Positions 1-64,000 of a stretch of DNA of 64,000 nt are shown piece after piece. The stretch comes from Psychrilyobacter piezotolerans (GTDB taxonomy: Bacteria > Fusobacteriota > Fusobacteriia > Fusobacteriales > Fusobacteriaceae). The notes under the pieces were generated by a model that saw only the letters and a list, made by a program, of their open reading frames with translations, was not told where the DNA came from and did not search any database. Numbering within the stretch: position 1 is the first letter of the stretch; the number at the start of each line of letters is the position of its first letter. Location: NCBI RefSeq assembly GCF_003391055.1, contig NZ_QUAJ01000018.1:1-64000 (forward strand), read 5' to 3'. The translations under genes were made by a program, and so were the position numbers.

Positions 1-240
1 AAAAATTCATCTGCAGTTAACTTTTAAAAAATTTAAAATCTTAGCACCTTTTTTTGTAATGCCATTTTTTTTAAACTTGACTTTAAAAAAAATCAATTAT
101 TTTTACTTGACTTCATATAGTTAGTCTAATTGTGTTTTATATATGTTTAATCAGGTAGATGTTACAGCATAAAAAAATAAAAGTCAACATTAATTTAATT
201 TAATTTTAGTTAGAACCTTTAAATTTCTTTCTTCTTTTTC
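1..240. other. AT-rich non-coding stretch
   Basis: No gene, RNA or repeat is recognised in these first 240 bases. The next 100 bases, up to the end of the decayed flavin-protein gene, hold only a terminator and a 3'-end repeat. Confidence 0.6.
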
Positions 241-244
241 TCAT

Positions 245-290
245 AAAAAAACCTCCAAATTAATGTAATTGCAGCATTAATCTGAAGGTT
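245..290 (-). terminator. Rho-independent terminator of the decayed flavin-protein gene
   Basis: Arms at 250-265 and 275-290 pair over 16 bases with two mismatches. On the minus strand the hairpin is followed by a T run (245-250). Confidence 0.75.
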
Positions 291-332
291 TATACAAAAT
301 TTGAAGCAGACTCAGGGATCTCCCTAAAAATT
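286..332 (-). repeat. 3'-end repeat, copy 1
   Basis: This stretch is close to 2986-3030: both share TTTGAAGCAGACT plus flanking bases. Each copy lies directly after the stop codon of a minus-strand gene and before its terminator hairpin, so it forms a shared 3' untranslated segment. Confidence 0.6.
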
Positions 333-338
333 TTTATT

Positions 339-819
339 TTAAAATGAAGAAGACAATTCTATTGCATCTACTGGACATACTGTGATGCCGTCACCACAAT
401 AGTCACATCTTTCAGAGATTACACGGTATGGAGTTCCCTTTTTTCATAGCCGGATACTTATTCATATCATATACAGCCAACTGAAGGTCTTTATTTGTTT
501 TGGCTTTTTCAAGAATTTCTTCTTCTGGCACAAATCTGACTTCACCGATAAGTCTGATAGAATAACCTGGGGGAAATTCTGCTCCTGAATTTCCATCATG
601 AGAAAGTATTCTTGTATCACTTACACCGCAGATTGTTATTTTTCCTGTCTCCATCAATTGTCTTGCAAAGGGTTTATTCCACATAGTTCTAAAATACATG
701 CCTTCTTCGTCACATCCATTAAAATGAGCAACCCTACTGTGAACTTCGTTATTGTGAATTGTTGAAAAAGTTAAAACACCTATTTTATCGAACAATTCAT
801 AAATCTCACTAATTTTTAT
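339..819 (-). pseudogene. Decayed flavin-binding (pyridoxamine-phosphate-oxidase-like) protein with ferredoxin tail
   Basis: The first 120 or so residues resemble the small FMN-binding split-barrel proteins of the pyridoxamine 5'-phosphate oxidase family found in anaerobes. Some of these carry a ferredoxin-like tail. Three lesions are visible. The codon at the expected start (817-819), seven bases after an AAAGGAG site, is ATA; the first accepted start codon is an internal TTG at 795. An A6G3 run near 440 puts the tail in another frame, so the zero frame stops at 412. In the tail frame (to 339) the iron-sulfur motif reads CDYCGDGITVCP, with Gly where the third Cys is expected. A sequencing error could explain the frameshift but not all three. 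Function is probably lost. Confidence 0.7.
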
Positions 820-919
820 CTTACCACTCCTTTAGTTATTTAATAAAAACTTCTATTCAATAGTTTTAATTTTTTTAAAATTACAATTTATTAAGGTCTC
901 TTATTTTAATAGATAAAAA

Positions 920-950
920 GCGTAGATACTTCTAAACTAAGTATCTACGC
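920..950 (-). terminator. Terminator after the SnoaL-like lipoprotein gene
   Basis: Perfect 12-bp arms (920-931 and 939-950) with a 7-base loop. A short T run follows on the minus strand. Confidence 0.8.
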
Positions 951-964
951 TGGTATAAATTTAT

Positions 965-1810
965 CTAGAATTTCCCGTTATCGTTTGCCCATTTATCTTC
1001 TGATAGAATCTCTTGAATAACATCCCAGTGCTCAACGATTTTTCCATTTTCTACTCTAAATAAATCATAGAAAGCTACATGAACTCCTGCAAATTTTCCC
1101 TCACTCATCGATAAAACAAAGTTACCTTCTCCAAGAATTTTATGGTTTTCAGTATAAACCATTGTGATTCCTGCTTCAGCCATAGCTTGTAAAGCTGCAC
1201 CCAGTCCGTCAAGACCATCTGCTATATCTGTGTTATGCTGAATATACTTTTCTGTACTGATATAATCAGTTATCTTAGCAGGATTTTTACCCATTAAAAC
1301 ATCCTCTATAAATCCTTTTACCAGTGTTTTATTTTCCTCAGTTTTATCTAAATCGGTTACTTCTGTTGCACCATCAAGCTGAGTGTGTCCACTTGGATTT
1401 GGACCTTTTTTCTCTCCTAAGTTATCCCAGTGCTCTACAATTTTTCCATTTTCAAATCTGAATACATCAAATCCTACTTTTGGTCCAAAGAACTCATAAT
1501 CTGTTTGAGCAAATACATAATCTCCGTCTTCAAAAACTCTTACAGTATTAGCTTTTATACTATTTGCCGGTAAGCTTGAAACAAATTCCCCAAATCCTGC
1601 TAAACCATCAGGAATTGCTAAATTATGCTGGATATATTTCTCAGAGTTTATAATTCCTATGGGTTCAGATTCCCCTGTTTCTAAGGCTTTTAATAACGCC
1701 ACCACCTGCTCTTTTTTTGATGTTTCTTTTCCCTTTTTGCTTTGAATGCTGTTACACCCAGTTAGTGTTAGTAAAACAACTACCATTGTTAATAAAATTT
1801 TTTTAGTCAT
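965..1810 (-). CDS. SnoaL-like (NTF2-fold) lipoprotein with two domains
   Basis: The 281-residue product starts with a lipoprotein signal peptide whose lipobox LTGC places the lipidated cysteine at residue 19. It is therefore probably anchored in the inner or outer membrane, facing the periplasm. Two homologous halves of about 115 residues follow (roughly 35-140 and 155-275). Each has the motif EKYIQHN near its start and NGKIVEHWD near its end, as in SnoaL-like proteins of the NTF2 fold. Such proteins are usually small hydrolases or isomerases or bind a small ligand; the substrate here cannot be told. A consensus-like promoter lies just upstream, and an AraC regulator gene precedes it on the same strand and may control it. 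Confidence 0.85.
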   Translation of the reverse strand: MTKKILLTMVVVLLTLTGCNSIQSKKGKETSKKEQVVALLKALETGESEPIGIINSEKYIQHNLAIPDGLAGFGEFVSSLPANSIKANTVRVFEDGDYVFAQTDYEFFGPKVGFDVFRFENGKIVEHWDNLGEKKGPNPSGHTQLDGATEVTDLDKTEENKTLVKGFIEDVLMGKNPAKITDYISTEKYIQHNTDIADGLDGLGAALQAMAEAGITMVYTENHKILGEGNFVLSMSEGKFAGVHVAFYDLFRVENGKIVEHWDVIQEILSEDKWANDNGKF

Positions 1811-1855
1811 AATTTTCCTCCCTTATTATTTATATATTAATTATAAGAAATTTAT

Positions 1856-1884
1856 TTATAATCCGGTAGGTAAAAAAAAGTCAA
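1856..1884 (-). promoter_or_regulatory. Sigma70-type promoter of the SnoaL-like lipoprotein gene
   Basis: On the minus strand, TTGACT (1879-1884) and TTATAA (1856-1861) are separated by 17 bases and sit about 46 bases before the start codon. Confidence 0.6.
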
Positions 1885-1906
1885 AAAATGGTAGAAATCG
1901 TACCTT

Positions 1907-2779
1907 TTATCCATGAAAGTTTTGGTATTGGTCTTTAAATTTTTTTGGAGAGGTGCCGACATTTCTTTTAAAATACTTTACTAAATTAGTTTCTTCATCA
2001 AAATTAAAGAAAATGCACATTTCCTTCAAACTCATATCATTTGCCACAATTTGCCTTTTCATTTCTAAAATAACCATATTATCTATATAACTTTTCAAAG
2101 TATATCCTGTTACTGATTTACATATAATATTTAACTGTTTATAGCTGTATCCTGTTCCCTTTGTATATTCAATAGAATCACGACATTGATAATTAAATTT
2201 TTCAATTAATCCGTCGAGAGTTAACATTATTTTCGTATTTTTATTTTCATCTTTAATTAATTTATTTTCATCAACCAGTATATCAAGTTTTGTTAAAATA
2301 GACCCAAGGAGATATCTGTATAATATTATTGAATTTACCTTATCCCCCTTATATTCGCACTTTAGTATCTTGAAAAGTTCTTTAATAGTTCGATCTTTTC
2401 CTGATTCATTGATGAGATGCATATTGAATAGTTTTTTTAAAGAATTCATACCTATTTCGTTAATCTCAATAAAATTACTTGTAAAGATGATTGCTGTTCC
2501 TTTTAATTTTTGATTCCTGGAAAAAGCATGAACGTAATTTTCTCCGACTAATAAGATGTCACCTTTTTTTACATCATATGTTTTAAAATCTACAAAATGT
2601 TTTGCACTATCATTTTCCACCAATAAAATCATGTTAAACTGTGGTCTATGAAATTTACCGATATCAAACTCTAGATTTCCATCCTGAAATCTTTTAAAAA
2701 CGTTTGAAATTTCCATAACTTCAAATTCTATTTTTAATGTATTTTTAAATTTAATTTTACGGATATTTTCTTTATTCAT
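1907..2779 (-). CDS. AraC-family transcriptional regulator
   Basis: The product has 290 residues. The N-terminal part (about 1-160) looks like a cupin-type sensing domain. The C-terminal 100 residues are a double helix-turn-helix of the AraC/XylS type: a first helix pair near GYSYKQLNIICKSVTGY, then DMSLKEMCIFFNFDEETN and the family-typical ending YFKRNVGTSPKKFK. It is expected to bind DNA next to promoters in response to a small molecule. The downstream gene on the same strand (SnoaL-like lipoprotein, 97 bases away) is the nearest likely target. The inducer is unknown. Confidence 0.9.
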   Translation of the reverse strand: MNKENIRKIKFKNTLKIEFEVMEISNVFKRFQDGNLEFDIGKFHRPQFNMILLVENDSAKHFVDFKTYDVKKGDILLVGENYVHAFSRNQKLKGTAIIFTSNFIEINEIGMNSLKKLFNMHLINESGKDRTIKELFKILKCEYKGDKVNSIILYRYLLGSILTKLDILVDENKLIKDENKNTKIMLTLDGLIEKFNYQCRDSIEYTKGTGYSYKQLNIICKSVTGYTLKSYIDNMVILEMKRQIVANDMSLKEMCIFFNFDEETNLVKYFKRNVGTSPKKFKDQYQNFHG

Positions 2780-2851
2780 TTTACCCTCCCTTAATTTTTT
2801 ATATTATAACTCATAGGCTGTTAAAAATAAAACTTATATCGACTACTTGGT

Positions 2852-2893
2852 ATATATAATTTATAGTGACTTTTTTTTGATGAAATTTAGTGG
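2852..2893 (+). repeat. Repeat of the NTPase-flanking family, copy A
   Basis: It shares TATAATTTATAGT, a T run and GATGAAATTTAGTGG with 8428-8480, and the last part also with 4055-4082. Unlike the copy at 8428, its hairpin half is degenerate and no plus-strand gene follows. Confidence 0.6.
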
Positions 2894-2913
2894 GTTGTAG
2901 ATCTTTGCATAAG

Positions 2914-2954
2914 TAAAAAAAGGGAGATAATAATTCTTCGATTCTTATCTCCCT
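2914..2954 (-). terminator. Terminator of the dienelactone-hydrolase-like gene
   Basis: AGGGAGATAA (2921-2930) pairs perfectly with TTATCTCCCT (2945-2954). A T run follows on the minus strand (2914-2920). Confidence 0.85.
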
Positions 2955-2985
2955 GAAAATTCCGTTTTTTATATTGATTTTTAGT

Positions 2986-3030
2986 GTTTATATAAAATTT
3001 GAAGCAGACTGGGGTATGTCCTAGAAATTA
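2986..3030 (-). repeat. 3'-end repeat, copy 2
   Basis: Second copy of the repeat at 286-332. It overlaps the last codons and stop of the dienelactone-hydrolase-like gene. Confidence 0.6.
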
Positions 3031-3788
3031 TTCTTTAAAAATTCTTTACTTCTTTCAAAGGATAAATTGTCGGCTTCAGGATTATAGCTTTTCCCTGGAG
3101 TAGTAAATCCATGACCTGCTCCCTTATAAAGATATGGTTCTACAGACGGCTGAACTTTTACAAATTTTTGGAAATCCTGTATTTTAGAAGCTGTATCGTT
3201 CTCACCGTGATGAATCTGCAATTTGCCATTTAATTTGTTGTTTATAAGGGGTGTTGTATAAAAACCATGAAATGATATCCCCAATAGTGGATCTTCCTTA
3301 TAGAGCTGGTAATCGATCACAGAATCTCCTCCAAAACAATAACCAATCATAGCAATCCTGTTACTATCTACCATTTCATTTGATTTTAACAGATCTAAAG
3401 CGTTATCTATTCTTTCCCTCATTATCTCTCTATTATTTCTATAATAGCCCGATATTTTTCCTGCTTCCTGATGAGTTGTTATTTTTACATCACTTCCATA
3501 CATATCCATGGCTAAAACAACATAACCTAATTCCGCATATCTTTTGGCATTGTTCTTTGTTACTTCATCCAATCCTAAATAATGATGGATAAGCAGAATT
3601 CCTGGAGCTTTTTCCCCTTTTAAATCTTCATAAACCAGATAATTATTATATGTTTTCCCGTCTACTGTCAGGGGTAAAATTTTACTCTTCAAACTATCTT
3701 CACCCACGACATCCTTGGTTTTTCTTGTACTTTCATGGAAGCATCCCATAACTGTTAGCAATAAAAACATTAGTACAATTTTTTTCAT
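3021..3788 (-). CDS. Dienelactone hydrolase family lipoprotein
   Basis: The 255-residue product begins with a signal peptide and lipobox VMGC (Cys16), so it is probably a lipid-anchored envelope protein. The rest is an alpha/beta hydrolase of the dienelactone hydrolase family. The nucleophile is Cys151 in GYCFGG, with Asp198 in GEND and His226 in GAGHGF completing the triad. Family members cleave esters or lactones; the physiological substrate cannot be inferred. Lipoprotein forms of this family are less usual than cytoplasmic ones. The gene stands alone between divergent repeats and ends in its own terminator. Confidence 0.88.
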   Translation of the reverse strand: MKKIVLMFLLLTVMGCFHESTRKTKDVVGEDSLKSKILPLTVDGKTYNNYLVYEDLKGEKAPGILLIHHYLGLDEVTKNNAKRYAELGYVVLAMDMYGSDVKITTHQEAGKISGYYRNNREIMRERIDNALDLLKSNEMVDSNRIAMIGYCFGGDSVIDYQLYKEDPLLGISFHGFYTTPLINNKLNGKLQIHHGENDTASKIQDFQKFVKVQPSVEPYLYKGAGHGFTTPGKSYNPEADNLSFERSKEFLKNNF

Positions 3789-4122
3789 CGATCTCCTCCC
3801 TTTAATAAAATTAAGTTATATTTTCCTTCTTTCACTGTGATTTGTTATATACATTATAAGTTATACTCCATATCCAGTTTTTCCCTTCATAGAGAAAATG
3901 AATCATGCAAAGTTTGATATACGAATATTAAATTTATGATTCATGAATATCAAATAAAAAAATTCAAATGTATAAAACTTTTATAGCTGTTATACGGAAA
4001 TCTTCTAGTAATTTTTAGTGCTGAATAATCTAAAATAATCTGCGACTAAAAATTCTTTTTTGATGAAATTTAGTGGTATAATTTATATATAGAAAAGGAT
4101 GTTCACTAAGAGGAGTTGTACT
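3789..4122. other. Intergenic region before the large NTPase gene
   Basis: Divergent intergenic stretch with no coding signal. It contains an inverted pair ATGAATCAT / ATGATTCAT (around 3898 and 3937) and, near its end, repeat copy B with a TATAAT box at 4077-4082. No clear -35 box is seen. Confidence 0.5.
4055..4082 (+). repeat. Repeat of the NTPase-flanking family, copy B
   Basis: The 25 bases ending TTTAGTGGTATA match the copy after the NTPase gene (8456-8480) at 23 positions. The pair brackets the gene as direct repeats and both end in a -10-like TATAAT or TATACT. Confidence 0.65.
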
Positions 4123-7100
4123 ATGAATTACATAGATTTATCATTAAAAAGTCTAACTAGAGAAGAAGATAATATATATTTACTGAAAGATAAAATTAAA
4201 AAAAATAGAATTAGTATTATGTTAGGAGCACCTGGAAGCGGTAAAAGTTTTATATTACAAAAATATAAAGATGAGAACAATAATGTAGAATTAACATCTG
4301 TTAAGAAATTTATAAAATTAAAAAGACAGATAGATGAATCAGTAAAAATACTCTTATTAGATGGCTTGGATGAATATAGGAGAGTTGCTGATGATAAAAC
4401 TTTTGTGCTTACTGAAATTGGAAATAAAGTGAATGATTTATTAAAAAGAAATAGTGATTTAAAAATTGTTATGAGCTGTAGGGAAATGGACTGGTGTGGT
4501 GAATCAGATAAAAATGCCTTAAAGCAAAAGGTAAATGAGGAAGTTTCACTTTTCAATATTCAACCATTAAGTTTAGAAGGAGATAATAAATTTTTACTAA
4601 AAGATATAATTCAAAAAAACAAAATTGTTATTATATTAGGAGCACCTGGAAGCGGTAAAAGTTCTATATTACAAAAATATAAAGGTGAAAATAATAATAC
4701 AGAATTAATACCTGTTAAGAAATTTATAAAATTAAAAAGTCAGATAGACGAATCAGTAAAAATACTCTTATTAGATGGCTTGGATGAATATAGAAGAGTT
4801 GCTGATGATAAAACTTTTGTGCTTACTGAAATTGGAAATAAAGTGAATGATTTATTGAAAATGAATAAGAATTTAAAAATTATTATCACTTGCAGAGAGA
4901 TGGACTGGCGTGGTGAATCAGATAAAAATGACTTGAGGGAAGAGGTAAATGAGGAAGCCATATTTTTTAGTATTCAACCATTGAGCATTGAAGAACAGAA
5001 TAAACTTGCAGATCTTTTAAACATAGACAATAAAGATATTTTTATTAGAAAATTCACAAATAAAGGTTTTTTAAGCAATCCTCAAATGTTTTATATGTTA
5101 TCTGAAATATGGAAAAATAATAGAGATGAGATTAGTTCAAAAACTAATTTATATAAGCAGTTCATAGTTAGTGCTAGAGAACAGAACCAAAATCATCTGC
5201 AAAGTAGTTTTTATATAGAACAAGGCGAAATGTTTAAAATTGTTGGATACCTTGCTTTTTACTATGTATTTAGTGGTATCGATAATTTTGATAATAATTT
5301 TATTGATGAAATATCAAATTCTGAAAAAGGATATAAAAAAGAGTTATTAGAGGAGGTATTAAAAACAAAAATATTTAGTGAAGGCAAGTTTATTCATCGA
5401 ACAATTGCAGAGTATACCTTAGCCAATTATATTTTTAAATATAAATTAGATGATTCTATTGAAATAAGTAAGGAAAGGATTAAAAACTTATTTGTGAAAA
5501 ATGTTAAAATTCCTACTGAACTTAGAGGAACTTACGCCTGGTTGTGTTCATTAAGTGCAGATCAAGATTTTATTCAAGTTGATCCTTACTATCAAGCAAT
5601 CCATGGGGATAATTCTCTTTTCAACATAGAAGATAAAAAGAAAATCATATTAGCGGTTAAAGAATATTCAAAAACTAATCCATATTTTTTTGAATTCGGG
5701 CAAAGGATGGAATTAGAAGGATTTTATACAATAGAATTAGATAATTTTTTAATAAATGAATACGATAAGGCATTAAAATTTGAAAATCATTACATTGATT
5801 TTATTATCAATATCATCACTCAAAGTGAAGAGATAAGTGATAATCTCAAAGCTTTTCTAAAAGAGAAAATAGAAGAAAATTTAATTCCAACATATTATAA
5901 AGAAGATTTTATAAAATTATTCATATTAGAACCAGATTATTTACAAGATGTAGTTGAAAAAATAAAAAGTGGAGATATTTTAGATAAAGATGATAGATTA
6001 AAAGAAAGAATTCTAAATATATTATATCCTAAATATATAGATCATACTAAAATTTCTGAATATCTTATTTTATATACTCATAAAAGGATAATAGGGTATT
6101 GTAATTACCTTTATAAGACTGAGTATGATAATAAATATGAACTTTTAAAGAGAATTTACGAACTTAGTTGTGATGATTCAAGAGAAGTTAAATTAAAACT
6201 TCCAAAATTAGTTAAAAGCTTTGTTAGTGATTATTTTTTAGAAACATTACTGAAATATGACGAATCTTTAGAGGCAAAAGAAATATACGCTATTATCGAG
6301 TATTTTAATACATACTATTCTGATTTTGAAAAAATAAAATTTGAGTCGTATCGCTATGAGATAACTGATAAGGTTAAAGTATCTGAGGAAAAACTTCAAA
6401 GGTTAGCAAATGAATTATTTGAAATATATATAGATAAAATGCTATCTAAAGAAAATGAAACACTCAACATACATAGTTTAACATGTGATTTTAATTATTT
6501 TTTTAGTTATAAATCTCCAAATAACCAAAGTGAAGTTTTACTGAAAAAAATGAATAAAAATTTTGAAAAAAAAGTTAATAAAGACTTATTTTTTAGAGGA
6601 TTAAATTGTTTATTGAAAGATGAAAATAACAAACCTATAATTCCTAAAAATATAGAGGAATTAATAATTAAATATGGCCTTGAGGAAGAATTTAATAACT
6701 GGTTGAATCCTAAAAGACAAGATTGGGAAATAGAATCTCAACAACAGGAAAAAAAATGGAAGGAAGAGGAAATAGAAGCAAAAAGAAGAAATGAAAAATA
6801 CTTTGAGAATAAAAGTGATGAAGAGATTCAAAAATGTTTTGGAGATTTAGGTTGGATTGCACATTTATTTTATTTTGATAATAGCAAAAAAGAAAAAATA
6901 TACCTAGAAAATGCAACATTAGAAAGGTTAAAAGCGGTACTGAAAGACACAATATATAATGAATTAATTGAACCTAAATTATTAACTCTAAATTCATTGG
7001 CGAAAGATTCTCCTAGTGCAAATAGAAATATTGATATAGTTTATTATGTCTCTTTAGTTTTAAACGAAGATGAAGAAATTATAATAGATGATGTAGAACT

Positions 7101-8388
7101 TAAAAAGTATTTATATACAAATACTTTAAAACAGAGTAAAGCAATAAATATTCAAAAAAGTAATTTTATAAAACGACTAGAAAAGAATGATTTAAATTTT
7201 GTTAAAGGTTGTTTGAAAGAGTATATAGAGTTATTGTTGGAAGAACAATTTTATGAGATTAAGCATATTGTCAACAAATATACAAATTTAGATAGTAATA
7301 TAGATAATTTAAAAAGAATTGCAATGTCTCATGGTTCTAATTTATCGGATATAAAAAATTCGATTTCAGAAAATTTTTTAAATATTTATGCTTTTAATTT
7401 AGAGATGAGTGATTTGATTGAGTTAGAGAAATTAGAGATGAATACAGATAATAAAAATGCAGTAGAAGCCCTAATTGTATTTAATAATAATAAAAAAGAA
7501 AATTTTACTATTGACATGGCAACTTCATTTCACTCATTGATAAGAGATAATGCACAAGAGTTATATGATGGCTTTAAAAACTTTGATAGTAAATTAAGAA
7601 TTAAAATTATTAGTTATATGATGTCAGCATTCAAAATTAATAAATCTATAGAAGAAGTGAATGGCATTCAATCACCTAAAAATGAATGTGCCAGTTTTCT
7701 TAAAAGAACCTCTTTAATGTTTTTTGATATTGAAGAATTAGAAACACTAAGTGAACTTCATTCAAGTGATGATGATACATGGAAAAATAAAATTTTAAAT
7801 AAATTAAATGAGCTACAACAGCAACAAAGTGACAGTTTACATGAGAGTTATAAGGTAAAAAATATAAAGAAATTTATATTTGATAGTGCAATCTTATCGA
7901 AGAAAGATTTTTTTACAGAGGTATCATACAAAATAGAAAAATTAAAACAAGAAATTGAAGATAATATCAATAATGATAAAAATTCTTTTTATAGTGAAGT
8001 AAAACTGGTTAAATCAAAAAAAACGGAAGAAGCATCTAGAGATATTATTTTACAAAGATTAAATGATAAATATGGTAGTGAGTTATTATCTACGAAAGAA
8101 CAATATTTAGCAGATAATAGACTGGATATTAATGTTAAGTATAAATCTAATTTTTCTTATCAAGTACAAATAGAATGTAAAAGAGATGACAATGGCGAAT
8201 TATATGAAGGGATTCAAAATCAACTCATAGATAAATATTTTTCTTCGAATGTTCAATATGGTATTTATTTAATTTTTTATTTTAGAAAACTAAAGAATAA
8301 GTCGCTAATGCTTAAAAAGGTTTATGACTCTATTCCCAATGGATATGAAGATAAAATAAAAGTTATTTGTATTGATTTAGTCATTTAA
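4123..8388 (+). CDS. Large STAND/NACHT-like NTPase with duplicated ATPase core and C-terminal PD-(D/E)xK-like domain
   Basis: The 1421-residue start at 4123 follows AGGAG by seven bases. Residues 19-294 hold two near-identical 138-residue P-loop units. Each has Walker A GAPGSGKS (about 35 and 173), Walker B LLLDGLDEY (about 77 and 215) and a CREMDW sensor motif. Only the second unit continues into a lid/helical region (QPLSIEEQNKLADLL onward). About 1000 residues of helical, low-complexity sequence follow. The C-terminus has an Asp1335...Glu1351-Cys-Lys1353 pattern (RLDINVKY, QVQIECKR), compatible with a PD-(D/E)xK nuclease fold. STAND NTPases with nuclease effectors act as phage sensors in many bacteria. 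Here the ATPase is N-terminal and the effector C-terminal, unlike Avs proteins. The gene is very AT-rich, bracketed by direct repeats, and probably acquired. The defence role is inferred. Confidence 0.75.
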   Translation: MNYIDLSLKSLTREEDNIYLLKDKIKKNRISIMLGAPGSGKSFILQKYKDENNNVELTSVKKFIKLKRQIDESVKILLLDGLDEYRRVADDKTFVLTEIGNKVNDLLKRNSDLKIVMSCREMDWCGESDKNALKQKVNEEVSLFNIQPLSLEGDNKFLLKDIIQKNKIVIILGAPGSGKSSILQKYKGENNNTELIPVKKFIKLKSQIDESVKILLLDGLDEYRRVADDKTFVLTEIGNKVNDLLKMNKNLKIIITCREMDWRGESDKNDLREEVNEEAIFFSIQPLSIEEQNKLADLLNIDNKDIFIRKFTNKGFLSNPQMFYMLSEIWKNNRDEISSKTNLYKQFIVSAREQNQNHLQSSFYIEQGEMFKIVGYLAFYYVFSGIDNFDNNFIDEISNSEKGYKKELLEEVLKTKIFSEGKFIHRTIAEYTLANYIFKYKLDDSIEISKERIKNLFVKNVKIPTELRGTYAWLCSLSADQDFIQVDPYYQAIHGDNSLFNIEDKKKIILAVKEYSKTNPYFFEFGQRMELEGFYTIELDNFLINEYDKALKFENHYIDFIINIITQSEEISDNLKAFLKEKIEENLIPTYYKEDFIKLFILEPDYLQDVVEKIKSGDILDKDDRLKERILNILYPKYIDHTKISEYLILYTHKRIIGYCNYLYKTEYDNKYELLKRIYELSCDDSREVKLKLPKLVKSFVSDYFLETLLKYDESLEAKEIYAIIEYFNTYYSDFEKIKFESYRYEITDKVKVSEEKLQRLANELFEIYIDKMLSKENETLNIHSLTCDFNYFFSYKSPNNQSEVLLKKMNKNFEKKVNKDLFFRGLNCLLKDENNKPIIPKNIEELIIKYGLEEEFNNWLNPKRQDWEIESQQQEKKWKEEEIEAKRRNEKYFENKSDEEIQKCFGDLGWIAHLFYFDNSKKEKIYLENATLERLKAVLKDTIYNELIEPKLLTLNSLAKDSPSANRNIDIVYYVSLVLNEDEEIIIDDVELKKYLYTNTLKQSKAINIQKSNFIKRLEKNDLNFVKGCLKEYIELLLEEQFYEIKHIVNKYTNLDSNIDNLKRIAMSHGSNLSDIKNSISENFLNIYAFNLEMSDLIELEKLEMNTDNKNAVEALIVFNNNKKENFTIDMATSFHSLIRDNAQELYDGFKNFDSKLRIKIISYMMSAFKINKSIEEVNGIQSPKNECASFLKRTSLMFFDIEELETLSELHSSDDDTWKNKILNKLNELQQQQSDSLHESYKVKNIKKFIFDSAILSKKDFFTEVSYKIEKLKQEIEDNINNDKNSFYSEVKLVKSKKTEEASRDIILQRLNDKYGSELLSTKEQYLADNRLDINVKYKSNFSYQVQIECKRDDNGELYEGIQNQLIDKYFSSNVQYGIYLIFYFRKLKNKSLMLKKVYDSIPNGYEDKIKVICIDLVI
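4178..5005 (+). repeat. In-frame tandem duplication of 414 bases inside the NTPase gene
   Basis: Positions 4178-4591 and 4592-5005 align with a constant offset of 414 bases (138 codons). The Walker B stretch around 4339-4446 and 4753-4860 is almost identical at the base level, so the event is recent or the copies are being homogenised. Confidence 0.85.
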
Positions 8389-8425
8389 ATAAAGATATGA
8401 TTTGGAGAATGATAATGTCAATATA

Positions 8426-8460
8426 TGGAGTTACTATAATTTATAGTAACTCTTTTTTTT
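8426..8460 (+). terminator. Terminator of the NTPase gene
   Basis: GAGTTACTATA (8426-8436) and its exact complement (8440-8450) form an 11-bp stem, followed by a long T run. Confidence 0.9.
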
Positions 8461-8480
8461 TGATAAATTTTAGTGGTATA
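8428..8480 (+). repeat. Repeat of the NTPase-flanking family, copy C
   Basis: Includes most of the terminator hairpin, its T run and the segment TTTTAGTGGTATA, shared with copies A (2852) and B (4055). A TATACT box follows at 8477-8482. Confidence 0.65.
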
Positions 8481-8600
8481 CTTAAGTAAAGGAGAATTAT
8501 AATTTTTTTTTATTAGCCATATTCGGATTGTATTTAGAAATAAATAATTATGAATTGGTATTTTAAGGAGAGCTAAAAGTAAAAAAAAGGGGGGCGGTCA

Positions 8601-10136
8601 GTGAAGATAAACAGTGATACAAATTTTAAGGTATATACACCGGATTATATAGCAAAAGAGATGATAAATAAAAGTTTAGACATATATTTTAATGGAGATT
8701 ACAGCAGATCCAAATTTGACAACCTCAGGTGTGCTGATCTTTCATGCGGTACCGGGAATCTCCTCCTTCCCCTCCTAAATACCATAATACAGCTGTATAA
8801 GGCAAAATTAGGAGAGTATACCTATAATATTTCATGGATTACAGGCTATGATATAGATGGGGAAGCCCTGCTGATCTGCAAAAATAATATTTTAAAGATC
8901 CTGGAAAAATACGAGATTGAAGATAAAAATATAAATTTAATAAAGACCAATTCCCTCATGGAGGAAATAGACGAAACTTATGACCTTGTTTTAGGGAATC
9001 CACCGTATTTTGGGGAAAAGAACAATAAAGAAATATTTGAAGATATGAAAAAATATAAATTCGGAAAAGAAAATTATGAGGGGAAGATGGATTACGCCTA
9101 TTTTTTTATAGCCAAGGGAATAGATGCACTAAAAGATGGAGGAGTGCTGACCTACATAACCACAAATTACTGGTTTAAAGCCGATCATGCTAAAAAATTG
9201 AGGGAGAAGATAAAAAAATACACCACCTTTAAATATATAAATAATTACAACAGGTCTGTTTTTGAGGAGGCTGCGGGGCAGCACAATGTTGTTTTTACCC
9301 TGAGAAAGGAAAAAAAAAGTGGGAAATTAGAAGTGATAGATGACAGGGAAAAATATTTCATAGACAGTGATAAAATTTATAACTATAGGGATAAGGTTAT
9401 TTTAGCCAAAGAGGAAGACTTGGAACGGTTAAATAGGGTATACAATGGCAGAACTCATTTCCTGGGGGAACTTCTAAACATCAACCAGGGTATAGTCAGC
9501 GGGTATGACAGGGCCTTTGTTTTTGATTCCTATGAGGAGAACTACAGGGAATATCTAAAGCCATTTTATAAGAATAAAGATATAGACCAGTATACCTATA
9601 CCTCCAATAAATATTGGATCCTCTATTTAGATAATAAGGTGGCTTTAAATAAAAAACTGGCTAAACATCTGAACCCCCATAAGGAACGACTGAGCAGGAG
9701 GAGGGAAGTTTTAAGATCCATTATCAATTGGTGGGAGCTCCAGTGGGCCAGGGATGAAAAAATATTTAATGTACCTAAGATAATCGGCAGGCAGAGATCC
9801 AAGATAAATAAATTTTCATATTCGGAAGGGGAATTTTATGGAAGTGCCGATATATATTATCTCACTCCCAGGGAAAAAAATATAAATTTATTCTATATCC
9901 TGGGTTATTTAAATTCCAAGGTTTTCTATGACTGGTTTAAATACAACGGGAAGATGAAGGGGGACAATTTAGAACTCTATGCCACCCCTCTAAAGGAAAC
10001 ACCTATATATTACACTAAAGATAAAGCAGAGATAGCTTATATTGAGAAGCTGGTAAAAAAGCAGATCGAACATTATGAGGAAAAGACCCAGAAGTTAATA
10101 GACAGATATTTTTCTGATTTAAAATATGGAATATAA
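8601..10136 (+). CDS. Orphan N6-adenine DNA methyltransferase (Eco57I/TaqI-like)
   Basis: The 511-residue product starts at GTG after a strong GGGGGG site. Motif I (ADLSCGTGNLLLPLL, from about residue 44) binds S-adenosylmethionine. The catalytic motif IV is NPPY at 133-136, the N6-adenine class signature. The C-terminal part, from about 290, resembles the target-recognition domain of TaqI-like enzymes, with the repeated theme YWILYLDNK...GYLNSKVF. No nuclease domain is visible, and no restriction endonuclease gene lies next to it. It may act as an orphan regulatory or protective methylase, or mark DNA for a neighbouring defence gene. A decayed copy of its 3' end lies at 13359-13487. Confidence 0.88.
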   Translation: MKINSDTNFKVYTPDYIAKEMINKSLDIYFNGDYSRSKFDNLRCADLSCGTGNLLLPLLNTIIQLYKAKLGEYTYNISWITGYDIDGEALLICKNNILKILEKYEIEDKNINLIKTNSLMEEIDETYDLVLGNPPYFGEKNNKEIFEDMKKYKFGKENYEGKMDYAYFFIAKGIDALKDGGVLTYITTNYWFKADHAKKLREKIKKYTTFKYINNYNRSVFEEAAGQHNVVFTLRKEKKSGKLEVIDDREKYFIDSDKIYNYRDKVILAKEEDLERLNRVYNGRTHFLGELLNINQGIVSGYDRAFVFDSYEENYREYLKPFYKNKDIDQYTYTSNKYWILYLDNKVALNKKLAKHLNPHKERLSRRREVLRSIINWWELQWARDEKIFNVPKIIGRQRSKINKFSYSEGEFYGSADIYYLTPREKNINLFYILGYLNSKVFYDWFKYNGKMKGDNLELYATPLKETPIYYTKDKAEIAYIEKLVKKQIEHYEEKTQKLIDRYFSDLKYGI

Positions 10137-10201
10137 GAGATGGATCTTTGGCTGGAAATTTTAAATAAAAGTTAAAAAAAATTATATATGATTAATAAAA
10201 T

Positions 10202-10224
10202 GGGCTTTCAGAAGCCCTTTTTTT
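10202..10224 (+). terminator. Terminator after the methyltransferase gene
   Basis: GGGCTT and AAGCCC form a short GC-rich hairpin followed by seven T. Confidence 0.8.
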
Positions 10225-10237
10225 ATTATTTAAGAAA

Positions 10238-10275
10238 TTATGCCTATCTGGATGCAACGTCACGTTGCTTTTTTG
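10238..10275 (+). repeat. Palindromic repeat with GCAACGTCACGTTGC core, copy 1
   Basis: The 36-bp consensus carries the inverted repeat GCAACGT-C-ACGTTGC followed by a T run. Two further copies with the same flanks lie at 22720-22755 and 23102-23137. Confidence 0.8.
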
Positions 10276-10287
10276 TGAAAAAAAATA

Positions 10288-10491
10288 AAAAGAGGAGTTA
10301 CGAAACTAAAGTAGAAATTTGTTTGAAATTAATTGAGGGTGAATCATATAGTTCTATTCACTAAAAAATATAACTTTAAAAGCACTGGAATGCCTGCCAA
10401 CTGGAAAAAGCAGTACCCCAGCGAAACTTTGTCTAAAGATGATAATAGAGGAAGAAAAAGGCAGGGGTGGGATGATTTTTTAAAATCTTAA
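10288..10491 (+). pseudogene. Remnant of a transposase (IS3 OrfA-like helix-turn-helix)
   Basis: One frame reads KRSYETKVEICLKLIEGESY, like the start of the helix-turn-helix domain of IS3-type OrfA proteins, and stops at about 10362. Another frame then reads NWKKQY...DNRGRKRQG and stops at 10491, similar to the following part of such proteins. There is no start codon, no intact frame and no visible terminal inverted repeat, so this is debris of an old insertion. The family assignment is tentative. Positions 10492-10679 show nothing I recognise. Confidence 0.45.
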
Positions 10492-10679
10492 AAAAGTGCT
10501 TTGCCCAACCGATGAAAATCTGTTCAAAATAATTAATATTGAAAAATCATCCACAGATCTTAGTGAAATAATATACAGCCATGGTAAATTATTTTTGTCA
10601 GCATTAAAAAAATTAAAGAATTTTCTACTTAAAAAACGAACAAATTATACTAAAATTATGAACATCTGTATCGATTTGG

Positions 10680-10708
10680 TTGACATTGTTCTAAAGCAGT
10701 GTTATCAT
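10680..10708 (+). promoter_or_regulatory. Promoter of the AgcS symporter gene
   Basis: TTGACA (10680-10685) and TATCAT (10703-10708) with 17-base spacing, about 66 bases before the start codon. Confidence 0.65.
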
Positions 10709-10774
10709 TTTAATAGATCGATAAGAAAAATCAGAAAATATTAAGTTTATTGTTTTAATTCTTTGGAGGTTTAT

Positions 10775-12304
10775 ATGGAAAATTTAGTAAATATAGTGAA
10801 TGGTATTATTTGGTCACCGGTACTTATATATCTTTGTTTAGGTGCAGGATTGTTTTTTACTTTAAAAACAAGTTGTGCTCAATTTACAATGATCAAGGAA
10901 ATGATAAGATTATTACTGGGAAAAGATGTTAAAGAAGGGGAGAAATCTGCAGATTCAATAAGTGGATTTGAAGCAATGTGTATGTCGGTTTCCGGAAGGG
11001 TAGGAACCGGAAATATTGCAGGAGTAGCTACAGCCATAGCATTAGGGGGACCTGGATCGATATTCTGGTTATGGGTAATCTCCCTCCTGGGAGCTGCATC
11101 ATCATATGTTGAATCTACATTGGGACAATTATATAAAGAAAAATTTGAAGGTGGATACAGGGGAGGGCCTGCTTATTACTTCAAAAAAGGATTATTAGGC
11201 GGGAAAACCTGGTATGGAAATTTATTTGCAGTAGCTACAGTGTTAGCCATGTCAATATTTATGCCCTCTACCCAATCAAATGTAATTGCAGGAAGTTTAA
11301 AAACAGCAGCAGGGGTTCCTGAATGGGTATCAGGATTAATTATAGTGGGATTACTGTCTACGATTGTTTTTGGAGGAGCTAAAAGGTTAGCAAAGTTTGC
11401 CGGAATAGTAGTTCCATTCATGGCAGTAGCTTATATAATCGTTGCAGTAATCGTTTTATCACTTAATGCGGGGGAAATTATTCCGTCATTAACTTTAATT
11501 ATTAAATCTGCATTTGGAAAAGAAGAAGCATTTGCAGGGATAGTAGGAGCAGCGATATCCTGGGGTGTAAAAAGAGGTGTTTATTCAAATGAAGCAGGGC
11601 AGGGAACAGGTCCGGCCTCAGCAGCAGCAGCAGACACGTCACATCCTGCCAAGCAGGGATTAATACAGGCATTTTCCATCTATATTGATTCGATATTTGT
11701 ATGTACAGCAACAGCATTAATGATTATTATTACAGGAGCATATAAAGTATTTGATGGAACTGGCGGGGTAATACATACAGCAAGTGGTGCAACTTCTGAT
11801 ATGAGTATCGGGACAATAGGAGCAGCTAACACATCTACAGCCTTGGATATCGGGATTGGGTATGGTGCATATATAGTAGCAGTAGCTATAGTATTCTTTG
11901 CCTTTACTACTTTATTGGCATTTTATTGGAATGGAGATACAGCATTAGTTTATTTAACTAAAGGCAGTGAAAAAGGTAAAAAAATAAGATTTATTTTAAA
12001 ATTACTATACCTTGGATTTACATTTTTAGGATCTGTAGTTGCAGGTGGTATGGCTTGGACTTTAGGAGATATTGGTATAGGAACAATGGCTTGGATAAAT
12101 ATAGTGGGAATTTTAATTATGCATAAACCTGCCATTGCCTGTTTAAAAGACTATAGAATGAGGATGAAAGAAGGAAGAGCAGACAATTGGGATTTCAATC
12201 CAAATGAGATTGGAATTAAAGGTGAGTTTGCTGTTTGGGATGAAATAAGAGAAGAAGGAAGAGGAACGGTTGAACAGGGTGCAGCAGAATTAAAAACATC
12301 ATAA
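10775..12304 (+). CDS. Sodium:alanine/glycine symporter (AgcS family)
   Basis: The product has 509 residues from the ATG at 10775, six bases after GGAGG. An earlier in-frame TTG overlaps the ribosome site and is rejected. The sequence is an amino acid carrier of the alanine/glycine:cation symporter family, with about ten membrane segments. Family signatures include SVSGRVGTGNIAGVATAIA near 70-90 and the segment GVYSNEAGQGTGPASAAAA. It imports alanine or glycine with sodium in the cytoplasmic membrane. It is monocistronic, with its own promoter and a strong terminator. In an amino-acid-fermenting anaerobe it would supply carbon and nitrogen. Confidence 0.92.
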   Translation: MENLVNIVNGIIWSPVLIYLCLGAGLFFTLKTSCAQFTMIKEMIRLLLGKDVKEGEKSADSISGFEAMCMSVSGRVGTGNIAGVATAIALGGPGSIFWLWVISLLGAASSYVESTLGQLYKEKFEGGYRGGPAYYFKKGLLGGKTWYGNLFAVATVLAMSIFMPSTQSNVIAGSLKTAAGVPEWVSGLIIVGLLSTIVFGGAKRLAKFAGIVVPFMAVAYIIVAVIVLSLNAGEIIPSLTLIIKSAFGKEEAFAGIVGAAISWGVKRGVYSNEAGQGTGPASAAAADTSHPAKQGLIQAFSIYIDSIFVCTATALMIIITGAYKVFDGTGGVIHTASGATSDMSIGTIGAANTSTALDIGIGYGAYIVAVAIVFFAFTTLLAFYWNGDTALVYLTKGSEKGKKIRFILKLLYLGFTFLGSVVAGGMAWTLGDIGIGTMAWINIVGILIMHKPAIACLKDYRMRMKEGRADNWDFNPNEIGIKGEFAVWDEIREEGRGTVEQGAAELKTS

Positions 12305-12325
12305 GGTTTAATTTTGTGCTTTCCA

Positions 12326-12381
12326 ATCCCTCCCTTGATTACTGGTATTAATCAGTAGTCAAGGGAGGGATTTTTTTTTTA
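12326..12381 (+). terminator. Terminator of the AgcS gene
   Basis: A long stem (ATCCCTCCCTTGA pairing with TCAAGGGAGGGAT) followed by about ten T. Confidence 0.9.
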
Positions 12382-12459
12382 CTATTTTACCAGGTTTATC
12401 TCATTGGCAGGCGTATATTTAATAGATATAGTAAACTTAAATTTTCGAAGGAGAAGCAG

Positions 12460-13344
12460 ATGTTTGAATTAATTTTAAATAAGGCAGTGCCTATAAATTT
12501 AATATTTTTTTTAGGGTACTTCCTAAAGAAAACAGGGGCCTTAAATGAGGAAGATGGAAGGGTATTTTTAAAGGGGATGTTCTATGCTTTTATTCCGGCA
12601 ATTCTATTTCAATCGGTAAGGAAAACCCAGTTTGAAGCAGATTTTTTAGTCTATCCTCTGGTTATAATCATGTTTCAAATTTTAATGTTTATTTTGGGAA
12701 AATTATTGACCAGCAGGATGAAAATATCCAGGGATAAAAAAATAGTTATCAGAGGTTCTTTAATCATTATGAATTCAGGTTTTGTAGTGCCATTTTATAT
12801 TGCTTTTTATGGGGTAGAAAATATGTGGCGGATGGGACTCTATGATTTTGGAAACTCACTGATGGTTTTTGTTTTAGTTTATTCTATGTTTTTAAGGTCA
12901 GAATTAAAAGAAGTTGTTAAATCACTGCGATCTCCCCCTATAGCAGCCATAGTCCTTGGGATAATAGCTGGGAAATTTGGTATCCCTATTCCTGAATTTA
13001 TCGATACCACCTTAAATCAGATAGGAAATCTTGTGGGGCCATCCATTATGCTGGGACTTGGGCTGTATTTCACCCCATCCTTAAAAAATATAAAGATCAG
13101 TCTCCTGGTGGTGGGATTAAAAATTGTTTTGGGAGTGGGGATAGGATTACTCCTTATTCAGGTCCTGCCCTTCGATAGTTTATCCAATAAGACGGTATTA
13201 TATATGACTGCTTCTCCGGTAGGAGCCAATATCCTTACCTTTGCTGTTTTATCCAAGATGGATACCAAATTTCCTTCGGAGATAGTGTCATTATCAATAG
13301 TTATAAATTTATTTTTAATTCCATTATTATTCATTTTAATCTAA
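12460..13344 (+). CDS. AEC-family permease (auxin efflux carrier-like)
   Basis: The 294-residue, very hydrophobic protein has about ten predicted membrane segments in two halves. It matches bacterial members of the auxin efflux carrier family: LGYFLKKTGALNEED at the start and a C-terminal TASPVGANILTFAVL. Such carriers export or import malate, malonate or other carboxylates, and some move amino acids. The substrate here is unknown. GAAGGAG precedes the ATG. The gene lies 155 bases after the AgcS stop, beyond a terminator, so it is expressed separately. Confidence 0.88.
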   Translation: MFELILNKAVPINLIFFLGYFLKKTGALNEEDGRVFLKGMFYAFIPAILFQSVRKTQFEADFLVYPLVIIMFQILMFILGKLLTSRMKISRDKKIVIRGSLIIMNSGFVVPFYIAFYGVENMWRMGLYDFGNSLMVFVLVYSMFLRSELKEVVKSLRSPPIAAIVLGIIAGKFGIPIPEFIDTTLNQIGNLVGPSIMLGLGLYFTPSLKNIKISLLVVGLKIVLGVGIGLLLIQVLPFDSLSNKTVLYMTASPVGANILTFAVLSKMDTKFPSEIVSLSIVINLFLIPLLFILI

Positions 13345-13358
13345 TGCGACTCTTCTCT

Positions 13359-13487
13359 CGACCTCTACGCCACCTCTCTAAAGGAAACACCTATATACTA
13401 GTGAGATAGCCTATATTGAGAAGCTGGTAAAAAGGCAGATCGAACATTATGAGAAGAAAACCCCAAAATTAACAGATAATTATTTTA
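13359..13487 (+). pseudogene. Decayed duplicate of the methyltransferase 3' end
   Basis: This 129-base stretch aligns with about 9978-10115 in the methyltransferase gene. Examples are CTAAAGGAAACACCTATATA and GAGAAGCTGGTAAAAA in both. It carries a small deletion and several stop codons. It encodes nothing now but shows that a second, related methyltransferase gene, or a duplicated segment, once stood here. Confidence 0.85.
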
Positions 13488-13804
13488 GTACCATTTTTTC
13501 TAAGGTTTTATGATGATTATCGAAAAAAAGCGATTTAAAAGTTGGATTGATTATGGTATCATTAAGTTATCGTTAATTATTATCAAGAGGCGCAATAGTA
13601 ACATTAAAAGAGAATCTATAAAATTAATTGATTCTATCTCCATTATTAATTCAAAAAAATGTGAGTTAATCGTAAGGTATCCATATGGTTTACTAAGAGC
13701 GTTTTAACCTGATATTTCTTGAAGATGGCTAAGAGAGGAGATCAATTCTATTGAAGCTAGACCAGAGGATCCGTATATGTTAAAAAAAGTAGATAAAAAA
13801 TATT
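13488..13804 (+). other. Gene debris without a recognisable product
   Basis: A 65-codon frame (13510-13707) and a later broken frame ending REEINSIEARPEDPYMLKK...Y at about 13805 look like fragments of protein-coding DNA. No complete gene or ribosome site fits. The segment lies between the methyltransferase remnant and the TetR gene. Confidence 0.4.
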
Positions 13805-13875
13805 AAAAGATAAAATTTTCCATTTTTGGGATGTTATCTTTTTCAGTGAACTATGTTTTATTAAAGGAGTAAATT

Positions 13876-14460
13876 ATGACACAAGTAATTGCTAAACACG
13901 AAAAGAAAATTCAGATAATTAAAGCACTTCATAACTGTCTTTTAAAGAAGCCATTTAATCAAACATCAATTAAAGATATCGCTAATGAGGCTGGGTTAAA
14001 CCATGGACTTATTCATTATTACTTTAATAAAAAGGATGATATTCTTTTAGAATATGTTGATTATATGTCTGAATTTTATTTATCATTGCTTCATGATTGG
14101 ATTGAAAGTATAATGTTAAATCAAAGTACTGATGTTGATATTAAGAAAGAAACTTTAATGTTTATGAATGATATCATCACTACATCTAATAATGAGTTTT
14201 CTAAAATCCTTTTGGAAATTTGGGGGATTGCATCTTATAACAATAATGTTCGACAAAAATTAGAGAAGACTTATTCCGATTGGGAGCAAGGCATCAATAA
14301 AGTTATCAAAAAATTTCAAACTGATGATGAAACTGCTAACTTTATCAGTAAAATATGGCTGACGTTTGCTGAAGGATTAATACTTTTTTCAACTATCAGA
14401 GAGCAAAATGAAAAGGAACGACTTGAATTATTGGAAAAATTATTTTATTTTATAAGTTGA
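13876..14460 (+). CDS. TetR-family transcriptional regulator
   Basis: The 194-residue product has an N-terminal TetR helix-turn-helix (about 12-58: FNQTSIKDIANEAGLNHGLIHYYFNKKDDIL) and a helical ligand-binding domain. AAAGGAG precedes the ATG. It converges on the imine-reductase-like gene, whose promoter carries a palindrome of the size TetR proteins bind (15561-15580). That gene is therefore a plausible target. The ligand is unknown. Confidence 0.9.
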   Translation: MTQVIAKHEKKIQIIKALHNCLLKKPFNQTSIKDIANEAGLNHGLIHYYFNKKDDILLEYVDYMSEFYLSLLHDWIESIMLNQSTDVDIKKETLMFMNDIITTSNNEFSKILLEIWGIASYNNNVRQKLEKTYSDWEQGINKVIKKFQTDDETANFISKIWLTFAEGLILFSTIREQNEKERLELLEKLFYFIS

Positions 14461-14563
14461 TCAGGGGTCTAGCCAACATTTCCGATAATGTTAACGGGAC
14501 CCTATTAGTGAAATATTTACTATTTAAAGAACATTGATATATTGCACAGTCTAAATATACAAA

Positions 14564-14600
14564 AAAATGTGAGAAATATCTATGATATTTCTCACATTTT
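14564..14600. terminator. Bidirectional terminator between convergent genes
   Basis: A near-perfect 17-bp stem (AATGTGAGAAATATC and complement) with T runs on both strands. It serves the TetR gene and the imine-reductase-like gene. Confidence 0.85.
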
Positions 14601-14651
14601 TATATTTTCACTATTTAATTGATTTAATAGTGTTTTCATGAGGGCCAAATA

Positions 14652-15524
14652 TTATTTTCTGATTATTTCTACGATTGATTCTAAATTATTGTTCTTGTAT
14701 CCAGTTTCTATGGCATTTTGAATTAAAGAATGTATACTCTCTGTTACAGATGTATCAATTTTAGATCTGTTCATCATTTCTATTAACCTTTGAATAGCAC
14801 TAGAATGGATAATATTACTAGCCATATTATCTTTATAGTTACCGCTCTCAACATCTTGTGGCACATGTTTTAGAATCTCTGTAACAGTAGGAAAAAGATA
14901 CGAATCTCCTGCTATATCAGCAAATGTCTGTACAGAGAAGTTTTGGCTTTTACATAATGATGCTGCCTGCAAAATACCCCAGTATGTTCCATAGTACAAA
15001 GTTAAAAGTGCGCAATCAAGTGTAGATGCACCACTAATGTCATTGCTTACCGTCATCAGATTTTTTGTAAGGCTTTTTAAAGCAGATTCGCTATTTTTTA
15101 ATGTGGATTCATTTCCTGATATCAGGATACATGACTCTTCTGTCCCAATTTGATGTGGATAGCACATGATTGCACCGTCGATATAATCGATGTCATATTC
15201 TTTTATTATTCCTTCCAGTTCTTGAGCTTCTTGAGGAATTCCTGTTGAAAGTTGAACAAGTGTTTTTCCAGCAAGCTGAAGTAATACGTCGTCGTTTTTA
15301 AGAAATCGTATGGTATTTGTGTAATTATTGATGCTGAATACCATTACATCACAGTTATTTGCTGCTTCTATAGGGGTTTCTGCCAAACTTGCACCAAGTT
15401 CTACCAAAGGAATACAACTTTCTCTGGAAACATCATATACAAAAACATGATGACCTGACTTTAAAAATGCTTTAACAAGCGAACTACCCATTTTTCCACA
15501 ACCAATTACAGATATTTTAGACAT
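14652..15524 (-). CDS. Imine reductase-like NAD(P)-dependent oxidoreductase
   Basis: The 290-residue product has an N-terminal Rossmann domain with VIGCGKMGSSLVKAFLKSGH (residues 5-24), as in the beta-hydroxyacid dehydrogenase and 6-phosphogluconate dehydrogenase superfamily. The Gly-rich STGIP segment near 115 and the all-helical C-terminal half (SGASTLDCALLTLYYG...) fit the imine reductase/reductive aminase branch. The reaction would be NAD(P)H-dependent reduction of a C=N bond, or of a beta-hydroxyacid-type substrate; which one is unknown. It has a very strong promoter overlapped downstream by a palindromic operator, so it is probably induced by a small molecule. Confidence 0.8.
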   Translation of the reverse strand: MSKISVIGCGKMGSSLVKAFLKSGHHVFVYDVSRESCIPLVELGASLAETPIEAANNCDVMVFSINNYTNTIRFLKNDDVLLQLAGKTLVQLSTGIPQEAQELEGIIKEYDIDYIDGAIMCYPHQIGTEESCILISGNESTLKNSESALKSLTKNLMTVSNDISGASTLDCALLTLYYGTYWGILQAASLCKSQNFSVQTFADIAGDSYLFPTVTEILKHVPQDVESGNYKDNMASNIIHSSAIQRLIEMMNRSKIDTSVTESIHSLIQNAIETGYKNNNLESIVEIIRK

Positions 15525-15560
15525 TATTTACATCTCCTTTTTAATAATATTAACATTTAT

Positions 15561-15580
15561 TTAGTTGGTCGACTAACTAA
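15561..15580. promoter_or_regulatory. Palindromic operator, probably for the TetR regulator
   Basis: TTAGTTGGTCGACTAACTAA is a 20-bp palindrome with one mismatched pair. It lies just after the -10 box of the imine-reductase-like promoter, where a repressor would block transcription. Confidence 0.7.
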
Positions 15581-15587
15581 CTGTTTG

Positions 15588-15616
15588 ATTATACTTCCTA
15601 AATTGATAATTGTCAA
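15588..15616 (-). promoter_or_regulatory. Consensus sigma70 promoter of the imine-reductase-like gene
   Basis: On the minus strand TTGACA (15611-15616) and TATAAT (15588-15593) match both consensus boxes exactly, with 17-base spacing. Confidence 0.9.
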
Positions 15617-15690
15617 TAGTAAAGATGTATAGTTTTTCCAATTTAAATTATTTTTTTCATTGTTTTTATCAGATATTAATTTTAATAAGA

Positions 15691-15723
15691 AAAAATCAGG
15701 TTTAAAATTAAACCTGATTTTTT
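15691..15723 (-). terminator. Terminator of the 4-hydroxybutyrate operon
   Basis: AAAAATCAGGTTTA and its complement form a perfect hairpin with T runs on both sides. It is the first terminator after 4hbD. Confidence 0.88.
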
Positions 15724-15778
15724 GTTTATTCAGTTAAAAACGGCCAAAGGCAGTAATTTTAGTTCCAAGAAGAACAGT

Positions 15779-16897
15779 TTAATAAAGATTTTTGTAAATA
15801 TTTATTATATCGGTTCTTTCCAAAGGAACATAGTTATTGGCCAAAAGTCTCTGCTGTCCTGAAATTACTGCATCTGCAAATCCTTCTATTTCCTCTACCT
15901 TCATTCCGTATTCCTTCAGTGGCTTTCTGGAAAGGAGTTTATCCAAAACATTTGACAAGCCTGCATAAACATCTTCTCCTGCCGGGATATTCATAATATC
16001 AGCTAATACTTTATTAACTCCGGCTATCTTACCATTTGGATCTTTAGCTAAGTATGTTTTAAATACTTCTGTAAAAAATTGATAGTTGGCTTCCCCATGG
16101 GGAACATGATATACTCCCCCTAAAGGATAAGACAGTGCATGAACTGCTCCTACTCCTGCATTTCCAAATGCTATCCCTGCATAGTTACTTCCTATCATAA
16201 AGTCTTCTATGATCTCTTTCCTGTACTCTTCACCTTTTTCTAAAATTTCCATATATCCCTTCAAGATCATCTCAATTGCTTTTACACTAAAGGTATCAGT
16301 GTACATATTTGCTTTTGGAGACACATAGGCTTCTATAGCATGGATTAAAGCATCTATTGAGCTTGTTACGAAGAATTTATACGGCAGGTTCATCAACAAC
16401 TCCGGAATCAATACTGCACTTTCAGGATAAAGTTCATCTACAGCTAATCCCATCTTAGTTTTTTTCGATTTTATTTCAGAGATAGAGATATTTGTTACCT
16501 CGCTGCCTGTTCCGCAGGTTGTAGGAACAATCACCAATTCTCTGACTTTTTTTATTTCTACTGTTTTTTCAAAATAATTCAGGCAGTCATCGGTATCTTC
16601 TAAGATCAATAATTTTGAGATGTCTATGACAGACCCCCCGCCTACTGCAATGACCCTTTGAATATCTTTTCCTCTGATAGCATCCATGATATAATTTATA
16701 GTTTCATCTGATGGTTCTCCCATACCAAAGCATTCAAAGAACAAATTTTCAGATTCTAAATTTAAATCTTTCATATAGTTATCAAAAAGGAAATCATGGG
16801 TAAAAAGAAGGTCACCCTTTCCTATTTTAAAGTCTGCAGCAAATTCTTTAAATGTATCAAACTTATGTATTTCTGGTTGTATTTTTAAAAGTCTCAT
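15779..16897 (-). CDS. 4hbD: 4-hydroxybutyrate dehydrogenase (iron-type alcohol dehydrogenase)
   Basis: This 372-residue enzyme interconverts succinate semialdehyde and 4-hydroxybutyrate with NAD(H). It is very like the 371-residue enzyme of Clostridium kluyveri in length and motifs. The iron-containing ADH family signature is clear: NAD-binding AVGGGSVIDISK near residue 95-106, and metal ligands in SIDALIHAIEAY and HALSYPLGGVYHVPHGEANY. It is the last gene of the operon, 12 bases after sucD, and so takes the SucD product. Without context it could be called a generic Fe-ADH, but the neighbours fix the role. Confidence 0.93.
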   Translation of the reverse strand: MRLLKIQPEIHKFDTFKEFAADFKIGKGDLLFTHDFLFDNYMKDLNLESENLFFECFGMGEPSDETINYIMDAIRGKDIQRVIAVGGGSVIDISKLLILEDTDDCLNYFEKTVEIKKVRELVIVPTTCGTGSEVTNISISEIKSKKTKMGLAVDELYPESAVLIPELLMNLPYKFFVTSSIDALIHAIEAYVSPKANMYTDTFSVKAIEMILKGYMEILEKGEEYRKEIIEDFMIGSNYAGIAFGNAGVGAVHALSYPLGGVYHVPHGEANYQFFTEVFKTYLAKDPNGKIAGVNKVLADIMNIPAGEDVYAGLSNVLDKLLSRKPLKEYGMKVEEIEGFADAVISGQQRLLANNYVPLERTDIINIYKNLY

Positions 16898-16909
16898 TTA
16901 TTTCTCCTC

Positions 16910-18280
16910 CTATTCCCAGATTTGTTCATCTGATGGAATTATAACATCTCCTCTAACTAAACCTATTCTAGAAACATTGATCAGGTGTTTATAGTCTAAG
17001 TTCTCTGAAATAATATTATTTCCCCAAGTACCGCATCCTAATGTTGTTGTTGGAGCGAATCCGTTTAACATAGATCCTCCGGCAGTTGTTGAAGATGGAG
17101 CATTTACAACTAATCTGCTTACTGTCAATAAATTCCCGGCTAATTCGATATTTTCTAAATTATCTGAATGAATTGCCGCTGTATGTCCCTTTCCTTCAAG
17201 ATCTAAGTTTGTTTGAGCAATATTAATTGCATCTTCAATGGTATCATATTCAAAAGCTGAAAGTACAGGGCACATTTTTTCCTTGCAAAGAAGGTCCTCT
17301 GCTCCTATTCCGCTGGCTTTTAGAAGGATAACCTTAGCATCTTTTGGAACTTCCACTCCTGCCATCTCTGCAACTCTGGCAACCGACTGACCTACAACGT
17401 CTTTATTCATATGTCCGTCTTCAAAAATTGCATCTCTGAATTTTTGAATATCGGCAGGGTTGTCTATATAATGAGCTCCATTTTTCACCATAGCTTTTAT
17501 AACTTCATTATATTCTGATTTTGGTGCAATTACTGTCTGCTCCCCGGAACAAATTATACCGTTATCAAATTTTCTACCAGCTATAATTTTGGCTGCTGCG
17601 TCATCGTAGTTAACACCTTTATCTACAATAACCTGAACATTTCCTGCTCCTACACCGAATGAAGGTTTTCCGCTTGAATAAGCAGCTTTAACCATTCCCA
17701 TTCCACCTGTTGCAAGGACTACATCTACTTTTTCCATCAATTCATTTGTATAAGCCAGAGATGGTTCAGCGATTACCTGGATAGCATCCTTTGGACATCT
17801 GATCCCGTTTTCTACCAATGCAGCATTAATTCTAGCAACTGTTTCAGCAGTACAAGCTTTTGATCTGGGATGCGGGGCTACGATAATTGCATTTCCCCCT
17901 TTGATAGCGAACATAGCGTTACACATAGGTGTTACTATCGGGTTTGTTGTAGGAGTAACTGCTCCAACTATTCCAACAGGTTTAGCTACCATAATAAGAT
18001 TTTTTTCCAAATCTCTTTCGATTATTCCTACACTCTTTTTATCTTTTAAATTGTGCCATATATTTTTAGATTTACCCTTATTTTTTCCTACTTTGTCTTC
18101 ATATACACCCATTCTAGTTTCATCTACAGCCATTCTTGCAAGTTCTTCAGCGTTATCATATACAGTTTTTCCAATTGTTTTAACTATGGCATCTAACTCT
18201 TCCTGAGTATATGTTGCCAATTCTTTTTGAGCTTCCTTTGCCTTTTGAATCATGTTGTTGATGTAGTTTTTTGAATCCAT
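16910..18280 (-). CDS. sucD: CoA-dependent succinate-semialdehyde dehydrogenase
   Basis: The 456-residue aldehyde dehydrogenase reduces succinyl-CoA to succinate semialdehyde with NAD(P)H, releasing CoA. The catalytic cysteine is Cys244 in NGIICSGEQTV. The acylating subfamily is shown by GAVTPTTNP (107-114) and VGAGNVQV (210-217), as in C. kluyveri SucD (453 residues) and the aldehyde half of AdhE. The gene sits between cat1 (66 bases upstream) and 4hbD (12 bases downstream), which gives the order succinate to succinyl-CoA to semialdehyde to 4-hydroxybutyrate. Confidence 0.93.
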   Translation of the reverse strand: MDSKNYINNMIQKAKEAQKELATYTQEELDAIVKTIGKTVYDNAEELARMAVDETRMGVYEDKVGKNKGKSKNIWHNLKDKKSVGIIERDLEKNLIMVAKPVGIVGAVTPTTNPIVTPMCNAMFAIKGGNAIIVAPHPRSKACTAETVARINAALVENGIRCPKDAIQVIAEPSLAYTNELMEKVDVVLATGGMGMVKAAYSSGKPSFGVGAGNVQVIVDKGVNYDDAAAKIIAGRKFDNGIICSGEQTVIAPKSEYNEVIKAMVKNGAHYIDNPADIQKFRDAIFEDGHMNKDVVGQSVARVAEMAGVEVPKDAKVILLKASGIGAEDLLCKEKMCPVLSAFEYDTIEDAINIAQTNLDLEGKGHTAAIHSDNLENIELAGNLLTVSRLVVNAPSSTTAGGSMLNGFAPTTTLGCGTWGNNIISENLDYKHLINVSRIGLVRGDVIIPSDEQIWE

Positions 18281-18346
18281 TTTTGTTTCCTCCTCTAAAA
18301 ATAAGTTACTTTTATATTTTGGTACAATTATAAAATAATTTAATAA

Positions 18347-19846
18347 CTACTTCTTCATAGTTCCTGTTTCTACGAAATTTGCATGCCATGAAAGAGCTTC
18401 CTCTAAAATATGCGGTGTATGACAGCTTTGGCATACTTCACACGCTCTGTTAAAATAATCTCTCATTTGTTCTTTAAAATCAGGATGAACACAATTTTCA
18501 ATAATTAATCTAGCTTTTTCTTTCGGGCTCAGTCCACGAAGATCCGCTACACCCTGCTCTGTAACGATTATCATTGTGTCATGTTCTGTATGGTCCACAT
18601 GGGAAACCATAGGTACAATAGATGAAATTTTTCCGCCTTTTGCAATAGAACTTGTACTAAAAATTGTCAGGTATGCATTTCTGGCGAAGTCTCCGGATCC
18701 CCCGATACCATTCATTATTTTTGACCCCATTATGTGGGTAGAGTTTACATTTCCGTAGATATCTACTTCGATAGCTGTATTCATTGCAATTACCCCTAAT
18801 TTTCTGGCCATTTCAGGACTGTTTGAGATCTCTAATGGTCGTAAAATGATTTTGTCTTTAAAGAAATCGATATTTTCTCTGAATGATTTGAGACCCCTGG
18901 GAGAAGGACTTATGGAGCAGGCAGATGCTTTTTTTATCTTCCCGCACTGCATCAATTCAAGCATTGCATCCTGGATAACCTCGGTATAGCAGACCAAATT
19001 TTCAAAGGTCGAATCACAGAGACCAGCAAGAACAGCATTTGCAACATTTCCTACACCAGACTGGAGGGGAAGTAAATTTTTAGTCAGCCTTCCCAAAGAA
19101 ACCTCTTTTTCTAAAAAATTAATAATATTTTTAGAGATAGCTCTGTCTACATCAGAAATTGGTGCCAGGTCTCTTACATGATCTTCCATATCTGAAAATA
19201 CTACAGCTGCAATTTTATCCTTATCACACACTATAAATGGTGTCCCAACCCTGTCTCCAGGAGTTTTTATGGGGATATGAGTTCTCATAGGAGGATTTTC
19301 AAGCATATATATATCCGACATCCCTTCTAATTCCACCGGCTGTTTTGAACTTATTTCAACGATGATCTTATCTGCACTCTTTATAAATGACGGAGAGTTC
19401 CCCACGGCACTTGTAGGAATTATATTTCCATCCTCTGTTATGGCAATTGCTTCTACGATAGCTACATCTACTCTCGGCAGGATCCCATAGTTTAGATATT
19501 GGGATGAATGGCTCAGATGCATATCCAGATATTCTACCTTCCCGCAATTTATATCCTGTCTCAGCTGTTTATTGGTCTGGTACGGGAGTCTTTTGGCAAG
19601 GATTCCTGCTTCAGCCCATGCACCATCTACTTCCGGCCCCAGGGAGGCACCGGAGTAAAGTGTTAATTTCATTTTTTCATTATCTCTCTTAACTCTTTCT
19701 GCAAGGGCAAGAGGGACGACCTTTGGATAACCAGAAGGAGTAAATCCACTGGTACCTATAACCATTCCATCTTTTATTAATTTAGAAGCTTCCATGGGAC
19801 TCATAATCTTTTCTTTAAGTTGTTCATTTCTAATTCTAGATTGCAT
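18347..19846 (-). CDS. cat1: Succinyl-CoA:acetate (acyl) CoA-transferase, Cat1 type
   Basis: The 499-residue class I CoA-transferase of the acetyl-CoA hydrolase/transferase family moves CoA from an acyl-CoA to succinate. The catalytic glutamate is Glu289 in CYTEVIQDA, which forms the glutamyl-CoA thioester in this family. Length and order match Cat1 of C. kluyveri, where cat1-sucD-4hbD are also contiguous. A Gly-rich CoA-binding loop (GVGNVANAV, about 264-272) is present. It probably recycles CoA from acetyl-CoA or butyryl-CoA, conserving energy without ATP. Confidence 0.92.
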   Translation of the reverse strand: MQSRIRNEQLKEKIMSPMEASKLIKDGMVIGTSGFTPSGYPKVVPLALAERVKRDNEKMKLTLYSGASLGPEVDGAWAEAGILAKRLPYQTNKQLRQDINCGKVEYLDMHLSHSSQYLNYGILPRVDVAIVEAIAITEDGNIIPTSAVGNSPSFIKSADKIIVEISSKQPVELEGMSDIYMLENPPMRTHIPIKTPGDRVGTPFIVCDKDKIAAVVFSDMEDHVRDLAPISDVDRAISKNIINFLEKEVSLGRLTKNLLPLQSGVGNVANAVLAGLCDSTFENLVCYTEVIQDAMLELMQCGKIKKASACSISPSPRGLKSFRENIDFFKDKIILRPLEISNSPEMARKLGVIAMNTAIEVDIYGNVNSTHIMGSKIMNGIGGSGDFARNAYLTIFSTSSIAKGGKISSIVPMVSHVDHTEHDTMIIVTEQGVADLRGLSPKEKARLIIENCVHPDFKEQMRDYFNRACEVCQSCHTPHILEEALSWHANFVETGTMKK

Positions 19847-19950
19847 TTATTACACCCCTTTATTAAAAAATATTTTATCTGACTAATCTTTCGCAACACT
19901 GCACTCCTTTAAAAGTTAATGCCGAAAAATATCTGTTACTTAACCGATTA

Positions 19951-21315
19951 TTACATGGGTAATTTGTGTAAAATTATTGTAAATAACACCATTCCAAATA
20001 GAGCAAATGGATATGTGGCGGCGTATCCTGCTGCCGGGTCATCGGTACCAATAACATCTACAGCTACTCCAAGACCGGGAGTAGAAGTCATCCCGCCGCA
20101 GATTGCACCTGAAAGCATGATCCAGTTAATTTTAAATACGTATTTTCCCACAAGAAACCCTGAAAACATAGATAAGATTCCTACCAGGATGGCAACTACA
20201 CACAGATAAAAACCTGCACCAGTTATAGAGTCAATGGCAGCAAAACCATATCTTAAACCGACGATAGAAAGGAAAAATGTAAGAGCTATATCTCTGATTA
20301 CACCAAGAATTTTTTTATCCATTCTAAAAGTCATAAATCCTAATTTTCCTAAATGTCCAAAGAAGATAGAGGCAGCTAAGATCCCTCCTGTGGAGCCCAG
20401 ACCAAAGTATCCCAGATAACCAAGATTTATCTTGATCATCCCAAGTGTATAACCAATAACACAGACAAAGGCAAAAGCAACGAGGTCAAATGTTACAGGT
20501 TCAATGTGTTTAATATTTATCTGTTTTTTAGCTTCTTCCATCTCATCTTGAAATTGTTTATGTTCCTCTTCCAAATTTAATCTGAATAGTTTAGGGAAGA
20601 GTTTCATCGCCAGGATAACAATAAGAACTCCAAATGGATAACCGATTGCATGACCTATACCCACTCCAGATTCAGCATCAATAACAAATTCATCTGCCTG
20701 CTCCGGAGATAAAGTCGGCGTATTTTCCGGTGTAAGAGTACCCTTAGAATTTAATATATTTAGGAGTACTTCTTTATTGTGATGACTAAGAGATGGATAC
20801 CCTACAGCCCACTCCTTAGCATGTTCCCTGGATGTTTCGATTGCAGCAGCTAATCCAGGGGAACTGGTAAGAGCACCTGTATAAACTCCTGAAACTTCAT
20901 AGGGGTTTGCTTTTTTGCTCAAAATAGTAAGAGTATAAGTTGTCCCGGCTCCTATAAATACAATGAGAAATCCCAGTACAACAAACTTTGTACCGTATGT
21001 TTTAAGGATGATGGCTATTTTATCAGCCGCCAGAAGCCCCACTGCACCTACAAAAAGAATTAAAAATAAACTAAAGAATTTTTTATCTATAACGCTGACC
21101 CTGAGCATTGAATTGAATGTAGAGGTGTAAGGTCCTTGTGCATTTATTGAATCATTGGCCAGCTTCACTACTAACCACCCTATTGCCAATCCAGAGAATA
21201 GGGCTCCAGAGGTTCCAATTTTTAATAATTTTCCTAATAATAATCCTGAAAAGATTGTTATAAACATAAGAATGAAAGGATTTGTTAACCAATGAATACT
21301 TTTAAATACAAACAT
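19951..21315 (-). CDS. AspT/YidE-type membrane transporter of the 4-hydroxybutyrate operon
   Basis: The 454-residue protein has ten or eleven membrane segments in two homologous halves. Each half contains a short signature, SSPGLAAAIE and STPGLGVAVD, as in the aspartate:alanine exchanger (AAE) family. Unlike full-length AspT and YbjL, no TrkA-C regulatory domains are present. The central loop is short and acidic, then carries a charged helix (about 255-280). The ATG at 21315 sits six bases after GGGGG; an earlier ATG overlaps that site. Inside this operon it may move succinate, 4-hydroxybutyrate or a related acid, perhaps as an exchanger. The substrate is inferred from context only. Confidence 0.75.
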   Translation of the reverse strand: MFVFKSIHWLTNPFILMFITIFSGLLLGKLLKIGTSGALFSGLAIGWLVVKLANDSINAQGPYTSTFNSMLRVSVIDKKFFSLFLILFVGAVGLLAADKIAIILKTYGTKFVVLGFLIVFIGAGTTYTLTILSKKANPYEVSGVYTGALTSSPGLAAAIETSREHAKEWAVGYPSLSHHNKEVLLNILNSKGTLTPENTPTLSPEQADEFVIDAESGVGIGHAIGYPFGVLIVILAMKLFPKLFRLNLEEEHKQFQDEMEEAKKQINIKHIEPVTFDLVAFAFVCVIGYTLGMIKINLGYLGYFGLGSTGGILAASIFFGHLGKLGFMTFRMDKKILGVIRDIALTFFLSIVGLRYGFAAIDSITGAGFYLCVVAILVGILSMFSGFLVGKYVFKINWIMLSGAICGGMTSTPGLGVAVDVIGTDDPAAGYAATYPFALFGMVLFTIILHKLPM

Positions 21316-21357
21316 ACACATCCCCCTTGAAAGTTATTTTATTGTCAAAATTATAAA

Positions 21358-22659
21358 TTAAAACTTACAGTGGTATCTTTTTTCCCAGTTCTTAATGAGA
21401 TCTTCCCTGAAATCAGGATGAGCGATATTAATCAATGCCCGGCCTCTTTCTTTGAGAGTTTTTCCTTTAAGTCTGGCAACACCGTATTCGGTTACTATAT
21501 AATCTACATCATTTCTGGATGTAGTTACTACAGCACCCTCATCTAAGACAGCTACTATACGGGACACCTTTCCTTTGGCAGCAGTAGAAGGTATGGCAAT
21601 AATTGATTTCCCCCCTCTGCTCATGGTAGCTCCTCTGACAAAGTCCACCTGTCCGCCTACCCCGCTGATCTGGTTGTATCCTATAGATTCTGAACATACC
21701 TGTCCGGTCAGATCCAGCTGTACACAGGAGTTAATAGAGATCATCTTATCATTTCTAGCTATTATTACCGGGTCGTTTACATAGTCTACCGGGTAAAATT
21801 CAACCAGAGGATTATTATCTACATAATCATAGAGTGCTTTGGTTCCCATTACAAAGGTAACAACCATCTTTCCTTTGTTAAAATTTTTAGCTTTGTTGTT
21901 TATAACACCGGATTTCACTAATTCCAGAACACCGTCGGAGATCATCTCAGAATGAATCCCCAGATCTTTTTTGTCTTTTAAAAACAATAGAGCTGCATCT
22001 GGAATGGCACCTATTCCAAGCTGAAGTGTGGAACCGTCCTCTATAAGAGATGCACAATTTTTTCCGATGGCTTTTTCAATTTCTCCTATTTTAGGAGGAT
22101 TGAGCTCAATAAGGGGCTCTGCGTGTTCAACTATATGATCTATATCTGAGATATGGATAAAGGAATCTCCCATAGTTCTCGGCATATGTTTATTTACCTG
22201 GGCAATTACAACTTTTGCATTTTCTGCAGCTGATTTGATATAATCAATAGATATTCCCATACTGCAGTTTCCATGTTCATCGGGTAAACTTGTTTGTATT
22301 AAAGCTGCATCTACCGGAAGATGACCATCCCGAAATAACTTGGGAACTTCATGAAAATAACATGTAGTAAAATCAGCTCTTCCATCTTGAACTGCTTTTC
22401 TGGTGCTGGCTCCTGCAAATAATGCATTATGGACAAAATGTTTTTTCATATTATCGTTAACATACTGGGCTTTTCCCATGGCAACCATATGAACTATCTC
22501 TAAATTCTCAAAATTTTCTTTATTTTTAATCAGGGCATCTATCAAAATTTTCGGTTCAGCACATGCATGAGCTACTACTACTCTATTTTTGGAATTTATA
22601 TTTAAAATTGCTTCGTCTGGAGATACTAGTTTTTCTTTATAGAGCTCTTTCCAGTTCAT
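21358..22659 (-). CDS. abfT: 4-hydroxybutyrate CoA-transferase
   Basis: From the ATG at 22659, preceded by AAAGGAG, the product has 433 residues. It transfers CoA from acetyl-CoA or butyryl-CoA to 4-hydroxybutyrate. Glu238 (IHSEMISDG) falls exactly at the catalytic position known in Clostridium aminobutyricum AbfT. The GIGAIPDA loop (216-223) and the ending YGVARLKGKTLKERGRALI are typical of the Cat2/AbfT group. It feeds the dehydratase AbfD encoded upstream in the same operon. A longer in-frame start at 22707 lacks a ribosome site. Confidence 0.93.
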   Translation of the reverse strand: MNWKELYKEKLVSPDEAILNINSKNRVVVAHACAEPKILIDALIKNKENFENLEIVHMVAMGKAQYVNDNMKKHFVHNALFAGASTRKAVQDGRADFTTCYFHEVPKLFRDGHLPVDAALIQTSLPDEHGNCSMGISIDYIKSAAENAKVVIAQVNKHMPRTMGDSFIHISDIDHIVEHAEPLIELNPPKIGEIEKAIGKNCASLIEDGSTLQLGIGAIPDAALLFLKDKKDLGIHSEMISDGVLELVKSGVINNKAKNFNKGKMVVTFVMGTKALYDYVDNNPLVEFYPVDYVNDPVIIARNDKMISINSCVQLDLTGQVCSESIGYNQISGVGGQVDFVRGATMSRGGKSIIAIPSTAAKGKVSRIVAVLDEGAVVTTSRNDVDYIVTEYGVARLKGKTLKERGRALINIAHPDFREDLIKNWEKRYHCKF

Positions 22660-22719
22660 CTTTCTCACTCCTTTATTGTATATATAAATTTTTAATAGTT
22701 TTATCATTATCTAAAAAAA

Positions 22720-22755
22720 TTGTGCTATTTGGATGCAACGTCACGTTGCTTTTTT
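22720..22755 (+). repeat. Palindromic repeat, copy 2 (3' end of the NifU-like gene)
   Basis: Same 36-bp unit as at 10238 and 23102. Read on the minus strand it supplies the last codons and the TGA stop of the NifU-like gene. Confidence 0.85.
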
Positions 22756-23022
22756 AGCCAAAAGTTTTTTAGCCATCTCTATAAGATCCTCTGAAACTCC
22801 GGTTTCTAAGACTACATCTTTAATTCCGATATCCTCTAAAAGAATTATTTTTTTCACAAGTTCTTCTGTGGTAAACCTGGCATGATGACATCCTATACAG
22901 TTTCCCAGTAATTTTATCTTTAAGATTTCATCCTGGACTGAAACAACTGAAATATCGCCCCCGTGTTCTTTTATAGAGGGTCTTATTTTTTCCGATATAA
23001 TTTTTTCTACTTTTTGCAGCAT
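22741..23022 (-). CDS. NifU C-terminal-domain iron-sulfur scaffold protein
   Basis: This 93-residue protein corresponds to the NifU/NfuA-type C-terminal domain. IRPSIKEHGGDISVV is followed by a CxxC motif (NCIGCHHA) that binds a transient iron-sulfur cluster. Such proteins hand clusters to client enzymes. It sits between abfD, whose product needs a [4Fe-4S] cluster, and abfT, so AbfD and the neighbouring Hdr/Flx proteins are likely clients. The ATG at 23022 is best spaced from AAGG, though GTG or ATG 6-9 bases earlier are possible. The gene is bracketed by two direct copies of a palindromic repeat, which suggests a later insertion into the operon. Confidence 0.85.
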   Translation of the reverse strand: MLQKVEKIISEKIRPSIKEHGGDISVVSVQDEILKIKLLGNCIGCHHARFTTEELVKKIILLEDIGIKDVVLETGVSEDLIEMAKKLLAKKAT

Positions 23023-23040
23023 TTTCATCACCTTATTTTA

Positions 23041-23062
23041 AAGAGAGGCCGAAGCCTCTCTT
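23041..23062. terminator. Intercistronic hairpin between abfD and the NifU-like gene
   Basis: AAGAGAGGC-CGAA-GCCTCTCTT forms a 9-bp GC-rich stem with only a weak T run on the minus strand. It may act as a partial terminator or mRNA-stabilising hairpin. Confidence 0.55.
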
Positions 23063-23101
23063 CTATTATTTTTTAATAAACAAAAGTTTATAATAACCTA
23101 A

Positions 23102-23137
23102 ATTGTGCTTATCTGGATGCAACGTCACGTTGCTTTA
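23102..23137 (+). repeat. Palindromic repeat, copy 3 (just after abfD)
   Basis: Same unit as at 10238 and 22720, in the same orientation. It starts directly after the abfD stop codon, so copies 2 and 3 flank the NifU-like gene. Confidence 0.85.
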
Positions 23138-24589
23138 TTATTTTTTTATACCTGTAAGTTCTTTAACCAGTTGTTTTTTACCTTCAATGTTTCCTTGTCT
23201 GGAGATCATAATTCTTTGAGCCTGAGGAGATCCTGCCCCATGCATGGATTCAGTTCTATATCCTACAGCAGAAGCTCCTAAAGTAAGATTTTCAATGAAT
23301 CTAAGTACTTTTTGACGATTTTCTACAGGTACTTTACTGTCTCCTGCAAAGTATTTATTACAGTATTCACCGATAACAGGATGTTTAAAATCTATATCTG
23401 TAGGCATAGTTACCATTAATCCACCTGCGATATCTTCAGCTAATCTGGCTATCTCATATGGGAATCTTGTTACATTTTGTTTACATACATTGGCCAAAAG
23501 AAGATCTATCTGGTAATTTCCTGCCTTTGTAGGAACTCCCTCGGTAGAGCAGGCAAGACCGCAGGCATACAGTGTTTCGTTAAGATGAGTCATCTCAATA
23601 AGTTTATCTTTTATATGGGAAGCTCTGGTAACACCATTGTATTCTGCTGCAAGTGCCGCAGCACCAATAAGTGCATCTCCTACTCCTACCTTACATCCCC
23701 CGTAACTCTGTCTATGGTAACCGGCAAATCTTTCTACAAGAACTCCGGCAAATTCATGTTCTCCATTCAGATATATTCTTTCATTTGGAATGAAGACATC
23801 ATTGAATACAACCAATGCTTCCTGCCCGCCAAATTTAGGATTTCCTACATCGATATGTCCGTCTTCTAATTTTCTGCTGTCACATGACTGTCTACCGTAG
23901 ATCATTAATATTCCCGGAGCATCCGATGGGATAGAGAATGAAACTGCATAATCTTTGTCATTTTCTCCCATGGCAATAGTCGGCATGATCAGATGTTCAT
24001 GGGAATTTACAGCACCAGTCTGATGTGCTTTAGCCCCTCTGACTACGATTCCGTCTTCCCTTTGTTCTACTACACGAAGGTAAAGATCAAGATCTGCCTG
24101 CTGATGAGGTGCTAATCCTCTGTCTCCTTTAGGATCTGTCATGGCTCCATCTACTGTAAGGTCGTTGTCCTGGACAAATTGCATATATTTTTTAAATCTT
24201 TCATGGTAAGTAGTTCCATGTTTTTCATCTATTTCAAAAGTTGTACTAAAGATAGAGTTGAAAGCATCCATTCCCACACATCTTTGAAAACATGAAGCTG
24301 TTTTTTGTCCCAGTAATCTTTGCATTTTAACTTTATTTTTAAGATCTTCAGTACTCTGGTGAAGATGGCAGAAACGATTAACCCTTTCCCCTGTAATATT
24401 TGAGACAGCAGTCATAACATTTTGATGCTCCTCCTGGTGGGCCAGATCATAAGTAGCTGCAACTGAGTTGATAGAAGGTCTGATCATTGGATGATCCGTG
24501 AAATTCTCAACCAATTCTCCCATCAAATAAACTTTTGTTTTCATCTTCTTTAAACTTTGAATATACTGTTCCCCTGTCATTAATGCCAT
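23138..24589 (-). CDS. abfD: 4-hydroxybutyryl-CoA dehydratase / vinylacetyl-CoA isomerase
   Basis: The 483-residue radical flavoenzyme dehydrates 4-hydroxybutyryl-CoA to crotonyl-CoA using FAD and a [4Fe-4S] cluster. All cluster ligands known from C. aminobutyricum AbfD are present: Cys100 and Cys104 (TASCFQRCVGMD), His292 and Cys299 (HRQSYGGC). It is the first gene of the operon that runs to 4hbD. The 176-base AT-rich region upstream separates it from the frdA-like gene and probably holds its promoter. The enzyme is very oxygen-sensitive, in keeping with a strict anaerobe. The whole 4-hydroxybutyrate path to crotonyl-CoA is thus encoded together. Confidence 0.95.
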   Translation of the reverse strand: MALMTGEQYIQSLKKMKTKVYLMGELVENFTDHPMIRPSINSVAATYDLAHQEEHQNVMTAVSNITGERVNRFCHLHQSTEDLKNKVKMQRLLGQKTASCFQRCVGMDAFNSIFSTTFEIDEKHGTTYHERFKKYMQFVQDNDLTVDGAMTDPKGDRGLAPHQQADLDLYLRVVEQREDGIVVRGAKAHQTGAVNSHEHLIMPTIAMGENDKDYAVSFSIPSDAPGILMIYGRQSCDSRKLEDGHIDVGNPKFGGQEALVVFNDVFIPNERIYLNGEHEFAGVLVERFAGYHRQSYGGCKVGVGDALIGAAALAAEYNGVTRASHIKDKLIEMTHLNETLYACGLACSTEGVPTKAGNYQIDLLLANVCKQNVTRFPYEIARLAEDIAGGLMVTMPTDIDFKHPVIGEYCNKYFAGDSKVPVENRQKVLRFIENLTLGASAVGYRTESMHGAGSPQAQRIMISRQGNIEGKKQLVKELTGIKK

Positions 24590-24765
24590 TTTTTAACCCC
24601 TCCTAATAAAATTAGTACTATTATAAAAAAATTAACGTGTTATTTTTTAAGTTATTTATAAGTTTTTATTTACTCATTTCTTGTGAAGTTTTTATTGTTT
24701 CTTAATAGTTTTTACTACATAAAAATAAAAAAATCAATTTTTTTTATCAAATAATTAAATTTTTT
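24590..24765 (-). promoter_or_regulatory. AT-rich control region upstream of abfD
   Basis: Non-coding. The motif AGTTTTTA occurs three times as direct repeats near 24660, 24690 and 24707, which may be protein-binding sites. No unambiguous promoter boxes or terminator hairpin for frdA are seen. Confidence 0.4.
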
Positions 24766-26370
24766 TTATTTTTCCCTGCCATGGGTATAAATAGGGAGGA
24801 TCATTGGCGAAAATTGGCTGCTTTCTACCTCATTATTTTCTAGATCTTCATGATATTTTCTTACATGATCAAAGGTTAAATCTTTTATTTTTATATCTTT
24901 AAAATTTTCCCCAGCATGAATCCCGGCTCTCCGACCGAAAACAATTATATCCAGTAATGAATTTCCCATAAGTCTATTGGTTCCGTGGATACCTCCGGCA
25001 CATTCCCCGGCTACATATAGATTTTCTATTTTTGTCTGACCGTTTTTATCGATCAATAATCCGCCATTTTGATAGTGGAGGGTTGGATATACTAAAATTG
25101 GTTTTTTTCTCATGTCTAGATCAAACTTAAGGTACATCCTCAACATTGCTGGAAGTTTTTTTTCAATGGTTCCCTCACCATGAATCATCTCAATAAGGGG
25201 AGTATCCAGCCATACACCATACCCGCCTGTAGGAGTAGGTATACCATTTCCTTTTACATTGCACTCTCTAATAATGGCAGAAGCCTCCACATCTCTTGTT
25301 TCCAGATGGTATACAAACTGCTCCCCATGGATATTCAGCGGGGTAGCTCCTAAACTACGAACTTTTTCTGTAACTAATGCTCCAAAAATTTGAGAAGGGT
25401 AAGCTACACCTGTGGGATGATATTGGATGGTGTCAGCAAAAGCAAGCTCAGCTCCTACTCTGTATCCCATCACAAGGCCGTCAGCAGTGGCACCATAATG
25501 GTTGGATGTCGGGAAACCTTGATAGTGAAGTCTTCCGGCTCCACCAGTTGCCATTATCACAGTTTTTGCTCTTACCACAAAATTTCGTTTAGTTTCAAGA
25601 TCACAGATAACTGCTCCGGCAGCCTTACCGTCGGTATCAAGGAGGAGTTCAATTACTGGAGAAAATTCTAATACCTCGATCTCTTTATTTCTAACTTCAT
25701 CTCTCATGACACGCATTATTTCGGCACCACTATAGTCTGCTGCAGAGTGCATTCTTTTCCTGGAGGTACCTCCCCCATGATTAGTTATCATAGTTCCGTC
25801 TTTTTCCTTATCAAACATCACACCTAAATCATTCAACCATTTGATTGCAGATGGAGCATCTTTTACCAGGGTACTGGCAAGTTCGGGAACATTGGTATAG
25901 TGTCCCCCTCCCATTACATCTAGATAATGTTTTGCCGGGGAATCATCCGGCTTGTCTGCAGCCTGTATTCCTCCCTCAGCCATCATGGTATTGGCATCAC
26001 CAAAACGAAGCTTGGTTGTGATTAATACTTTAGCCCCTTTTTCATTGGCTTCCAGAGCGGCAGCAGCTCCTGCTCCCCCTCCCCCTATAACCAGTACATC
26101 CACATCATAATCTATTTTATCCAGGTTTATTTCAAGGTTTACCAGCTTACTTTTAGCCTCTAAAAGCTCTCCTAATTCATTGGGAACCCTAGCTCCCTTA
26201 TTTACTCCATGCTTTAAATACATAAATCCTTTATCACTATAATCTGGATGGTTTTCATTTAAAACACCTATTTTATCTTCTGGAGACATCCTCGGAAAAT
26301 TTATTCCAATTCTTTGGGAACGTGTCTCTTCTACCTTTTTAGATAATTCCCTCATCTCTGCTGTATACAT
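24766..26370 (-). CDS. Fumarate reductase/succinate dehydrogenase-type flavoprotein (Hdr-Flx-linked)
   Basis: The 534-residue protein has about 85 extra N-terminal residues before the FAD-binding GGGGAG (96-101). Counterparts of the fumarate active-site residues are present: His in YHPTG, Arg in TEKVRSLG, His in HYQNGG, Arg in HGTNRLMGNSLL. It is therefore expected to reduce fumarate or oxidise succinate. The covalent-FAD histidine of membrane enzymes is replaced by Asn127 (NTMMAEGG), so FAD is probably non-covalent. The usual long C-terminal helical domain is cut to about 45 residues. No membrane-anchor gene is nearby. It is last in the hdr-flx-frd cluster, downstream of its iron-sulfur partner, so a soluble electron-bifurcating complex is inferred. 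Confidence 0.82.
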   Translation of the reverse strand: MYTAEMRELSKKVEETRSQRIGINFPRMSPEDKIGVLNENHPDYSDKGFMYLKHGVNKGARVPNELGELLEAKSKLVNLEINLDKIDYDVDVLVIGGGGAGAAAALEANEKGAKVLITTKLRFGDANTMMAEGGIQAADKPDDSPAKHYLDVMGGGHYTNVPELASTLVKDAPSAIKWLNDLGVMFDKEKDGTMITNHGGGTSRKRMHSAADYSGAEIMRVMRDEVRNKEIEVLEFSPVIELLLDTDGKAAGAVICDLETKRNFVVRAKTVIMATGGAGRLHYQGFPTSNHYGATADGLVMGYRVGAELAFADTIQYHPTGVAYPSQIFGALVTEKVRSLGATPLNIHGEQFVYHLETRDVEASAIIRECNVKGNGIPTPTGGYGVWLDTPLIEMIHGEGTIEKKLPAMLRMYLKFDLDMRKKPILVYPTLHYQNGGLLIDKNGQTKIENLYVAGECAGGIHGTNRLMGNSLLDIIVFGRRAGIHAGENFKDIKIKDLTFDHVRKYHEDLENNEVESSQFSPMILPIYTHGREK

Positions 26371-26488
26371 TAAATACCTCCCCCATATTCAAACTTATAA
26401 TTATTTTACCGATATTTTACGGCAATTAAATGCCTATAAATACTAAGTTTTCTTTTTAAATTCCTTTTAAATTTTATTTGAAATTAAA

Positions 26489-26565
26489 GGGAATTAAGAG
26501 CTGTTTCCCGCCCTAGGCAGGAAACTCCTTAGTTTTAAAGGCATGCAATACCACGAAAGATAAGT
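26489..26565. repeat. Structured repeat element, copy 1 (possible RNA motif)
   Basis: About 77 bases in the frdB-frdA gap align with 48684-48762. A hairpin with arms GTTTCC/GGAAAC here corresponds to GTTTGCC/GGCAAAC in the other copy, a compensatory base-pair change. The strings CCCGCC and CGAAAG are conserved. The strand is undecided. Confidence 0.55.
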
Positions 26566-27245
26566 TATTTAGTGATATCTCTGGTGTTATACAATTCTTT
26601 CAATTCTTCGATGTTTTTCCCCATGATTTCTTCTATTGATTGATCGTGTTCACCAGCTGCTATCTCTTGGACTTTGTTTTTTAAATGCTCTGTCTCAGGA
26701 ACAATATATTTACCTGTAAGACGCCGTGCTAAAAGAGCTGCATTATAATGAGTTATTCCGGCAGGACATCTGGATGCACATATCCCGCATGATACACAAT
26801 CAAAAGATTCATGTGCACATTTTTCAAATTCACCTCTCTGTGCGTGGGCAATATACTGCATAACATTTAAATCTTGAGGACAGCCATTTGTACAGGAATT
26901 ACAGCCTATACACTTATAAATTTCAGGATAAAATTTTGCCATTGTATCCATAGCCGGTTCAAACTCATTTATGTTGTACAGAGGTTTTTCCCCCGGGAAA
27001 AATGGAAGCTGTGTAAAATACATTCCATCTTCAACCTTTGTCTGGCATGCAAGGGCTATCTTTAATTCTTTATCCCCCTTGACTCTGTAGATAGTAGAAC
27101 ATGCACCACAAAATCCAGATCTGCAGCCACAGCCTTTAGTCAGCTGATATCCCGCATACTCCATGGAATCCATGATTGTTAAGCTAGAAGGTACTGTGTA
27201 TTTTTTACCAAATATATATACATCGATCATTTTTTTTTCAGACAT
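26565..27245 (-). CDS. Iron-sulfur subunit of the fumarate reductase-like pair
   Basis: The 226-residue protein has a plant-type [2Fe-2S] site (Cys41, 46, 49 and 67) and two ferredoxin motifs, Cys112/115/118/122 and Cys150/153/156/160. This is the SdhB/FrdB layout, but with a second [4Fe-4S] signature where SdhB has a [3Fe-4S] site. That resembles the first part of methanogen thiol:fumarate reductase subunit B (TfrB), although the TfrB CCG domain is missing. A separate HdrB with two CCG domains is encoded in the cluster. It probably wires the flavoprotein downstream to HdrA/HdrC. A strong AGGGGGG site precedes the ATG. Confidence 0.85.
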   Translation of the reverse strand: MSEKKMIDVYIFGKKYTVPSSLTIMDSMEYAGYQLTKGCGCRSGFCGACSTIYRVKGDKELKIALACQTKVEDGMYFTQLPFFPGEKPLYNINEFEPAMDTMAKFYPEIYKCIGCNSCTNGCPQDLNVMQYIAHAQRGEFEKCAHESFDCVSCGICASRCPAGITHYNAALLARRLTGKYIVPETEHLKNKVQEIAAGEHDQSIEEIMGKNIEELKELYNTRDITK

Positions 27246-27262
27246 CTATGCCCCCCTGTTTT

Positions 27263-28102
27263 TTAATATTCGTTTGGAAGTTCCGTAATCTCATCGCATC
27301 TAAATACAGGACCATCTTTACATACGTATTTATCGCCTATATTACAACGTCCGCATTTTCCAATTCCACACTTCATCTTTAATTCCAAAGTAGTATAAAC
27401 CTGATCCTTCTTAAAACCCATCTCCTCCAATGCCTGAAGGGTATACTTTATCATGATAGGCGGTCCGCAGACTAAGGCAATTTTATTACTGTCAAATCCC
27501 AATGTTTTCACATAATTAGGGACAAATCCTACATTCCCGTCCCAATTTTCAGACAAGCTGTCTACTGTGAGGTGTACAGTTGTGTCCTTTTCTTTGGGCC
27601 AGACATCAAAGATATCTTTTGAATGTACTAAATCTCCAGGTGTACGGGCACCATAAACAATGTCTACCTTACCGAAATCATCCCTGTTATCCATTACATA
27701 ATTAATTACAGAACGCAGAGGAGCCAAACCTATTCCGCCCCCTATAAATACTAAATCTTTGTTTTTTAATTCCTCTACAGGAAAATTATTTCCATAGGGA
27801 CCTCTCACGCCGATTTCAGATCCTGCTTCAAGCTGGTGCAGATAATCTGTGACAGTTCCGCACTTTTTGATACTGCATTCTATGAACTCCTCCTGGGAAG
27901 GAGAAGATGTTATTGAAAAGATAGCTTCCCCTATGGGAGGAATAGAGATCATAGCACACTGACCCGGCAAAAATTCAAAGGGTTTTTTTCCAAAATTATC
28001 TACTATTTTAAAAGTAGTAACATCGTGGGTATCTACTCTAACCTCTTTTATAACAGCTATTTGAGGGATCAATGGATCCTGATCATGACAACTACAACTC
28101 AT
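27263..28102 (-). CDS. flxA: FlxA-like NAD(H)-oxidising flavin subunit
   Basis: The 279-residue protein has a ferredoxin-reductase-type FAD domain (about 25-110), an NAD-binding domain (VFIGGGIGLAPLRS near 125 and CGPPIMIKY near 205) and a C-terminal [2Fe-2S] site (Cys245, 250, 253 and 261). This is the layout of anaerobic sulfite reductase subunit B, hydrogenase gamma subunits and FlxA. In FlxABCD-HdrABC complexes it accepts electrons from NADH. The ATG at 28102 follows AGGTGG by eight bases inside flxB, so the two genes overlap and are translationally coupled. The N-terminus has an extra CSC motif of unknown use. Confidence 0.87.
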   Translation of the reverse strand: MSCSCHDQDPLIPQIAVIKEVRVDTHDVTTFKIVDNFGKKPFEFLPGQCAMISIPPIGEAIFSITSSPSQEEFIECSIKKCGTVTDYLHQLEAGSEIGVRGPYGNNFPVEELKNKDLVFIGGGIGLAPLRSVINYVMDNRDDFGKVDIVYGARTPGDLVHSKDIFDVWPKEKDTTVHLTVDSLSENWDGNVGFVPNYVKTLGFDSNKIALVCGPPIMIKYTLQALEEMGFKKDQVYTTLELKMKCGIGKCGRCNIGDKYVCKDGPVFRCDEITELPNEY

Positions 28103-29138
28103 TTTTTTCACCACCTAATTTTTTTATTATCTTTACAATGTCTATATGTACCGGACACCTGTCTGCACATCTTCCGCAGCCTACACAAGAATAGACACCC
28201 TCATGATTTTTAGGATAATAAACGAGTTTATGCATAAATCTCTGTCTTAATCTCTGCATCTGGCTGGTTCTGGGGTTTCCGTGAGCCATAAGTGTAAAAT
28301 CAGATGACATACATGAGTCCCAGCAACGGAATTTTTCACCCTTATTACTCCCCTTATAATCACAAAGGTCATAACAATGACAGGTAGGACAGAGATAGGA
28401 ACAAGTCCCGCAGGCAAGACATTTTTCGCTAAATTCATTCCATATTTCTTCCTGATCAAATATCTCCTGCTGAGTTCCTTTTATTTTTGAAAGATCTATA
28501 TTGCTGAATGGAAGTTCTTTTAATTTTTCCCGGATATTATCTTTTTCATGCTCTAAGGTTTTGAGATCTTTTTCGTGGGCATCTGTAAAGAATTCTTCTA
28601 CACTCTCCATTAATTTCTGGCCTTTCTCACTCTGAGTCTTCCATAAAAATGAATCTCCCATATCCCATGCAGCTATATCTGCACCTTCAGGAGCTGATGC
28701 AGCCTCTACCCCAAAAGAAGTGCAGAAACAAGTGTCTTCAGGATTAGAACACCCAAGAGATATTATAATTCCCCTATCTCTGTGTACCTTATAATAAGTA
28801 TCCACAGGATCTCTTAAAAATATATTATCTAAAAGTTTAAAACTCTTCACGTCACAGGGTCTCACACCAAAGAGAACATATTCATCTCCTTCTGCTTCTA
28901 CAACTTCAAGACTTAATTTTTTATTTTCATTCTTAAATTTTAGATAAGTTTCTGTCTGCGGAAAAACAAGGTGTTTGGGTGAAGCATTTGTTCTTACTCT
29001 ATCTAAATTAACTTTTTCTCCCTCTTTCCAAAGTGAAAAATTAAGTGTTTTATTTTTTTCAATAGGAAGAAATAAATCAAAGTCAGCATCGATCTTTTGC
29101 CATAATTCAGGCAGTTTAGTCTTTAAAATCTTTTTCAT
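28092..29138 (-). CDS. flxB: FlxB-like iron-sulfur protein
   Basis: The 348-residue protein resembles the beta subunit of sulfhydrogenases and AsrA-type proteins. An N-terminal domain has conserved FGVRPCDVKS and CSNPEDTCFC segments. Two ferredoxin-type motifs follow near the C-terminus: CLACGTCSYLCPTCHC and CVGCGRCADRCP. It should carry electrons between FlxA and FlxC/FlxD in the cytoplasm. Its start overlaps the stop of the upstream gene (TAATG), and its own end overlaps flxA, so all flx genes form one tightly packed operon. Confidence 0.83.
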   Translation of the reverse strand: MKKILKTKLPELWQKIDADFDLFLPIEKNKTLNFSLWKEGEKVNLDRVRTNASPKHLVFPQTETYLKFKNENKKLSLEVVEAEGDEYVLFGVRPCDVKSFKLLDNIFLRDPVDTYYKVHRDRGIIISLGCSNPEDTCFCTSFGVEAASAPEGADIAAWDMGDSFLWKTQSEKGQKLMESVEEFFTDAHEKDLKTLEHEKDNIREKLKELPFSNIDLSKIKGTQQEIFDQEEIWNEFSEKCLACGTCSYLCPTCHCYDLCDYKGSNKGEKFRCWDSCMSSDFTLMAHGNPRTSQMQRLRQRFMHKLVYYPKNHEGVYSCVGCGRCADRCPVHIDIVKIIKKLGGEKNEL

Positions 29139-30115
29139 TATTTCCCTCCTTGTTTTGAAAATGTGTCTGCATCTTCAAGTTTAAATGTAACCAGTGGTGC
29201 TGGAGTTGTTGAATCCAGACCAGCATTAAATTCACCATAAACCTCATTTATATCTTTTATTATTTTCCTATTCAGCTTATCAAGGGGGATCCCGGCAGGA
29301 CAGATCCTTGCACATTCACCACAATCTACACAACGACCTGCCACATGATATGCCCTGACGATATGGAAAAATGTGTCTTCTCCCTCTGTCTTTGCTTTCC
29401 CTGAGATCTCTGCATCGGAATTATCAAATACACATTTTACACAACTGCATGCAGGGCAGATATCACGACATGCATTACACCTTAGACACCTTTGAAATTC
29501 ACCTTTCCAAAAATTGTACCGTTCATCAGGGGTCATAGATTCTATCTCTTCTACCCCTTTAAATCTATCTTCTCTATTTACATTATTATTTACCACGTCA
29601 CCTAAAAGCTGGTCATAAACCACTGGATTCGGGGAGGTACACGTCAGGCATTTATCATATTTTATTTCCTCTCCCAAAACATCCTTACTCGTGTTTTTAT
29701 TGGTTAAAGTGAAACCATTTTCAGATTTTTTTACTCTCGTAACTCTGTCATTTAACATTATTTTTTTTACTTTCTCAGGATCAACCATCCCTTCACAGGG
29801 GATCCCGTAAAGGACTACATTTTCCCTGTTTATCCTGTTATCTTTTAGAAGCTGGTTAAAAGAAGTTGAATCACAGCCTTTAATAAAAATTCCGATTTTA
29901 TCATATTTTGGAAGTTCCTTAATCAGATATTTACTGAGATTATTTATACAAAATGAATCCCAGATTAAAGAATCAGCGTCTTCTGGTTTAGTGATAAATA
30001 CCGGATATGATTCAGACCACAGGTCCCCTTTTTTCCATCCTAAAATTTTGTCTATCTCTTTATTTATAAGAGCCTGTTTTGCAACGGCTCTTATTTTTTT
30101 AGTTATATTTTCCAT
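29138..30115 (-). CDS. flxC: FlxC-like iron-sulfur protein
   Basis: The 325-residue protein has an N-terminal part like the coenzyme F420 hydrogenase beta family (IKGCDSTSFNQLLKDNRI, LYGIPCEGMVDP) and two ferredoxin-type motifs in the C-terminal half (CLRCNACRDICPACSCVKC and CVDCGECARICP). In the known flxABCD clusters this position is held by an iron-sulfur electron carrier. The B and C names are assigned by order and are less certain than A and D. It overlaps flxD by 13 bases and flxB by one. Confidence 0.78.
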   Translation of the reverse strand: MENITKKIRAVAKQALINKEIDKILGWKKGDLWSESYPVFITKPEDADSLIWDSFCINNLSKYLIKELPKYDKIGIFIKGCDSTSFNQLLKDNRINRENVVLYGIPCEGMVDPEKVKKIMLNDRVTRVKKSENGFTLTNKNTSKDVLGEEIKYDKCLTCTSPNPVVYDQLLGDVVNNNVNREDRFKGVEEIESMTPDERYNFWKGEFQRCLRCNACRDICPACSCVKCVFDNSDAEISGKAKTEGEDTFFHIVRAYHVAGRCVDCGECARICPAGIPLDKLNRKIIKDINEVYGEFNAGLDSTTPAPLVTFKLEDADTFSKQGGK

Positions 30116-30567
30116 CTGGCATCCCTCAACTTTTTATTTGGTCCGAGCTTATAAACATCTTCTAATATATCGTTCATTACAGTTGCAAATTTATTTCCTT
30201 CTGCTGCTGAGATCCAATCGACTTTAAAACGTTCTTTTTCGACCCCTACATATTCTGCTAAATTTGTTATAAGGGAAAAACGACGTCTTGTATGATAGTT
30301 CCCAGTAGAATAATGGCAGTCTCCCGGGTGACAGCCGGCTATTACTACACCGTCAGCACCATTCTGGAATGCTCTCAGTACAAAATTTATATTTACCCTG
30401 CAAGAACATGGAACACGTATAATTTTTATGTTAGCAGGATAGTTTAACCTGCTTGTCCCAGCCAGGTCAGCACCTGCATAACTGCACCAATTGCAGCAAA
30501 ATGCAACTATTAACGGTTTGAACTCCTCATTTTTATCGATTATATTAGTATTAGTATCTAATGACAT
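30103..30567 (-). CDS. flxD: FlxD/MvhD-type electron-transfer subunit
   Basis: The 154-residue protein is an MvhD homologue. Cysteine clusters CCNWC (24-28), CSC (54-56) and CHPGDC (79-84) are the typical [2Fe-2S] ligands of this family. MvhD/FlxD links the electron-donating module to the bifurcating flavin of HdrA. Its ATG lies inside the end of hdrA (overlap of 10 bases), eight bases after GGAGG. Its presence distinguishes a bifurcating Hdr complex from a stand-alone HdrA. Confidence 0.9.
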   Translation of the reverse strand: MSLDTNTNIIDKNEEFKPLIVAFCCNWCSYAGADLAGTSRLNYPANIKIIRVPCSCRVNINFVLRAFQNGADGVVIAGCHPGDCHYSTGNYHTRRRFSLITNLAEYVGVEKERFKVDWISAAEGNKFATVMNDILEDVYKLGPNKKLRDARWKI

Positions 30568-32540
30568 ATTGCATCCACCTCCGCTAAGATCTGCTTATTT
30601 GTAAATCCTTTGAGGTCTATTGCACCAGGCCGGCAGGTAACGGTACATCCTCCACAACCATGACACAGAGCTTCATTTACTTTTGCAACTGTTTTTTTAA
30701 TTCTTTGTCCATGGTCAACGATCTCTATATTCTCAGAAGAAATAGCATCGTAGGGGCACATCTCGGTACATGCAAGGCATCCGCTGCATATAGATTCATC
30801 TACTTTAGATACACAGGGATTATTCACAAGTTTTGATTTATTTAAAAGACCAATAACTTTTGCAGCTGCAGCACTTGACTGAGCTACAGTTTCCGGGATA
30901 TCTTTAGGTCCCTGACAGGCTCCTGCCAGATATATCCCTGCTGAAGCTGTTTCTACAGGACGAAGTTTTGGATGAGCTTCTGTAAAGAAATTATTTATGT
31001 CGGTACTGATATTAAGCTTTCTTTTTAGATCTAAAGCCCCTTCTTTAGCTTTTGTAGCAGCTGCCAGGACAACCATATCAGCATCTATTACAAGGGTTTC
31101 ACCGCTCATGGTATCTACACCATGAACCATAAGTTTTTTTCCCTCTGGGAAGATCTTTCCAACCATTCCCTTAATATACTGAACCCCGTATTTTTCTACT
31201 GCTCTCCTCTGGAATTCATCAAAATTCTTTCCGGGAGTACGTACATCTATATAAAACACATAAGCTTCTATATCAGGATATTTTTCTTTTATCAGCATGG
31301 CATGTTTGGCAGTATACATACAGCAAATTTTTGAACAATATGATTTACCCCGTTCAGTTTTGTCTCTGGAACCGACACATTGTACAAATACTACTTTTTT
31401 TGGTTTTTTTCCATCGGAGGGACGCACAAATTTTCCATTTGTCGGCCCCGCTGCATTGGTTATCCTTTCAAATTCAAGAGATGTAATGACATCTGGATGA
31501 TCATACTGATATTCTCCAAATTTATCTAAATCAATGATGTCATAACCGCTGGCTACCACTATGGCACCATATTCTTCTGTGATCATCTCATCCTTTTGAT
31601 TAAAATCAATGGCTCCTGACGGACATAATTTTTCACATAAACCGCATTTTCCGGTCTTTAGTTTAATACATTCATCTGTATCAATTACCGGTACATTAGG
31701 AACAGCCTGGGCAAATGGGATATAAACTGCACCTCTATTTTTAAGACCTTCTTCAAACTCACTTTCAGCTTTTTTAGAAGGACATTTTTCAGTACATATC
31801 CTGCACCCGGTACATTTATCCATATCAACATAACGTGCTTTTTTCTTTATACTTACATTGAAATTACCCACATAACCACTAATTTTTTCTACTTCACTAT
31901 AGGTGTGAAGGGTTATATTGGGGTGTTTTGCCGCATCTACCATTTTTGGTGTCAGAATACATGCCGAACAATCCAGGGTAGGAAATGTCTTATCTAACTG
32001 TGCCATCCTTCCTCCGATACTGGGAGTTTTCTCTACAATATCTACTTTGTACCCGGCGTCTGCAATATCCAATGCAGCCTGAATACCGGCTATTCCCCCG
32101 CCAATTATCAGAGCTTTTTTTACCACGTCTATCTCTCCGGGGATAAGCTCATTGTTCAAGGTAACCTTAGCCACTGCTGCTCTTGTGAGAGCTATAGCTT
32201 TTTTGGTTCCAGCTTCCTTATCTTTATGCACCCATGAGCACTGCTCCCTTATGTTGGCAATTTCTACTAAATACGGGTTTATTCCAGCTTCTTCTGCAGC
32301 TCTACGAAATGTACTTTCATGCATCCGGGGAGAACAAGCTGCAATTACAACTCTATCCAAGTTATGTTTATCTATGGCATCCTTCATCATATTCTGGCCG
32401 ATCTCAGAACACATATACTGATAGTCTATAGCATATGCAACTCCTGACATTTTTTTTGCTTCTTCTACAACCTGTTTCACATCGACGGTAGCGGCTATAT
32501 TTGAACCGCACCAGCATACAAAAACTCCAATTTTTCGCAA
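30558..32540 (-). CDS. hdrA: Heterodisulfide reductase subunit A, electron-bifurcating flavoprotein
   Basis: The 660-residue product starts at TTG after AAGGAGG. After an N-terminal domain with VFVCWCGSNI, the FAD site is IIGGGIAGIQAALD (about 146-159), followed by GGRMAQLDKTFPTLDCSACI. Four ferredoxin motifs are seen: CTGCRICTEKCP, CGLCEKLCP, CSGCLACTEMCP and CHGCGGCTVTCRP. In methanogens and in Desulfovibrio-type Flx complexes this FAD splits electron pairs between ferredoxin and a high-potential acceptor. Here the downstream FrdAB-like pair suggests fumarate as that acceptor. Confidence 0.92.
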   Translation of the reverse strand: MRKIGVFVCWCGSNIAATVDVKQVVEEAKKMSGVAYAIDYQYMCSEIGQNMMKDAIDKHNLDRVVIAACSPRMHESTFRRAAEEAGINPYLVEIANIREQCSWVHKDKEAGTKKAIALTRAAVAKVTLNNELIPGEIDVVKKALIIGGGIAGIQAALDIADAGYKVDIVEKTPSIGGRMAQLDKTFPTLDCSACILTPKMVDAAKHPNITLHTYSEVEKISGYVGNFNVSIKKKARYVDMDKCTGCRICTEKCPSKKAESEFEEGLKNRGAVYIPFAQAVPNVPVIDTDECIKLKTGKCGLCEKLCPSGAIDFNQKDEMITEEYGAIVVASGYDIIDLDKFGEYQYDHPDVITSLEFERITNAAGPTNGKFVRPSDGKKPKKVVFVQCVGSRDKTERGKSYCSKICCMYTAKHAMLIKEKYPDIEAYVFYIDVRTPGKNFDEFQRRAVEKYGVQYIKGMVGKIFPEGKKLMVHGVDTMSGETLVIDADMVVLAAATKAKEGALDLKRKLNISTDINNFFTEAHPKLRPVETASAGIYLAGACQGPKDIPETVAQSSAAAAKVIGLLNKSKLVNNPCVSKVDESICSGCLACTEMCPYDAISSENIEIVDHGQRIKKTVAKVNEALCHGCGGCTVTCRPGAIDLKGFTNKQILAEVDAICH

Positions 32541-32573
32541 CTTTATACCTCCTTACAAGACAATAACCAATAT

Positions 32574-32987
32574 CTATTTAGTGTATTTTCGAAATGAACT
32601 TACAATAGCCTGTTGCGGCATTTTTTCATCGGTCATCAACTGACCTGCATCTTTAACTTTTAGTCTGTTATTTCCTTTTTGTCTCAATTTAATAAGGCGT
32701 ATAGCTTCCATGAGGCTGGCTAAGTCAACTCCTCTCGGGCAGCGAGCTGCACAGGCAAAACATGATGCACAATTCCAGATTGTTTCACTTTCAACAACCT
32801 TATCAAATTGTCCCAATTGTAAGTGTCTCATTATTTGATGGGGAAATACATCCATTCCTGAACTAGCAGGACAGCCTGCTGTGCATTTTCCACATTGCAT
32901 ACAATCATTGATCATCTCTCTGCTGATTTTTTTGATTTGGAAGATCTCCTTTTCATATTTATCGGGAATAATTTTTGTTCTTGCCAT
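32574..32987 (-). CDS. hdrC: Heterodisulfide reductase subunit C
   Basis: The 137-residue protein carries two ferredoxin motifs, Cys29/32/35/39 (CMQCGKCTAGCP) and Cys73/76/79/83 (CASCFACAARCP). Its length and layout are normal for HdrC, which connects HdrA to HdrB. It lies 24 bases after hdrB and 33 before hdrA in the same operon. Confidence 0.92.
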   Translation of the reverse strand: MARTKIIPDKYEKEIFQIKKISREMINDCMQCGKCTAGCPASSGMDVFPHQIMRHLQLGQFDKVVESETIWNCASCFACAARCPRGVDLASLMEAIRLIKLRQKGNNRLKVKDAGQLMTDEKMPQQAIVSSFRKYTK

Positions 32988-33011
32988 TTTTCCACCTCCT
33001 AATAAAGATAA

Positions 33012-33800
33012 TTATTTCATATTTAAAGTCTCGGCTAAAAGCTCTGTAAAATAAACAACTGATATATTGTTTATTTTAGCTTCGTGACTGTTCTCCAAAT
33101 TATACTTACATAGAGGGCAGGCAGTTACGATCTCTTGAATTCCATTTATAGCAGCAGACCTTATAATGTTATTTGTCATCTCATCTGTTATAGATTTATT
33201 TTCAGTCACAAGATATCCCCCGCAGCACTCTGTCCTATAGGGATACTTTACAGCTATACCGCCTAGAGCATCTATAAAATTTTCAATGATAACAGGATTT
33301 TCTGAATCATCAAATTTCATATCTTTCTCCGGCCTGAGAAGGAGACAGCCATAATAAGCTCCTATTTTACGGCCATCTAGAGAAGTTTTTATTTTTTCAG
33401 ATAATTTCTTAAACCCAAAATCATCCCTGAGCATCTCTAAAAAATGAATTACTTCTCCATCTCCGTTGTAGTCGTTTTCAAGCTGGAGATAATTGTTAAC
33501 CTTGTCCCTTACTTCCGTTTTGTTTTTCATATCTTCATTGACCCTTTTAATAACATGATGACAGGCAGAACAGAGGGTCACAAGTTTTTCATTTCTGTCC
33601 CGGGCAGCTGCAAGACTCCTCACAGAAGATAATTTTGTAACAATTTCATCCTCTCCCATGGGATAGACTGCACCACAACACTGCCAGTCTTTTTGTTCTT
33701 TCAATTCAATCCCCAGTTCATTGGCTGAATCTAGAGCAAATTTTTCAAGTTCCTGTGCTTTTGTTTTTAAGGTACATCCTGGATAATAACTATACTTCAT
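33012..33800 (-). CDS. hdrB: Heterodisulfide reductase subunit B (two CCG domains)
   Basis: The 262-residue protein has two complete cysteine-rich CCG sets: Cys9, 41, 42, 77, 80 and Cys152, 192, 193, 228, 231. In HdrB these bind two non-cubane [4Fe-4S] clusters that reduce a disulfide. No dsrC and no coenzyme M or B genes are in the window, so the disulfide partner is unknown. The site may be used for an unidentified thiol, or electrons may be passed on to the Frd-like subunits. hdrB is the first gene of the nine-gene operon. Its ATG overlaps a possible leader peptide stop, and its own ribosome site is poorly spaced. Confidence 0.9.
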   Translation of the reverse strand: MKYSYYPGCTLKTKAQELEKFALDSANELGIELKEQKDWQCCGAVYPMGEDEIVTKLSSVRSLAAARDRNEKLVTLCSACHHVIKRVNEDMKNKTEVRDKVNNYLQLENDYNGDGEVIHFLEMLRDDFGFKKLSEKIKTSLDGRKIGAYYGCLLLRPEKDMKFDDSENPVIIENFIDALGGIAVKYPYRTECCGGYLVTENKSITDEMTNNIIRSAAINGIQEIVTACPLCKYNLENSHEAKINNISVVYFTELLAETLNMK

Positions 33801-33844
33801 TTGTTTAATCTGTACCTTAAGATATAAAAAGTACAGACCTTCAC
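33797..33844 (-). CDS. Possible 15-residue leader peptide overlapping the hdrB start
   Basis: A GTG at 33844-33842 follows AAAGGGGG and opens a frame of 15 codons whose TGA overlaps the hdrB ATG (ATGA). An inverted repeat (33809-33815 and 33831-33837) lies inside it. hdrB itself has AAGG 14 bases upstream, which is too far, so coupled translation is plausible. The short SD spacing makes it uncertain. Confidence 0.3.
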   Translation of the reverse strand: MKVCTFYILRYRLNK

Positions 33845-33904
33845 CCCCCTTTCAAATTTTAAATATAACTTTGTTATTTTTTTAACAAAATTAGTTGTAA
33901 AAAA

Positions 33905-33924
33905 AATTGATAATAATATCAATT
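33905..33924. promoter_or_regulatory. Fur-box-like inverted repeat upstream of hdrB
   Basis: AATTGATA-ATAA-TATCAATT has perfect 8-bp arms and resembles Fur-family sites. A similar palindrome stands upstream of fumA (37771-37795). Confidence 0.55.
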
Positions 33925-34010
33925 TTTGATTTTAGAATAGTCTTATATCATCATATAACCATTCTGAAATATAAGAATAAATTGTGAAAAAATACTATAA
34001 AAACACATCT

Positions 34011-34052
34011 GATAATATATATAGCTCAAAATTAACTAAAAATCAACTAAAA
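34011..34052 (-). promoter_or_regulatory. Box shared by the hdr and fum control regions, copy 1
   Basis: This 42-base stretch is very similar to 37872-37913. Shared strings on the plus strand are ACTCAA or GCTCAA followed by TTAA(C/T)TAAAAA and CAACTAAAA. It lies 87 bases from the inverted repeat; the fum copy is 77 bases away. Confidence 0.55.
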
Positions 34053-34137
34053 AAATAAAAAAAATAAAAAAATTATAGCAGCTAAAGTTTGGTATTTTGA
34101 TAGATACATTCTGATTTTTTAGAATTGATAAAGAAAT
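34053..34137. other. A/T-only stretch between the hdr control region and the malic enzyme terminator
   Basis: No further feature is recognised here. With the elements listed above it fills the 459-base gap between hdrB and the malic enzyme gene. Confidence 0.5.
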
Positions 34138-34173
34138 AAATCACACCCCATAAAATATTCTGGGGCGTGATTT
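34138..34173 (-). terminator. Hairpin after the malic enzyme gene
   Basis: AAATCACACCCCA pairs with TGGGGCGTGATTT with one mismatch. The T run is short, so it may be a leaky terminator. Confidence 0.6.
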
Positions 34174-34259
34174 AGATATTTCCTTAATTTTTATTAATAG
34201 ACCGTTAGATTTAATTTTTATAATTTCCTAGATAATAAAAAAACTATGAGTTATAATTC

Positions 34260-35447
34260 TTATTTTCTGATTAAGTTATTTTCTATAGCGATCTTCTTAA
34301 CAGTTTCAGCTACAACTGATGCTACTCTGTCGTCAAATGGACTAGGGATGATATAGTCTGCTCTTAATTCCTCTTCCTTCAATACATTGGCAATACCATA
34401 TGCTGCTGCTATCTTCATCTCATCGTTGATTACTGTAGCTCCAGCTTCCAGTGCACCTTTGAACAATCCCGGGAACGCCAGTACATTGTTTACCTGGTTA
34501 GGATAATCCGATCTACCTGTACCTACCACTGCTGCTCCAGCTTCCAATGCATCTTCAGGCATGATCTCAGGTGTTGGATTTGCCATAGCTAAGATAATAG
34601 GATCTGCGTTCATAGATCTGACCATATCTTTAGTAACCATACTAGGTCCTGATACTCCTATAAATACATCTGTTCCCTTTACTAATCCGGCAACTGAATC
34701 TTCCTCTAAGTTTTCTGGAGTATCTATGATATTTTGATCCAATAATTCCTTTACCAAGAATCTGTATTTGTCATATTTATCCTGCATTATAACTCCCTTT
34801 GAGTTATAAGCATATAATGATTTAACTCCTAATCCCTTAAGCATTCTTGCGATAGATGATCCGGCCGAACCGGTACCGATCATAGATACTCTTAAGTCAG
34901 ATATATTTTTTCCCAATAACTTGCATGAATTTATTACTGCAGCTGTAGTAACTATCGCTGTACCATGCTGGTCATCATGGAATACAGGAATGTCTAACTC
35001 TTCAATTAATCTTCTTTCTATTTCAACACATTTAGGAGCTGCTATATCCTCTAAGTTTATTCCGCCAAAACTAGGTGCTAATAATTTGCAGGTTCTGATG
35101 ATTTCTTCAGTATCTGTAGTATCTAAACAGATAGGGAATGCATCTACTCCTCCGAATTCTTTGAATAAAATTGCTTTTCCTTCCATTACAGGGAGAGCTG
35201 CTTCAGGACCGATATCTCCTAATCCTAATACTGCTGTACCGTCTGTGATTACAGCAACCATATTTCCCTTAGCTGTATATTTGTAAACATCACTTTTATT
35301 AGCAGCAATCTTCTTACAAGGTTCTGCCACGCCTGGTGAATAAGCTAAACTTAGGTCTTCCTTAGTCTTTACGCTTACCTTTGAAATAACCTCAATCTTA
35401 CCTTTGTGTTGATCGTGTAATTTTAATGATTCTTCGTATACTCTCAT
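34260..35447 (-). CDS. Malic enzyme (malate to pyruvate and CO2)
   Basis: The 395-residue protein is a short bacterial-type NAD(P)-dependent malic enzyme. It has SLAYSPGVAEPCKKI and TDGTAVLGLGDIGPEAALPVMEGK near the N-terminus, the metal-site segment VFHDDQHGTAIV near 155-166, and the nucleotide-binding GTGSAGSSIARML near 190. It oxidatively decarboxylates malate, giving pyruvate and reducing power. Encoded after fumarase, it splits malate oxidation from the fumarate-to-succinate branch, as expected for dicarboxylate dismutation. The cofactor preference is not decided from sequence. Confidence 0.92.
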   Translation of the reverse strand: MRVYEESLKLHDQHKGKIEVISKVSVKTKEDLSLAYSPGVAEPCKKIAANKSDVYKYTAKGNMVAVITDGTAVLGLGDIGPEAALPVMEGKAILFKEFGGVDAFPICLDTTDTEEIIRTCKLLAPSFGGINLEDIAAPKCVEIERRLIEELDIPVFHDDQHGTAIVTTAAVINSCKLLGKNISDLRVSMIGTGSAGSSIARMLKGLGVKSLYAYNSKGVIMQDKYDKYRFLVKELLDQNIIDTPENLEEDSVAGLVKGTDVFIGVSGPSMVTKDMVRSMNADPIILAMANPTPEIMPEDALEAGAAVVGTGRSDYPNQVNNVLAFPGLFKGALEAGATVINDEMKIAAAYGIANVLKEEELRADYIIPSPFDDRVASVVAETVKKIAIENNLIRK

Positions 35448-35505
35448 AATGATACTCCTCCTGTTTATTTTATTTGATCCTCATATTGAGGTTTTTGCTG
35501 ATTTT

Positions 35506-36057
35506 TTATTGATTTTCACAATTATATTCTTTTTGACCCATTTCATAGAGGTCATTTCCATATATATCATTTATAACGATGGCAGGAAAATCATCTACTT
35601 CCATCTTTCTGATAGCCTCGGATCCCAGATCATCATACGCAATGACTTCAGATTTTTTTATAGATTTTGCTATAAGAGCTGCTGCTCCGCCTACTGCTGC
35701 AAAATATACAGCTTTATTTTTATTTATACATTCCTTTACTTCGTCACTTCTGGCACCCTTTCCAATCATTCCCTTTAATCCAACTTCGATTAATTGTGGT
35801 GCATAGGGATCCATTCTATAAGAAGTTGTAGGTCCTGCACTTCCGATTGCATTTCCCGGCTTAGCAGGACTTGGTCCTACATAATAAATTATTTGTCTGT
35901 CTGGGTCAAAGGGAAGGTCCTTACCCTCTTCCAATAATTTAATTAATCTGGCATGGGCTGCATCTCTTGCTGTGTATATAGTCCCGGATATCTTTACAGT
36001 ATCTCCTGCTTTTAATTTTTCTATATCACTGTCTTTCAATGGTGTTGTTAAGTTCAT
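35506..36057 (-). CDS. fumB: Fumarate hydratase class I, beta subunit
   Basis: The 183-residue protein is the C-terminal (beta) part of two-subunit, iron-sulfur-dependent fumarases. It has the early ISGTIYTARDAAH, the GPTTSYRMDPY substrate segment (about 76-86) and the GKGARSDE loop. It interconverts malate and fumarate together with the alpha subunit. The alpha gene lies upstream, but 814 bases away rather than adjacent, because a palindromic element separates them. Related L-tartrate dehydratases look similar; the malic enzyme next to it supports fumarase. Confidence 0.9.
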   Translation of the reverse strand: MNLTTPLKDSDIEKLKAGDTVKISGTIYTARDAAHARLIKLLEEGKDLPFDPDRQIIYYVGPSPAKPGNAIGSAGPTTSYRMDPYAPQLIEVGLKGMIGKGARSDEVKECINKNKAVYFAAVGGAAALIAKSIKKSEVIAYDDLGSEAIRKMEVDDFPAIVINDIYGNDLYEMGQKEYNCENQ

Positions 36058-36224
36058 TTTATAACCTCCATAATATTAAATTTTAATTTTTTATTGGATA
36101 TAATGTCATATTATTTTTTATACGTTATCTGTGACTAAAATTTTTATAGCTAAAACACAGAAGTTTTTAAAATATTTAACCGCTAATGCCGCTAATTAAC
36201 GCTGAATTAACCTGTAAAAAAGAC

Positions 36225-36718
36225 CTAAGGATTCCATCCTTAACAGGCTCTGTTTCTTTTTATCTGAAAAAGAAACAGAGAAAAGAAAAGCAGACTTTTT
36301 CTAAATGATGTCATAGGGGTAAGTCCATGGATCCCCGTTTCTTATTGGGGTGCCTGACGGGCATGGTAGGCACGACGAAACTAGCAATATATTTACTGAG
36401 AAGTAGAGTAACATCTAGAAAAAGGAATTTCAAAGAAAAGCTAGACGACTATAAACTTCGCTTTAAACCCCCAAAAATATCACTGAGAATCTCTGTGTTG
36501 ATAGATTTTTTTAACTTTGAAAGTGATATTACTTTGTACTTTCATAGATACTAGAGCGTTCAACAAATTAAGTTCCGCAGTTAAGCGAGGACTGTAGCTT
36601 TCAAAGCTCGTATATTAATATTTTACTTAGAAACAATTTTCAAAGTTTGAGCTTTTCTTTGGTTCGTTTCTTTTGCTCACCAAAAGTAAATGAACCCAGT
36701 TAAGGGTGGAACCCTTAG
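36225..36718. mobile_element. 494-bp palindrome-ended element between the fumarase subunit genes
   Basis: Terminal inverted repeats of 20 bases (36225-36244 and 36699-36718) match at 18 positions. Strong internal hairpins lie near each end: CTCTGTTTCTTTTT with its complement at about 36249-36280, and GGTTCGTTT...AAATGAACC near 36661-36695. Another hairpin (ATCCCC/GGGGT) is near 36331. A 75-codon frame (36327-36554) resembles chance translation of palindromic repeats and is not called a gene. No transposase is encoded, so this may be a non-autonomous element or a structured RNA. The flanks (36058-36224 and 36719-36871) are AT-rich and show nothing else. Confidence 0.6.
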
Positions 36719-36871
36719 AATTTATTAGTGTAGTTCTTTATCTAATTTTCTCAAAGTCCTATGTTTATAAAATAAACTAATATCGCAAAATTCTTAACTT
36801 ACTTGATAAGTTCTAGTTATTTTGGTGATGCCCTTTACGGGTAGTTCTTTGGTTATGAAGAATTAAATATC

Positions 36872-37714
36872 TTATAGTATTACTTCCTTATGTCTGGCAG
36901 CATGACAATTTATGTTGATGGCAACCGGTAACGATGCAATATGACAAGGGTAAGCTTCTACCTTTACCGAGAGTGCAGTGTTTCTTCCACCTAATCCCAT
37001 AGGGCCTACTCCGGTTTTATTTACTAACTCCAATAATTCATCTTCTAATTTAGCATTTATAGGATTTGAACTGCTGTCATTTATATCTCTCATAAGAGAT
37101 TCTTTAGCTAAGAGTGCAGCTTTTTCAAAAGACCCGCCTATTCCTACTCCTACAATAATTGGAGGACATGGATTTCCACCGGCATTTTTAATTGTTTCCA
37201 CAACAAAGTCCTTAATCCCTTCTATACCATCAGCTGGTTTTAACATCCTGATAGCACTCATATTTTCACTTCCACCACCCTTAGGAGCCACTATAATTTT
37301 CACCTTATCGCTGCCAGGTATTAATTTAGTGTGGATAATTCCAGGAGTGTTATCCTTTGTATTTACCCTGTCCAATGGATTTTTTACAACGGATTTTCTC
37401 AAGAATCCTTTTTCATAACCCCTTCTGATTCCTTCATTTACAGCTTCATATATGTCTCCGTCTATATAAACCTCGGTCCCGATTTCTAAAAATACCACTA
37501 CTATACCGGTATCCTGGCACATAGGTACCTGGTTCTCCTGGGCAATTTCATGATTTTCAACTATTTGATCTAATATATTTTTCCCTACAGGTGAAACCTC
37601 TGTTTTGGCCATTTTTTTTAAATTATCCAAAACATCGGAACCTAAATAGAAATTGGCGTCTATACACATTTTTTCTACAGCATTTGTTACCTTAATTAAA
37701 TCCAAGTTTTTCAT
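36872..37714 (-). CDS. fumA: Fumarate hydratase class I, alpha subunit
   Basis: The 280-residue protein is the N-terminal (alpha) part of a class I fumarase. Candidate [4Fe-4S] ligands are Cys66 (MCQDTG), Cys183 (NPCPP) and Cys270 (INCHAARH). The segments [13 protein letters not shown] and [13 protein letters not shown] are typical of the family. It hydrates fumarate or dehydrates malate in the cytoplasm, together with the beta subunit. Its control region resembles that of hdrB, with a Fur-like palindrome 57 bases upstream. A good AAAGGAG site precedes the ATG. Confidence 0.92.
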
Positions 37715-37770
37715 CTGATCACTCCTTTAGTTATTGCATGTTATTTTTTTAACAAACAAGTTTTAAAAAA

Positions 37771-37795
37771 AATATTGATATTCATTATCAATATT
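37771..37795. promoter_or_regulatory. Fur-box-like inverted repeat upstream of fumA
   Basis: AATATTGATA and TATCAATATT are perfect 10-bp arms around TTCAT. The centre TGATATTCATTATCA differs from the 7-1-7 Fur-family consensus at one position. Confidence 0.6.
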
Positions 37796-37871
37796 TTATT
37801 TTTTTATTCTAAACAAATAAAATGTATTTTTTAGAGTTCTGCATGCTGAAATATACTCATTCTAAAATGTT

Positions 37872-37913
37872 AATAGTATATATAACTCAAGTTTAATTAA
37901 AAAGCAACTAAAA
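37872..37913 (-). promoter_or_regulatory. Box shared by the hdr and fum control regions, copy 2
   Basis: Counterpart of 34011-34052. CTGAAATATA also occurs near both copies (33964 and 37851). The rest of the 355-base gap before the next gene holds only AT-rich sequence and a TATAAT box near 38050. Confidence 0.55.
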
Positions 37914-38069
37914 TTTTATAAAATTTTATAAATGCTGAAAAAATAAGACAGAGATAGTTCTGTGATGTTATTATTTATTTTATGATTATGTAGAGGATGC
38001 TGTTGATCCGGTTAAAAAATAACACTAGTTATAGAGGGAAAATAGTATATAATACTATGGAGGTGGGAA

Positions 38070-38867
38070 ATGTATTCAGATGAAAAGAAAATATTAACAC
38101 AAATCTATAGATGGTTTTCATTTTATGAAAAAAATTCAACTTTGGAATCTCAATTGAAGATACTCAGTAAGAATATATCTATTGATTCAGGGTTAGAAAA
38201 AGTTTTTGGTATAGATGATTATCTAAAAAAGATAGATTTAATTCCTAAAAATTGGAAGAGTATCTACAATATTTTAGATTACCAGATTGAAAGCAGAAAA
38301 AACGGGAGTTATATAGTAGACACTTTAGTAGAATATGATAACTTAGGAGTAAAGGATGATTTAAAAACAACTTTTAAATACATTTTTAGTTTAAATTATG
38401 AAAAGAATGGAAAGGATAAAATGTTCATGCCTTTAATTCAAAGTGTAAGGGTGTCTGCATTGGGAATTCATGATCATATTTTAGAAAAAAATAAAAATAA
38501 GATCCTGGCATCACTGAATTATTTTTATCTTTTAATTGATAAAAATGATAAGGAAGTAGAATGTTTTAAAGAAATATTAAGTAGAAATTTTAATCTGGAT
38601 TTTCAAGGAAAAAATATTGATTCGTTTAAAAATCTAAAAAAATACTATATATCCAATAATAAGGAATATAAAAACTTGGACCATAGGGTAGAAGATATTG
38701 AGATTTTAGAAATAAAAAAATCTGAGTATAAAGTCCAATTAATAATAAGTTTGGAAAAAATAGACAGAAGAGATCATCTCTCGGAAAAAGAATTTTATGT
38801 AGACATAGAATTAGAAGATTGTGGTTCAGATTTATTGAAGATTAAATCACTTAAAAATAAAGATTAA
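38070..38867 (+). CDS. Uncharacterised protein, possibly two NTF2-like domains
   Basis: The 265-residue protein is not recognised with certainty. It has no signal peptide or membrane segment and is rich in Lys, Asp and Glu. Two halves show a weakly similar pattern: an initial helix ending in YFYLLI or IYRWFSFYEK, and a later strand-rich part (YIFSLNYEKN, VQLIISLEKI). This would fit a pair of NTF2/SnoaL-like domains. GGAGGTGGGAA precedes the ATG and a perfect terminator follows, so it is a single-gene unit. Confidence 0.7.
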   Translation: MYSDEKKILTQIYRWFSFYEKNSTLESQLKILSKNISIDSGLEKVFGIDDYLKKIDLIPKNWKSIYNILDYQIESRKNGSYIVDTLVEYDNLGVKDDLKTTFKYIFSLNYEKNGKDKMFMPLIQSVRVSALGIHDHILEKNKNKILASLNYFYLLIDKNDKEVECFKEILSRNFNLDFQGKNIDSFKNLKKYYISNNKEYKNLDHRVEDIEILEIKKSEYKVQLIISLEKIDRRDHLSEKEFYVDIELEDCGSDLLKIKSLKNKD

Positions 38868-38887
38868 GAAAAAATTTCCTAGACGAT

Positions 38888-38935
38888 AAAAACCAATAAA
38901 ACAAGAGCTTTAAAGCTCTTGTTTTATTGGTTTTT
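38888..38935. terminator. Strong bidirectional terminator
   Basis: AAAACCAATAAAACAAGAGC and its exact complement form a stem of over 20 bp, with T runs on both strands. Confidence 0.9.
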
Positions 38936-39091
38936 ATAAATGAAAGTTATAAAATAGATGAAACGCAATATTCATTCAAGAGGTTAGTAAAATATCGTAT
39001 TCAAATAAATCACTGCAGTAGTTCAACTTTATAATTTTCTTTTAATTTATTCATTTTCGTAACAATAACTTTTTCTGTGTATGAAGTTTAT

Positions 39092-39358
39092 TTACTTCAT
39101 AAATTTATCAATTGCTTTATTTAATTTATCCAATGCTTCAGAATCATTGTTTCTTACAGCATCTGTTGTACAATGACTGATATGTTCCTTTAATATAATT
39201 TTTCCTGCATTGTTAAGTGCAGAACGTACAGCTGCAATTTGTATCAGTATATCTTCACATTCTTTTTCTTCGATAATCATTCTTTTAATAGCTTCAGTAT
39301 GGCCAATGATTCTAGAAAACCTATTAATCATTTGTTTTTGGTTAGGGTGATTTCCCAT
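39092..39358 (-). CDS. CsoR/FrmR-family metal- or formaldehyde-sensing repressor
   Basis: The 88-residue all-helical protein belongs to the CsoR/RcnR/FrmR (DUF156) family. The copper-type ligand triad Cys34, His59, Cys63 is present (EKECEDIL, KEHISHC). That fits CsoR-like Cu(I) sensing, though persulfide (CstR) or other ligands cannot be excluded. It lies 102 bases after the MATE pump gene on the same strand. A GC-centred palindrome of the kind CsoR proteins bind precedes the pump gene. The pair is probably an autoregulated operon. Confidence 0.88.
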   Translation of the reverse strand: MGNHPNQKQMINRFSRIIGHTEAIKRMIIEEKECEDILIQIAAVRSALNNAGKIILKEHISHCTTDAVRNNDSEALDKLNKAIDKFMK

Positions 39359-39460
39359 CTTAATCTCTCCTTTTTTCAGTGAATAAATTAATAGTATATT
39401 TAACTAAATAATCTATAGAACTTTTGTTTTTAATATACAATAATTATTATATATTTACAA

Positions 39461-40837
39461 TTATTTAATGTAATTAATATTAGTTTCAGTTAAAGACTTA
39501 CCCGTTATAAATCTAAGGATGAGAAGGGTCCCGCGGATGACTATATCAGCAGCAATAGCCAGCCATACTCCTGTGATACCCATATTTAATTTTATACCTA
39601 GAATATATATTCCGGTTACTCTTATAAACCATATACCAATAAATGTTATATACATTGGATATTTAGTATCTCCGGCTCCTTGAAGTGCTGAAGTGATAAC
39701 AAAGGTTGCCGCTAAAGTAGGCTGAACAAATGCGATTATTCTCAGAGCTTTTGAACCATCTCTAATAATAGCGGGGTCTTCGGAGAATATACTGGTTAAA
39801 TAGGGTGCAAAAATAAAGATAACAGCACCTACAATACTCATAAAAACTACAGCCATTATATAACATAAGATTCCTGATTCTTTAGCGGATTTTACATCTC
39901 CTTCTCCAAGCTGCTGCCCGACTAAAGTAGCAGCCACAACTCCAAACCCCATAGCAGGTAGGTAAGTGAAGGACTCGATAACTCCGGCAATATTATGGGC
40001 GGCATAGGTGGCTTCACTTATGGAGATAATCATGGATATATAGATTAGCTGTCCGGTACGCATAATTAATTTTTCCATTGCAGCAGGAACACTTATAATA
40101 CTGATATTTTTTATAATATCCCAATTTAACTTAAAGAGTTTATTTTTTGTAATGATGATATCTGACGATGATTTATCGGTATTGCTGTTTTTAGAAACAG
40201 TTAAGGATTTCCATAGCAGTATAACCCCCAGTGTTCTAGCGATACTTGTAGCTATTCCAGCTCCTAACAGGCCTAATCCGTTCCAGTTCCCTAAACCAAA
40301 AATTAAAAAATAGTTGAGAATAGTATTTATAATATTTACAATAAATCCAACCTTCATAGGAGTTTTAGTGTCTTTATTACTCCTCAGGGCACTGGACAAA
40401 ATCATAGAAATGGAAATTAAAACACTGGGAGTTCCCACAGCCCAAAAATAAGGCAGGGTAATTTTAATGACATTAGAGCTTAATCCTAGTAAGGATAAGA
40501 GAGGCTTTGCAAAAATCACATTAATTAATCCGCTTAAAAATCCTATTCCTATAGCTAAATTTATAGACTGGTGAAGGATATTGTTAGTATTTTTATAATC
40601 CTTCATCCCTATATTTCTAGTCATTAGAGCACTGCACCCCACACTGACGGCTAAGAAAAAAGCTATATATATATTCATAATACTGTTGGAAGCACTAACC
40701 CCTGCCAGTGCTTCTGTACCGAGTTTACCAATAAAAAATGTATCTATAAATCCTACAGATATCTGCATGGTATTTTCAAGAATAGCTGGAATAGCTAAAG
40801 CGGTGATTATTTTAACAGACTGTAATTTTTCTTTCAT
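39461..40837 (-). CDS. MATE-family efflux transporter
   Basis: The 458-residue protein has twelve predicted membrane segments in two halves and the MatE family layout (NIYIAFFLAVSVGCSALMTRNIG early; AATFVITSALQGAGDTKYPM late). It exports organic cations or drugs with a sodium or proton gradient. The ATG at 40837 follows GGAGGG; an earlier in-frame ATG at 40849 overlaps that site. Control by a CsoR-type regulator would be unusual for a MATE pump and may hint at a metal-chelate or thiol-related substrate. Confidence 0.92.
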   Translation of the reverse strand: MKEKLQSVKIITALAIPAILENTMQISVGFIDTFFIGKLGTEALAGVSASNSIMNIYIAFFLAVSVGCSALMTRNIGMKDYKNTNNILHQSINLAIGIGFLSGLINVIFAKPLLSLLGLSSNVIKITLPYFWAVGTPSVLISISMILSSALRSNKDTKTPMKVGFIVNIINTILNYFLIFGLGNWNGLGLLGAGIATSIARTLGVILLWKSLTVSKNSNTDKSSSDIIITKNKLFKLNWDIIKNISIISVPAAMEKLIMRTGQLIYISMIISISEATYAAHNIAGVIESFTYLPAMGFGVVAATLVGQQLGEGDVKSAKESGILCYIMAVVFMSIVGAVIFIFAPYLTSIFSEDPAIIRDGSKALRIIAFVQPTLAATFVITSALQGAGDTKYPMYITFIGIWFIRVTGIYILGIKLNMGITGVWLAIAADIVIRGTLLILRFITGKSLTETNINYIK

Positions 40838-40857
40838 AAAACCCTCCATTACTCTTT

Positions 40858-40880
40858 TATATCCCCTATGGGGGGATATA
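40858..40880. promoter_or_regulatory. CsoR-type operator before the MATE gene
   Basis: TATATCCCC and GGGGATATA are perfect 9-bp arms around TATGG, the usual shape of CsoR-family operators (G-tracts flanked by AT). Confidence 0.7.
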
Positions 40881-40973
40881 AAAGATATTACAACTAAAAA
40901 AAATAAAAATCAAATTAATATTTTTGATGTTAAACTAAGATCTATAGTTTAAGAGTAAAATTTACCGTGTATA

Positions 40974-40988
40974 GTAACATGATGTTAC
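40974..40988. promoter_or_regulatory. Palindrome GTAACATGATGTTAC
   Basis: A 15-base perfect palindrome around a central G, midway in the 328-base divergent region between the MATE and response regulator genes. The binding protein is unknown. Confidence 0.4.
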
Positions 40989-41088
40989 AATTAGCCATAA
41001 TGTATTAACAAATTAGGTTTAAATAAAATTTTTCTATAAAAGTCCTATAATTAAATTATATAAAATTTAAATAAAAAATAATAAAACC

Positions 41089-41104
41089 GTCACATTTTTG
41101 TGAC
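41089..41104. promoter_or_regulatory. Palindrome GTCACA-TTTT-TGTGAC before the response regulator gene
   Basis: Perfect 6-bp arms 62 bases before the start codon, like half-sites of CRP/FNR-type regulators. It could also be an autoregulatory site. Confidence 0.45.
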
Positions 41105-41165
41105 ATTAATATGATAAACTTAATTATAGAAATTTAAAGTCACAGATTTATTACAAGGAGATTAA

Positions 41166-41837
41166 ATGAAGCTATTAATTGTTGAAGATAACATAGATTT
41201 AAATGATATGTTAAAACTATTTTTTTCTGAGAAGGGATTTACAGTAATTCAGGCATTCAATAAAGATCAGGGGTTAAATTTGTTTTATGACAGATCGCCA
41301 GATGTCATAATACTTGATTTAAACCTTCCTGATGGAAATGGTCTGGAAATATGTCATGAGATAAAAAAAAACAGCCAAATTCCTGTTCTTATTTTAACCG
41401 CCAACTCCTCATCTGAAGATGAAATATACGGGCTAAAAAGTGGAGCAGATGATTATGTTTCCAAGCCTTTTAATCTTGAGATACTCTATTTAAGATTAAA
41501 GACTCTTATAAGGAAACTGGATAAAAAAGAAGTGAAAATTTCAAAATCTATTAGGGTTTTAACAAAGGAATTTAAAGTTTTTATTAATGGTCAATTAATT
41601 AATTTCTCTCCAAAAGAATATGATTTACTTTTATACCTCTGGGAAAATAAAGGGGTTTTTCTATCACGGGAAAAAATTATAAACCATGTATGGGGGTTTG
41701 ATTATTACGGAGATCCCAGAACGGTGGATACTCATATAAATCGTTTAAGAAATAAAATTATTAATAGTGATGTGTTAATTGAGAATAAGAGAGGGAGAGG
41801 TTATAGGTTTACAGATGAAAATAAAAATCAAATTTAA
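41166..41837 (+). CDS. OmpR/PhoB-family response regulator
   Basis: The 223-residue protein has a receiver domain (1-115) with the phospho-acceptor Asp51 (VIILDLNLPDGNG), acidic pocket ED near 7-8 and Lys in VSKPFN. A winged-helix effector domain follows (about 128-218: FSPKEYDLLLYLWENKG, RTVDTHINRLRNKI). It activates or represses promoters when phosphorylated by the sensor kinase encoded next, whose start lies inside its end. The murE gene downstream suggests an envelope-related signal, but this is not proven. Confidence 0.93.
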   Translation: MKLLIVEDNIDLNDMLKLFFSEKGFTVIQAFNKDQGLNLFYDRSPDVIILDLNLPDGNGLEICHEIKKNSQIPVLILTANSSSEDEIYGLKSGADDYVSKPFNLEILYLRLKTLIRKLDKKEVKISKSIRVLTKEFKVFINGQLINFSPKEYDLLLYLWENKGVFLSREKIINHVWGFDYYGDPRTVDTHINRLRNKIINSDVLIENKRGRGYRFTDENKNQI

Positions 41838-43158
41838 AATATATTTAATTGTTTTAGCTGGATTTTTAATGGGAATTATAGGATTTTTTTATATAACTAA
41901 ATCCTTGGGGGATCATTATTATATTTATAGGAAGAAACAATTTTTAAGAAAACAAGAGCAATTTATAAAGGATGGTAGTTTTCGCCAAGTTGAAACAGTT
42001 TATTTTTATGAAATAACTTTGAAAGAAAACCTAAGTGCATTTAATACCGAGATCAGAAAAAAAACATTTAATAAGAATCCTCAGAAATACAACATATGGT
42101 TTTCATATGAAGATTTAGACCATGTAAAAAGAGGATATTCAGTCACAAGAATATTCTATCAAGAGGATCTGAATTTAGCTTTTTTAATGAGAATTTTGAA
42201 AAACAAAGAGAAGTTTTATGTTCTTAAAACTAATATCCCCTCTGTTAAGGAAAACTTTAATTTTGCCAGAGAATTAAATAACATAACCTTTATCACCATT
42301 ATTATATTTTTATCGATTATATTTTTATTCTATTCCAAAATTCTTGCAAAGAGAATTAACACTATAGAATTAAACCTAAATCATATAAAGTATAAAAATT
42401 TTCATGAAATAAAAAACATTGACAGCAACGATGAAATAGGAAAAATTTCAAAGCTTATTTCCGAGGTAGCAAAGGAAACTGAAAAAAACTTGTTCTACTT
42501 TGAAAATAAAGCTGAAGAGCAAAAACAATTTTTAAGGAATTTTGGTCATGAAATAAAAACACCTTTAGCCATTGCCAATGGGTATACAGATATTTTAAAA
42601 AGCAGATATCCTGAGGATTCTCATCTTGAAATTATTTCAAAGCAATTAATAAGAATATCCAAGATCACAAGAAAATTCCAAGATTTTTCTTCGGGGAAAA
42701 TAGATTTATTTTTTGAAGATATATCTGTCAAAGATCTTATAGATATTGGAGAAATATTTTCTGAAAAATACCTGAATATCAGCTACAATGAATATTTTAA
42801 TAGATATGAGGAGATAATGATTAAGTGTGATATAGAACTTGCAGAGAGTTTATTTTATAATTTATATTCCAATGCTTTTAATTATTGTAATAGCAGGGTA
42901 TGGACTACTTTAAGGGTAAAAGATAATTTTCTCATCGTTGAAATTGGAAATGATGGGGAACCTATACCAGCAGAAAAGCTAGATGAGTTGTGGAAGCCTT
43001 TCTTTAAATTGGATAATAATTCCAAGGGGACAGGGCTGGGGCTTAGTATTGTAAAAAATATCATCAATAAACATCTGTGGAATATCAAATTAGAGTGTGT
43101 GGATAATATTATTAAATTTATTATAGAAATACCCCTGATTGATGTAGAAGAGGAATGA
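41815..43158 (+). CDS. Sensor histidine kinase
   Basis: The 447-residue protein has two membrane segments (about 7-26 and 152-172) enclosing a periplasmic sensor domain, then a HAMP-like linker. The phospho-accepting His245 lies in FLRNFGHEIKTPLAIA. The ATP-binding domain shows the N box NLYSNAFNYC, G1 EIGNDGEPI and G2 GTGLGLSIV. The ATG at 41815 follows AGG by seven bases and overlaps the response regulator gene by 23 bases, typical of a coupled pair. The ligand is unknown. Confidence 0.92.
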   Translation: MKIKIKFKIYLIVLAGFLMGIIGFFYITKSLGDHYYIYRKKQFLRKQEQFIKDGSFRQVETVYFYEITLKENLSAFNTEIRKKTFNKNPQKYNIWFSYEDLDHVKRGYSVTRIFYQEDLNLAFLMRILKNKEKFYVLKTNIPSVKENFNFARELNNITFITIIIFLSIIFLFYSKILAKRINTIELNLNHIKYKNFHEIKNIDSNDEIGKISKLISEVAKETEKNLFYFENKAEEQKQFLRNFGHEIKTPLAIANGYTDILKSRYPEDSHLEIISKQLIRISKITRKFQDFSSGKIDLFFEDISVKDLIDIGEIFSEKYLNISYNEYFNRYEEIMIKCDIELAESLFYNLYSNAFNYCNSRVWTTLRVKDNFLIVEIGNDGEPIPAEKLDELWKPFFKLDNNSKGTGLGLSIVKNIINKHLWNIKLECVDNIIKFIIEIPLIDVEEE

Positions 43159-43241
43159 CAACCTTTAGTTTTCACAAAAAACATTCAATAAATAATTTTA
43201 ATATCAAAATATACATAAGCACACTTTTAAAAGGGAGAATA

Positions 43242-44678
43242 ATGAAAATAATAAACAAAATTTTTGAAGGAATAAAGATTGAAATTGATCAAAATAGCTA
43301 TGGTGGAGAGTATGTCAAGATGGAATATGATTCTAGACAAATTGAAAATGGAGATATTTTTGTTGCACTGAAAGGTGAAAATGATGACGGCCATAAATAT
43401 ATAAATTCTGCGATCCAAAGGGGAGCTAGACTAATAGTTGTTTCCCAAAAAATAGAGGTGAAAGATTCAGGGATAAATATAGTCAGAGTTGAAAATACGA
43501 GAAAAATACTAGGAAGATTAGCCGGTAATTTCTATGGAAATCCAGAAAAAAAACTGAAGATATTAGGGGTCACCGGAACTAATGGTAAAACTACCACGGC
43601 TTACCTCCTTCATAAATTTCTTAAAAATTCGGCATTTATAGGGTCTATCGGGATAAAGATAGGAAAGAAAAATTACCCTCCAGTTAATACCACCCCTGAA
43701 AGTTTGGATATTATAAAATATGCAAAGGAAACTTTAGAAGGGGGTGGAAAGTATTTAATCTTAGAGGTTTCCTCCCAAGGGATAGACAACTTTAGAATAG
43801 AAGGTCTTAGATTCACAGGAGCTATTTTTACAAACTTATCAAAAGAGCATCTAGAGTACCATAAAAACATGGAAGAATATTACTTGGTAAAGGAGAGGCT
43901 GTTTAATCAGGTAAAAGAGGATGGAATAATAGTTACTTCCATAGAGAACAGCTATGGAAGAAGGTTGAAGGAAAGATACAAGGATGCAGTCACCTATGGA
44001 TATGATAGAGGTGACTATAGGGGGGAAATAATCGATCTGAAACTTGATTGGATGAAGGCAAGAATAGAGGGTGTAAAGGGTCTTTCAACCATTGAAACAT
44101 CCCTGATAGGAGACTACAACCTCTTAAATATTCTAGCTGCAACAGCCATGGTAGAAAAACTATGTGAGGATAATAAAGGATTACCTGAAAAATTAAAAAA
44201 ACTCAATTTTATAGAGGGGCGTATGCAAATAATAGAAGAGAGAGGAATAAAAGCTATAGTTGATTATGCACATACTGAAGATGCATTAGAAAGCGTTCTT
44301 AAAACTTTAACAAAATGCAACTATAAAAAGTTATACACCCTTATTTCTGGAACCGGTGAAAGGTATTCAGAAAAGAGACCTAGACTGGCAGAAATTTCAG
44401 AAAAATATTCAGATTATACCATGGTAAGTTCAAATTCCCCTAGAAATGAAGACCCCATGGAGATAGCTTTAGAGGTGGCAGCTGGTTTTAAAAATGCGAG
44501 ATACAGCACCTATGATATAGAAGTAGATAGAATTAAAGCCATAAGGAAGTTGGTTGCTCAAGCTCAAAGTGGTGATATAATTTTACTAACTGGAAAGGGT
44601 CACGAAAATTATCAGGAAATAAAGGGAGAAAAAAAAGAATATAGGGAGATAGAGGTAGTAAAAAAAGCCTTACAATAG
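43242..44678 (+). CDS. murE: MurE ligase (UDP-MurNAc-L-Ala-D-Glu:diamino acid ligase)
   Basis: The 478-residue start at 43242 follows AAAAGGGAG. Domain 1 has YDSRQIENGDIFVAL, the ATP site GVTGTNGKTTTAYLL lies near 110, and the C-terminal ligase domain includes VDYAHTEDALESVL. It adds the third stem-peptide residue of peptidoglycan in the cytoplasm. The motif that recognises diaminopimelate (DNPR) reads NSPR here: the Arg is kept and the Asp is changed to Asn. Fusobacteria often use meso-lanthionine, so an altered motif is notable. It follows the kinase gene by 84 bases, possibly in one operon. Confidence 0.9.
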   Translation: MKIINKIFEGIKIEIDQNSYGGEYVKMEYDSRQIENGDIFVALKGENDDGHKYINSAIQRGARLIVVSQKIEVKDSGINIVRVENTRKILGRLAGNFYGNPEKKLKILGVTGTNGKTTTAYLLHKFLKNSAFIGSIGIKIGKKNYPPVNTTPESLDIIKYAKETLEGGGKYLILEVSSQGIDNFRIEGLRFTGAIFTNLSKEHLEYHKNMEEYYLVKERLFNQVKEDGIIVTSIENSYGRRLKERYKDAVTYGYDRGDYRGEIIDLKLDWMKARIEGVKGLSTIETSLIGDYNLLNILAATAMVEKLCEDNKGLPEKLKKLNFIEGRMQIIEERGIKAIVDYAHTEDALESVLKTLTKCNYKKLYTLISGTGERYSEKRPRLAEISEKYSDYTMVSSNSPRNEDPMEIALEVAAGFKNARYSTYDIEVDRIKAIRKLVAQAQSGDIILLTGKGHENYQEIKGEKKEYREIEVVKKALQ

Positions 44679-44817
44679 TTCTCCCTAGGCATCAGGGATA
44701 GTTCTGAAAAAATTATAAACAAAATAAAAAAAAGTGTAATCATTTATAATGAATAGCATAATTTTTCGCTAAAAATAAATTTTAGTTTGAATTTTTAGTA
44801 TCATAAAAAAATCAAAA

Positions 44818-44846
44818 GAGGGCAATAATTTTTTATTATTGCCCTC
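44818..44846 (-). terminator. Terminator of the ptsHI operon
   Basis: GAGGGCAATAAT and its exact complement form a 12-bp stem. TTTTGATTTTTT follows on the minus strand. Confidence 0.9.
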
Positions 44847-44858
44847 GTATATAAATTT

Positions 44859-46580
44859 TTATAAAGTTTCGTTAAACTTTCTTATTTCAGCCTTAATTTC
44901 TTCAGCAGTGGACATAGCCATTACCCTTTCAACTAATGCTTCACATTCTTTTTTATCTAAGTGGATAATATTTCTTTTGATACCTAATACAGAGATAGCG
45001 GACATTGAAAATGCATCCAGTCCCATACCAAATAGTATTGGAGTAGCTAATTCATCTCCTGCAAATTCCCCACACATAGAGATAGATATCCCGCCTGCAT
45101 GAGCGCCTTCAATAGATAATTTGATAGCTGCTAATACACCAGGGTTGAATGAATCGTATAGGTCGGCGATCTTTTCATTTCCCCTGTCTACAGCCAGTGT
45201 ATATTGAGTCAGGTCATTTGTACCAATTGAGAAGAAATCTACCTCTTCAGCAAAATATTTTGCTCTAAATGCTACAGATGGAGTCTCAACCATTATACCT
45301 AATTGAATATTTTCATCAAAATTAATACCTTCATTTTTTAATTCTGCCTTACACTCTTCTAATAGTGCTTTTGATCTTCTAACTTCATCCAATGAAATTA
45401 TCATAGGAAGCATGATCTTAACATACCCAAATCCAGAGGCTCTAAGTAAGGCCCTAAATTGTGTTTTTAAGATTTCAGGTCTGTCTAAACAGACTCTAAG
45501 TGCTCTCCATCCTAAGAATGGATTCTCCTCTTCAGGCAGATCCATATAAGACAGGGCTTTATCTCCACCGATATCCATTGTTCTAATAGTTACAGGCAGT
45601 CCGTTCATTCTTTCTGCAACCTCTTTATATGCTTGGAATTGCTGATCCTCAGTAGGGAACTTGTCGGAGTTCATAAATAAGAACTCAGTTCTATAAAGAC
45701 CGATTCCGTCAGCTCCATTTCTAAGAACACCTTCAACATCAGAAGGCCCGCCAATATTAGCCCAAGCTCCTACAGTGACACCGTCTTTAGACGTAGCTGT
45801 CTTATCTTTTAACTCTCTTAATTCTTCTTTTTCAACGTTGAATTTTTCCTTTGCTTTAACAGCTTCTACAATCTCATCATTGGTAGGATTGATAATAACT
45901 TTACCAGTCAGTGCATCTACAATGATTGTTTCCCCGTCTTTTGCATCGTTTAAGATAGTCTTTGTACCTACAACAGCAGGCAGCTCCAAAGATCTGGCCA
46001 TGATAGATGAATGAGCTGTTTTTCCGCCTATTTGTGTAACAAATGCTACAACATTTTTAAGATCTATTTGAGCTGTATCTGATGGAGTTAAATCGTTAGC
46101 TACAATAACAGTGTCAGCAGGAAGGTGTCCTAAGTCTATAATTGGAGTTCCCGTGATGTTGTATAACCATCTTTTAGCGATATCTTTAAGATCTGCTACC
46201 CTTTCCCTCAGGTATGGATCATCTAAATTAGATAACATATCACAATATACTTCTATTCCCTGAGTCAGTGCGTATTCTGCAGAGATTTGCTCATCCTCGA
46301 TTAGTTCAACTACTTCTTCAAATAAATCTTCATCCTCTAAAAGAGTGATATGACCGTCAAAAATAGTAGCTTTATCCTCTCCTAATTTTTTAGCAGTCAT
46401 CTTTCTGATCTCAAACAATTGTTCTCTAGACGCATCTCTGCCATCTAATAATCTTTTTTCTTCATTATCTGTATCCGTTACCTTGTTTTTGTTGATAACC
46501 AATTCTGTTTCTTTATATAAAAATACTTTTCCAACAACAATTCCTGGAGAAGCATCTATACCTTCTATTAATTTTCTCAT
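44859..46580 (-). CDS. ptsI: PTS enzyme I (phosphoenolpyruvate-protein phosphotransferase)
   Basis: The 573-residue cytoplasmic enzyme takes phosphate from phosphoenolpyruvate and passes it to HPr. The active-site His190 lies in GGKTAHSSIMARSLELPAVVG. The PEP-binding barrel has GLYRTEFLFMN, FSIGTNDLTQYTLAVDRGN and the catalytic Cys in SMCGEFAGD. The length is normal. It follows ptsH by 65 bases, with a hairpin between them. Confidence 0.96.
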   Translation of the reverse strand: MRKLIEGIDASPGIVVGKVFLYKETELVINKNKVTDTDNEEKRLLDGRDASREQLFEIRKMTAKKLGEDKATIFDGHITLLEDEDLFEEVVELIEDEQISAEYALTQGIEVYCDMLSNLDDPYLRERVADLKDIAKRWLYNITGTPIIDLGHLPADTVIVANDLTPSDTAQIDLKNVVAFVTQIGGKTAHSSIMARSLELPAVVGTKTILNDAKDGETIIVDALTGKVIINPTNDEIVEAVKAKEKFNVEKEELRELKDKTATSKDGVTVGAWANIGGPSDVEGVLRNGADGIGLYRTEFLFMNSDKFPTEDQQFQAYKEVAERMNGLPVTIRTMDIGGDKALSYMDLPEEENPFLGWRALRVCLDRPEILKTQFRALLRASGFGYVKIMLPMIISLDEVRRSKALLEECKAELKNEGINFDENIQLGIMVETPSVAFRAKYFAEEVDFFSIGTNDLTQYTLAVDRGNEKIADLYDSFNPGVLAAIKLSIEGAHAGGISISMCGEFAGDELATPILFGMGLDAFSMSAISVLGIKRNIIHLDKKECEALVERVMAMSTAEEIKAEIRKFNETL

Positions 46581-46612
46581 TTGAGAACCTCCATAATTAA
46601 AAAAATTTAAAA

Positions 46613-46639
46613 AAGATAGAAGGTCAAACCTTCTATCTT
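46613..46639 (-). terminator. Intercistronic hairpin between ptsH and ptsI
   Basis: AAGATAGAAGG and its exact complement with a T-rich stretch on the minus strand. As ptsI lies directly downstream, it probably acts as a partial terminator that keeps HPr in excess. Confidence 0.7.
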
Positions 46640-46645
46640 AAGTGA

Positions 46646-46909
46646 TTAGTCTCTTAAGTTTGCTAAAAGATCTGTTAATTTTTCAACAGCAACGTCAGCA
46701 TCTGTTCCTTCTGCATGTACAGTTACGTTAGTTCCCTTTTTTATCCCTAGAGATAATAATTTTAATAATGATGTTCCCTTAACTTTTTTACCTGCTTCAT
46801 TTTCAACTTCAATTTTTGATTCGAAAGTTTTAGCTACAGTTACGAACTCGTTTCCTGGTCTTGTATGTAGTCCTGTATCATTTGTTATTTCTACTGTTTT
46901 GAATGCCAT
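46646..46909 (-). CDS. ptsH: PTS phosphocarrier protein HPr
   Basis: The 87-residue protein carries the phosphorylatable His15 (GLHTRPG) and a serine at 47 (KGTSLLKLLSLG), near the position of regulatory Ser46 in Firmicutes HPr. The usual ARPA after the histidine is TRPG here. The motif around the serine also departs from the common KSIMG, so regulatory phosphorylation by an HPr kinase is uncertain. It is the first gene of ptsHI, with its own promoter. Confidence 0.95.
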   Translation of the reverse strand: MAFKTVEITNDTGLHTRPGNEFVTVAKTFESKIEVENEAGKKVKGTSLLKLLSLGIKKGTNVTVHAEGTDADVAVEKLTDLLANLRD

Positions 46910-46955
46910 GCTTTTTAATCCTCCTAATAATTTGAATAAATGTTTCTACAAATTT

Positions 46956-46984
46956 AGAATATCATAATTAAAAAAAAAGTGCAA
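46956..46984 (-). promoter_or_regulatory. Promoter of ptsHI
   Basis: TTGCAC (46979-46984) and TATTCT (46956-46961) on the minus strand, spacing 17. Confidence 0.55.
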
Positions 46985-47035
46985 ATAATTTCGTTAAAAC
47001 ATGTCCATAAAACCCACATTATCCGCAAATAGAAC

Positions 47036-48232
47036 TTAAGGTCTCAAAGTTGACAACCACTCTAAATCTACATCGCTATCATAATCGACTCCATCTGCTT
47101 CAAAACCATTTAAATTCATAAAATATTTTTTATATAATTTAAAATCACATAATTCTTTAAAATTCTCCTCTGTGATATCATTATATATATTTACACTTTT
47201 TTCCTGGATCTCGTCAGTTAATTCCCAAGAATCCGGTCTCATTCTACCCTGTGCATCAAAATTAGGTGAATCCCCGTAGATCATATCAGCAAGCAGCCTA
47301 TGAGTGTGCTCCATACACGGCTCTTCCTTTCCCTGTTCTGCCATAACTTTGAATAGTACAGAAGCATAGATAGAAAAACATGGGATAAATGCACTGGCCT
47401 TTGTGGTGATGGCTCTGTTGACAGAAGTATATACTTCTCCACCCAGTTTCTCACTTACCAGAGTATTTAATTCTACAGCAGTTTGTTCTAAATGTTCTTT
47501 TGCCTGACCAATAGTCCCATCTCTATATACAGCACGAGTTATATCCCCGCCAATATATGAATAAGCCACACTTTTAAACCCTTCATTACAGACATCTTCG
47601 TCTACCAATGTTTTTACCCAGTGACTCCAGTCTTCTCCACCCATAACTTTCACAGTGTTTGCAATTTCTTCCTCTGTTGCAGACTCAACGCTCATATACT
47701 CAATCTCTTCTTTTTGAATATTTAATGTATATCCGCCAAATTCCTCATTTATAGGTTTGATGCAAGATCTGTGTACAATCCCGGTATCAGGATCCTGTCT
47801 TACTCCAGAAGCAACACTGTATACTAGAAGGTCTATCTTTCCTCCAAATTCATCCTTTATATATTCAAGAACTTCTTTTCTCATCTCATGGGAAAAAGCA
47901 TCTCCGATAAAGTTTTTGGCGATTAAGCCTTCTTTTTCTGCTGCTTCTTTAAACCATATGTTGTTATACCAACCAGCACTTCCAACTTTTTTTTCCGTTC
48001 CTTCTTTTTCAAATGAAACTCCAATGGTGTCGGATTTACTTCCACCAAATGCCAATGAAATTCTAGTAGCTAATCCATATCCTGAGGACGCTCCTAAAAT
48101 CAGTACTTTTTTTGGACCTTTATACTGTTTACTATCTTTTGCAATCTTAATTTGATCTTCAACTATTTTTTTACATCCCATAGGATGACAGTTTAGAGCT
48201 AAACTTCCTCTTACTCTTGGTTTAATTATCAT
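47036..48232 (-). CDS. fabV: Trans-2-enoyl-CoA/ACP reductase, FabV/TER type
   Basis: The 398-residue NADH-dependent reductase has GCKKIVEDQI, the nucleotide-binding GASSGYGLATRI (47-58) and the catalytic Tyr236-x8-Lys245 pair (VYRDGTIGQAKEHLE) of the FabV/TER family. It reduces enoyl-ACP in fatty acid synthesis or crotonyl-CoA to butyryl-CoA. In this organism either role is possible; the second would complete the route from 4-hydroxybutyrate to butyrate. A palindrome 78 bases upstream suggests specific regulation. Confidence 0.94.
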   Translation of the reverse strand: MIIKPRVRGSLALNCHPMGCKKIVEDQIKIAKDSKQYKGPKKVLILGASSGYGLATRISLAFGGSKSDTIGVSFEKEGTEKKVGSAGWYNNIWFKEAAEKEGLIAKNFIGDAFSHEMRKEVLEYIKDEFGGKIDLLVYSVASGVRQDPDTGIVHRSCIKPINEEFGGYTLNIQKEEIEYMSVESATEEEIANTVKVMGGEDWSHWVKTLVDEDVCNEGFKSVAYSYIGGDITRAVYRDGTIGQAKEHLEQTAVELNTLVSEKLGGEVYTSVNRAITTKASAFIPCFSIYASVLFKVMAEQGKEEPCMEHTHRLLADMIYGDSPNFDAQGRMRPDSWELTDEIQEKSVNIYNDITEENFKELCDFKLYKKYFMNLNGFEADGVDYDSDVDLEWLSTLRP

Positions 48233-48309
48233 GTTTTTTCAACACCTCCGTCTGATTAGTTTATCATAATATTTACTATATTTACAAGATAATTTATAAT
48301 ATCGACCTC

Positions 48310-48333
48310 ATTAAATTACTGTTGTAATTTAAT
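48310..48333. promoter_or_regulatory. Palindromic operator upstream of fabV
   Basis: ATTAAATTAC-TGTT-GTAATTTAAT has perfect 10-bp arms. It does not match the FapR or FabT consensus that I know. Confidence 0.5.
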
Positions 48334-48683
48334 AATTATTATTAATTTTGTAACTAAAGTCCTATATTATCTAAAATTGTTATTTTTTGTTGAGTTTAGA
48401 GAAGGTTAATAACTACCTCCCCGCCGCGGACAGACACATTAGCTTGAAGAACTTATCATAGTACGACATAAGTTTAAAAAGATTTATAAGATTGAAAAAA
48501 TATACTTTTATAGGAACATATAGTTTTAATTAGTAAAGCATAATATAGATATACACATAGATGACTATAAATCTTACAGTACTGATTGCTGCTTCGCGCT
48601 TATAAAGCCCGAAATAATATTAAGATATAATTCTTATTTTCTTTAAAATTCTATTTAAAATAAAGTGTTTTGATGATTTTAAA
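48334..48683. other. Intergenic stretch with a GC-rich island
   Basis: Mostly AT-rich, non-coding. Two short segments (about 48415-48445 and 48588-48612) are unusually GC-rich for this DNA and may be remnants of a repeat. No gene is supported. Confidence 0.4.
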
Positions 48684-48762
48684 GAGAATTTACGGCTGTT
48701 TGCCCGCCAGAAGCTGGCAAACTCTATGGTTTTTAATGCGTGCACCATGGCGAAAGTTCAGT
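48684..48762. repeat. Structured repeat element, copy 2 (possible RNA motif)
   Basis: Counterpart of 26489-26565, with stem GTTTGCC/GGCAAAC. A possible second stem pairs ATGG with CCAT. It lies 45 bases before the YihY-family gene. Confidence 0.55.
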
Positions 48763-48807
48763 AAAATAGATGAAATGAAATTTAATTGAAATTAGGAGTT
48801 GGTCAAA

Positions 48808-50067
48808 GTGAAGTTAACCATAAAAAAATTTATAGAGGTCACAAGAAAACAGATAAGCCAGAGTAATAAATTAATTTTTAAAATATTAAAGTTAATCTTA
48901 TTTACATTTGAAAATTATAAAAAGAGCAGATCGGACCTGTGGTCATCTGCACTGACATTTTATTCTCTTCTAACCATCGTTCCTGTAATAGCCATAGCCT
49001 TTGTTATTACCAGGGGATTCGGGATAGAAAAAATGATAAAAGAGGAGCTGTATAAAACCTTTTTTATACAGGATAAAATTTTGGATCAGATCTTGGTTTT
49101 TTCCCAGAAAACTTTGGAAAATACCAAGAGCGAGTTGATAGCAGGGACGGGGATTTTATTTTTAATCTGGTCGGTAGTGAAGATATTTTCTGCAGTGGAG
49201 AGGTCATTCAATGAAATCTGGAAGGTGGAGGAGTCCCGGAGTTTTGTAAGGAAACTTACCGATTATATGTCGTTGATATTTTTATTTCCATTGATTGTAG
49301 TGCTGTCCAATGGACTTTCAGCAATCTTGAAAATTTTTATATTGAAGATATACCCGGGATTGATAGGGGTCTTAAATTTTATCCCGCAGATACTTGTCAT
49401 AATATTTTTTACCCTTATATATTTAATTATTCCAAATACAAAGGTTAAATTGTCCACAGCATTTATAGCAGGATTATTTTCAGGAATTGTATTTCAGATA
49501 ACACAATCTGCCTTCATCCACCTGCAGGTCAGCTTGTTAAACTATAATGCTATCTATGGAAGTTTTTCCCTTATACCTATATTTATAATGTGGCAGAAGA
49601 TAGTATGGTTTATTATTTTATTGGGGGCTCATCTGTCCTTTATAATACAGAATTCCTATAAGTATTCCTACACTATAAATGAGATAAATTTAAATTTTTC
49701 ATCTAAAAGAGATATTTCCATTATATGTATATATTACCTCATAAGAAACTATGAGGAAAACAGGCCCCCCATGAGTACCAATGAATTGTCCCATAAACTG
49801 GGGATAGCCATAGGGGTGACCCAGGATATCCTTAATATGCTGGCCAAATTAAAATTCATAGTGGAGATAGTAACATCCAGTGATGAAAGAAAATATAAAA
49901 TCTCTAAAAATATAGATATTCTCTCCATAGGATATGTTATATCCCAGATTACCCAGGTGGGATATAGCCAGGAGGTAGGGGAGGAATCCAGGGAGATCTT
50001 AGAAAAAATAGATAAAGCCATAGAAAATTTTCAATACGACCTGTTGTTAAAAGATATAGAAATATAA
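48808..50067 (+). CDS. YihY-family inner membrane protein with C-terminal winged helix
   Basis: The 419-residue protein has about six membrane segments (about 40-275) of the YihY/UPF0761 type, once misnamed RNase BN: LWSSALTFYSLLTIVPVIA, WSVVKIFSAVERSFNEIW, and YGSFSLIPIFIMW. A cytoplasmic winged-helix-like domain (about 305-385: LSHKLGIAIGVTQDILNML) and an acidic tail follow. The GTG at 48808 is nine bases after AGGAG; an earlier TTG touches that site. The function of the family is unsettled. Confidence 0.85.
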   Translation: MKLTIKKFIEVTRKQISQSNKLIFKILKLILFTFENYKKSRSDLWSSALTFYSLLTIVPVIAIAFVITRGFGIEKMIKEELYKTFFIQDKILDQILVFSQKTLENTKSELIAGTGILFLIWSVVKIFSAVERSFNEIWKVEESRSFVRKLTDYMSLIFLFPLIVVLSNGLSAILKIFILKIYPGLIGVLNFIPQILVIIFFTLIYLIIPNTKVKLSTAFIAGLFSGIVFQITQSAFIHLQVSLLNYNAIYGSFSLIPIFIMWQKIVWFIILLGAHLSFIIQNSYKYSYTINEINLNFSSKRDISIICIYYLIRNYEENRPPMSTNELSHKLGIAIGVTQDILNMLAKLKFIVEIVTSSDERKYKISKNIDILSIGYVISQITQVGYSQEVGEESREILEKIDKAIENFQYDLLLKDIEI

Positions 50068-50122
50068 GATTAAAAGATATAGTCATAAATTGTACGGGAA
50101 TAAAATATAAATAACAAAAACG

Positions 50123-50149
50123 TAGGGGGAATTCATGAATTACCCCTAT
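50123..50149 (+). terminator. Possible terminator after the YihY-family gene
   Basis: TAGGGG and CCCCTA arms enclose a further palindrome AATTCATGAATT. A moderately T-rich stretch follows. Confidence 0.6.
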
Positions 50150-50175
50150 GGTTTGTTATTTTATAGAAATACATC

Positions 50176-50218
50176 AAAAAACCACACCCTTGGTAACATT
50201 GACCTGGATGTGGTTTTT
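50176..50218. terminator. Bidirectional hairpin between convergent genes
   Basis: AAAAACCACA and TGTGGTTTTT are perfect 10-bp arms with T runs on both strands. Confidence 0.7.
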
Positions 50219-50310
50219 ATCCTATGTAATATAAAGTTTGTTTTAGGGTGGACAATGTTATTTTATTTTTTCTTCATGATCATAGATTTTAGAATGCTTT
50301 TGGATTCTGC

Positions 50311-51888
50311 TTATCTTATCTCTTCTGCAAATATACTGTCCACTATCTTCAGCCCGTCTATGGCGGCGCTGGTGATTCCTCCCGCATATCCTGCTCCTTC
50401 ACCTATGGGATATAATCCCTTTGTACTGACGGATTCCCCTGCATCATTCCTGGTAATCTTAACCGGTGCAGAAGTCCTCGTCTCAGGCCCTATTAGGAGG
50501 GCTTCATTGGATATAAAGTCAGGCATCTTCTTCCACTGATGGAAGGCTGACTTCATGTTTTTCTTTATCATATCCGGGAAAAATTCATTTAAATTTTCAG
50601 ATTTCATCCTCATGGGATAGCTACTTTTAGGCAGGGAGGTAGATTTTTTATCCTTCATAAAGTCCACAACCCTCTGTGATACTCCTCCATAATTCCCCAC
50701 AGAATTATATGCATCTTTTTCTAATTTTTCCTGATATTCCATTCCGCTGAACAGGTGGTCACCAAACTCATTGGCTTTAATCCCCACAGCAATGGCAGAG
50801 TTACTGAACTCCCCATCTCTTTTGGAATAACTCATCCCGTTGACCAGACTTGTATTTTTTTCAGAGGCTGCATTGACTATAACTCCTCCCGGGCACATAC
50901 AGAATGAGAATACCCCTCTGCTCTCTGCCTTGTTGTTATATGTCATACTGTATGTAGCAGCTTCCAGATTTTTATGACCGGCAAACTTTCCATACTGCAT
51001 CTTATCTATAGCTGCCCTTGGATGTTCTATCCTTGTTCCCATGGCAAAGGGTTTATTTTCCATAAATACACCATTTTTATGGAGCATCCTATAGGTATCC
51101 CTGGCACTGTGACCAATGGCTAAAACCAGATGTTCTATCTCTACCCTGTCCTTTTTACCGTGAGATACAGTATCTACAGCCATAACTTTATTGTCTTTTA
51201 TAAGGACATTTTCAACCAGGGTATCAAAATAAAATGTCCCTCCCATCTGTATTATCTTGGATCTCAGATTTTTTGTTACAAGTTTTAGGATATCGGTACC
51301 TATATGGGGTTTATAATCCCACATAATTTCTTTCTGGGCCCCTAATTTCACCAAAGTTTCAAATACATGGGTAATATATTCACTCTTTACCCGGGTATTC
51401 AGCTTACCATCGGAATAAGTCCCGGCTCCTCCCTCTCCAAACTGGATATTAGAGTTTATATCCAGATCATCATTTGCGTAGAAGTTGTCGATGGATTGGT
51501 CCCTTTCCTCCACTTTTTTTCCACGTTCAAAGATAATGGGCTTATATCCGTATTCACATAACCGGAGCGCCGCAAAGAGCCCCGCAGGCCCGCTTCCTAT
51601 CACTCCTACAGGCCCGGCTAAGTTCTTAGGCCTTCTGGATTTGATTTGCAGGGCCTTGGGCTTAGTGAGCCATTTATGACCCTCTAAATCGATCTCTTTC
51701 TTCAGGGTTAATTCCAAATTATATAAAAATTTGATCTGAGTTTTTTTTCTGGAATCAATGGAACGCTTTATATACTCTATATGGACAACATCGGACAGAT
51801 CTATCCCTTTATTCATCAGTTCATTTTTTATAGCCTGGTCCTGATCCTTCTCTATGGGGATCATTATATTATTTATTACTGCTTTCAT
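50311..51888 (-). CDS. FAD-dependent dehydrogenase of the COG2509 type
   Basis: The 525-residue flavoprotein has a 90-residue N-terminal domain and a Rossmann FAD site VGVIGSGPAGLFAALRL (about 93-109). The family-typical segments IQFGEGGAGTYSDGKLNTR, FCMCPGGVIV and YPIGEGAGYAGGI follow. These are widespread in anaerobes but have no defined substrate. The gene is monocistronic and convergent with the YihY-family gene. Confidence 0.88.
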   Translation of the reverse strand: MKAVINNIMIPIEKDQDQAIKNELMNKGIDLSDVVHIEYIKRSIDSRKKTQIKFLYNLELTLKKEIDLEGHKWLTKPKALQIKSRRPKNLAGPVGVIGSGPAGLFAALRLCEYGYKPIIFERGKKVEERDQSIDNFYANDDLDINSNIQFGEGGAGTYSDGKLNTRVKSEYITHVFETLVKLGAQKEIMWDYKPHIGTDILKLVTKNLRSKIIQMGGTFYFDTLVENVLIKDNKVMAVDTVSHGKKDRVEIEHLVLAIGHSARDTYRMLHKNGVFMENKPFAMGTRIEHPRAAIDKMQYGKFAGHKNLEAATYSMTYNNKAESRGVFSFCMCPGGVIVNAASEKNTSLVNGMSYSKRDGEFSNSAIAVGIKANEFGDHLFSGMEYQEKLEKDAYNSVGNYGGVSQRVVDFMKDKKSTSLPKSSYPMRMKSENLNEFFPDMIKKNMKSAFHQWKKMPDFISNEALLIGPETRTSAPVKITRNDAGESVSTKGLYPIGEGAGYAGGITSAAIDGLKIVDSIFAEEIR

Positions 51889-52207
51889 CTTTCACCTCTT
51901 AATTTTATAATTCCTAATCATTATACCATAGGATAAATACTTTTCTCGACCCACGATTATTTAATTTATTTCTATTTTGTTTTAAACAATTCTCGAGCAT
52001 ATAGAATTGGTATTTTTTTATCTTTCAAAAATTAAAACTTAAATCAAAAAAATATTTGAAAAAATAATAATTTAAAGCTAAAATATCTATTAAACAGGCA
52101 ACTCCTTTGGTGTTTTATATCATTACCGTAATACACATCAGGATTTGACTGTTTTTTAATTTTTTGCACAAATCAAGTTCTTAAATAACATTAAGGAGGG
52201 GAATATT
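51889..52207. other. Divergent control region before the kinase-GGDEF gene
   Basis: AT-rich, non-coding. Apart from the AAGGAGGGG ribosome site near its end I see no clear promoter or operator. Confidence 0.45.
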
Positions 52208-55200
52208 ATTCACTTAGATGGATTTGAAATAATAGAAAAAATACATAGCGGTAAATCATTATTGTACAGAGGCAGACGATTAAAAGATAATTTATCTGTG
52301 GTGATAAAAACCTTAGGTAAAGCTTATCCATCAAAAGAGATTTTTTCTAGATTAGAACTGGAGTATAGTATCCTATCTAGATTGGATCATGAAGGCATAA
52401 TAAAGGCATATGCTACAAAGAATTTCAAAAGCTCTTTTGTAATTATAATGGAAGACTTCGGAGATGTTTCGCTAAAAGAAATGGTTAGCACAGAGAAACT
52501 CGATGTAAAAGAGTTTTTAGAACTAGCATTACAAATAGTTGATATTGTTGGATATATTCACGAAAACAATATTATCCACAAGGATTTAAATCCTTCTAAT
52601 ATACTTGTAAATGTTTCTACACGCCAGCTAAAATTAATTGATTTTGGTAGTTCTTCTCTAGTGGCATATGAGCATGCTACTTATAAAAGTTCCAATGAAC
52701 TAAAAGGGACAGTTTCATATATATCACCGGAACAAACCGAACGAATAAATAGTGATGTGGATTATAGGTCAGATTTTTATTCATTGGGAATTACATTCTA
52801 TGAAATGCTTACCGGGGAGCTCCCATTTCGAGCAACGGACATCCTGGAGCTTGTCCACAATCATATTGCAAAGGATATTGAAAGGCCAGTTCATCGATTT
52901 CCAGAGATTCCAAACGTTTTGTGGGATATTATTCTTAAAATGACGGAAAAAGATAAGAGGGATAGATATCAAAGTATAGTTGGCATAAGGAAAGATTTAG
53001 AATTATGCCAAAAAAAGCTTAAAGAAGTAGGATCAATTGAAGACTTCGATATTGGTAAACATGACTTATCAAGCCGTTTAGAAATTCCCAAACTCCTTTA
53101 CGGGCGTGAGGATGAGATAAAAACCCTGCTTGACGGATTTTATCATTCAACAGATGGTAATGAAGCAATTTGCTTAATCGGAGGAAAGCCAGGTGTAGGG
53201 AAAACCGCTCTAGTAAAGGAAATTCACAAGTCAGTAATTGAGAAAAAAGGTTATTTCATTTCTGGAAAATTTGAACAATTTCAGCAAGATTTAATTTACT
53301 TTGCAGTTGTTAACGCATTAAAAAAGCTTGTAAAACAACTGCTTAGTGAAAGTGAATCAAGATTGGAGAGGTGGAAACGTCTTATTTTGGAAGCAGTGGG
53401 TCCAAATGGTCAGCTTATTATTGAAGCTATTCCTGAAGTGAAAAAAATTATAGGAGATCAACCAGAACCCCAAGTCTTGAATTCAAAAGAAGCCAAAAAC
53501 CGGTTCATGTTCACATTTCGAGATTTTATTAGAGTATTTGCTAAAAAAGAGCATCCTCTAGTTATCTTTTTAGATGACCTGCAATGGGCGGATATGTCTA
53601 CCATTAATTTGATTGAAACACTTGCTTCTTATAGACCTATTACATATTTTTACTTTATAGGTACGTATAGAAATGATGAAGTAAAGTCAGGACATCCCCT
53701 TTTATTTGCAATTGATGAACTTAAAAAGAATAGGATTGTAAAACAAATCCATTTGCAGCCTTTAAATGAGAGTGATATAAATCGAATCGTAGCGGATACC
53801 CTTTCATCAGATGAGGACAAAGTGAAAATCATCTCATCTGTGCTTTTAAAAAAAACAGAAGGGAATCCTTATTATTTAAAAGAATTGTTTAAGTCCTTTT
53901 ATACGGATAATTTAATCTGGTTTGATACCTCTAAAAGACTCTGGGATTTTGATCAAGAAGCTATTGCGAAAGTGGAAGTGAGCAGCAATGTTGTGGAGTA
54001 CATGATCGAAAAACTGAATAAACTACCAATTGATTGTGTACATATTCTAAAGATCGCTGCCTGCATAGGAACACAATTTGATTTGCATTCAGTGGCAAAC
54101 ATCATGAATGAGCCAACCAGTAAAGTGATAAGTTTATTTGAAAAAGTGGTGAAAGAGGAAATAATACAGCCAATAGACTATCAATACAGAATTGAATTTA
54201 TAAAAAGTTCTGATTTAGACATTAAATACATATCTAAGTTTTCTTTTGTTCATGACAGGGTGCAGCAGGCTGTGTATCATTTACTTGATAATAATATGAA
54301 AAGAAAAGTACATCTCGCTTATGGGAAATTTCTACTTCAGAAGTCTGAACAAGATGATGAAAGCGTCAGATTAATTGATACAGTATACCATTTAAACGAA
54401 GGAAGGTTTCAAATAACTGATATTTATGAAAAAGATAAACTGTGTAGGCTTAATTTAAAGGTTGGGCTCAAGGCTAGGAATGCCTCGGCTTTTCATGAGG
54501 CTTACAACTATTTAAAGGTGGGTCTTGAATTGTTGCCTACAAACCCCTGGGGAAAAGCTTATGAGTTAAGTTTTTCAATGGTTAAAGAATTTTCAGAGTG
54601 TGCATATCTCGCAGGCCACAACGATATAGCAGAGGAAAAGATTCAGGTGTTACTAAGTCACGCAAAGACAGAATTAGAAAGACTCAAGGTATTGAGTATT
54701 TTAACGCAACAGTACTCTACCTTAGGTAAAATGGAAAAATCGATTGATATAGGTCTGGAAGGATTAAAGTTAAGCGGATTAAAGTTATCAAAACATCCGA
54801 ACTCTTTAGTAATTTTAAAAGAGCTTATGCTTATAAAATGGAATCAAGGAAACAGGAAAATTTATGAGCTAGAGGACTCTCCTAAAATGACAGATGAAAA
54901 GCTAATAGCAGTCTTTGGATTGATGATGGAAACATTGACATCAGTTTATTTGACCGGTAATAAAAATCTGTTTGTCTTATTAGTTCTTAAAATGGTGAAT
55001 TTTTCTTTGAGGTATGGTAATTGTTCGGCATCTGCATTTGCATTTTCTGGTTATGGGATGCTGCTTTGCTCTGTCTTTAATAATCCAAAGGATGGTCATG
55101 AATTTGGGAAACTAAGTATGACTCTTAATGAACGCTATCCTGACCCTAAAATAGAATGTAGAATCTTTCATGGATATACGGATTTTATTTTTCATTGGGC

Positions 55201-57319
55201 AAATCATTGGTCGGAAATGACACCGCTTCAAAAAAAGGGCATTAAAATAGGTTATCAGTCTGGTGATTTTTTATATACTTCATACATTGCGCATCATAAC
55301 CATATGTGGAATCCTCAACTTATGTTAGATGAGATGCTAGATAAGAAAAACATGGATCGAGACATTATCAAAGAAACAGGCTATCTTGATGCACTAAATG
55401 AGACAGACCTATTTATTAATACATGTCGTAATTATATGAATATAACCGAAGACAAATACTCACTTGATTATGAGAGTTTTACCGAAAAAAAATGCCTGGA
55501 TGAGATGAAAAAAAATAATTTTACAACAGGTATTACTGCGTATCATATATGGAAAGCAGAAATCTATACTTTTTATGAAGTTTACGATAAAGCTATCGAA
55601 CATATTGAAATAGCAAAACTAACAATAGGATCTGTAATGGGGCTGCCATATATCGCCCGATTTTCCTTAACTACCTTTTTGGCATATGCCGGTCAATATA
55701 AAAAAATGAACAATCAAGATAAAAAACTAGGAAAGAAGCGAATGAAAAAAGAATATAAGCAGATTAAAAAATGGGCCAAATTTTGCCCAAGTAATTTTCA
55801 ACATATTCAACTGATTATGGGAGCTGAATTAGAAAGAGTTTCAGGTAAGCCAATGAAGGCATTAGAACTTTATAATCAAAGTATAGTGAAAGCCCATGAG
55901 AATAAATGGTTACGTGATGAGGCTCTGGCAAATGAGTTGGCTGCAAGGTTCTTTTTAGAGCTAGGCGAAGAAAAAGGAGGAGTAGGGTATTTGCATGATT
56001 CTTATTATCTTTATGATAGATGGGGGGCCACTCGAAAGGTAAAAGATATGGAGAAAAAATATCCCCATTTATTATTTGATAAGCAAATAGTCCGGCAACA
56101 AACTAACCAAACAGGTATAAGTACTATGCCAAACACTTCAACACCATCTGTGCTACTGAATAACAGCAGTAGCACAATCAGCAGTCTAGATTTTTCGACA
56201 ATTTTAAAATCTTCCCAGGCTATTTCAAATGAGATTGTTCTTGAAAATTTTCTCAAAAAGATGATGAAAATTGTTATTGAAAATGCAGGGGCTCAAAGAG
56301 GTTATTTTATTACAAAGACTAATAAGAATTTAGTCATACATGCAAAAGCATCGTTGACTAAAGAAACGGTAGATGTAAAGCTAAATGTTTCGGCTGAGGA
56401 TTACAATAAGCTTCCTAAAAATATAATCAATTACGTTGCCAGAAACCACGAAAAAATAGTAATCTATAATGCAACTCAAGAAGATACATATCAGGATGAT
56501 GAATATATTAAAGTAAACCAGGTAAAATCCATCCTTTGCATCCCATTATTACGTCATAATCAATTAGGGGGTATTTTGTATCTTGAAAATAATTTAACAG
56601 CAGGAGCTTTTACAGTGGAGAGGATAAGAGTTTTGGAAGTTCTAACTTCTAATATACTAATATCATTAGAAAATGCAAGGCTTTATAGGTCACTAGAAGA
56701 ACATAATAGTAAACTTGAACAACAAGTAGCCGAGAGAACAAAGGAATTATCTGTAAAAAATTCTGCCCTTAAAGAAAAAAATCAAAAATTAGAAGAAACT
56801 CAAAAGGAATTGAAACTTTTAGCTATGACAGATCCATTGACAAAACTTCTTAACAGAAGAAGCATGATGGAGAAGCTGCTGTATGAAGAACTACGATATA
56901 GAAGAAGTAAAAGAACTTTTACAATCATACTAATAGATATTGATAACTTCAAAGTTTTTAACGACCAGTACGGACATAACTGCGGGGATTTTATATTACA
57001 ACTACTCGCACAAGAAATGCAATCTTTTTTAAGAGCACAAGATATAGTCTCCCGTTGGGGTGGTGAAGAATTTTTAATTTTGTTGCCAGAGACAGATAGA
57101 GACGGCGGTCTGCATCTTGCAGAAAAACTACGTCAAAAAATTTCAGATCAATTATTTATATACCAAAATATTAATCTTTCCATTTCGCTAACCCTTGGAG
57201 TAACTACTTATGATACTCTAGAAGACATTGAAGAATGTATTAAACTTGCTGATAAAGGACTTTATGAAGGGAAGAACAAAGGGAAGAATTGCGTAGTTTT
57301 TATGGATGATAAGATATAG
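52208..57319 (+). CDS. Ser/Thr kinase-AAA ATPase-GAF-diguanylate cyclase signalling protein
   Basis: The protein has about 1703 residues. Residues 1-275 are a protein kinase (catalytic HKDLNPSN, DFGSSS and SPEQTERIN). An AAA_16-type ATPase begins near 291 (GGKPGVGKTAL near 325, FLDDLQWAD near 453). Helical repeats run to about 1260, a GAF domain spans about 1331-1495, then a coiled coil. A GGDEF domain has the active motif GGEEF near 1618, with an inhibitory RxxD (RAQD) five residues before it. The relatives I know end in a histidine kinase; here the output should be cyclic di-GMP. The kinase frame starts upstream of the first TTG (52262). HLDGFEIIEKI lies in frame directly after an ATT codon eight bases from GGAGG, so an AUU start at 52208 is inferred. 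Confidence 0.85.
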   Translation: MHLDGFEIIEKIHSGKSLLYRGRRLKDNLSVVIKTLGKAYPSKEIFSRLELEYSILSRLDHEGIIKAYATKNFKSSFVIIMEDFGDVSLKEMVSTEKLDVKEFLELALQIVDIVGYIHENNIIHKDLNPSNILVNVSTRQLKLIDFGSSSLVAYEHATYKSSNELKGTVSYISPEQTERINSDVDYRSDFYSLGITFYEMLTGELPFRATDILELVHNHIAKDIERPVHRFPEIPNVLWDIILKMTEKDKRDRYQSIVGIRKDLELCQKKLKEVGSIEDFDIGKHDLSSRLEIPKLLYGREDEIKTLLDGFYHSTDGNEAICLIGGKPGVGKTALVKEIHKSVIEKKGYFISGKFEQFQQDLIYFAVVNALKKLVKQLLSESESRLERWKRLILEAVGPNGQLIIEAIPEVKKIIGDQPEPQVLNSKEAKNRFMFTFRDFIRVFAKKEHPLVIFLDDLQWADMSTINLIETLASYRPITYFYFIGTYRNDEVKSGHPLLFAIDELKKNRIVKQIHLQPLNESDINRIVADTLSSDEDKVKIISSVLLKKTEGNPYYLKELFKSFYTDNLIWFDTSKRLWDFDQEAIAKVEVSSNVVEYMIEKLNKLPIDCVHILKIAACIGTQFDLHSVANIMNEPTSKVISLFEKVVKEEIIQPIDYQYRIEFIKSSDLDIKYISKFSFVHDRVQQAVYHLLDNNMKRKVHLAYGKFLLQKSEQDDESVRLIDTVYHLNEGRFQITDIYEKDKLCRLNLKVGLKARNASAFHEAYNYLKVGLELLPTNPWGKAYELSFSMVKEFSECAYLAGHNDIAEEKIQVLLSHAKTELERLKVLSILTQQYSTLGKMEKSIDIGLEGLKLSGLKLSKHPNSLVILKELMLIKWNQGNRKIYELEDSPKMTDEKLIAVFGLMMETLTSVYLTGNKNLFVLLVLKMVNFSLRYGNCSASAFAFSGYGMLLCSVFNNPKDGHEFGKLSMTLNERYPDPKIECRIFHGYTDFIFHWANHWSEMTPLQKKGIKIGYQSGDFLYTSYIAHHNHMWNPQLMLDEMLDKKNMDRDIIKETGYLDALNETDLFINTCRNYMNITEDKYSLDYESFTEKKCLDEMKKNNFTTGITAYHIWKAEIYTFYEVYDKAIEHIEIAKLTIGSVMGLPYIARFSLTTFLAYAGQYKKMNNQDKKLGKKRMKKEYKQIKKWAKFCPSNFQHIQLIMGAELERVSGKPMKALELYNQSIVKAHENKWLRDEALANELAARFFLELGEEKGGVGYLHDSYYLYDRWGATRKVKDMEKKYPHLLFDKQIVRQQTNQTGISTMPNTSTPSVLLNNSSSTISSLDFSTILKSSQAISNEIVLENFLKKMMKIVIENAGAQRGYFITKTNKNLVIHAKASLTKETVDVKLNVSAEDYNKLPKNIINYVARNHEKIVIYNATQEDTYQDDEYIKVNQVKSILCIPLLRHNQLGGILYLENNLTAGAFTVERIRVLEVLTSNILISLENARLYRSLEEHNSKLEQQVAERTKELSVKNSALKEKNQKLEETQKELKLLAMTDPLTKLLNRRSMMEKLLYEELRYRRSKRTFTIILIDIDNFKVFNDQYGHNCGDFILQLLAQEMQSFLRAQDIVSRWGGEEFLILLPETDRDGGLHLAEKLRQKISDQLFIYQNINLSISLTLGVTTYDTLEDIEECIKLADKGLYEGKNKGKNCVVFMDDKI

Positions 57320-57497
57320 ATTATTTATAGGGATTTTTTCTTTATATCACACTTAAAATAGAATCAATATCTAAAAGATTCGGCTTTATTTTATAAGATT
57401 AACTTCACCATGGTAGCAGACCTATACTATAAATATAACTTGCTATATATCATTAAAAATGATACTATATTTTTGAGACGTTAGCCTGTCCGATTAA

Positions 57498-57521
57498 GTT
57501 GAAGTACCGAGTTACTTCAAC
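57498..57521. terminator. Hairpin before the main terminator
   Basis: GTTGAAGTA and TACTTCAAC arms, 9 bp. No T run follows directly. Confidence 0.45.
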
Positions 57522-57525
57522 GCTT

Positions 57526-57554
57526 GTGCGATACTTTATGTATCGCACTTTTTT
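57526..57554 (+). terminator. Terminator downstream of the kinase-GGDEF gene
   Basis: GTGCGATAC and GTATCGCAC arms followed by six T. It lies about 205 bases after the stop codon; the rest of the gap shows nothing else. Confidence 0.8.
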
Positions 57555-57571
57555 AATTTAAATGAACTCAC

Positions 57572-58273
57572 TTACTTTCTTCTGTTAATAACTAAATCTG
57601 AAATTAATATCTTATGATTAATAGCTGCATGAACAATTTCTTCTGCTACATCTTCAGCTTTCATAAATGTTAAAAACTCATATCCTGAATCGATGTCATT
57701 CCAAAATGGAGTATTCATCCCTCCTGGATAAACTATAATGACCTCTATATTTCCACCATGGATTTCATCCCTTACTGATTCAAGAAAGCCCTTTGCTCCC
57801 CATTTGGCAGCACAATATATAGTTTCATTTTTCTTTCCTATTTGTGCAGCAGTAGATAAAATATTAATAATTTTACACTTTTGTTCCAAACTTTTCATGT
57901 GTGTTACAGCTCTTGAAGTCATATTAATCAATCCAACGAGGTTGGAATTTAGGATGGAACTTATCTCATACTCTGTCACCTCTTCTACACTCCCAAAGAA
58001 CCCTTGCCCTGCATTGTTATACAGATGCTCTATCTCAATATTATCTGTTTTTAAATCTAAAAAAAATTTATCTACTTCAGACAGATTAGAAATATCAATT
58101 TTAACCCCTATAACCTTTACTTCTTGAGAAATTATCTTCAATTCTTTGGTTGAACTATTTAGTTTTTTTTCATCTCTACCCATTATTATAACGTTTTTAC
58201 CCATCTTTATTAATTTTTTTGCCAGTTCATAACCGAGGCCCGAAGTTCCCCCTGTTATCAATGAATATATCAT
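57572..58273 (-). CDS. Short-chain dehydrogenase/reductase
   Basis: The 233-residue SDR has the cofactor motif TGGTSGLGYEL (7-17), NNAGQGFFG and the catalytic Tyr-x3-Lys in YCAAKWGAKG. It would use NAD(P)(H) to reduce or oxidise a carbonyl or alcohol of unknown identity. It is shorter than average but complete. Its neighbours give no clue to a pathway. Confidence 0.88.
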   Translation of the reverse strand: MIYSLITGGTSGLGYELAKKLIKMGKNVIIMGRDEKKLNSSTKELKIISQEVKVIGVKIDISNLSEVDKFFLDLKTDNIEIEHLYNNAGQGFFGSVEEVTEYEISSILNSNLVGLINMTSRAVTHMKSLEQKCKIINILSTAAQIGKKNETIYCAAKWGAKGFLESVRDEIHGGNIEVIIVYPGGMNTPFWNDIDSGYEFLTFMKAEDVAEEIVHAAINHKILISDLVINRRK

Positions 58274-58506
58274 CAGTCCACCACCCTTTTTTCATCATGT
58301 TAATCTAATATTTTGAAATTTTTCTATATCCGTTATTTTCAACCTAATAAAAACTTCTATAAATTCAATGAACTTTATGAGCTCTTCTCTAATTTACTTA
58401 TTTTTCAGCTTTTTCCTCCAAATATACATTCCATCATTTGTTCTAATAGCTCAATAAGGCTCATATAATGTAAATATCCTTACAGCCATATTTAAACTAT
58501 TTCCGG

Positions 58507-58536
58507 TTGACCAAAAACCCTATAAAAGTATATGAT
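58507..58536 (+). promoter_or_regulatory. Promoter of the Septu-like operon
   Basis: TTGACC (58507-58512) and TATGAT (58531-58536) with 18-base spacing, about 30 bases before the start codon. Confidence 0.6.
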
Positions 58537-58566
58537 AATTAAAGGAAATAGATTAGAGGGGGAAAA

Positions 58567-60498
58567 ATGGAATTAGTGTATGTGTGGATAGAAGAATATA
58601 AAAATATAAAAAATCAAGGATTTAATTTTAGTCCAAATCATGAATTTGAACTAATAGAAGAAAATGGTGAATATCGATTGGAAGATAAAATGACAGATAA
58701 AGATAGAATTCCAAAAGAATTTTTTTGGCAAAATATTAGCAGTATAACTGCTATTATTGGAAAAAACGGAAGTGGAAAAACTAATTTATTAGAAATAATA
58801 GCAAGTAAAATAAGTTTTGTAGAACCAATGAATACAAATCTTGAAGGAATTTTTATTTTGAAAAAAGAGGGAGTTTTAACTTGTTATGTCCATAAAAAAT
58901 TAGAAAAAAATTTTAATAAGGGCAATTTAAATATTAGGGTTTTTGGTAATGACGGAGAATATGTATCTTATCCTAGTGCAAAAATAAAAGTTTTATTTTT
59001 AGCAAATCATTTGGACATGCACCATCAAAAACAAAGGTTACAATATGGTCAAATAAATTTTGTTGATTTGTCCTTAAGTTGTCTACTTCGTAATAAATTT
59101 GAAAGGACATTAGACGATATAAAATCATTTAATATTATAAATGATTTTAAAAAAGAAATTATATACAGACAATTACAACTTATTTCAGAATTTAAAGGTG
59201 ATTATCCTTTACCTAAAATATTAAGATTAGAAAAAAATGAGGATATCATTAACATACTTTATGAGAAGTTAATAAAATCAATAAAAAACAATGATATTTT
59301 TTATTTTAGGGGAAATGATTCTTTTGAACCTCCTAAAAATGCAAGTGATTTTAAAAAAGAACTTTTTATAATGCTAAAAGAAGTAAAAAATAGAGCTGAA
59401 AAAATGGATATAACCTTAGAGAGAAATTATAAAAATATTTATATTGAGCCAAATAGAGAATATGATAAACATATGAAAAATAATAAGGAAAGTTTAAATT
59501 CTATTTATAATTTTATTTATAACTTTATATGGTTACTTGAAGAAGGTATTAATTTTATTGGTGCAAATATTGATATACAGGATAAAGAAAAATTAGAAAA
59601 ATTGAATAAAATTTTTTATACATATAAAGAGAAAAGTTGGTTTAGCATAAACTATGAGCCTCCTCTTAGTACAGGAGAAGAAAATTTATTATTTTTTTAT
59701 TCTCAATTACATGATTATTTTAAAAAGTGTGATACAGAAGAATTTATAATTTTAATTGATGAATTGGACAACACGATGCATCCTGAGTGGCAAAGAAAAT
59801 CTTTAAATAAATTATTAAAATTTTTAAACAATTATTTTAATGAAAAGAAAAAAATACAAATAATTACAACTTCTCATTCCCCATTTATGGCTAGTGATTT
59901 AACTAGAGAAAACATAATAATGTTAGAAACTTACAACGAAAATGACAAAGAAACAGAATTAGAAGAAAATGATGACAATTACCAAAAGGTAGGAAACTGT
60001 AAAATAAAAAATCAGAAAAATTTAAAGACCTTTGGAGCAAATATCCACGAACTATATAAAGAATCATTCTTCATGGAGTCTACCATGGGAGACTTTGCTT
60101 TAAGTAAGATAAAAGAAGTGATAGAAGACCTAACAACTTTAGAGTGTATCCAAAGAGCAGATAGAAAATTAAAGAAGCTAGAGAAAAAAGCAGAGGAACT
60201 AAAAGAAAAAGGTGAAGAGTTACCAAAAACAGATAAACTAGAAAAAGATAAACTAGAAGAGAGTACTAGCGAACGTGTTAGAAAAAAAGGCGAAATAGAA
60301 GAAAAAAAAGAAACTATAAAATATATAATCGACCGAGTAGGAGAAAAGGTTATAGGTAGAAAATTAAAAGAAAAGTATAGGGGAATTTTTAGAGAAGAAA
60401 AAAGTACAGAAGAGAAATTAAATAGCAAATGGAATAGTCTTAATGAGGAAGAAAAAGTAAAATTACTAAGCGGAAAGTTTGGTGAAAATAATGCATAA
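58567..60498 (+). CDS. ptuA: Septu-like defence ATPase (PtuA-type)
   Basis: The 643-residue SMC/ABC-type ATPase has Walker A IGKNGSGKTNL (about 64-74), the ABC signature LSTGEEN near 368, Walker B FIILIDELD near 395 and the switch histidine in TTSHSPF near 437. The C-terminal 110 residues form a long, highly charged coiled coil. Its gene overlaps that of an HNH nuclease by eight bases. An ATPase paired with such an HNH protein is the Septu anti-phage system; in some retrons the same pair is the effector. No reverse transcriptase or ncRNA is seen here, so a stand-alone Septu is more likely. Confidence 0.8.
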   Translation: MELVYVWIEEYKNIKNQGFNFSPNHEFELIEENGEYRLEDKMTDKDRIPKEFFWQNISSITAIIGKNGSGKTNLLEIIASKISFVEPMNTNLEGIFILKKEGVLTCYVHKKLEKNFNKGNLNIRVFGNDGEYVSYPSAKIKVLFLANHLDMHHQKQRLQYGQINFVDLSLSCLLRNKFERTLDDIKSFNIINDFKKEIIYRQLQLISEFKGDYPLPKILRLEKNEDIINILYEKLIKSIKNNDIFYFRGNDSFEPPKNASDFKKELFIMLKEVKNRAEKMDITLERNYKNIYIEPNREYDKHMKNNKESLNSIYNFIYNFIWLLEEGINFIGANIDIQDKEKLEKLNKIFYTYKEKSWFSINYEPPLSTGEENLLFFYSQLHDYFKKCDTEEFIILIDELDNTMHPEWQRKSLNKLLKFLNNYFNEKKKIQIITTSHSPFMASDLTRENIIMLETYNENDKETELEENDDNYQKVGNCKIKNQKNLKTFGANIHELYKESFFMESTMGDFALSKIKEVIEDLTTLECIQRADRKLKKLEKKAEELKEKGEELPKTDKLEKDKLEESTSERVRKKGEIEEKKETIKYIIDRVGEKVIGRKLKEKYRGIFREEKSTEEKLNSKWNSLNEEEKVKLLSGKFGENNA

Positions 60499-61627
60499 AC
60501 CTATGAATGATAGTAAAACTGAAATTTTAAAGAAAGCCTATTGGAAATACTTTAAAGAAAAAAAGTTAGAAAATTGGAAAGATAAAATACTTCAATCGGA
60601 GAATATGACATTATTATTTATTAAAATAGTAGAAGTATTAGTTCTTGAAATTTTTTATTCAACTGAAGGAATCGATGAAGCAAAACTAGAAAAAGTTATA
60701 GAAAAATTAGTATGTATAGAAAAAAATGATCTTAAAAAATTAATAAATATAATCGAAAGAAAAATTAGTAGAAATAAGAAGAGTAAAAAAATTGAATATG
60801 CTTTAGGTAGTTCAAATTTGGAAGATAACGCTGATAAAATATCTGACTTTTTTTTAGAGCAATACACAAATTTTCAACAAACAGTTTTTATGACTGACAA
60901 TGTTAGAGACTATTTTTTAACTTGTCCTTACTGTAATGCAACATATTTATTTGATCTTAAACAGAGGAGTAAAAGAGGAGGAGAATCTGGAAACAGTGAC
61001 TATTTTGCAGATCAACTAGACCATTATTACCCGAAGAGTAAATACCCTTATTTAGCTATGTCTATATTTAATTTAATTCCATCATGTCCTACTTGCAATC
61101 ATATTAAAGGAAATAAAGAAAATCATCTACATCCACATTTTGAAGAGATGGGAGATAACGCTAAATTCACCCTATCTATGAGTTGTTTAGGAGAATTAAC
61201 GGGGATAGAATTTGAAAATATGAAAGAATATAAGGAACTCGAAAGTGATCTAGGAACATATGTTAGTTTAAATTTTGATTTAGAAGAAGGATTTAAAAAA
61301 AGAGTGGAATTAAAAATAAAAAAAGATATAGATAGTGAGTTAAAAGAAAGGATTGAAAATTCTAAAAAAATATTTCAACTGGAAAATAAATACAGTGGGG
61401 TTAAGGATGAAATCAGAGACCTTTACTTTAAACATAAGCTTTTAAGTCAATCCCAAAGGGAAGAAACATTGAGTCAGTTTGGAGATTCTTTAGGAATAAC
61501 ACCAGAAGAAATGGAAGAGGTTTATTTTGGTGCTAGAAAAACTGAGGAGCATAAACGACCACTATCAAAATTTATAAACGATATACGGGATTTTTTAGAT
61601 GGTGATGATCAGGATGGTTTTGAATAA
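60491..61627 (+). CDS. ptuB: Septu-like HNH endonuclease (PtuB-type)
   Basis: The 378-residue protein has an HNH core: CPYC (Cys145, Cys148), the catalytic region LDHYYPKSKYP (Asp177, His178) and CPTCNHIKGNK (Cys199, Cys202, Asn203). The four cysteines should bind a structural zinc. The N-terminal 130 residues are helical and Lys/Glu-rich, and the C-terminal part is also helical. As the partner of the upstream ATPase it would cut nucleic acid once infection is sensed. The ATG at 60491 overlaps the end of the ATPase gene, so translation is coupled. Confidence 0.83.
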   Translation: MHKPMNDSKTEILKKAYWKYFKEKKLENWKDKILQSENMTLLFIKIVEVLVLEIFYSTEGIDEAKLEKVIEKLVCIEKNDLKKLINIIERKISRNKKSKKIEYALGSSNLEDNADKISDFFLEQYTNFQQTVFMTDNVRDYFLTCPYCNATYLFDLKQRSKRGGESGNSDYFADQLDHYYPKSKYPYLAMSIFNLIPSCPTCNHIKGNKENHLHPHFEEMGDNAKFTLSMSCLGELTGIEFENMKEYKELESDLGTYVSLNFDLEEGFKKRVELKIKKDIDSELKERIENSKKIFQLENKYSGVKDEIRDLYFKHKLLSQSQREETLSQFGDSLGITPEEMEEVYFGARKTEEHKRPLSKFINDIRDFLDGDDQDGFE

Positions 61628-61640
61628 AGAAATATTTTAG

Positions 61641-61668
61641 AAGGCTCACAATTTTGTGGGCCTTTTTG
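61641..61668 (+). terminator. Terminator of the Septu-like operon
   Basis: AAGGCTCACAA pairs with TTGTGGGCCTT with one G-T pair, followed by T-rich sequence. Confidence 0.8.
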
Positions 61669-61796
61669 GTTGATATCTTCCTTTGAAACTGTTATCATAA
61701 GAAGGGGAATAGATGCAGGACCTAGGGTATGAAATAAAGGATTTTTTCTTAAATTACAGAATAATATAAAAAATATAGTATTTTAGGAGGGGTCAT

Positions 61797-62009
61797 ATGA
61801 AAATTTATATTTTATTGATGTTATTATTATTTACCTCTTGTGTTTCCAATAAGGAGCTTATTAAAGCCAATAAAGATTTAGAAGTTACAGTAAGGGAACA
61901 GGAGATAGAATTTAAAAAATTAGAGGCAGAGAATAAAGAATTAAGTAAAAATATGGAACAAATAAGTGAAAGGATTCAAAAAATCAAAGATTTTTATGAA
62001 TTAAATTAG
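61797..62009 (+). CDS. Small coiled-coil lipoprotein
   Basis: The 70-residue product has a signal peptide with lipobox FTSC (Cys15) and a heptad-rich helix for the rest (KANKDLEVTVREQEIEFKKL and onward). It resembles Lpp-like spacer lipoproteins in build rather than in sequence. A TAGGAGGGG site precedes the ATG. The next gene begins 9 bases after its stop, so the two are co-transcribed. Confidence 0.75.
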   Translation: MKIYILLMLLLFTSCVSNKELIKANKDLEVTVREQEIEFKKLEAENKELSKNMEQISERIQKIKDFYELN

Positions 62010-62018
62010 GGAGGATCG

Positions 62019-62525
62019 ATGAAAAAAACTTTTATTATAGGGTTTATCCTTTTAGGGATAGTAGCCAGGGGAGAGATGGGGACAGATATTAAACAGAATC
62101 AAATTATTCTGGATAATATTAAAGCAGAAAATACCCGGCTTCGAGATGAAATAAAGAGATTAAGCCAGATCCTGGATAAATTAGAAATAAATTTAGCCAG
62201 GGAAATAAAATTTGAAGATTTAGGTATAGAGATAAAAAGAGATATAGAAAGTTTTACTTTAAAGATAGCAGGCGAAGATCTCAGTCAGGGAGAATATGAC
62301 AAGGTATTGGATAATTTTATAGGTGTGATTAAATATGATTTAAAAGGCCCTGTGATCTTTGCAGGAGATAAGGAAAATGTAGAATTTTTAAGGTCTCATT
62401 TTACTGGTAAGGGGATTGATCCTGCTAGGATAACCCTGGAAATTAAAAAAAATGATGGTATAAACCCAGATAAAGAAGGAATAAAGGTAAGAGAAACAAA
62501 AATAATATTGAAAAAAAGAGGCTGA
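62019..62525 (+). CDS. Periplasmic coiled-coil protein, OmpA-like C-terminus possible
   Basis: The 168-residue product has an N-terminal signal peptide (about 1-18), a coiled coil (about 24-62) and a C-terminal domain of about 100 residues. Its ending HFTGKGIDPARITLEIK resembles the last part of OmpA-type peptidoglycan-binding domains (compare YLIGKGIDSSRIGI in the lipoprotein at 63495). The characteristic OmpA motif with conserved Asp and Arg is not evident, so peptidoglycan binding is doubtful. It is paired with the small lipoprotein upstream. Confidence 0.65.
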   Translation: MKKTFIIGFILLGIVARGEMGTDIKQNQIILDNIKAENTRLRDEIKRLSQILDKLEINLAREIKFEDLGIEIKRDIESFTLKIAGEDLSQGEYDKVLDNFIGVIKYDLKGPVIFAGDKENVEFLRSHFTGKGIDPARITLEIKKNDGINPDKEGIKVRETKIILKKRG

Positions 62526-62549
62526 TCCAAAAGGATTAAGCCTCTTTTT
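62514..62549 (+). terminator. Terminator overlapping the stop of the preceding gene
   Basis: AAGAGGCT...AAGCCTCTT with an inner GATCC/GGATT pairing and a T run. It overlaps the stop codon of the coiled-coil protein gene. Confidence 0.8.
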
Positions 62550-62677
62550 TTATGATTTTTTTAGCTTATGAGCCTATAAATGTAAAAAAAACAAAAAAAA
62601 ATAAAAAAAAATAAAAAGAAAAATTAAAAAAGCGGGTATAGTAATGTAGGAGTTATTAAATATAGGAGGTAATAGTT

Positions 62678-62884
62678 ATGAAAAAAATATTATTGGGACT
62701 TTTGATAGTAGGAGCTCTTTCAGCTTGTTCGAGTTCAGAGGAAAAAGAAATGGATATGCCAACACAAGTTCAGACATTGAATGAAACTGTTGCTACTCAA
62801 ACGCAAGAATTTGAAGCTTTAAAAGCAGAGGTTGAAGAATTGAAAATGCAAACTGAAGAATTGAAGATGGGAGTGCAAGAGTAA
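62678..62884 (+). CDS. Lipoprotein array, member 1 (coiled coil)
   Basis: The 68-residue product has the signal peptide MKKILLGLLIVGALSAC with Cys17 as the lipidation site, then a Glu/Gln-rich heptad helix ending ELKMQTEELKMGVQE. It is the first of four genes with nearly the same signal peptide and start region, each led by an AGGAGG-type site. It is probably an outer-membrane lipoprotein. Confidence 0.8.
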   Translation: MKKILLGLLIVGALSACSSSEEKEMDMPTQVQTLNETVATQTQEFEALKAEVEELKMQTEELKMGVQE

Positions 62885-62924
62885 ACTGATTTAATTAATG
62901 AAACTAAAAACTAGGAGGAATATT

Positions 62925-63134
62925 ATGAAGAAAATATTATTGGGACTTTTGATAGTAGGAGCTCTTTCGGCTTGTACAAGCTCAAAGGAAAAAGATATGG
63001 AAATGTCAACAAAAGTTGATACATTGAATGAAACTGTTACTACTCAAATGCAAGAATATGAATCATTAAAGGCAGAGACTGAAGAATTGAAGATGCAGGT
63101 GGAAGAATTAAAGATGATGGAAGTGCAAGAATAA
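62925..63134 (+). CDS. Lipoprotein array, member 2 (coiled coil)
   Basis: The 69-residue paralogue of member 1 has the same signal peptide and a helix of about 50 residues (VDTLNETVTTQMQEYESLKA). The ATG at 62925 follows AGGAGG. A longer in-frame start at 62898 has no ribosome site. The two members differ at few positions, which suggests recent duplication. Confidence 0.8.
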   Translation: MKKILLGLLIVGALSACTSSKEKDMEMSTKVDTLNETVTTQMQEYESLKAETEELKMQVEELKMMEVQE

Positions 63135-63174
63135 AGTGATTCAATCAATGAATCTAGAAACCAGGAGGAATATT

Positions 63175-63429
63175 ATGAAAAAAATATTATTGGGACTTTT
63201 GATAGTAGGAGCTCTTTCGGCTTGTACAAGCTCAAAGGAAAAAGAAATGGATATGTCAGCACAAGTAGCCCCAACAAATGTAGCAGCCCCGGTGCAAGCA
63301 GTTCCAGCACAAGCGGCTCCAGTGCAAGTAGTTCCGGTACAAACAGTTCCAGCACCAGTAGCAGCACCAGTAGCAGCTCCGGTGCAGGCAGCACCAGCAG
63401 CTACTTCCGCTCCAGCATACTCTAACTAA
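63175..63429 (+). CDS. Lipoprotein array, member 3 (Pro/Ala/Val-rich tail)
   Basis: The 84-residue product keeps the signal peptide and first residues of the array, but the rest is a low-complexity chain of Ala, Pro, Val and Gln (APVQAVPAQAAPVQVVPVQ). The stop at 63427 is followed, in another frame, by codons for VVKELKIEVQK and a stop. That is a relic of the coiled-coil end seen in members 1 and 2. The tail is probably an extended linker; whether it is functional is unknown. Confidence 0.7.
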   Translation: MKKILLGLLIVGALSACTSSKEKEMDMSAQVAPTNVAAPVQAVPAQAAPVQVVPVQTVPAPVAAPVAAPVQAAPAATSAPAYSN

Positions 63430-63494
63430 TGTAGTTAAAGAATTGAAGATAGAAGTGCAAAAATAAAGTGATTATAAAAATTAGGAGGAATATT

Positions 63495-64000
63495 ATGAAG
63501 AAGATATTATTAGGATTTTTAATAGTAGCAGCTCTTTCGGCTTGTACAGGCTCAAAGGAAAAAGAAATGGATATGCCAACAAAAGTTGATACATTGAATG
63601 AAACTGTAATGGTAAATGCCGATACTCTAACAGAGATTAAATCTGAGTTAGAAGCAACTCAACAAGAGGCCGATATGATGGCAGAACATATGAAGATGGT
63701 AAATGCATTTAAAGGAACAGGTGCTACTGTAACTAAAGTAGACGATGGCTTGCACCTTACTCTTCCCGGAGATTCAGCTTTTAAATCGGGTAAGGCAGTA
63801 TTGAATGACAGTATGAAAGCAGTACTAGATCCAATTGCTGAAACTTTAACAGCTTATCCTGGAGCAGATGCTATGATCAAAGGTCATACAGACAGCTCAG
63901 GGTCTGAAGAAGCCAATCAAAAATTATCAGAGGATAGAGCCGTGGCAGTTTCTAAATATTTAATAGGTAAGGGAATAGATTCTTCCAGGATAGGAATAGT
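63495..64000 (+). CDS. OmpA-family lipoprotein (array member 4), cut by the window end
   Basis: The ATG follows AGGAGG. The signal peptide MKKILLGFLIVAALSAC and the next residues match the array. A helix of about 50 residues leads into an OmpA-type peptidoglycan-binding domain: LTLPGDSAFKSGKAVLN, the motif GHTDSSGSEEANQKLSEDRA and the start of YLIGKGIDSSRIGI. At least 168 residues are visible; the stop is beyond position 64000. It should be anchored in the outer membrane and bind peptidoglycan, like Pal. Confidence 0.88.
   Translation, partial: MKKILLGFLIVAALSACTGSKEKEMDMPTKVDTLNETVMVNADTLTEIKSELEATQQEADMMAEHMKMVNAFKGTGATVTKVDDGLHLTLPGDSAFKSGKAVLNDSMKAVLDPIAETLTAYPGADAMIKGHTDSSGSEEANQKLSEDRAVAVSKYLIGKGIDSSRIGI

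Follow-up and report, generated by a model that had tools for sequence, protein, structure and literature searches.

A single open frame of the window, i.e. the whole stretch of 64,000 nucleotides that was analysed, encodes a Ser/Thr kinase-like domain, an AAA_16 ATPase, a TPR-like superhelix, a GAF domain and a GGDEF diguanylate cyclase domain, in that order. The best explanation, which we hold with moderate confidence, is that its product is soluble and combines a sensor and a diguanylate cyclase in one chain, with a STAND-type switch as its basis. The gene is real, it is intact on sequence, and its architecture is ordinary within its family. Its interest is mainly that of a candidate STAND-gated cyclase.

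Domain architecture

The open frame runs on the + strand from 52208 to the stop codon at 57317-57319, and residues are numbered from 52208. Every Pfam match in the gene exceeded its curated cut-off, and the E-values listed in Table 1 show that the four Pfam domains were not matched by chance. The original prediction of kinase, AAA, GAF and GGDEF domains in one chain was thus borne out. Between AAA_16 and GAF there is a long region without a strong Pfam match. The C-terminus matched GGDEF families only and contains no histidine kinase.

The GGDEF match scored 146.2 bits (cut-off, 23.8). Its signature, RAQDIVSRWGGEEF, consists of a RAQD I-site and, five residues on, GGEEF, in agreement with the pattern GG[DE]EF. 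The metal/base residues are intact in the segment IDIDNFKVFNDQYGH (IDIDNFKVFND), and DPLTKLLNR is also present. The intact GGEEF and RxxD motifs that had been predicted were therefore confirmed.

Table 1. Positions of the gene, its domains and the variable segment in the window
Feature	Position	Strand	Basis and remarks
Segment absent from congener G006 (about 26 bases instead), containing the whole gene	51902..57341		BLASTN of flanks
Shine-Dalgarno AAGGAGG, perfect	52193..52199	+	Read directly; 5 bases before ATT 52205, 8 before ATT 52208
Whole gene	52205..57319	+	Likely ATT start 52205, stop 57317-57319; L073 has ATG at the aligned codon
Ser/Thr kinase-like domain, residues 12-254	52241..52969	+	Pfam PF00069, E 1.1e-39; VIK, HKD..N and DFG present
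AAA_16 P-loop ATPase, nucleotide-binding part of STAND-type NOD	53096..53629	+	Pfam PF13191, E 2.5e-34; conservation, 60 sequences
Remaining NOD (GNP motif, winged-helix FVHD), then long all-helical TPR-like superhelix	53630..56068	+	AlphaFold2
GAF domain, residues 1345-1484	56240..56659	+	Pfam PF01590, E 1.4e-8
Continuous GAF-to-GGDEF helix, residues 1470-1541, ERT signature	56615..56830	+	AlphaFold2, helix 164-235 of model
GGDEF diguanylate cyclase domain, RxxD I-site, GGEEF	56822..57289	+	Pfam, residues 1539-1694, E 9.7e-43

The ATPase-TPR core

The AAA_16 domain (residues 297-474) contains the motifs GREDE, GKPGVGKT and FLDDLQW. The definition of STAND and the contacts of GxP and the winged helix were taken from the available part of PMC6468293. 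The P-loop, Walker B DD and GxP of STAND proteins were found in the gene as GKPGVGKT, FLDDLQW and GNP. Across all 60 relatives in the alignment, G and R of GRExE do not vary, nor do G and K of the P-loop or DD of Walker B. The GN of GNP and the HD of the winged helix are likewise invariant in 60 of 60, and in 55 of them GNP has P as its last letter.

We modelled residues 297-1287 (53096-56068) with AlphaFold2, using 60 sequences, and the mean pLDDT was 90.3. The predicted core comprises a nucleotide-binding domain, a helical domain, a winged helix and a long helical superhelix, as in the STAND-TPR fold. Among solved structures it matched MalT, PH0952 and Apaf-1, the aligned chains being 8bob_C from the maltose system (Z 17.8, rmsd 4.5, 339 residues, within 1-474 of the model), the STAND-TPR protein 6mfv_A (Z 15.9, rmsd 12.8, 510 residues) and Apaf-1 3sfz (Z 15.6, rmsd 8.7, 404 residues). 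The top structural matches were subunits of APC/C and two peptide sensors, Rap and NprR; these may reflect generic helical repeats. The sequence profile of the ATPase-TPR part had no match in the PDB. As modelled, the core folds like STAND switches. It shares with the STAND-TPR ATPases MalT and PH0952 a predicted NBD-HD-WHD core, GNP, the winged-helix histidine and a helical-repeat sensor. It differs from them in having a kinase-like domain before this core and GAF-GGDEF behind it, and MalT is a transcription factor. In STAND proteins with a TPR sensor, the inducer opens the NOD and multimerization follows, according to the part of PMC6468293 available.

The GAF domain and the linker helix

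AlphaFold2, run with nine sequences, predicted one helix of 72 residues between the GAF and GGDEF domains (mean pLDDT 78.2, pTM of the whole model 0.42). The sequence VAERT lies between the two domains, and ERT is invariant in nine of nine GGDEF forms. ERT is described as the signature of the signalling helix (S-helix) in the available text of PMC1592074.

The stretch between ENAxLY (end of GAF) and DxLT was taken as the linker. It is 54 residues long in the window gene, 54 in its homologue G038 from the same phylum, 33 in the Desulfocicer homologue L073 and 40 in six gammaproteobacterial forms. The Scytonema homologue L100 was left out because further domains lie between its GAF and DxLT. All these distances are 5 modulo 7 and so share one heptad phase. 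Three lengths in three branches amount to two independent agreements, for which the chance is about 1 in 49. In the available parts of PMC8041772 and PMC9587094, Rec-GGDEF linkers are reported to vary in steps of seven residues and to work by a register switch, and in 54% of phytochrome-GGDEF proteins the lengths differ by multiples of seven. Similarly to these cyclases (DgcR and PadC), the window protein has a helical linker into DxLT, lengths in steps of seven and an I-site. Its input differs, being STAND-TPR-GAF in the place of Rec or phytochrome.

Possible mechanism

In the STAND-switch explanation that we favour, a ligand or partner would bind the TPR-like superhelix, the NOD would pass from an ADP-closed to an ATP-open state, and the chains would assemble. 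Assembly might act jointly with GAF to fix the register of the continuous signalling helix, bringing two GGDEF domains together to make c-di-GMP, and the RxxD site would limit the product. The kinase-like head would be a regulatory module, which may still phosphorylate in this protein and would be dispensable in GGDEF-ended relatives. Many STAND hubs have more than two protomers, whereas GGDEF works as a pair, and this counts against a pairing of GGDEF domains driven by STAND assembly.

More tentatively, this reading could be carried further. An NLR-like STAND hub would run the cyclase: opening and assembly of the NOD, driven by ATP, would join GGDEF domains through heptad-phased helices and turn a stimulus read by the TPR solenoid into a c-di-GMP signal. 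The kinase would be ancestral and would have become a pseudokinase at least twice among GGDEF-ended lineages, and the sensor would be a socket for swapped outputs, i.e. diguanylate cyclases, nucleotide cyclases, histidine kinases and phosphatases. We regard this wider scheme as possible but doubtful. If the mechanism holds, STAND/NLR-type switches and c-di-GMP signalling are linked in one testable chain. One sensor family with at least four kinds of output would then offer a natural series for how a STAND signal passes through a helix to enzymes.

The kinase-like head

The catalytic lysine, HxD, asparagine and DFG are all present in the window gene (VVIK, HKDLNPSN and DFG). The canonical glycine-rich loop of kinases is GxGxxG. 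The corresponding segment reads IHSGKSLLYRG in the window gene, and GxGxxG was also absent from the 14 relatives displayed. As the loop is not canonical, we call the domain kinase-like.

We scored a kinase as complete when K, D, N and the DFG aspartate were present. Among the ten GGDEF-ended forms, the window gene included, only three have complete kinases (the window gene, G038 and L100) and seven have lost catalytic residues. L073, which is 52% identical to the window gene, has HKN for HKD and DFA for DFG. The six gammaproteobacterial forms have lost the kinase lysine and the aspartates of both HxD and DFG, while retaining intact motifs in ATPase and GGDEF. These six form one clade, so that their loss and that in L073 are two independent events. 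Comparatively, kinases are complete in 66 of the 72 relatives with other endings, which favours a kinase function across the family at large; both rows without an ending label also have complete kinases.

The kinase might itself be the switch, phosphorylating its own chain or a partner and so setting the cyclase, with the ATPase-TPR part as a scaffold. The catalytic residues kept in the window gene, in G038 and L100 and in most relatives with other endings agree with this idea. However, L073 and the six gammaproteobacterial forms have dispensed with catalytic residues and retained intact ATPase and GGDEF motifs, and the glycine-rich loop also speaks against it. We therefore consider a kinase switch unlikely. 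The kinase looks optional in GGDEF-ended forms, and in the window gene it may still be active. The original prediction had joined Ser/Thr phosphorylation, an ATPase switch and c-di-GMP in one chain. The domains and catalytic residues stand, but the phosphorylation part was weakened by the kinase losses in seven of the ten GGDEF forms.

Relatives and their endings

The relatives were 79 loci, the best distinct ones among 556 confirmed stretches in named genomes, and are a sample biased to the closest ones; the window gene is an 80th member outside the 79. By Pfam, the endings among the best 79 of 556 were HATPase_c in 45, Guanylate_cyc in 11, GGDEF in eight, SpoIIE in eight and AAA_35 in five, and two loci (L091 and L139) were cut off by contig ends and have no ending label. 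Each row received its label from a motif script together with BLAST clusters, and the totals agree with the Pfam counts; the identity of the five AAA_35 rows is our own assignment. One locus, L133, was excluded from trees and tables for internal stops in its reading by a script.

The other known chains of this kind had been said to finish with a histidine kinase. This did not hold, as the best 79 include eight GGDEF, 11 nucleotide cyclase and eight SpoIIE endings. The GGDEF-ended genes among the matches listed are those of Desulfocicer vacuolatum (L073, the closest relative among them), Neptuniibacter (L078), Chromatiales (L080), Oceanospirillales (L081), Amphritea (L082), Gammaproteobacteria (L083) and Marinobacterium (L120). 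That of Scytonema (L100) ends in GGDEF-EAL. Long homologues were found in five of 98 genomes of the window's phylum. Two of the five, the window gene and G038, end in GGDEF, two (G061 and G062) end in a histidine kinase and one (G022) ends in SpoIIE, judged by eye. In G038 (L185) the GGDEF gene is interrupted mid-chain by a frame break, which leaves two frames of 605 and 1107 codons from stop to stop.

We also considered whether the GGDEF ending is unique to the window gene. This was ruled out by at least eight other GGDEF-ended loci and by a kinase-TPR-GGDEF chain described in a 2005 survey, in the part of its text available (PMC1262709). That protein, of Clostridium thermocellum (gi 23020879, 1826 amino acids), has a kinase, six TPRs and GGDEF, and the survey suggested a possible role for kinases in the production of cyclic diguanylate. 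By description, the window protein resembles it in its N-terminal Ser/Thr kinase, TPR middle and C-terminal GGDEF in one chain; it differs in that the available text of PMC1262709 gives no AAA and does not name GAF for that protein. The same text describes dual kinases with GAF and histidine kinase (HstK type). The kinase, AAA-TPR and GAF parts of the window gene align over their full length with histidine-kinase-ended loci; those of cyanobacteria, among the matches listed, are 34-38% identical to the window gene. The output of the HstK type, a set defined here by description, is a histidine kinase, whereas that of the window gene is GGDEF and no histidine kinase was found in it. In the open-licence literature, we found no further paper on this architecture beyond PMC1262709 and no assay of any GGDEF-ended family member. 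The architecture is not new by itself; the newer part is a clearer reading of its middle as a STAND switch.

The GGDEF forms fell in three places on a FastTree tree of 84 rows and on a quick IQ-TREE tree of 32 rows chosen from the 84. The window gene, L073 and G038 made one clade on both trees. In a tree of 39 GGDEF domains, the ten forms were again found in three places. These positions imply that endings were swapped repeatedly, and that the five-part gene as a whole is common to distant phyla. A single origin of the GGDEF-ended forms was rejected. Forcing nine rows into a clade (the window gene, G038, L073 and the six gammaproteobacterial forms, with L100 left out) cost 170.9 log-likelihood units on the quick 32-row tree (AU test, P = 2.2e-5), a group picked after viewing the 84-row tree and a dataset in which many rows differ in letter composition. 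The idea that the ending was recently swapped in from one of the genome's own cyclases was rejected too. The GGDEF domain of the window gene grouped with those of L073 and G038 and with none of the 29 own-genome GGDEF domains compared (29 of 39 others). By sequence comparison, the ending of the window gene is one of several interchangeable endings in a widespread protein family.

In six of six gammaproteobacterial loci (L078, L080-L083 and L120), the same two genes (at L078:5361-6909) precede the GGDEF gene. Scanned in two of the loci, one of the pair resembles GGCT/AIG2 and its companion was matched by no Pfam family. They are possible partners of the gammaproteobacterial pseudokinase-STAND-GGDEF proteins.

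Start codon and apparent acquisition of the gene

No ATG, GTG or TTG was found upstream of the first kinase strand of the window gene. The first standard start is TTG 52262, which was the start given by the ORF tool. ATT 52208, from which the original prediction began, is the codon right after another ATT at 52205. As L073 has ATG where the window gene has ATT 52205, and a Shine-Dalgarno sequence lies ahead of it (Table 1), we infer that the gene starts there, and the ATT could be a start-codon mutation. ATT is a rare start codon; thus expression of the gene is uncertain and may be low, and there is doubt that the protein is made in quantity.

The gene lies in a variable site. At the same junction, frames of about 410 codons that are unrelated to it stand in congeners G007 and G005. 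No long match to the gene was found in seven sampled congeners, four of which are only 62-81% complete. This 5.4 kb is missing from a congener, and the gene appears to have been gained by horizontal transfer. GC content is 32.8% in the segment and 33.4% in the rest, nearly equal, so that the segment has no compositional mark, and no obvious target duplication was seen at its ends. Among the window, L073 and G038, no neighbour genes were conserved, and only antisense overlaps inside the gene itself were shared.

It could be argued that the gene is recently gained cargo, poorly expressed or decaying, without a set role in the species. Its patchy presence in the congeners, its ATT in the place of ATG and the split gene of G038 would fit such a history. 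On the other hand, the Shine-Dalgarno sequence is perfect, and some 1700 codons have stayed in an unbroken frame whose tested catalytic residues are conserved at only 52% identity to L073. The latter suggests that the gene was under selection for most of its history. We judge the cargo explanation improbable, to about the same degree as a kinase switch.

c-di-GMP in the host genome

The host genome (3.36 Mb, completeness 99.8%), of which the window occupies part of contig C18, has 40 GGDEF matches, the window gene included, which is the sole gene of its kind there. It also has ten EAL, nine HD_5 and one MshEN matches. Eight c-di-GMP-I riboswitches scored above the gathering score, and none of 14 control genomes was matched. 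No c-di-GMP-II riboswitch was found in the host genome, but none was found in the control genomes either. PilZ was not matched in the host genome (its profile matched five of the 14 control genomes), and the window had no Rfam match at the gathering score. A search of the genome for c-di-GMP effectors, as had been suggested, thus did reveal candidates (the riboswitches and MshEN).

With 39 further GGDEF matches in the genome, the loss of one cyclase would be tolerated. This is the sole point in favour of a GGDEF domain that is no longer a cyclase and instead binds GTP or c-di-GMP and controls the remaining chain. Degenerate GGDEF receptors usually lose the GGDEF signature. Signature, metal and I-site residues are intact in ten of the ten GGDEF forms examined, the window gene included, and we think a converted receptor quite improbable. 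The window GGDEF domain looks able to make c-di-GMP. An inactive cyclase in a genome without effectors, the outcome that the original prediction had set against itself, is not borne out on sequence grounds, given the intact domain, the 40 GGDEF matches and the eight riboswitches.

Adjacent variable regions

A STAND-type immune sensor carried as defence cargo is the least probable reading and very unlikely: the STAND-like core, the second variable insertion with a candidate defence pair adjoining the variable site and the resemblance of the kinase part to the PD-T4-6 and MAD6 models of PADLOC would suit it, but the PADLOC matches span the kinase domain only, which any Ser/Thr kinase might match, and the relatives end in ordinary signalling outputs.

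The candidate pair, at 58567-61627 on the + strand, consists of an AAA ATPase and an HNH gene similar to the candidate defence system PDC-M62A/B and, more weakly, to Septu PtuA/PtuB. Congeners G006 and G007 lack the segment at about 58457-61662. At about 62650-63610, adjoining a gene for an OmpA-type lipoprotein, there are several similar stretches, and parts of this region match G006 and G007 at more than one position.
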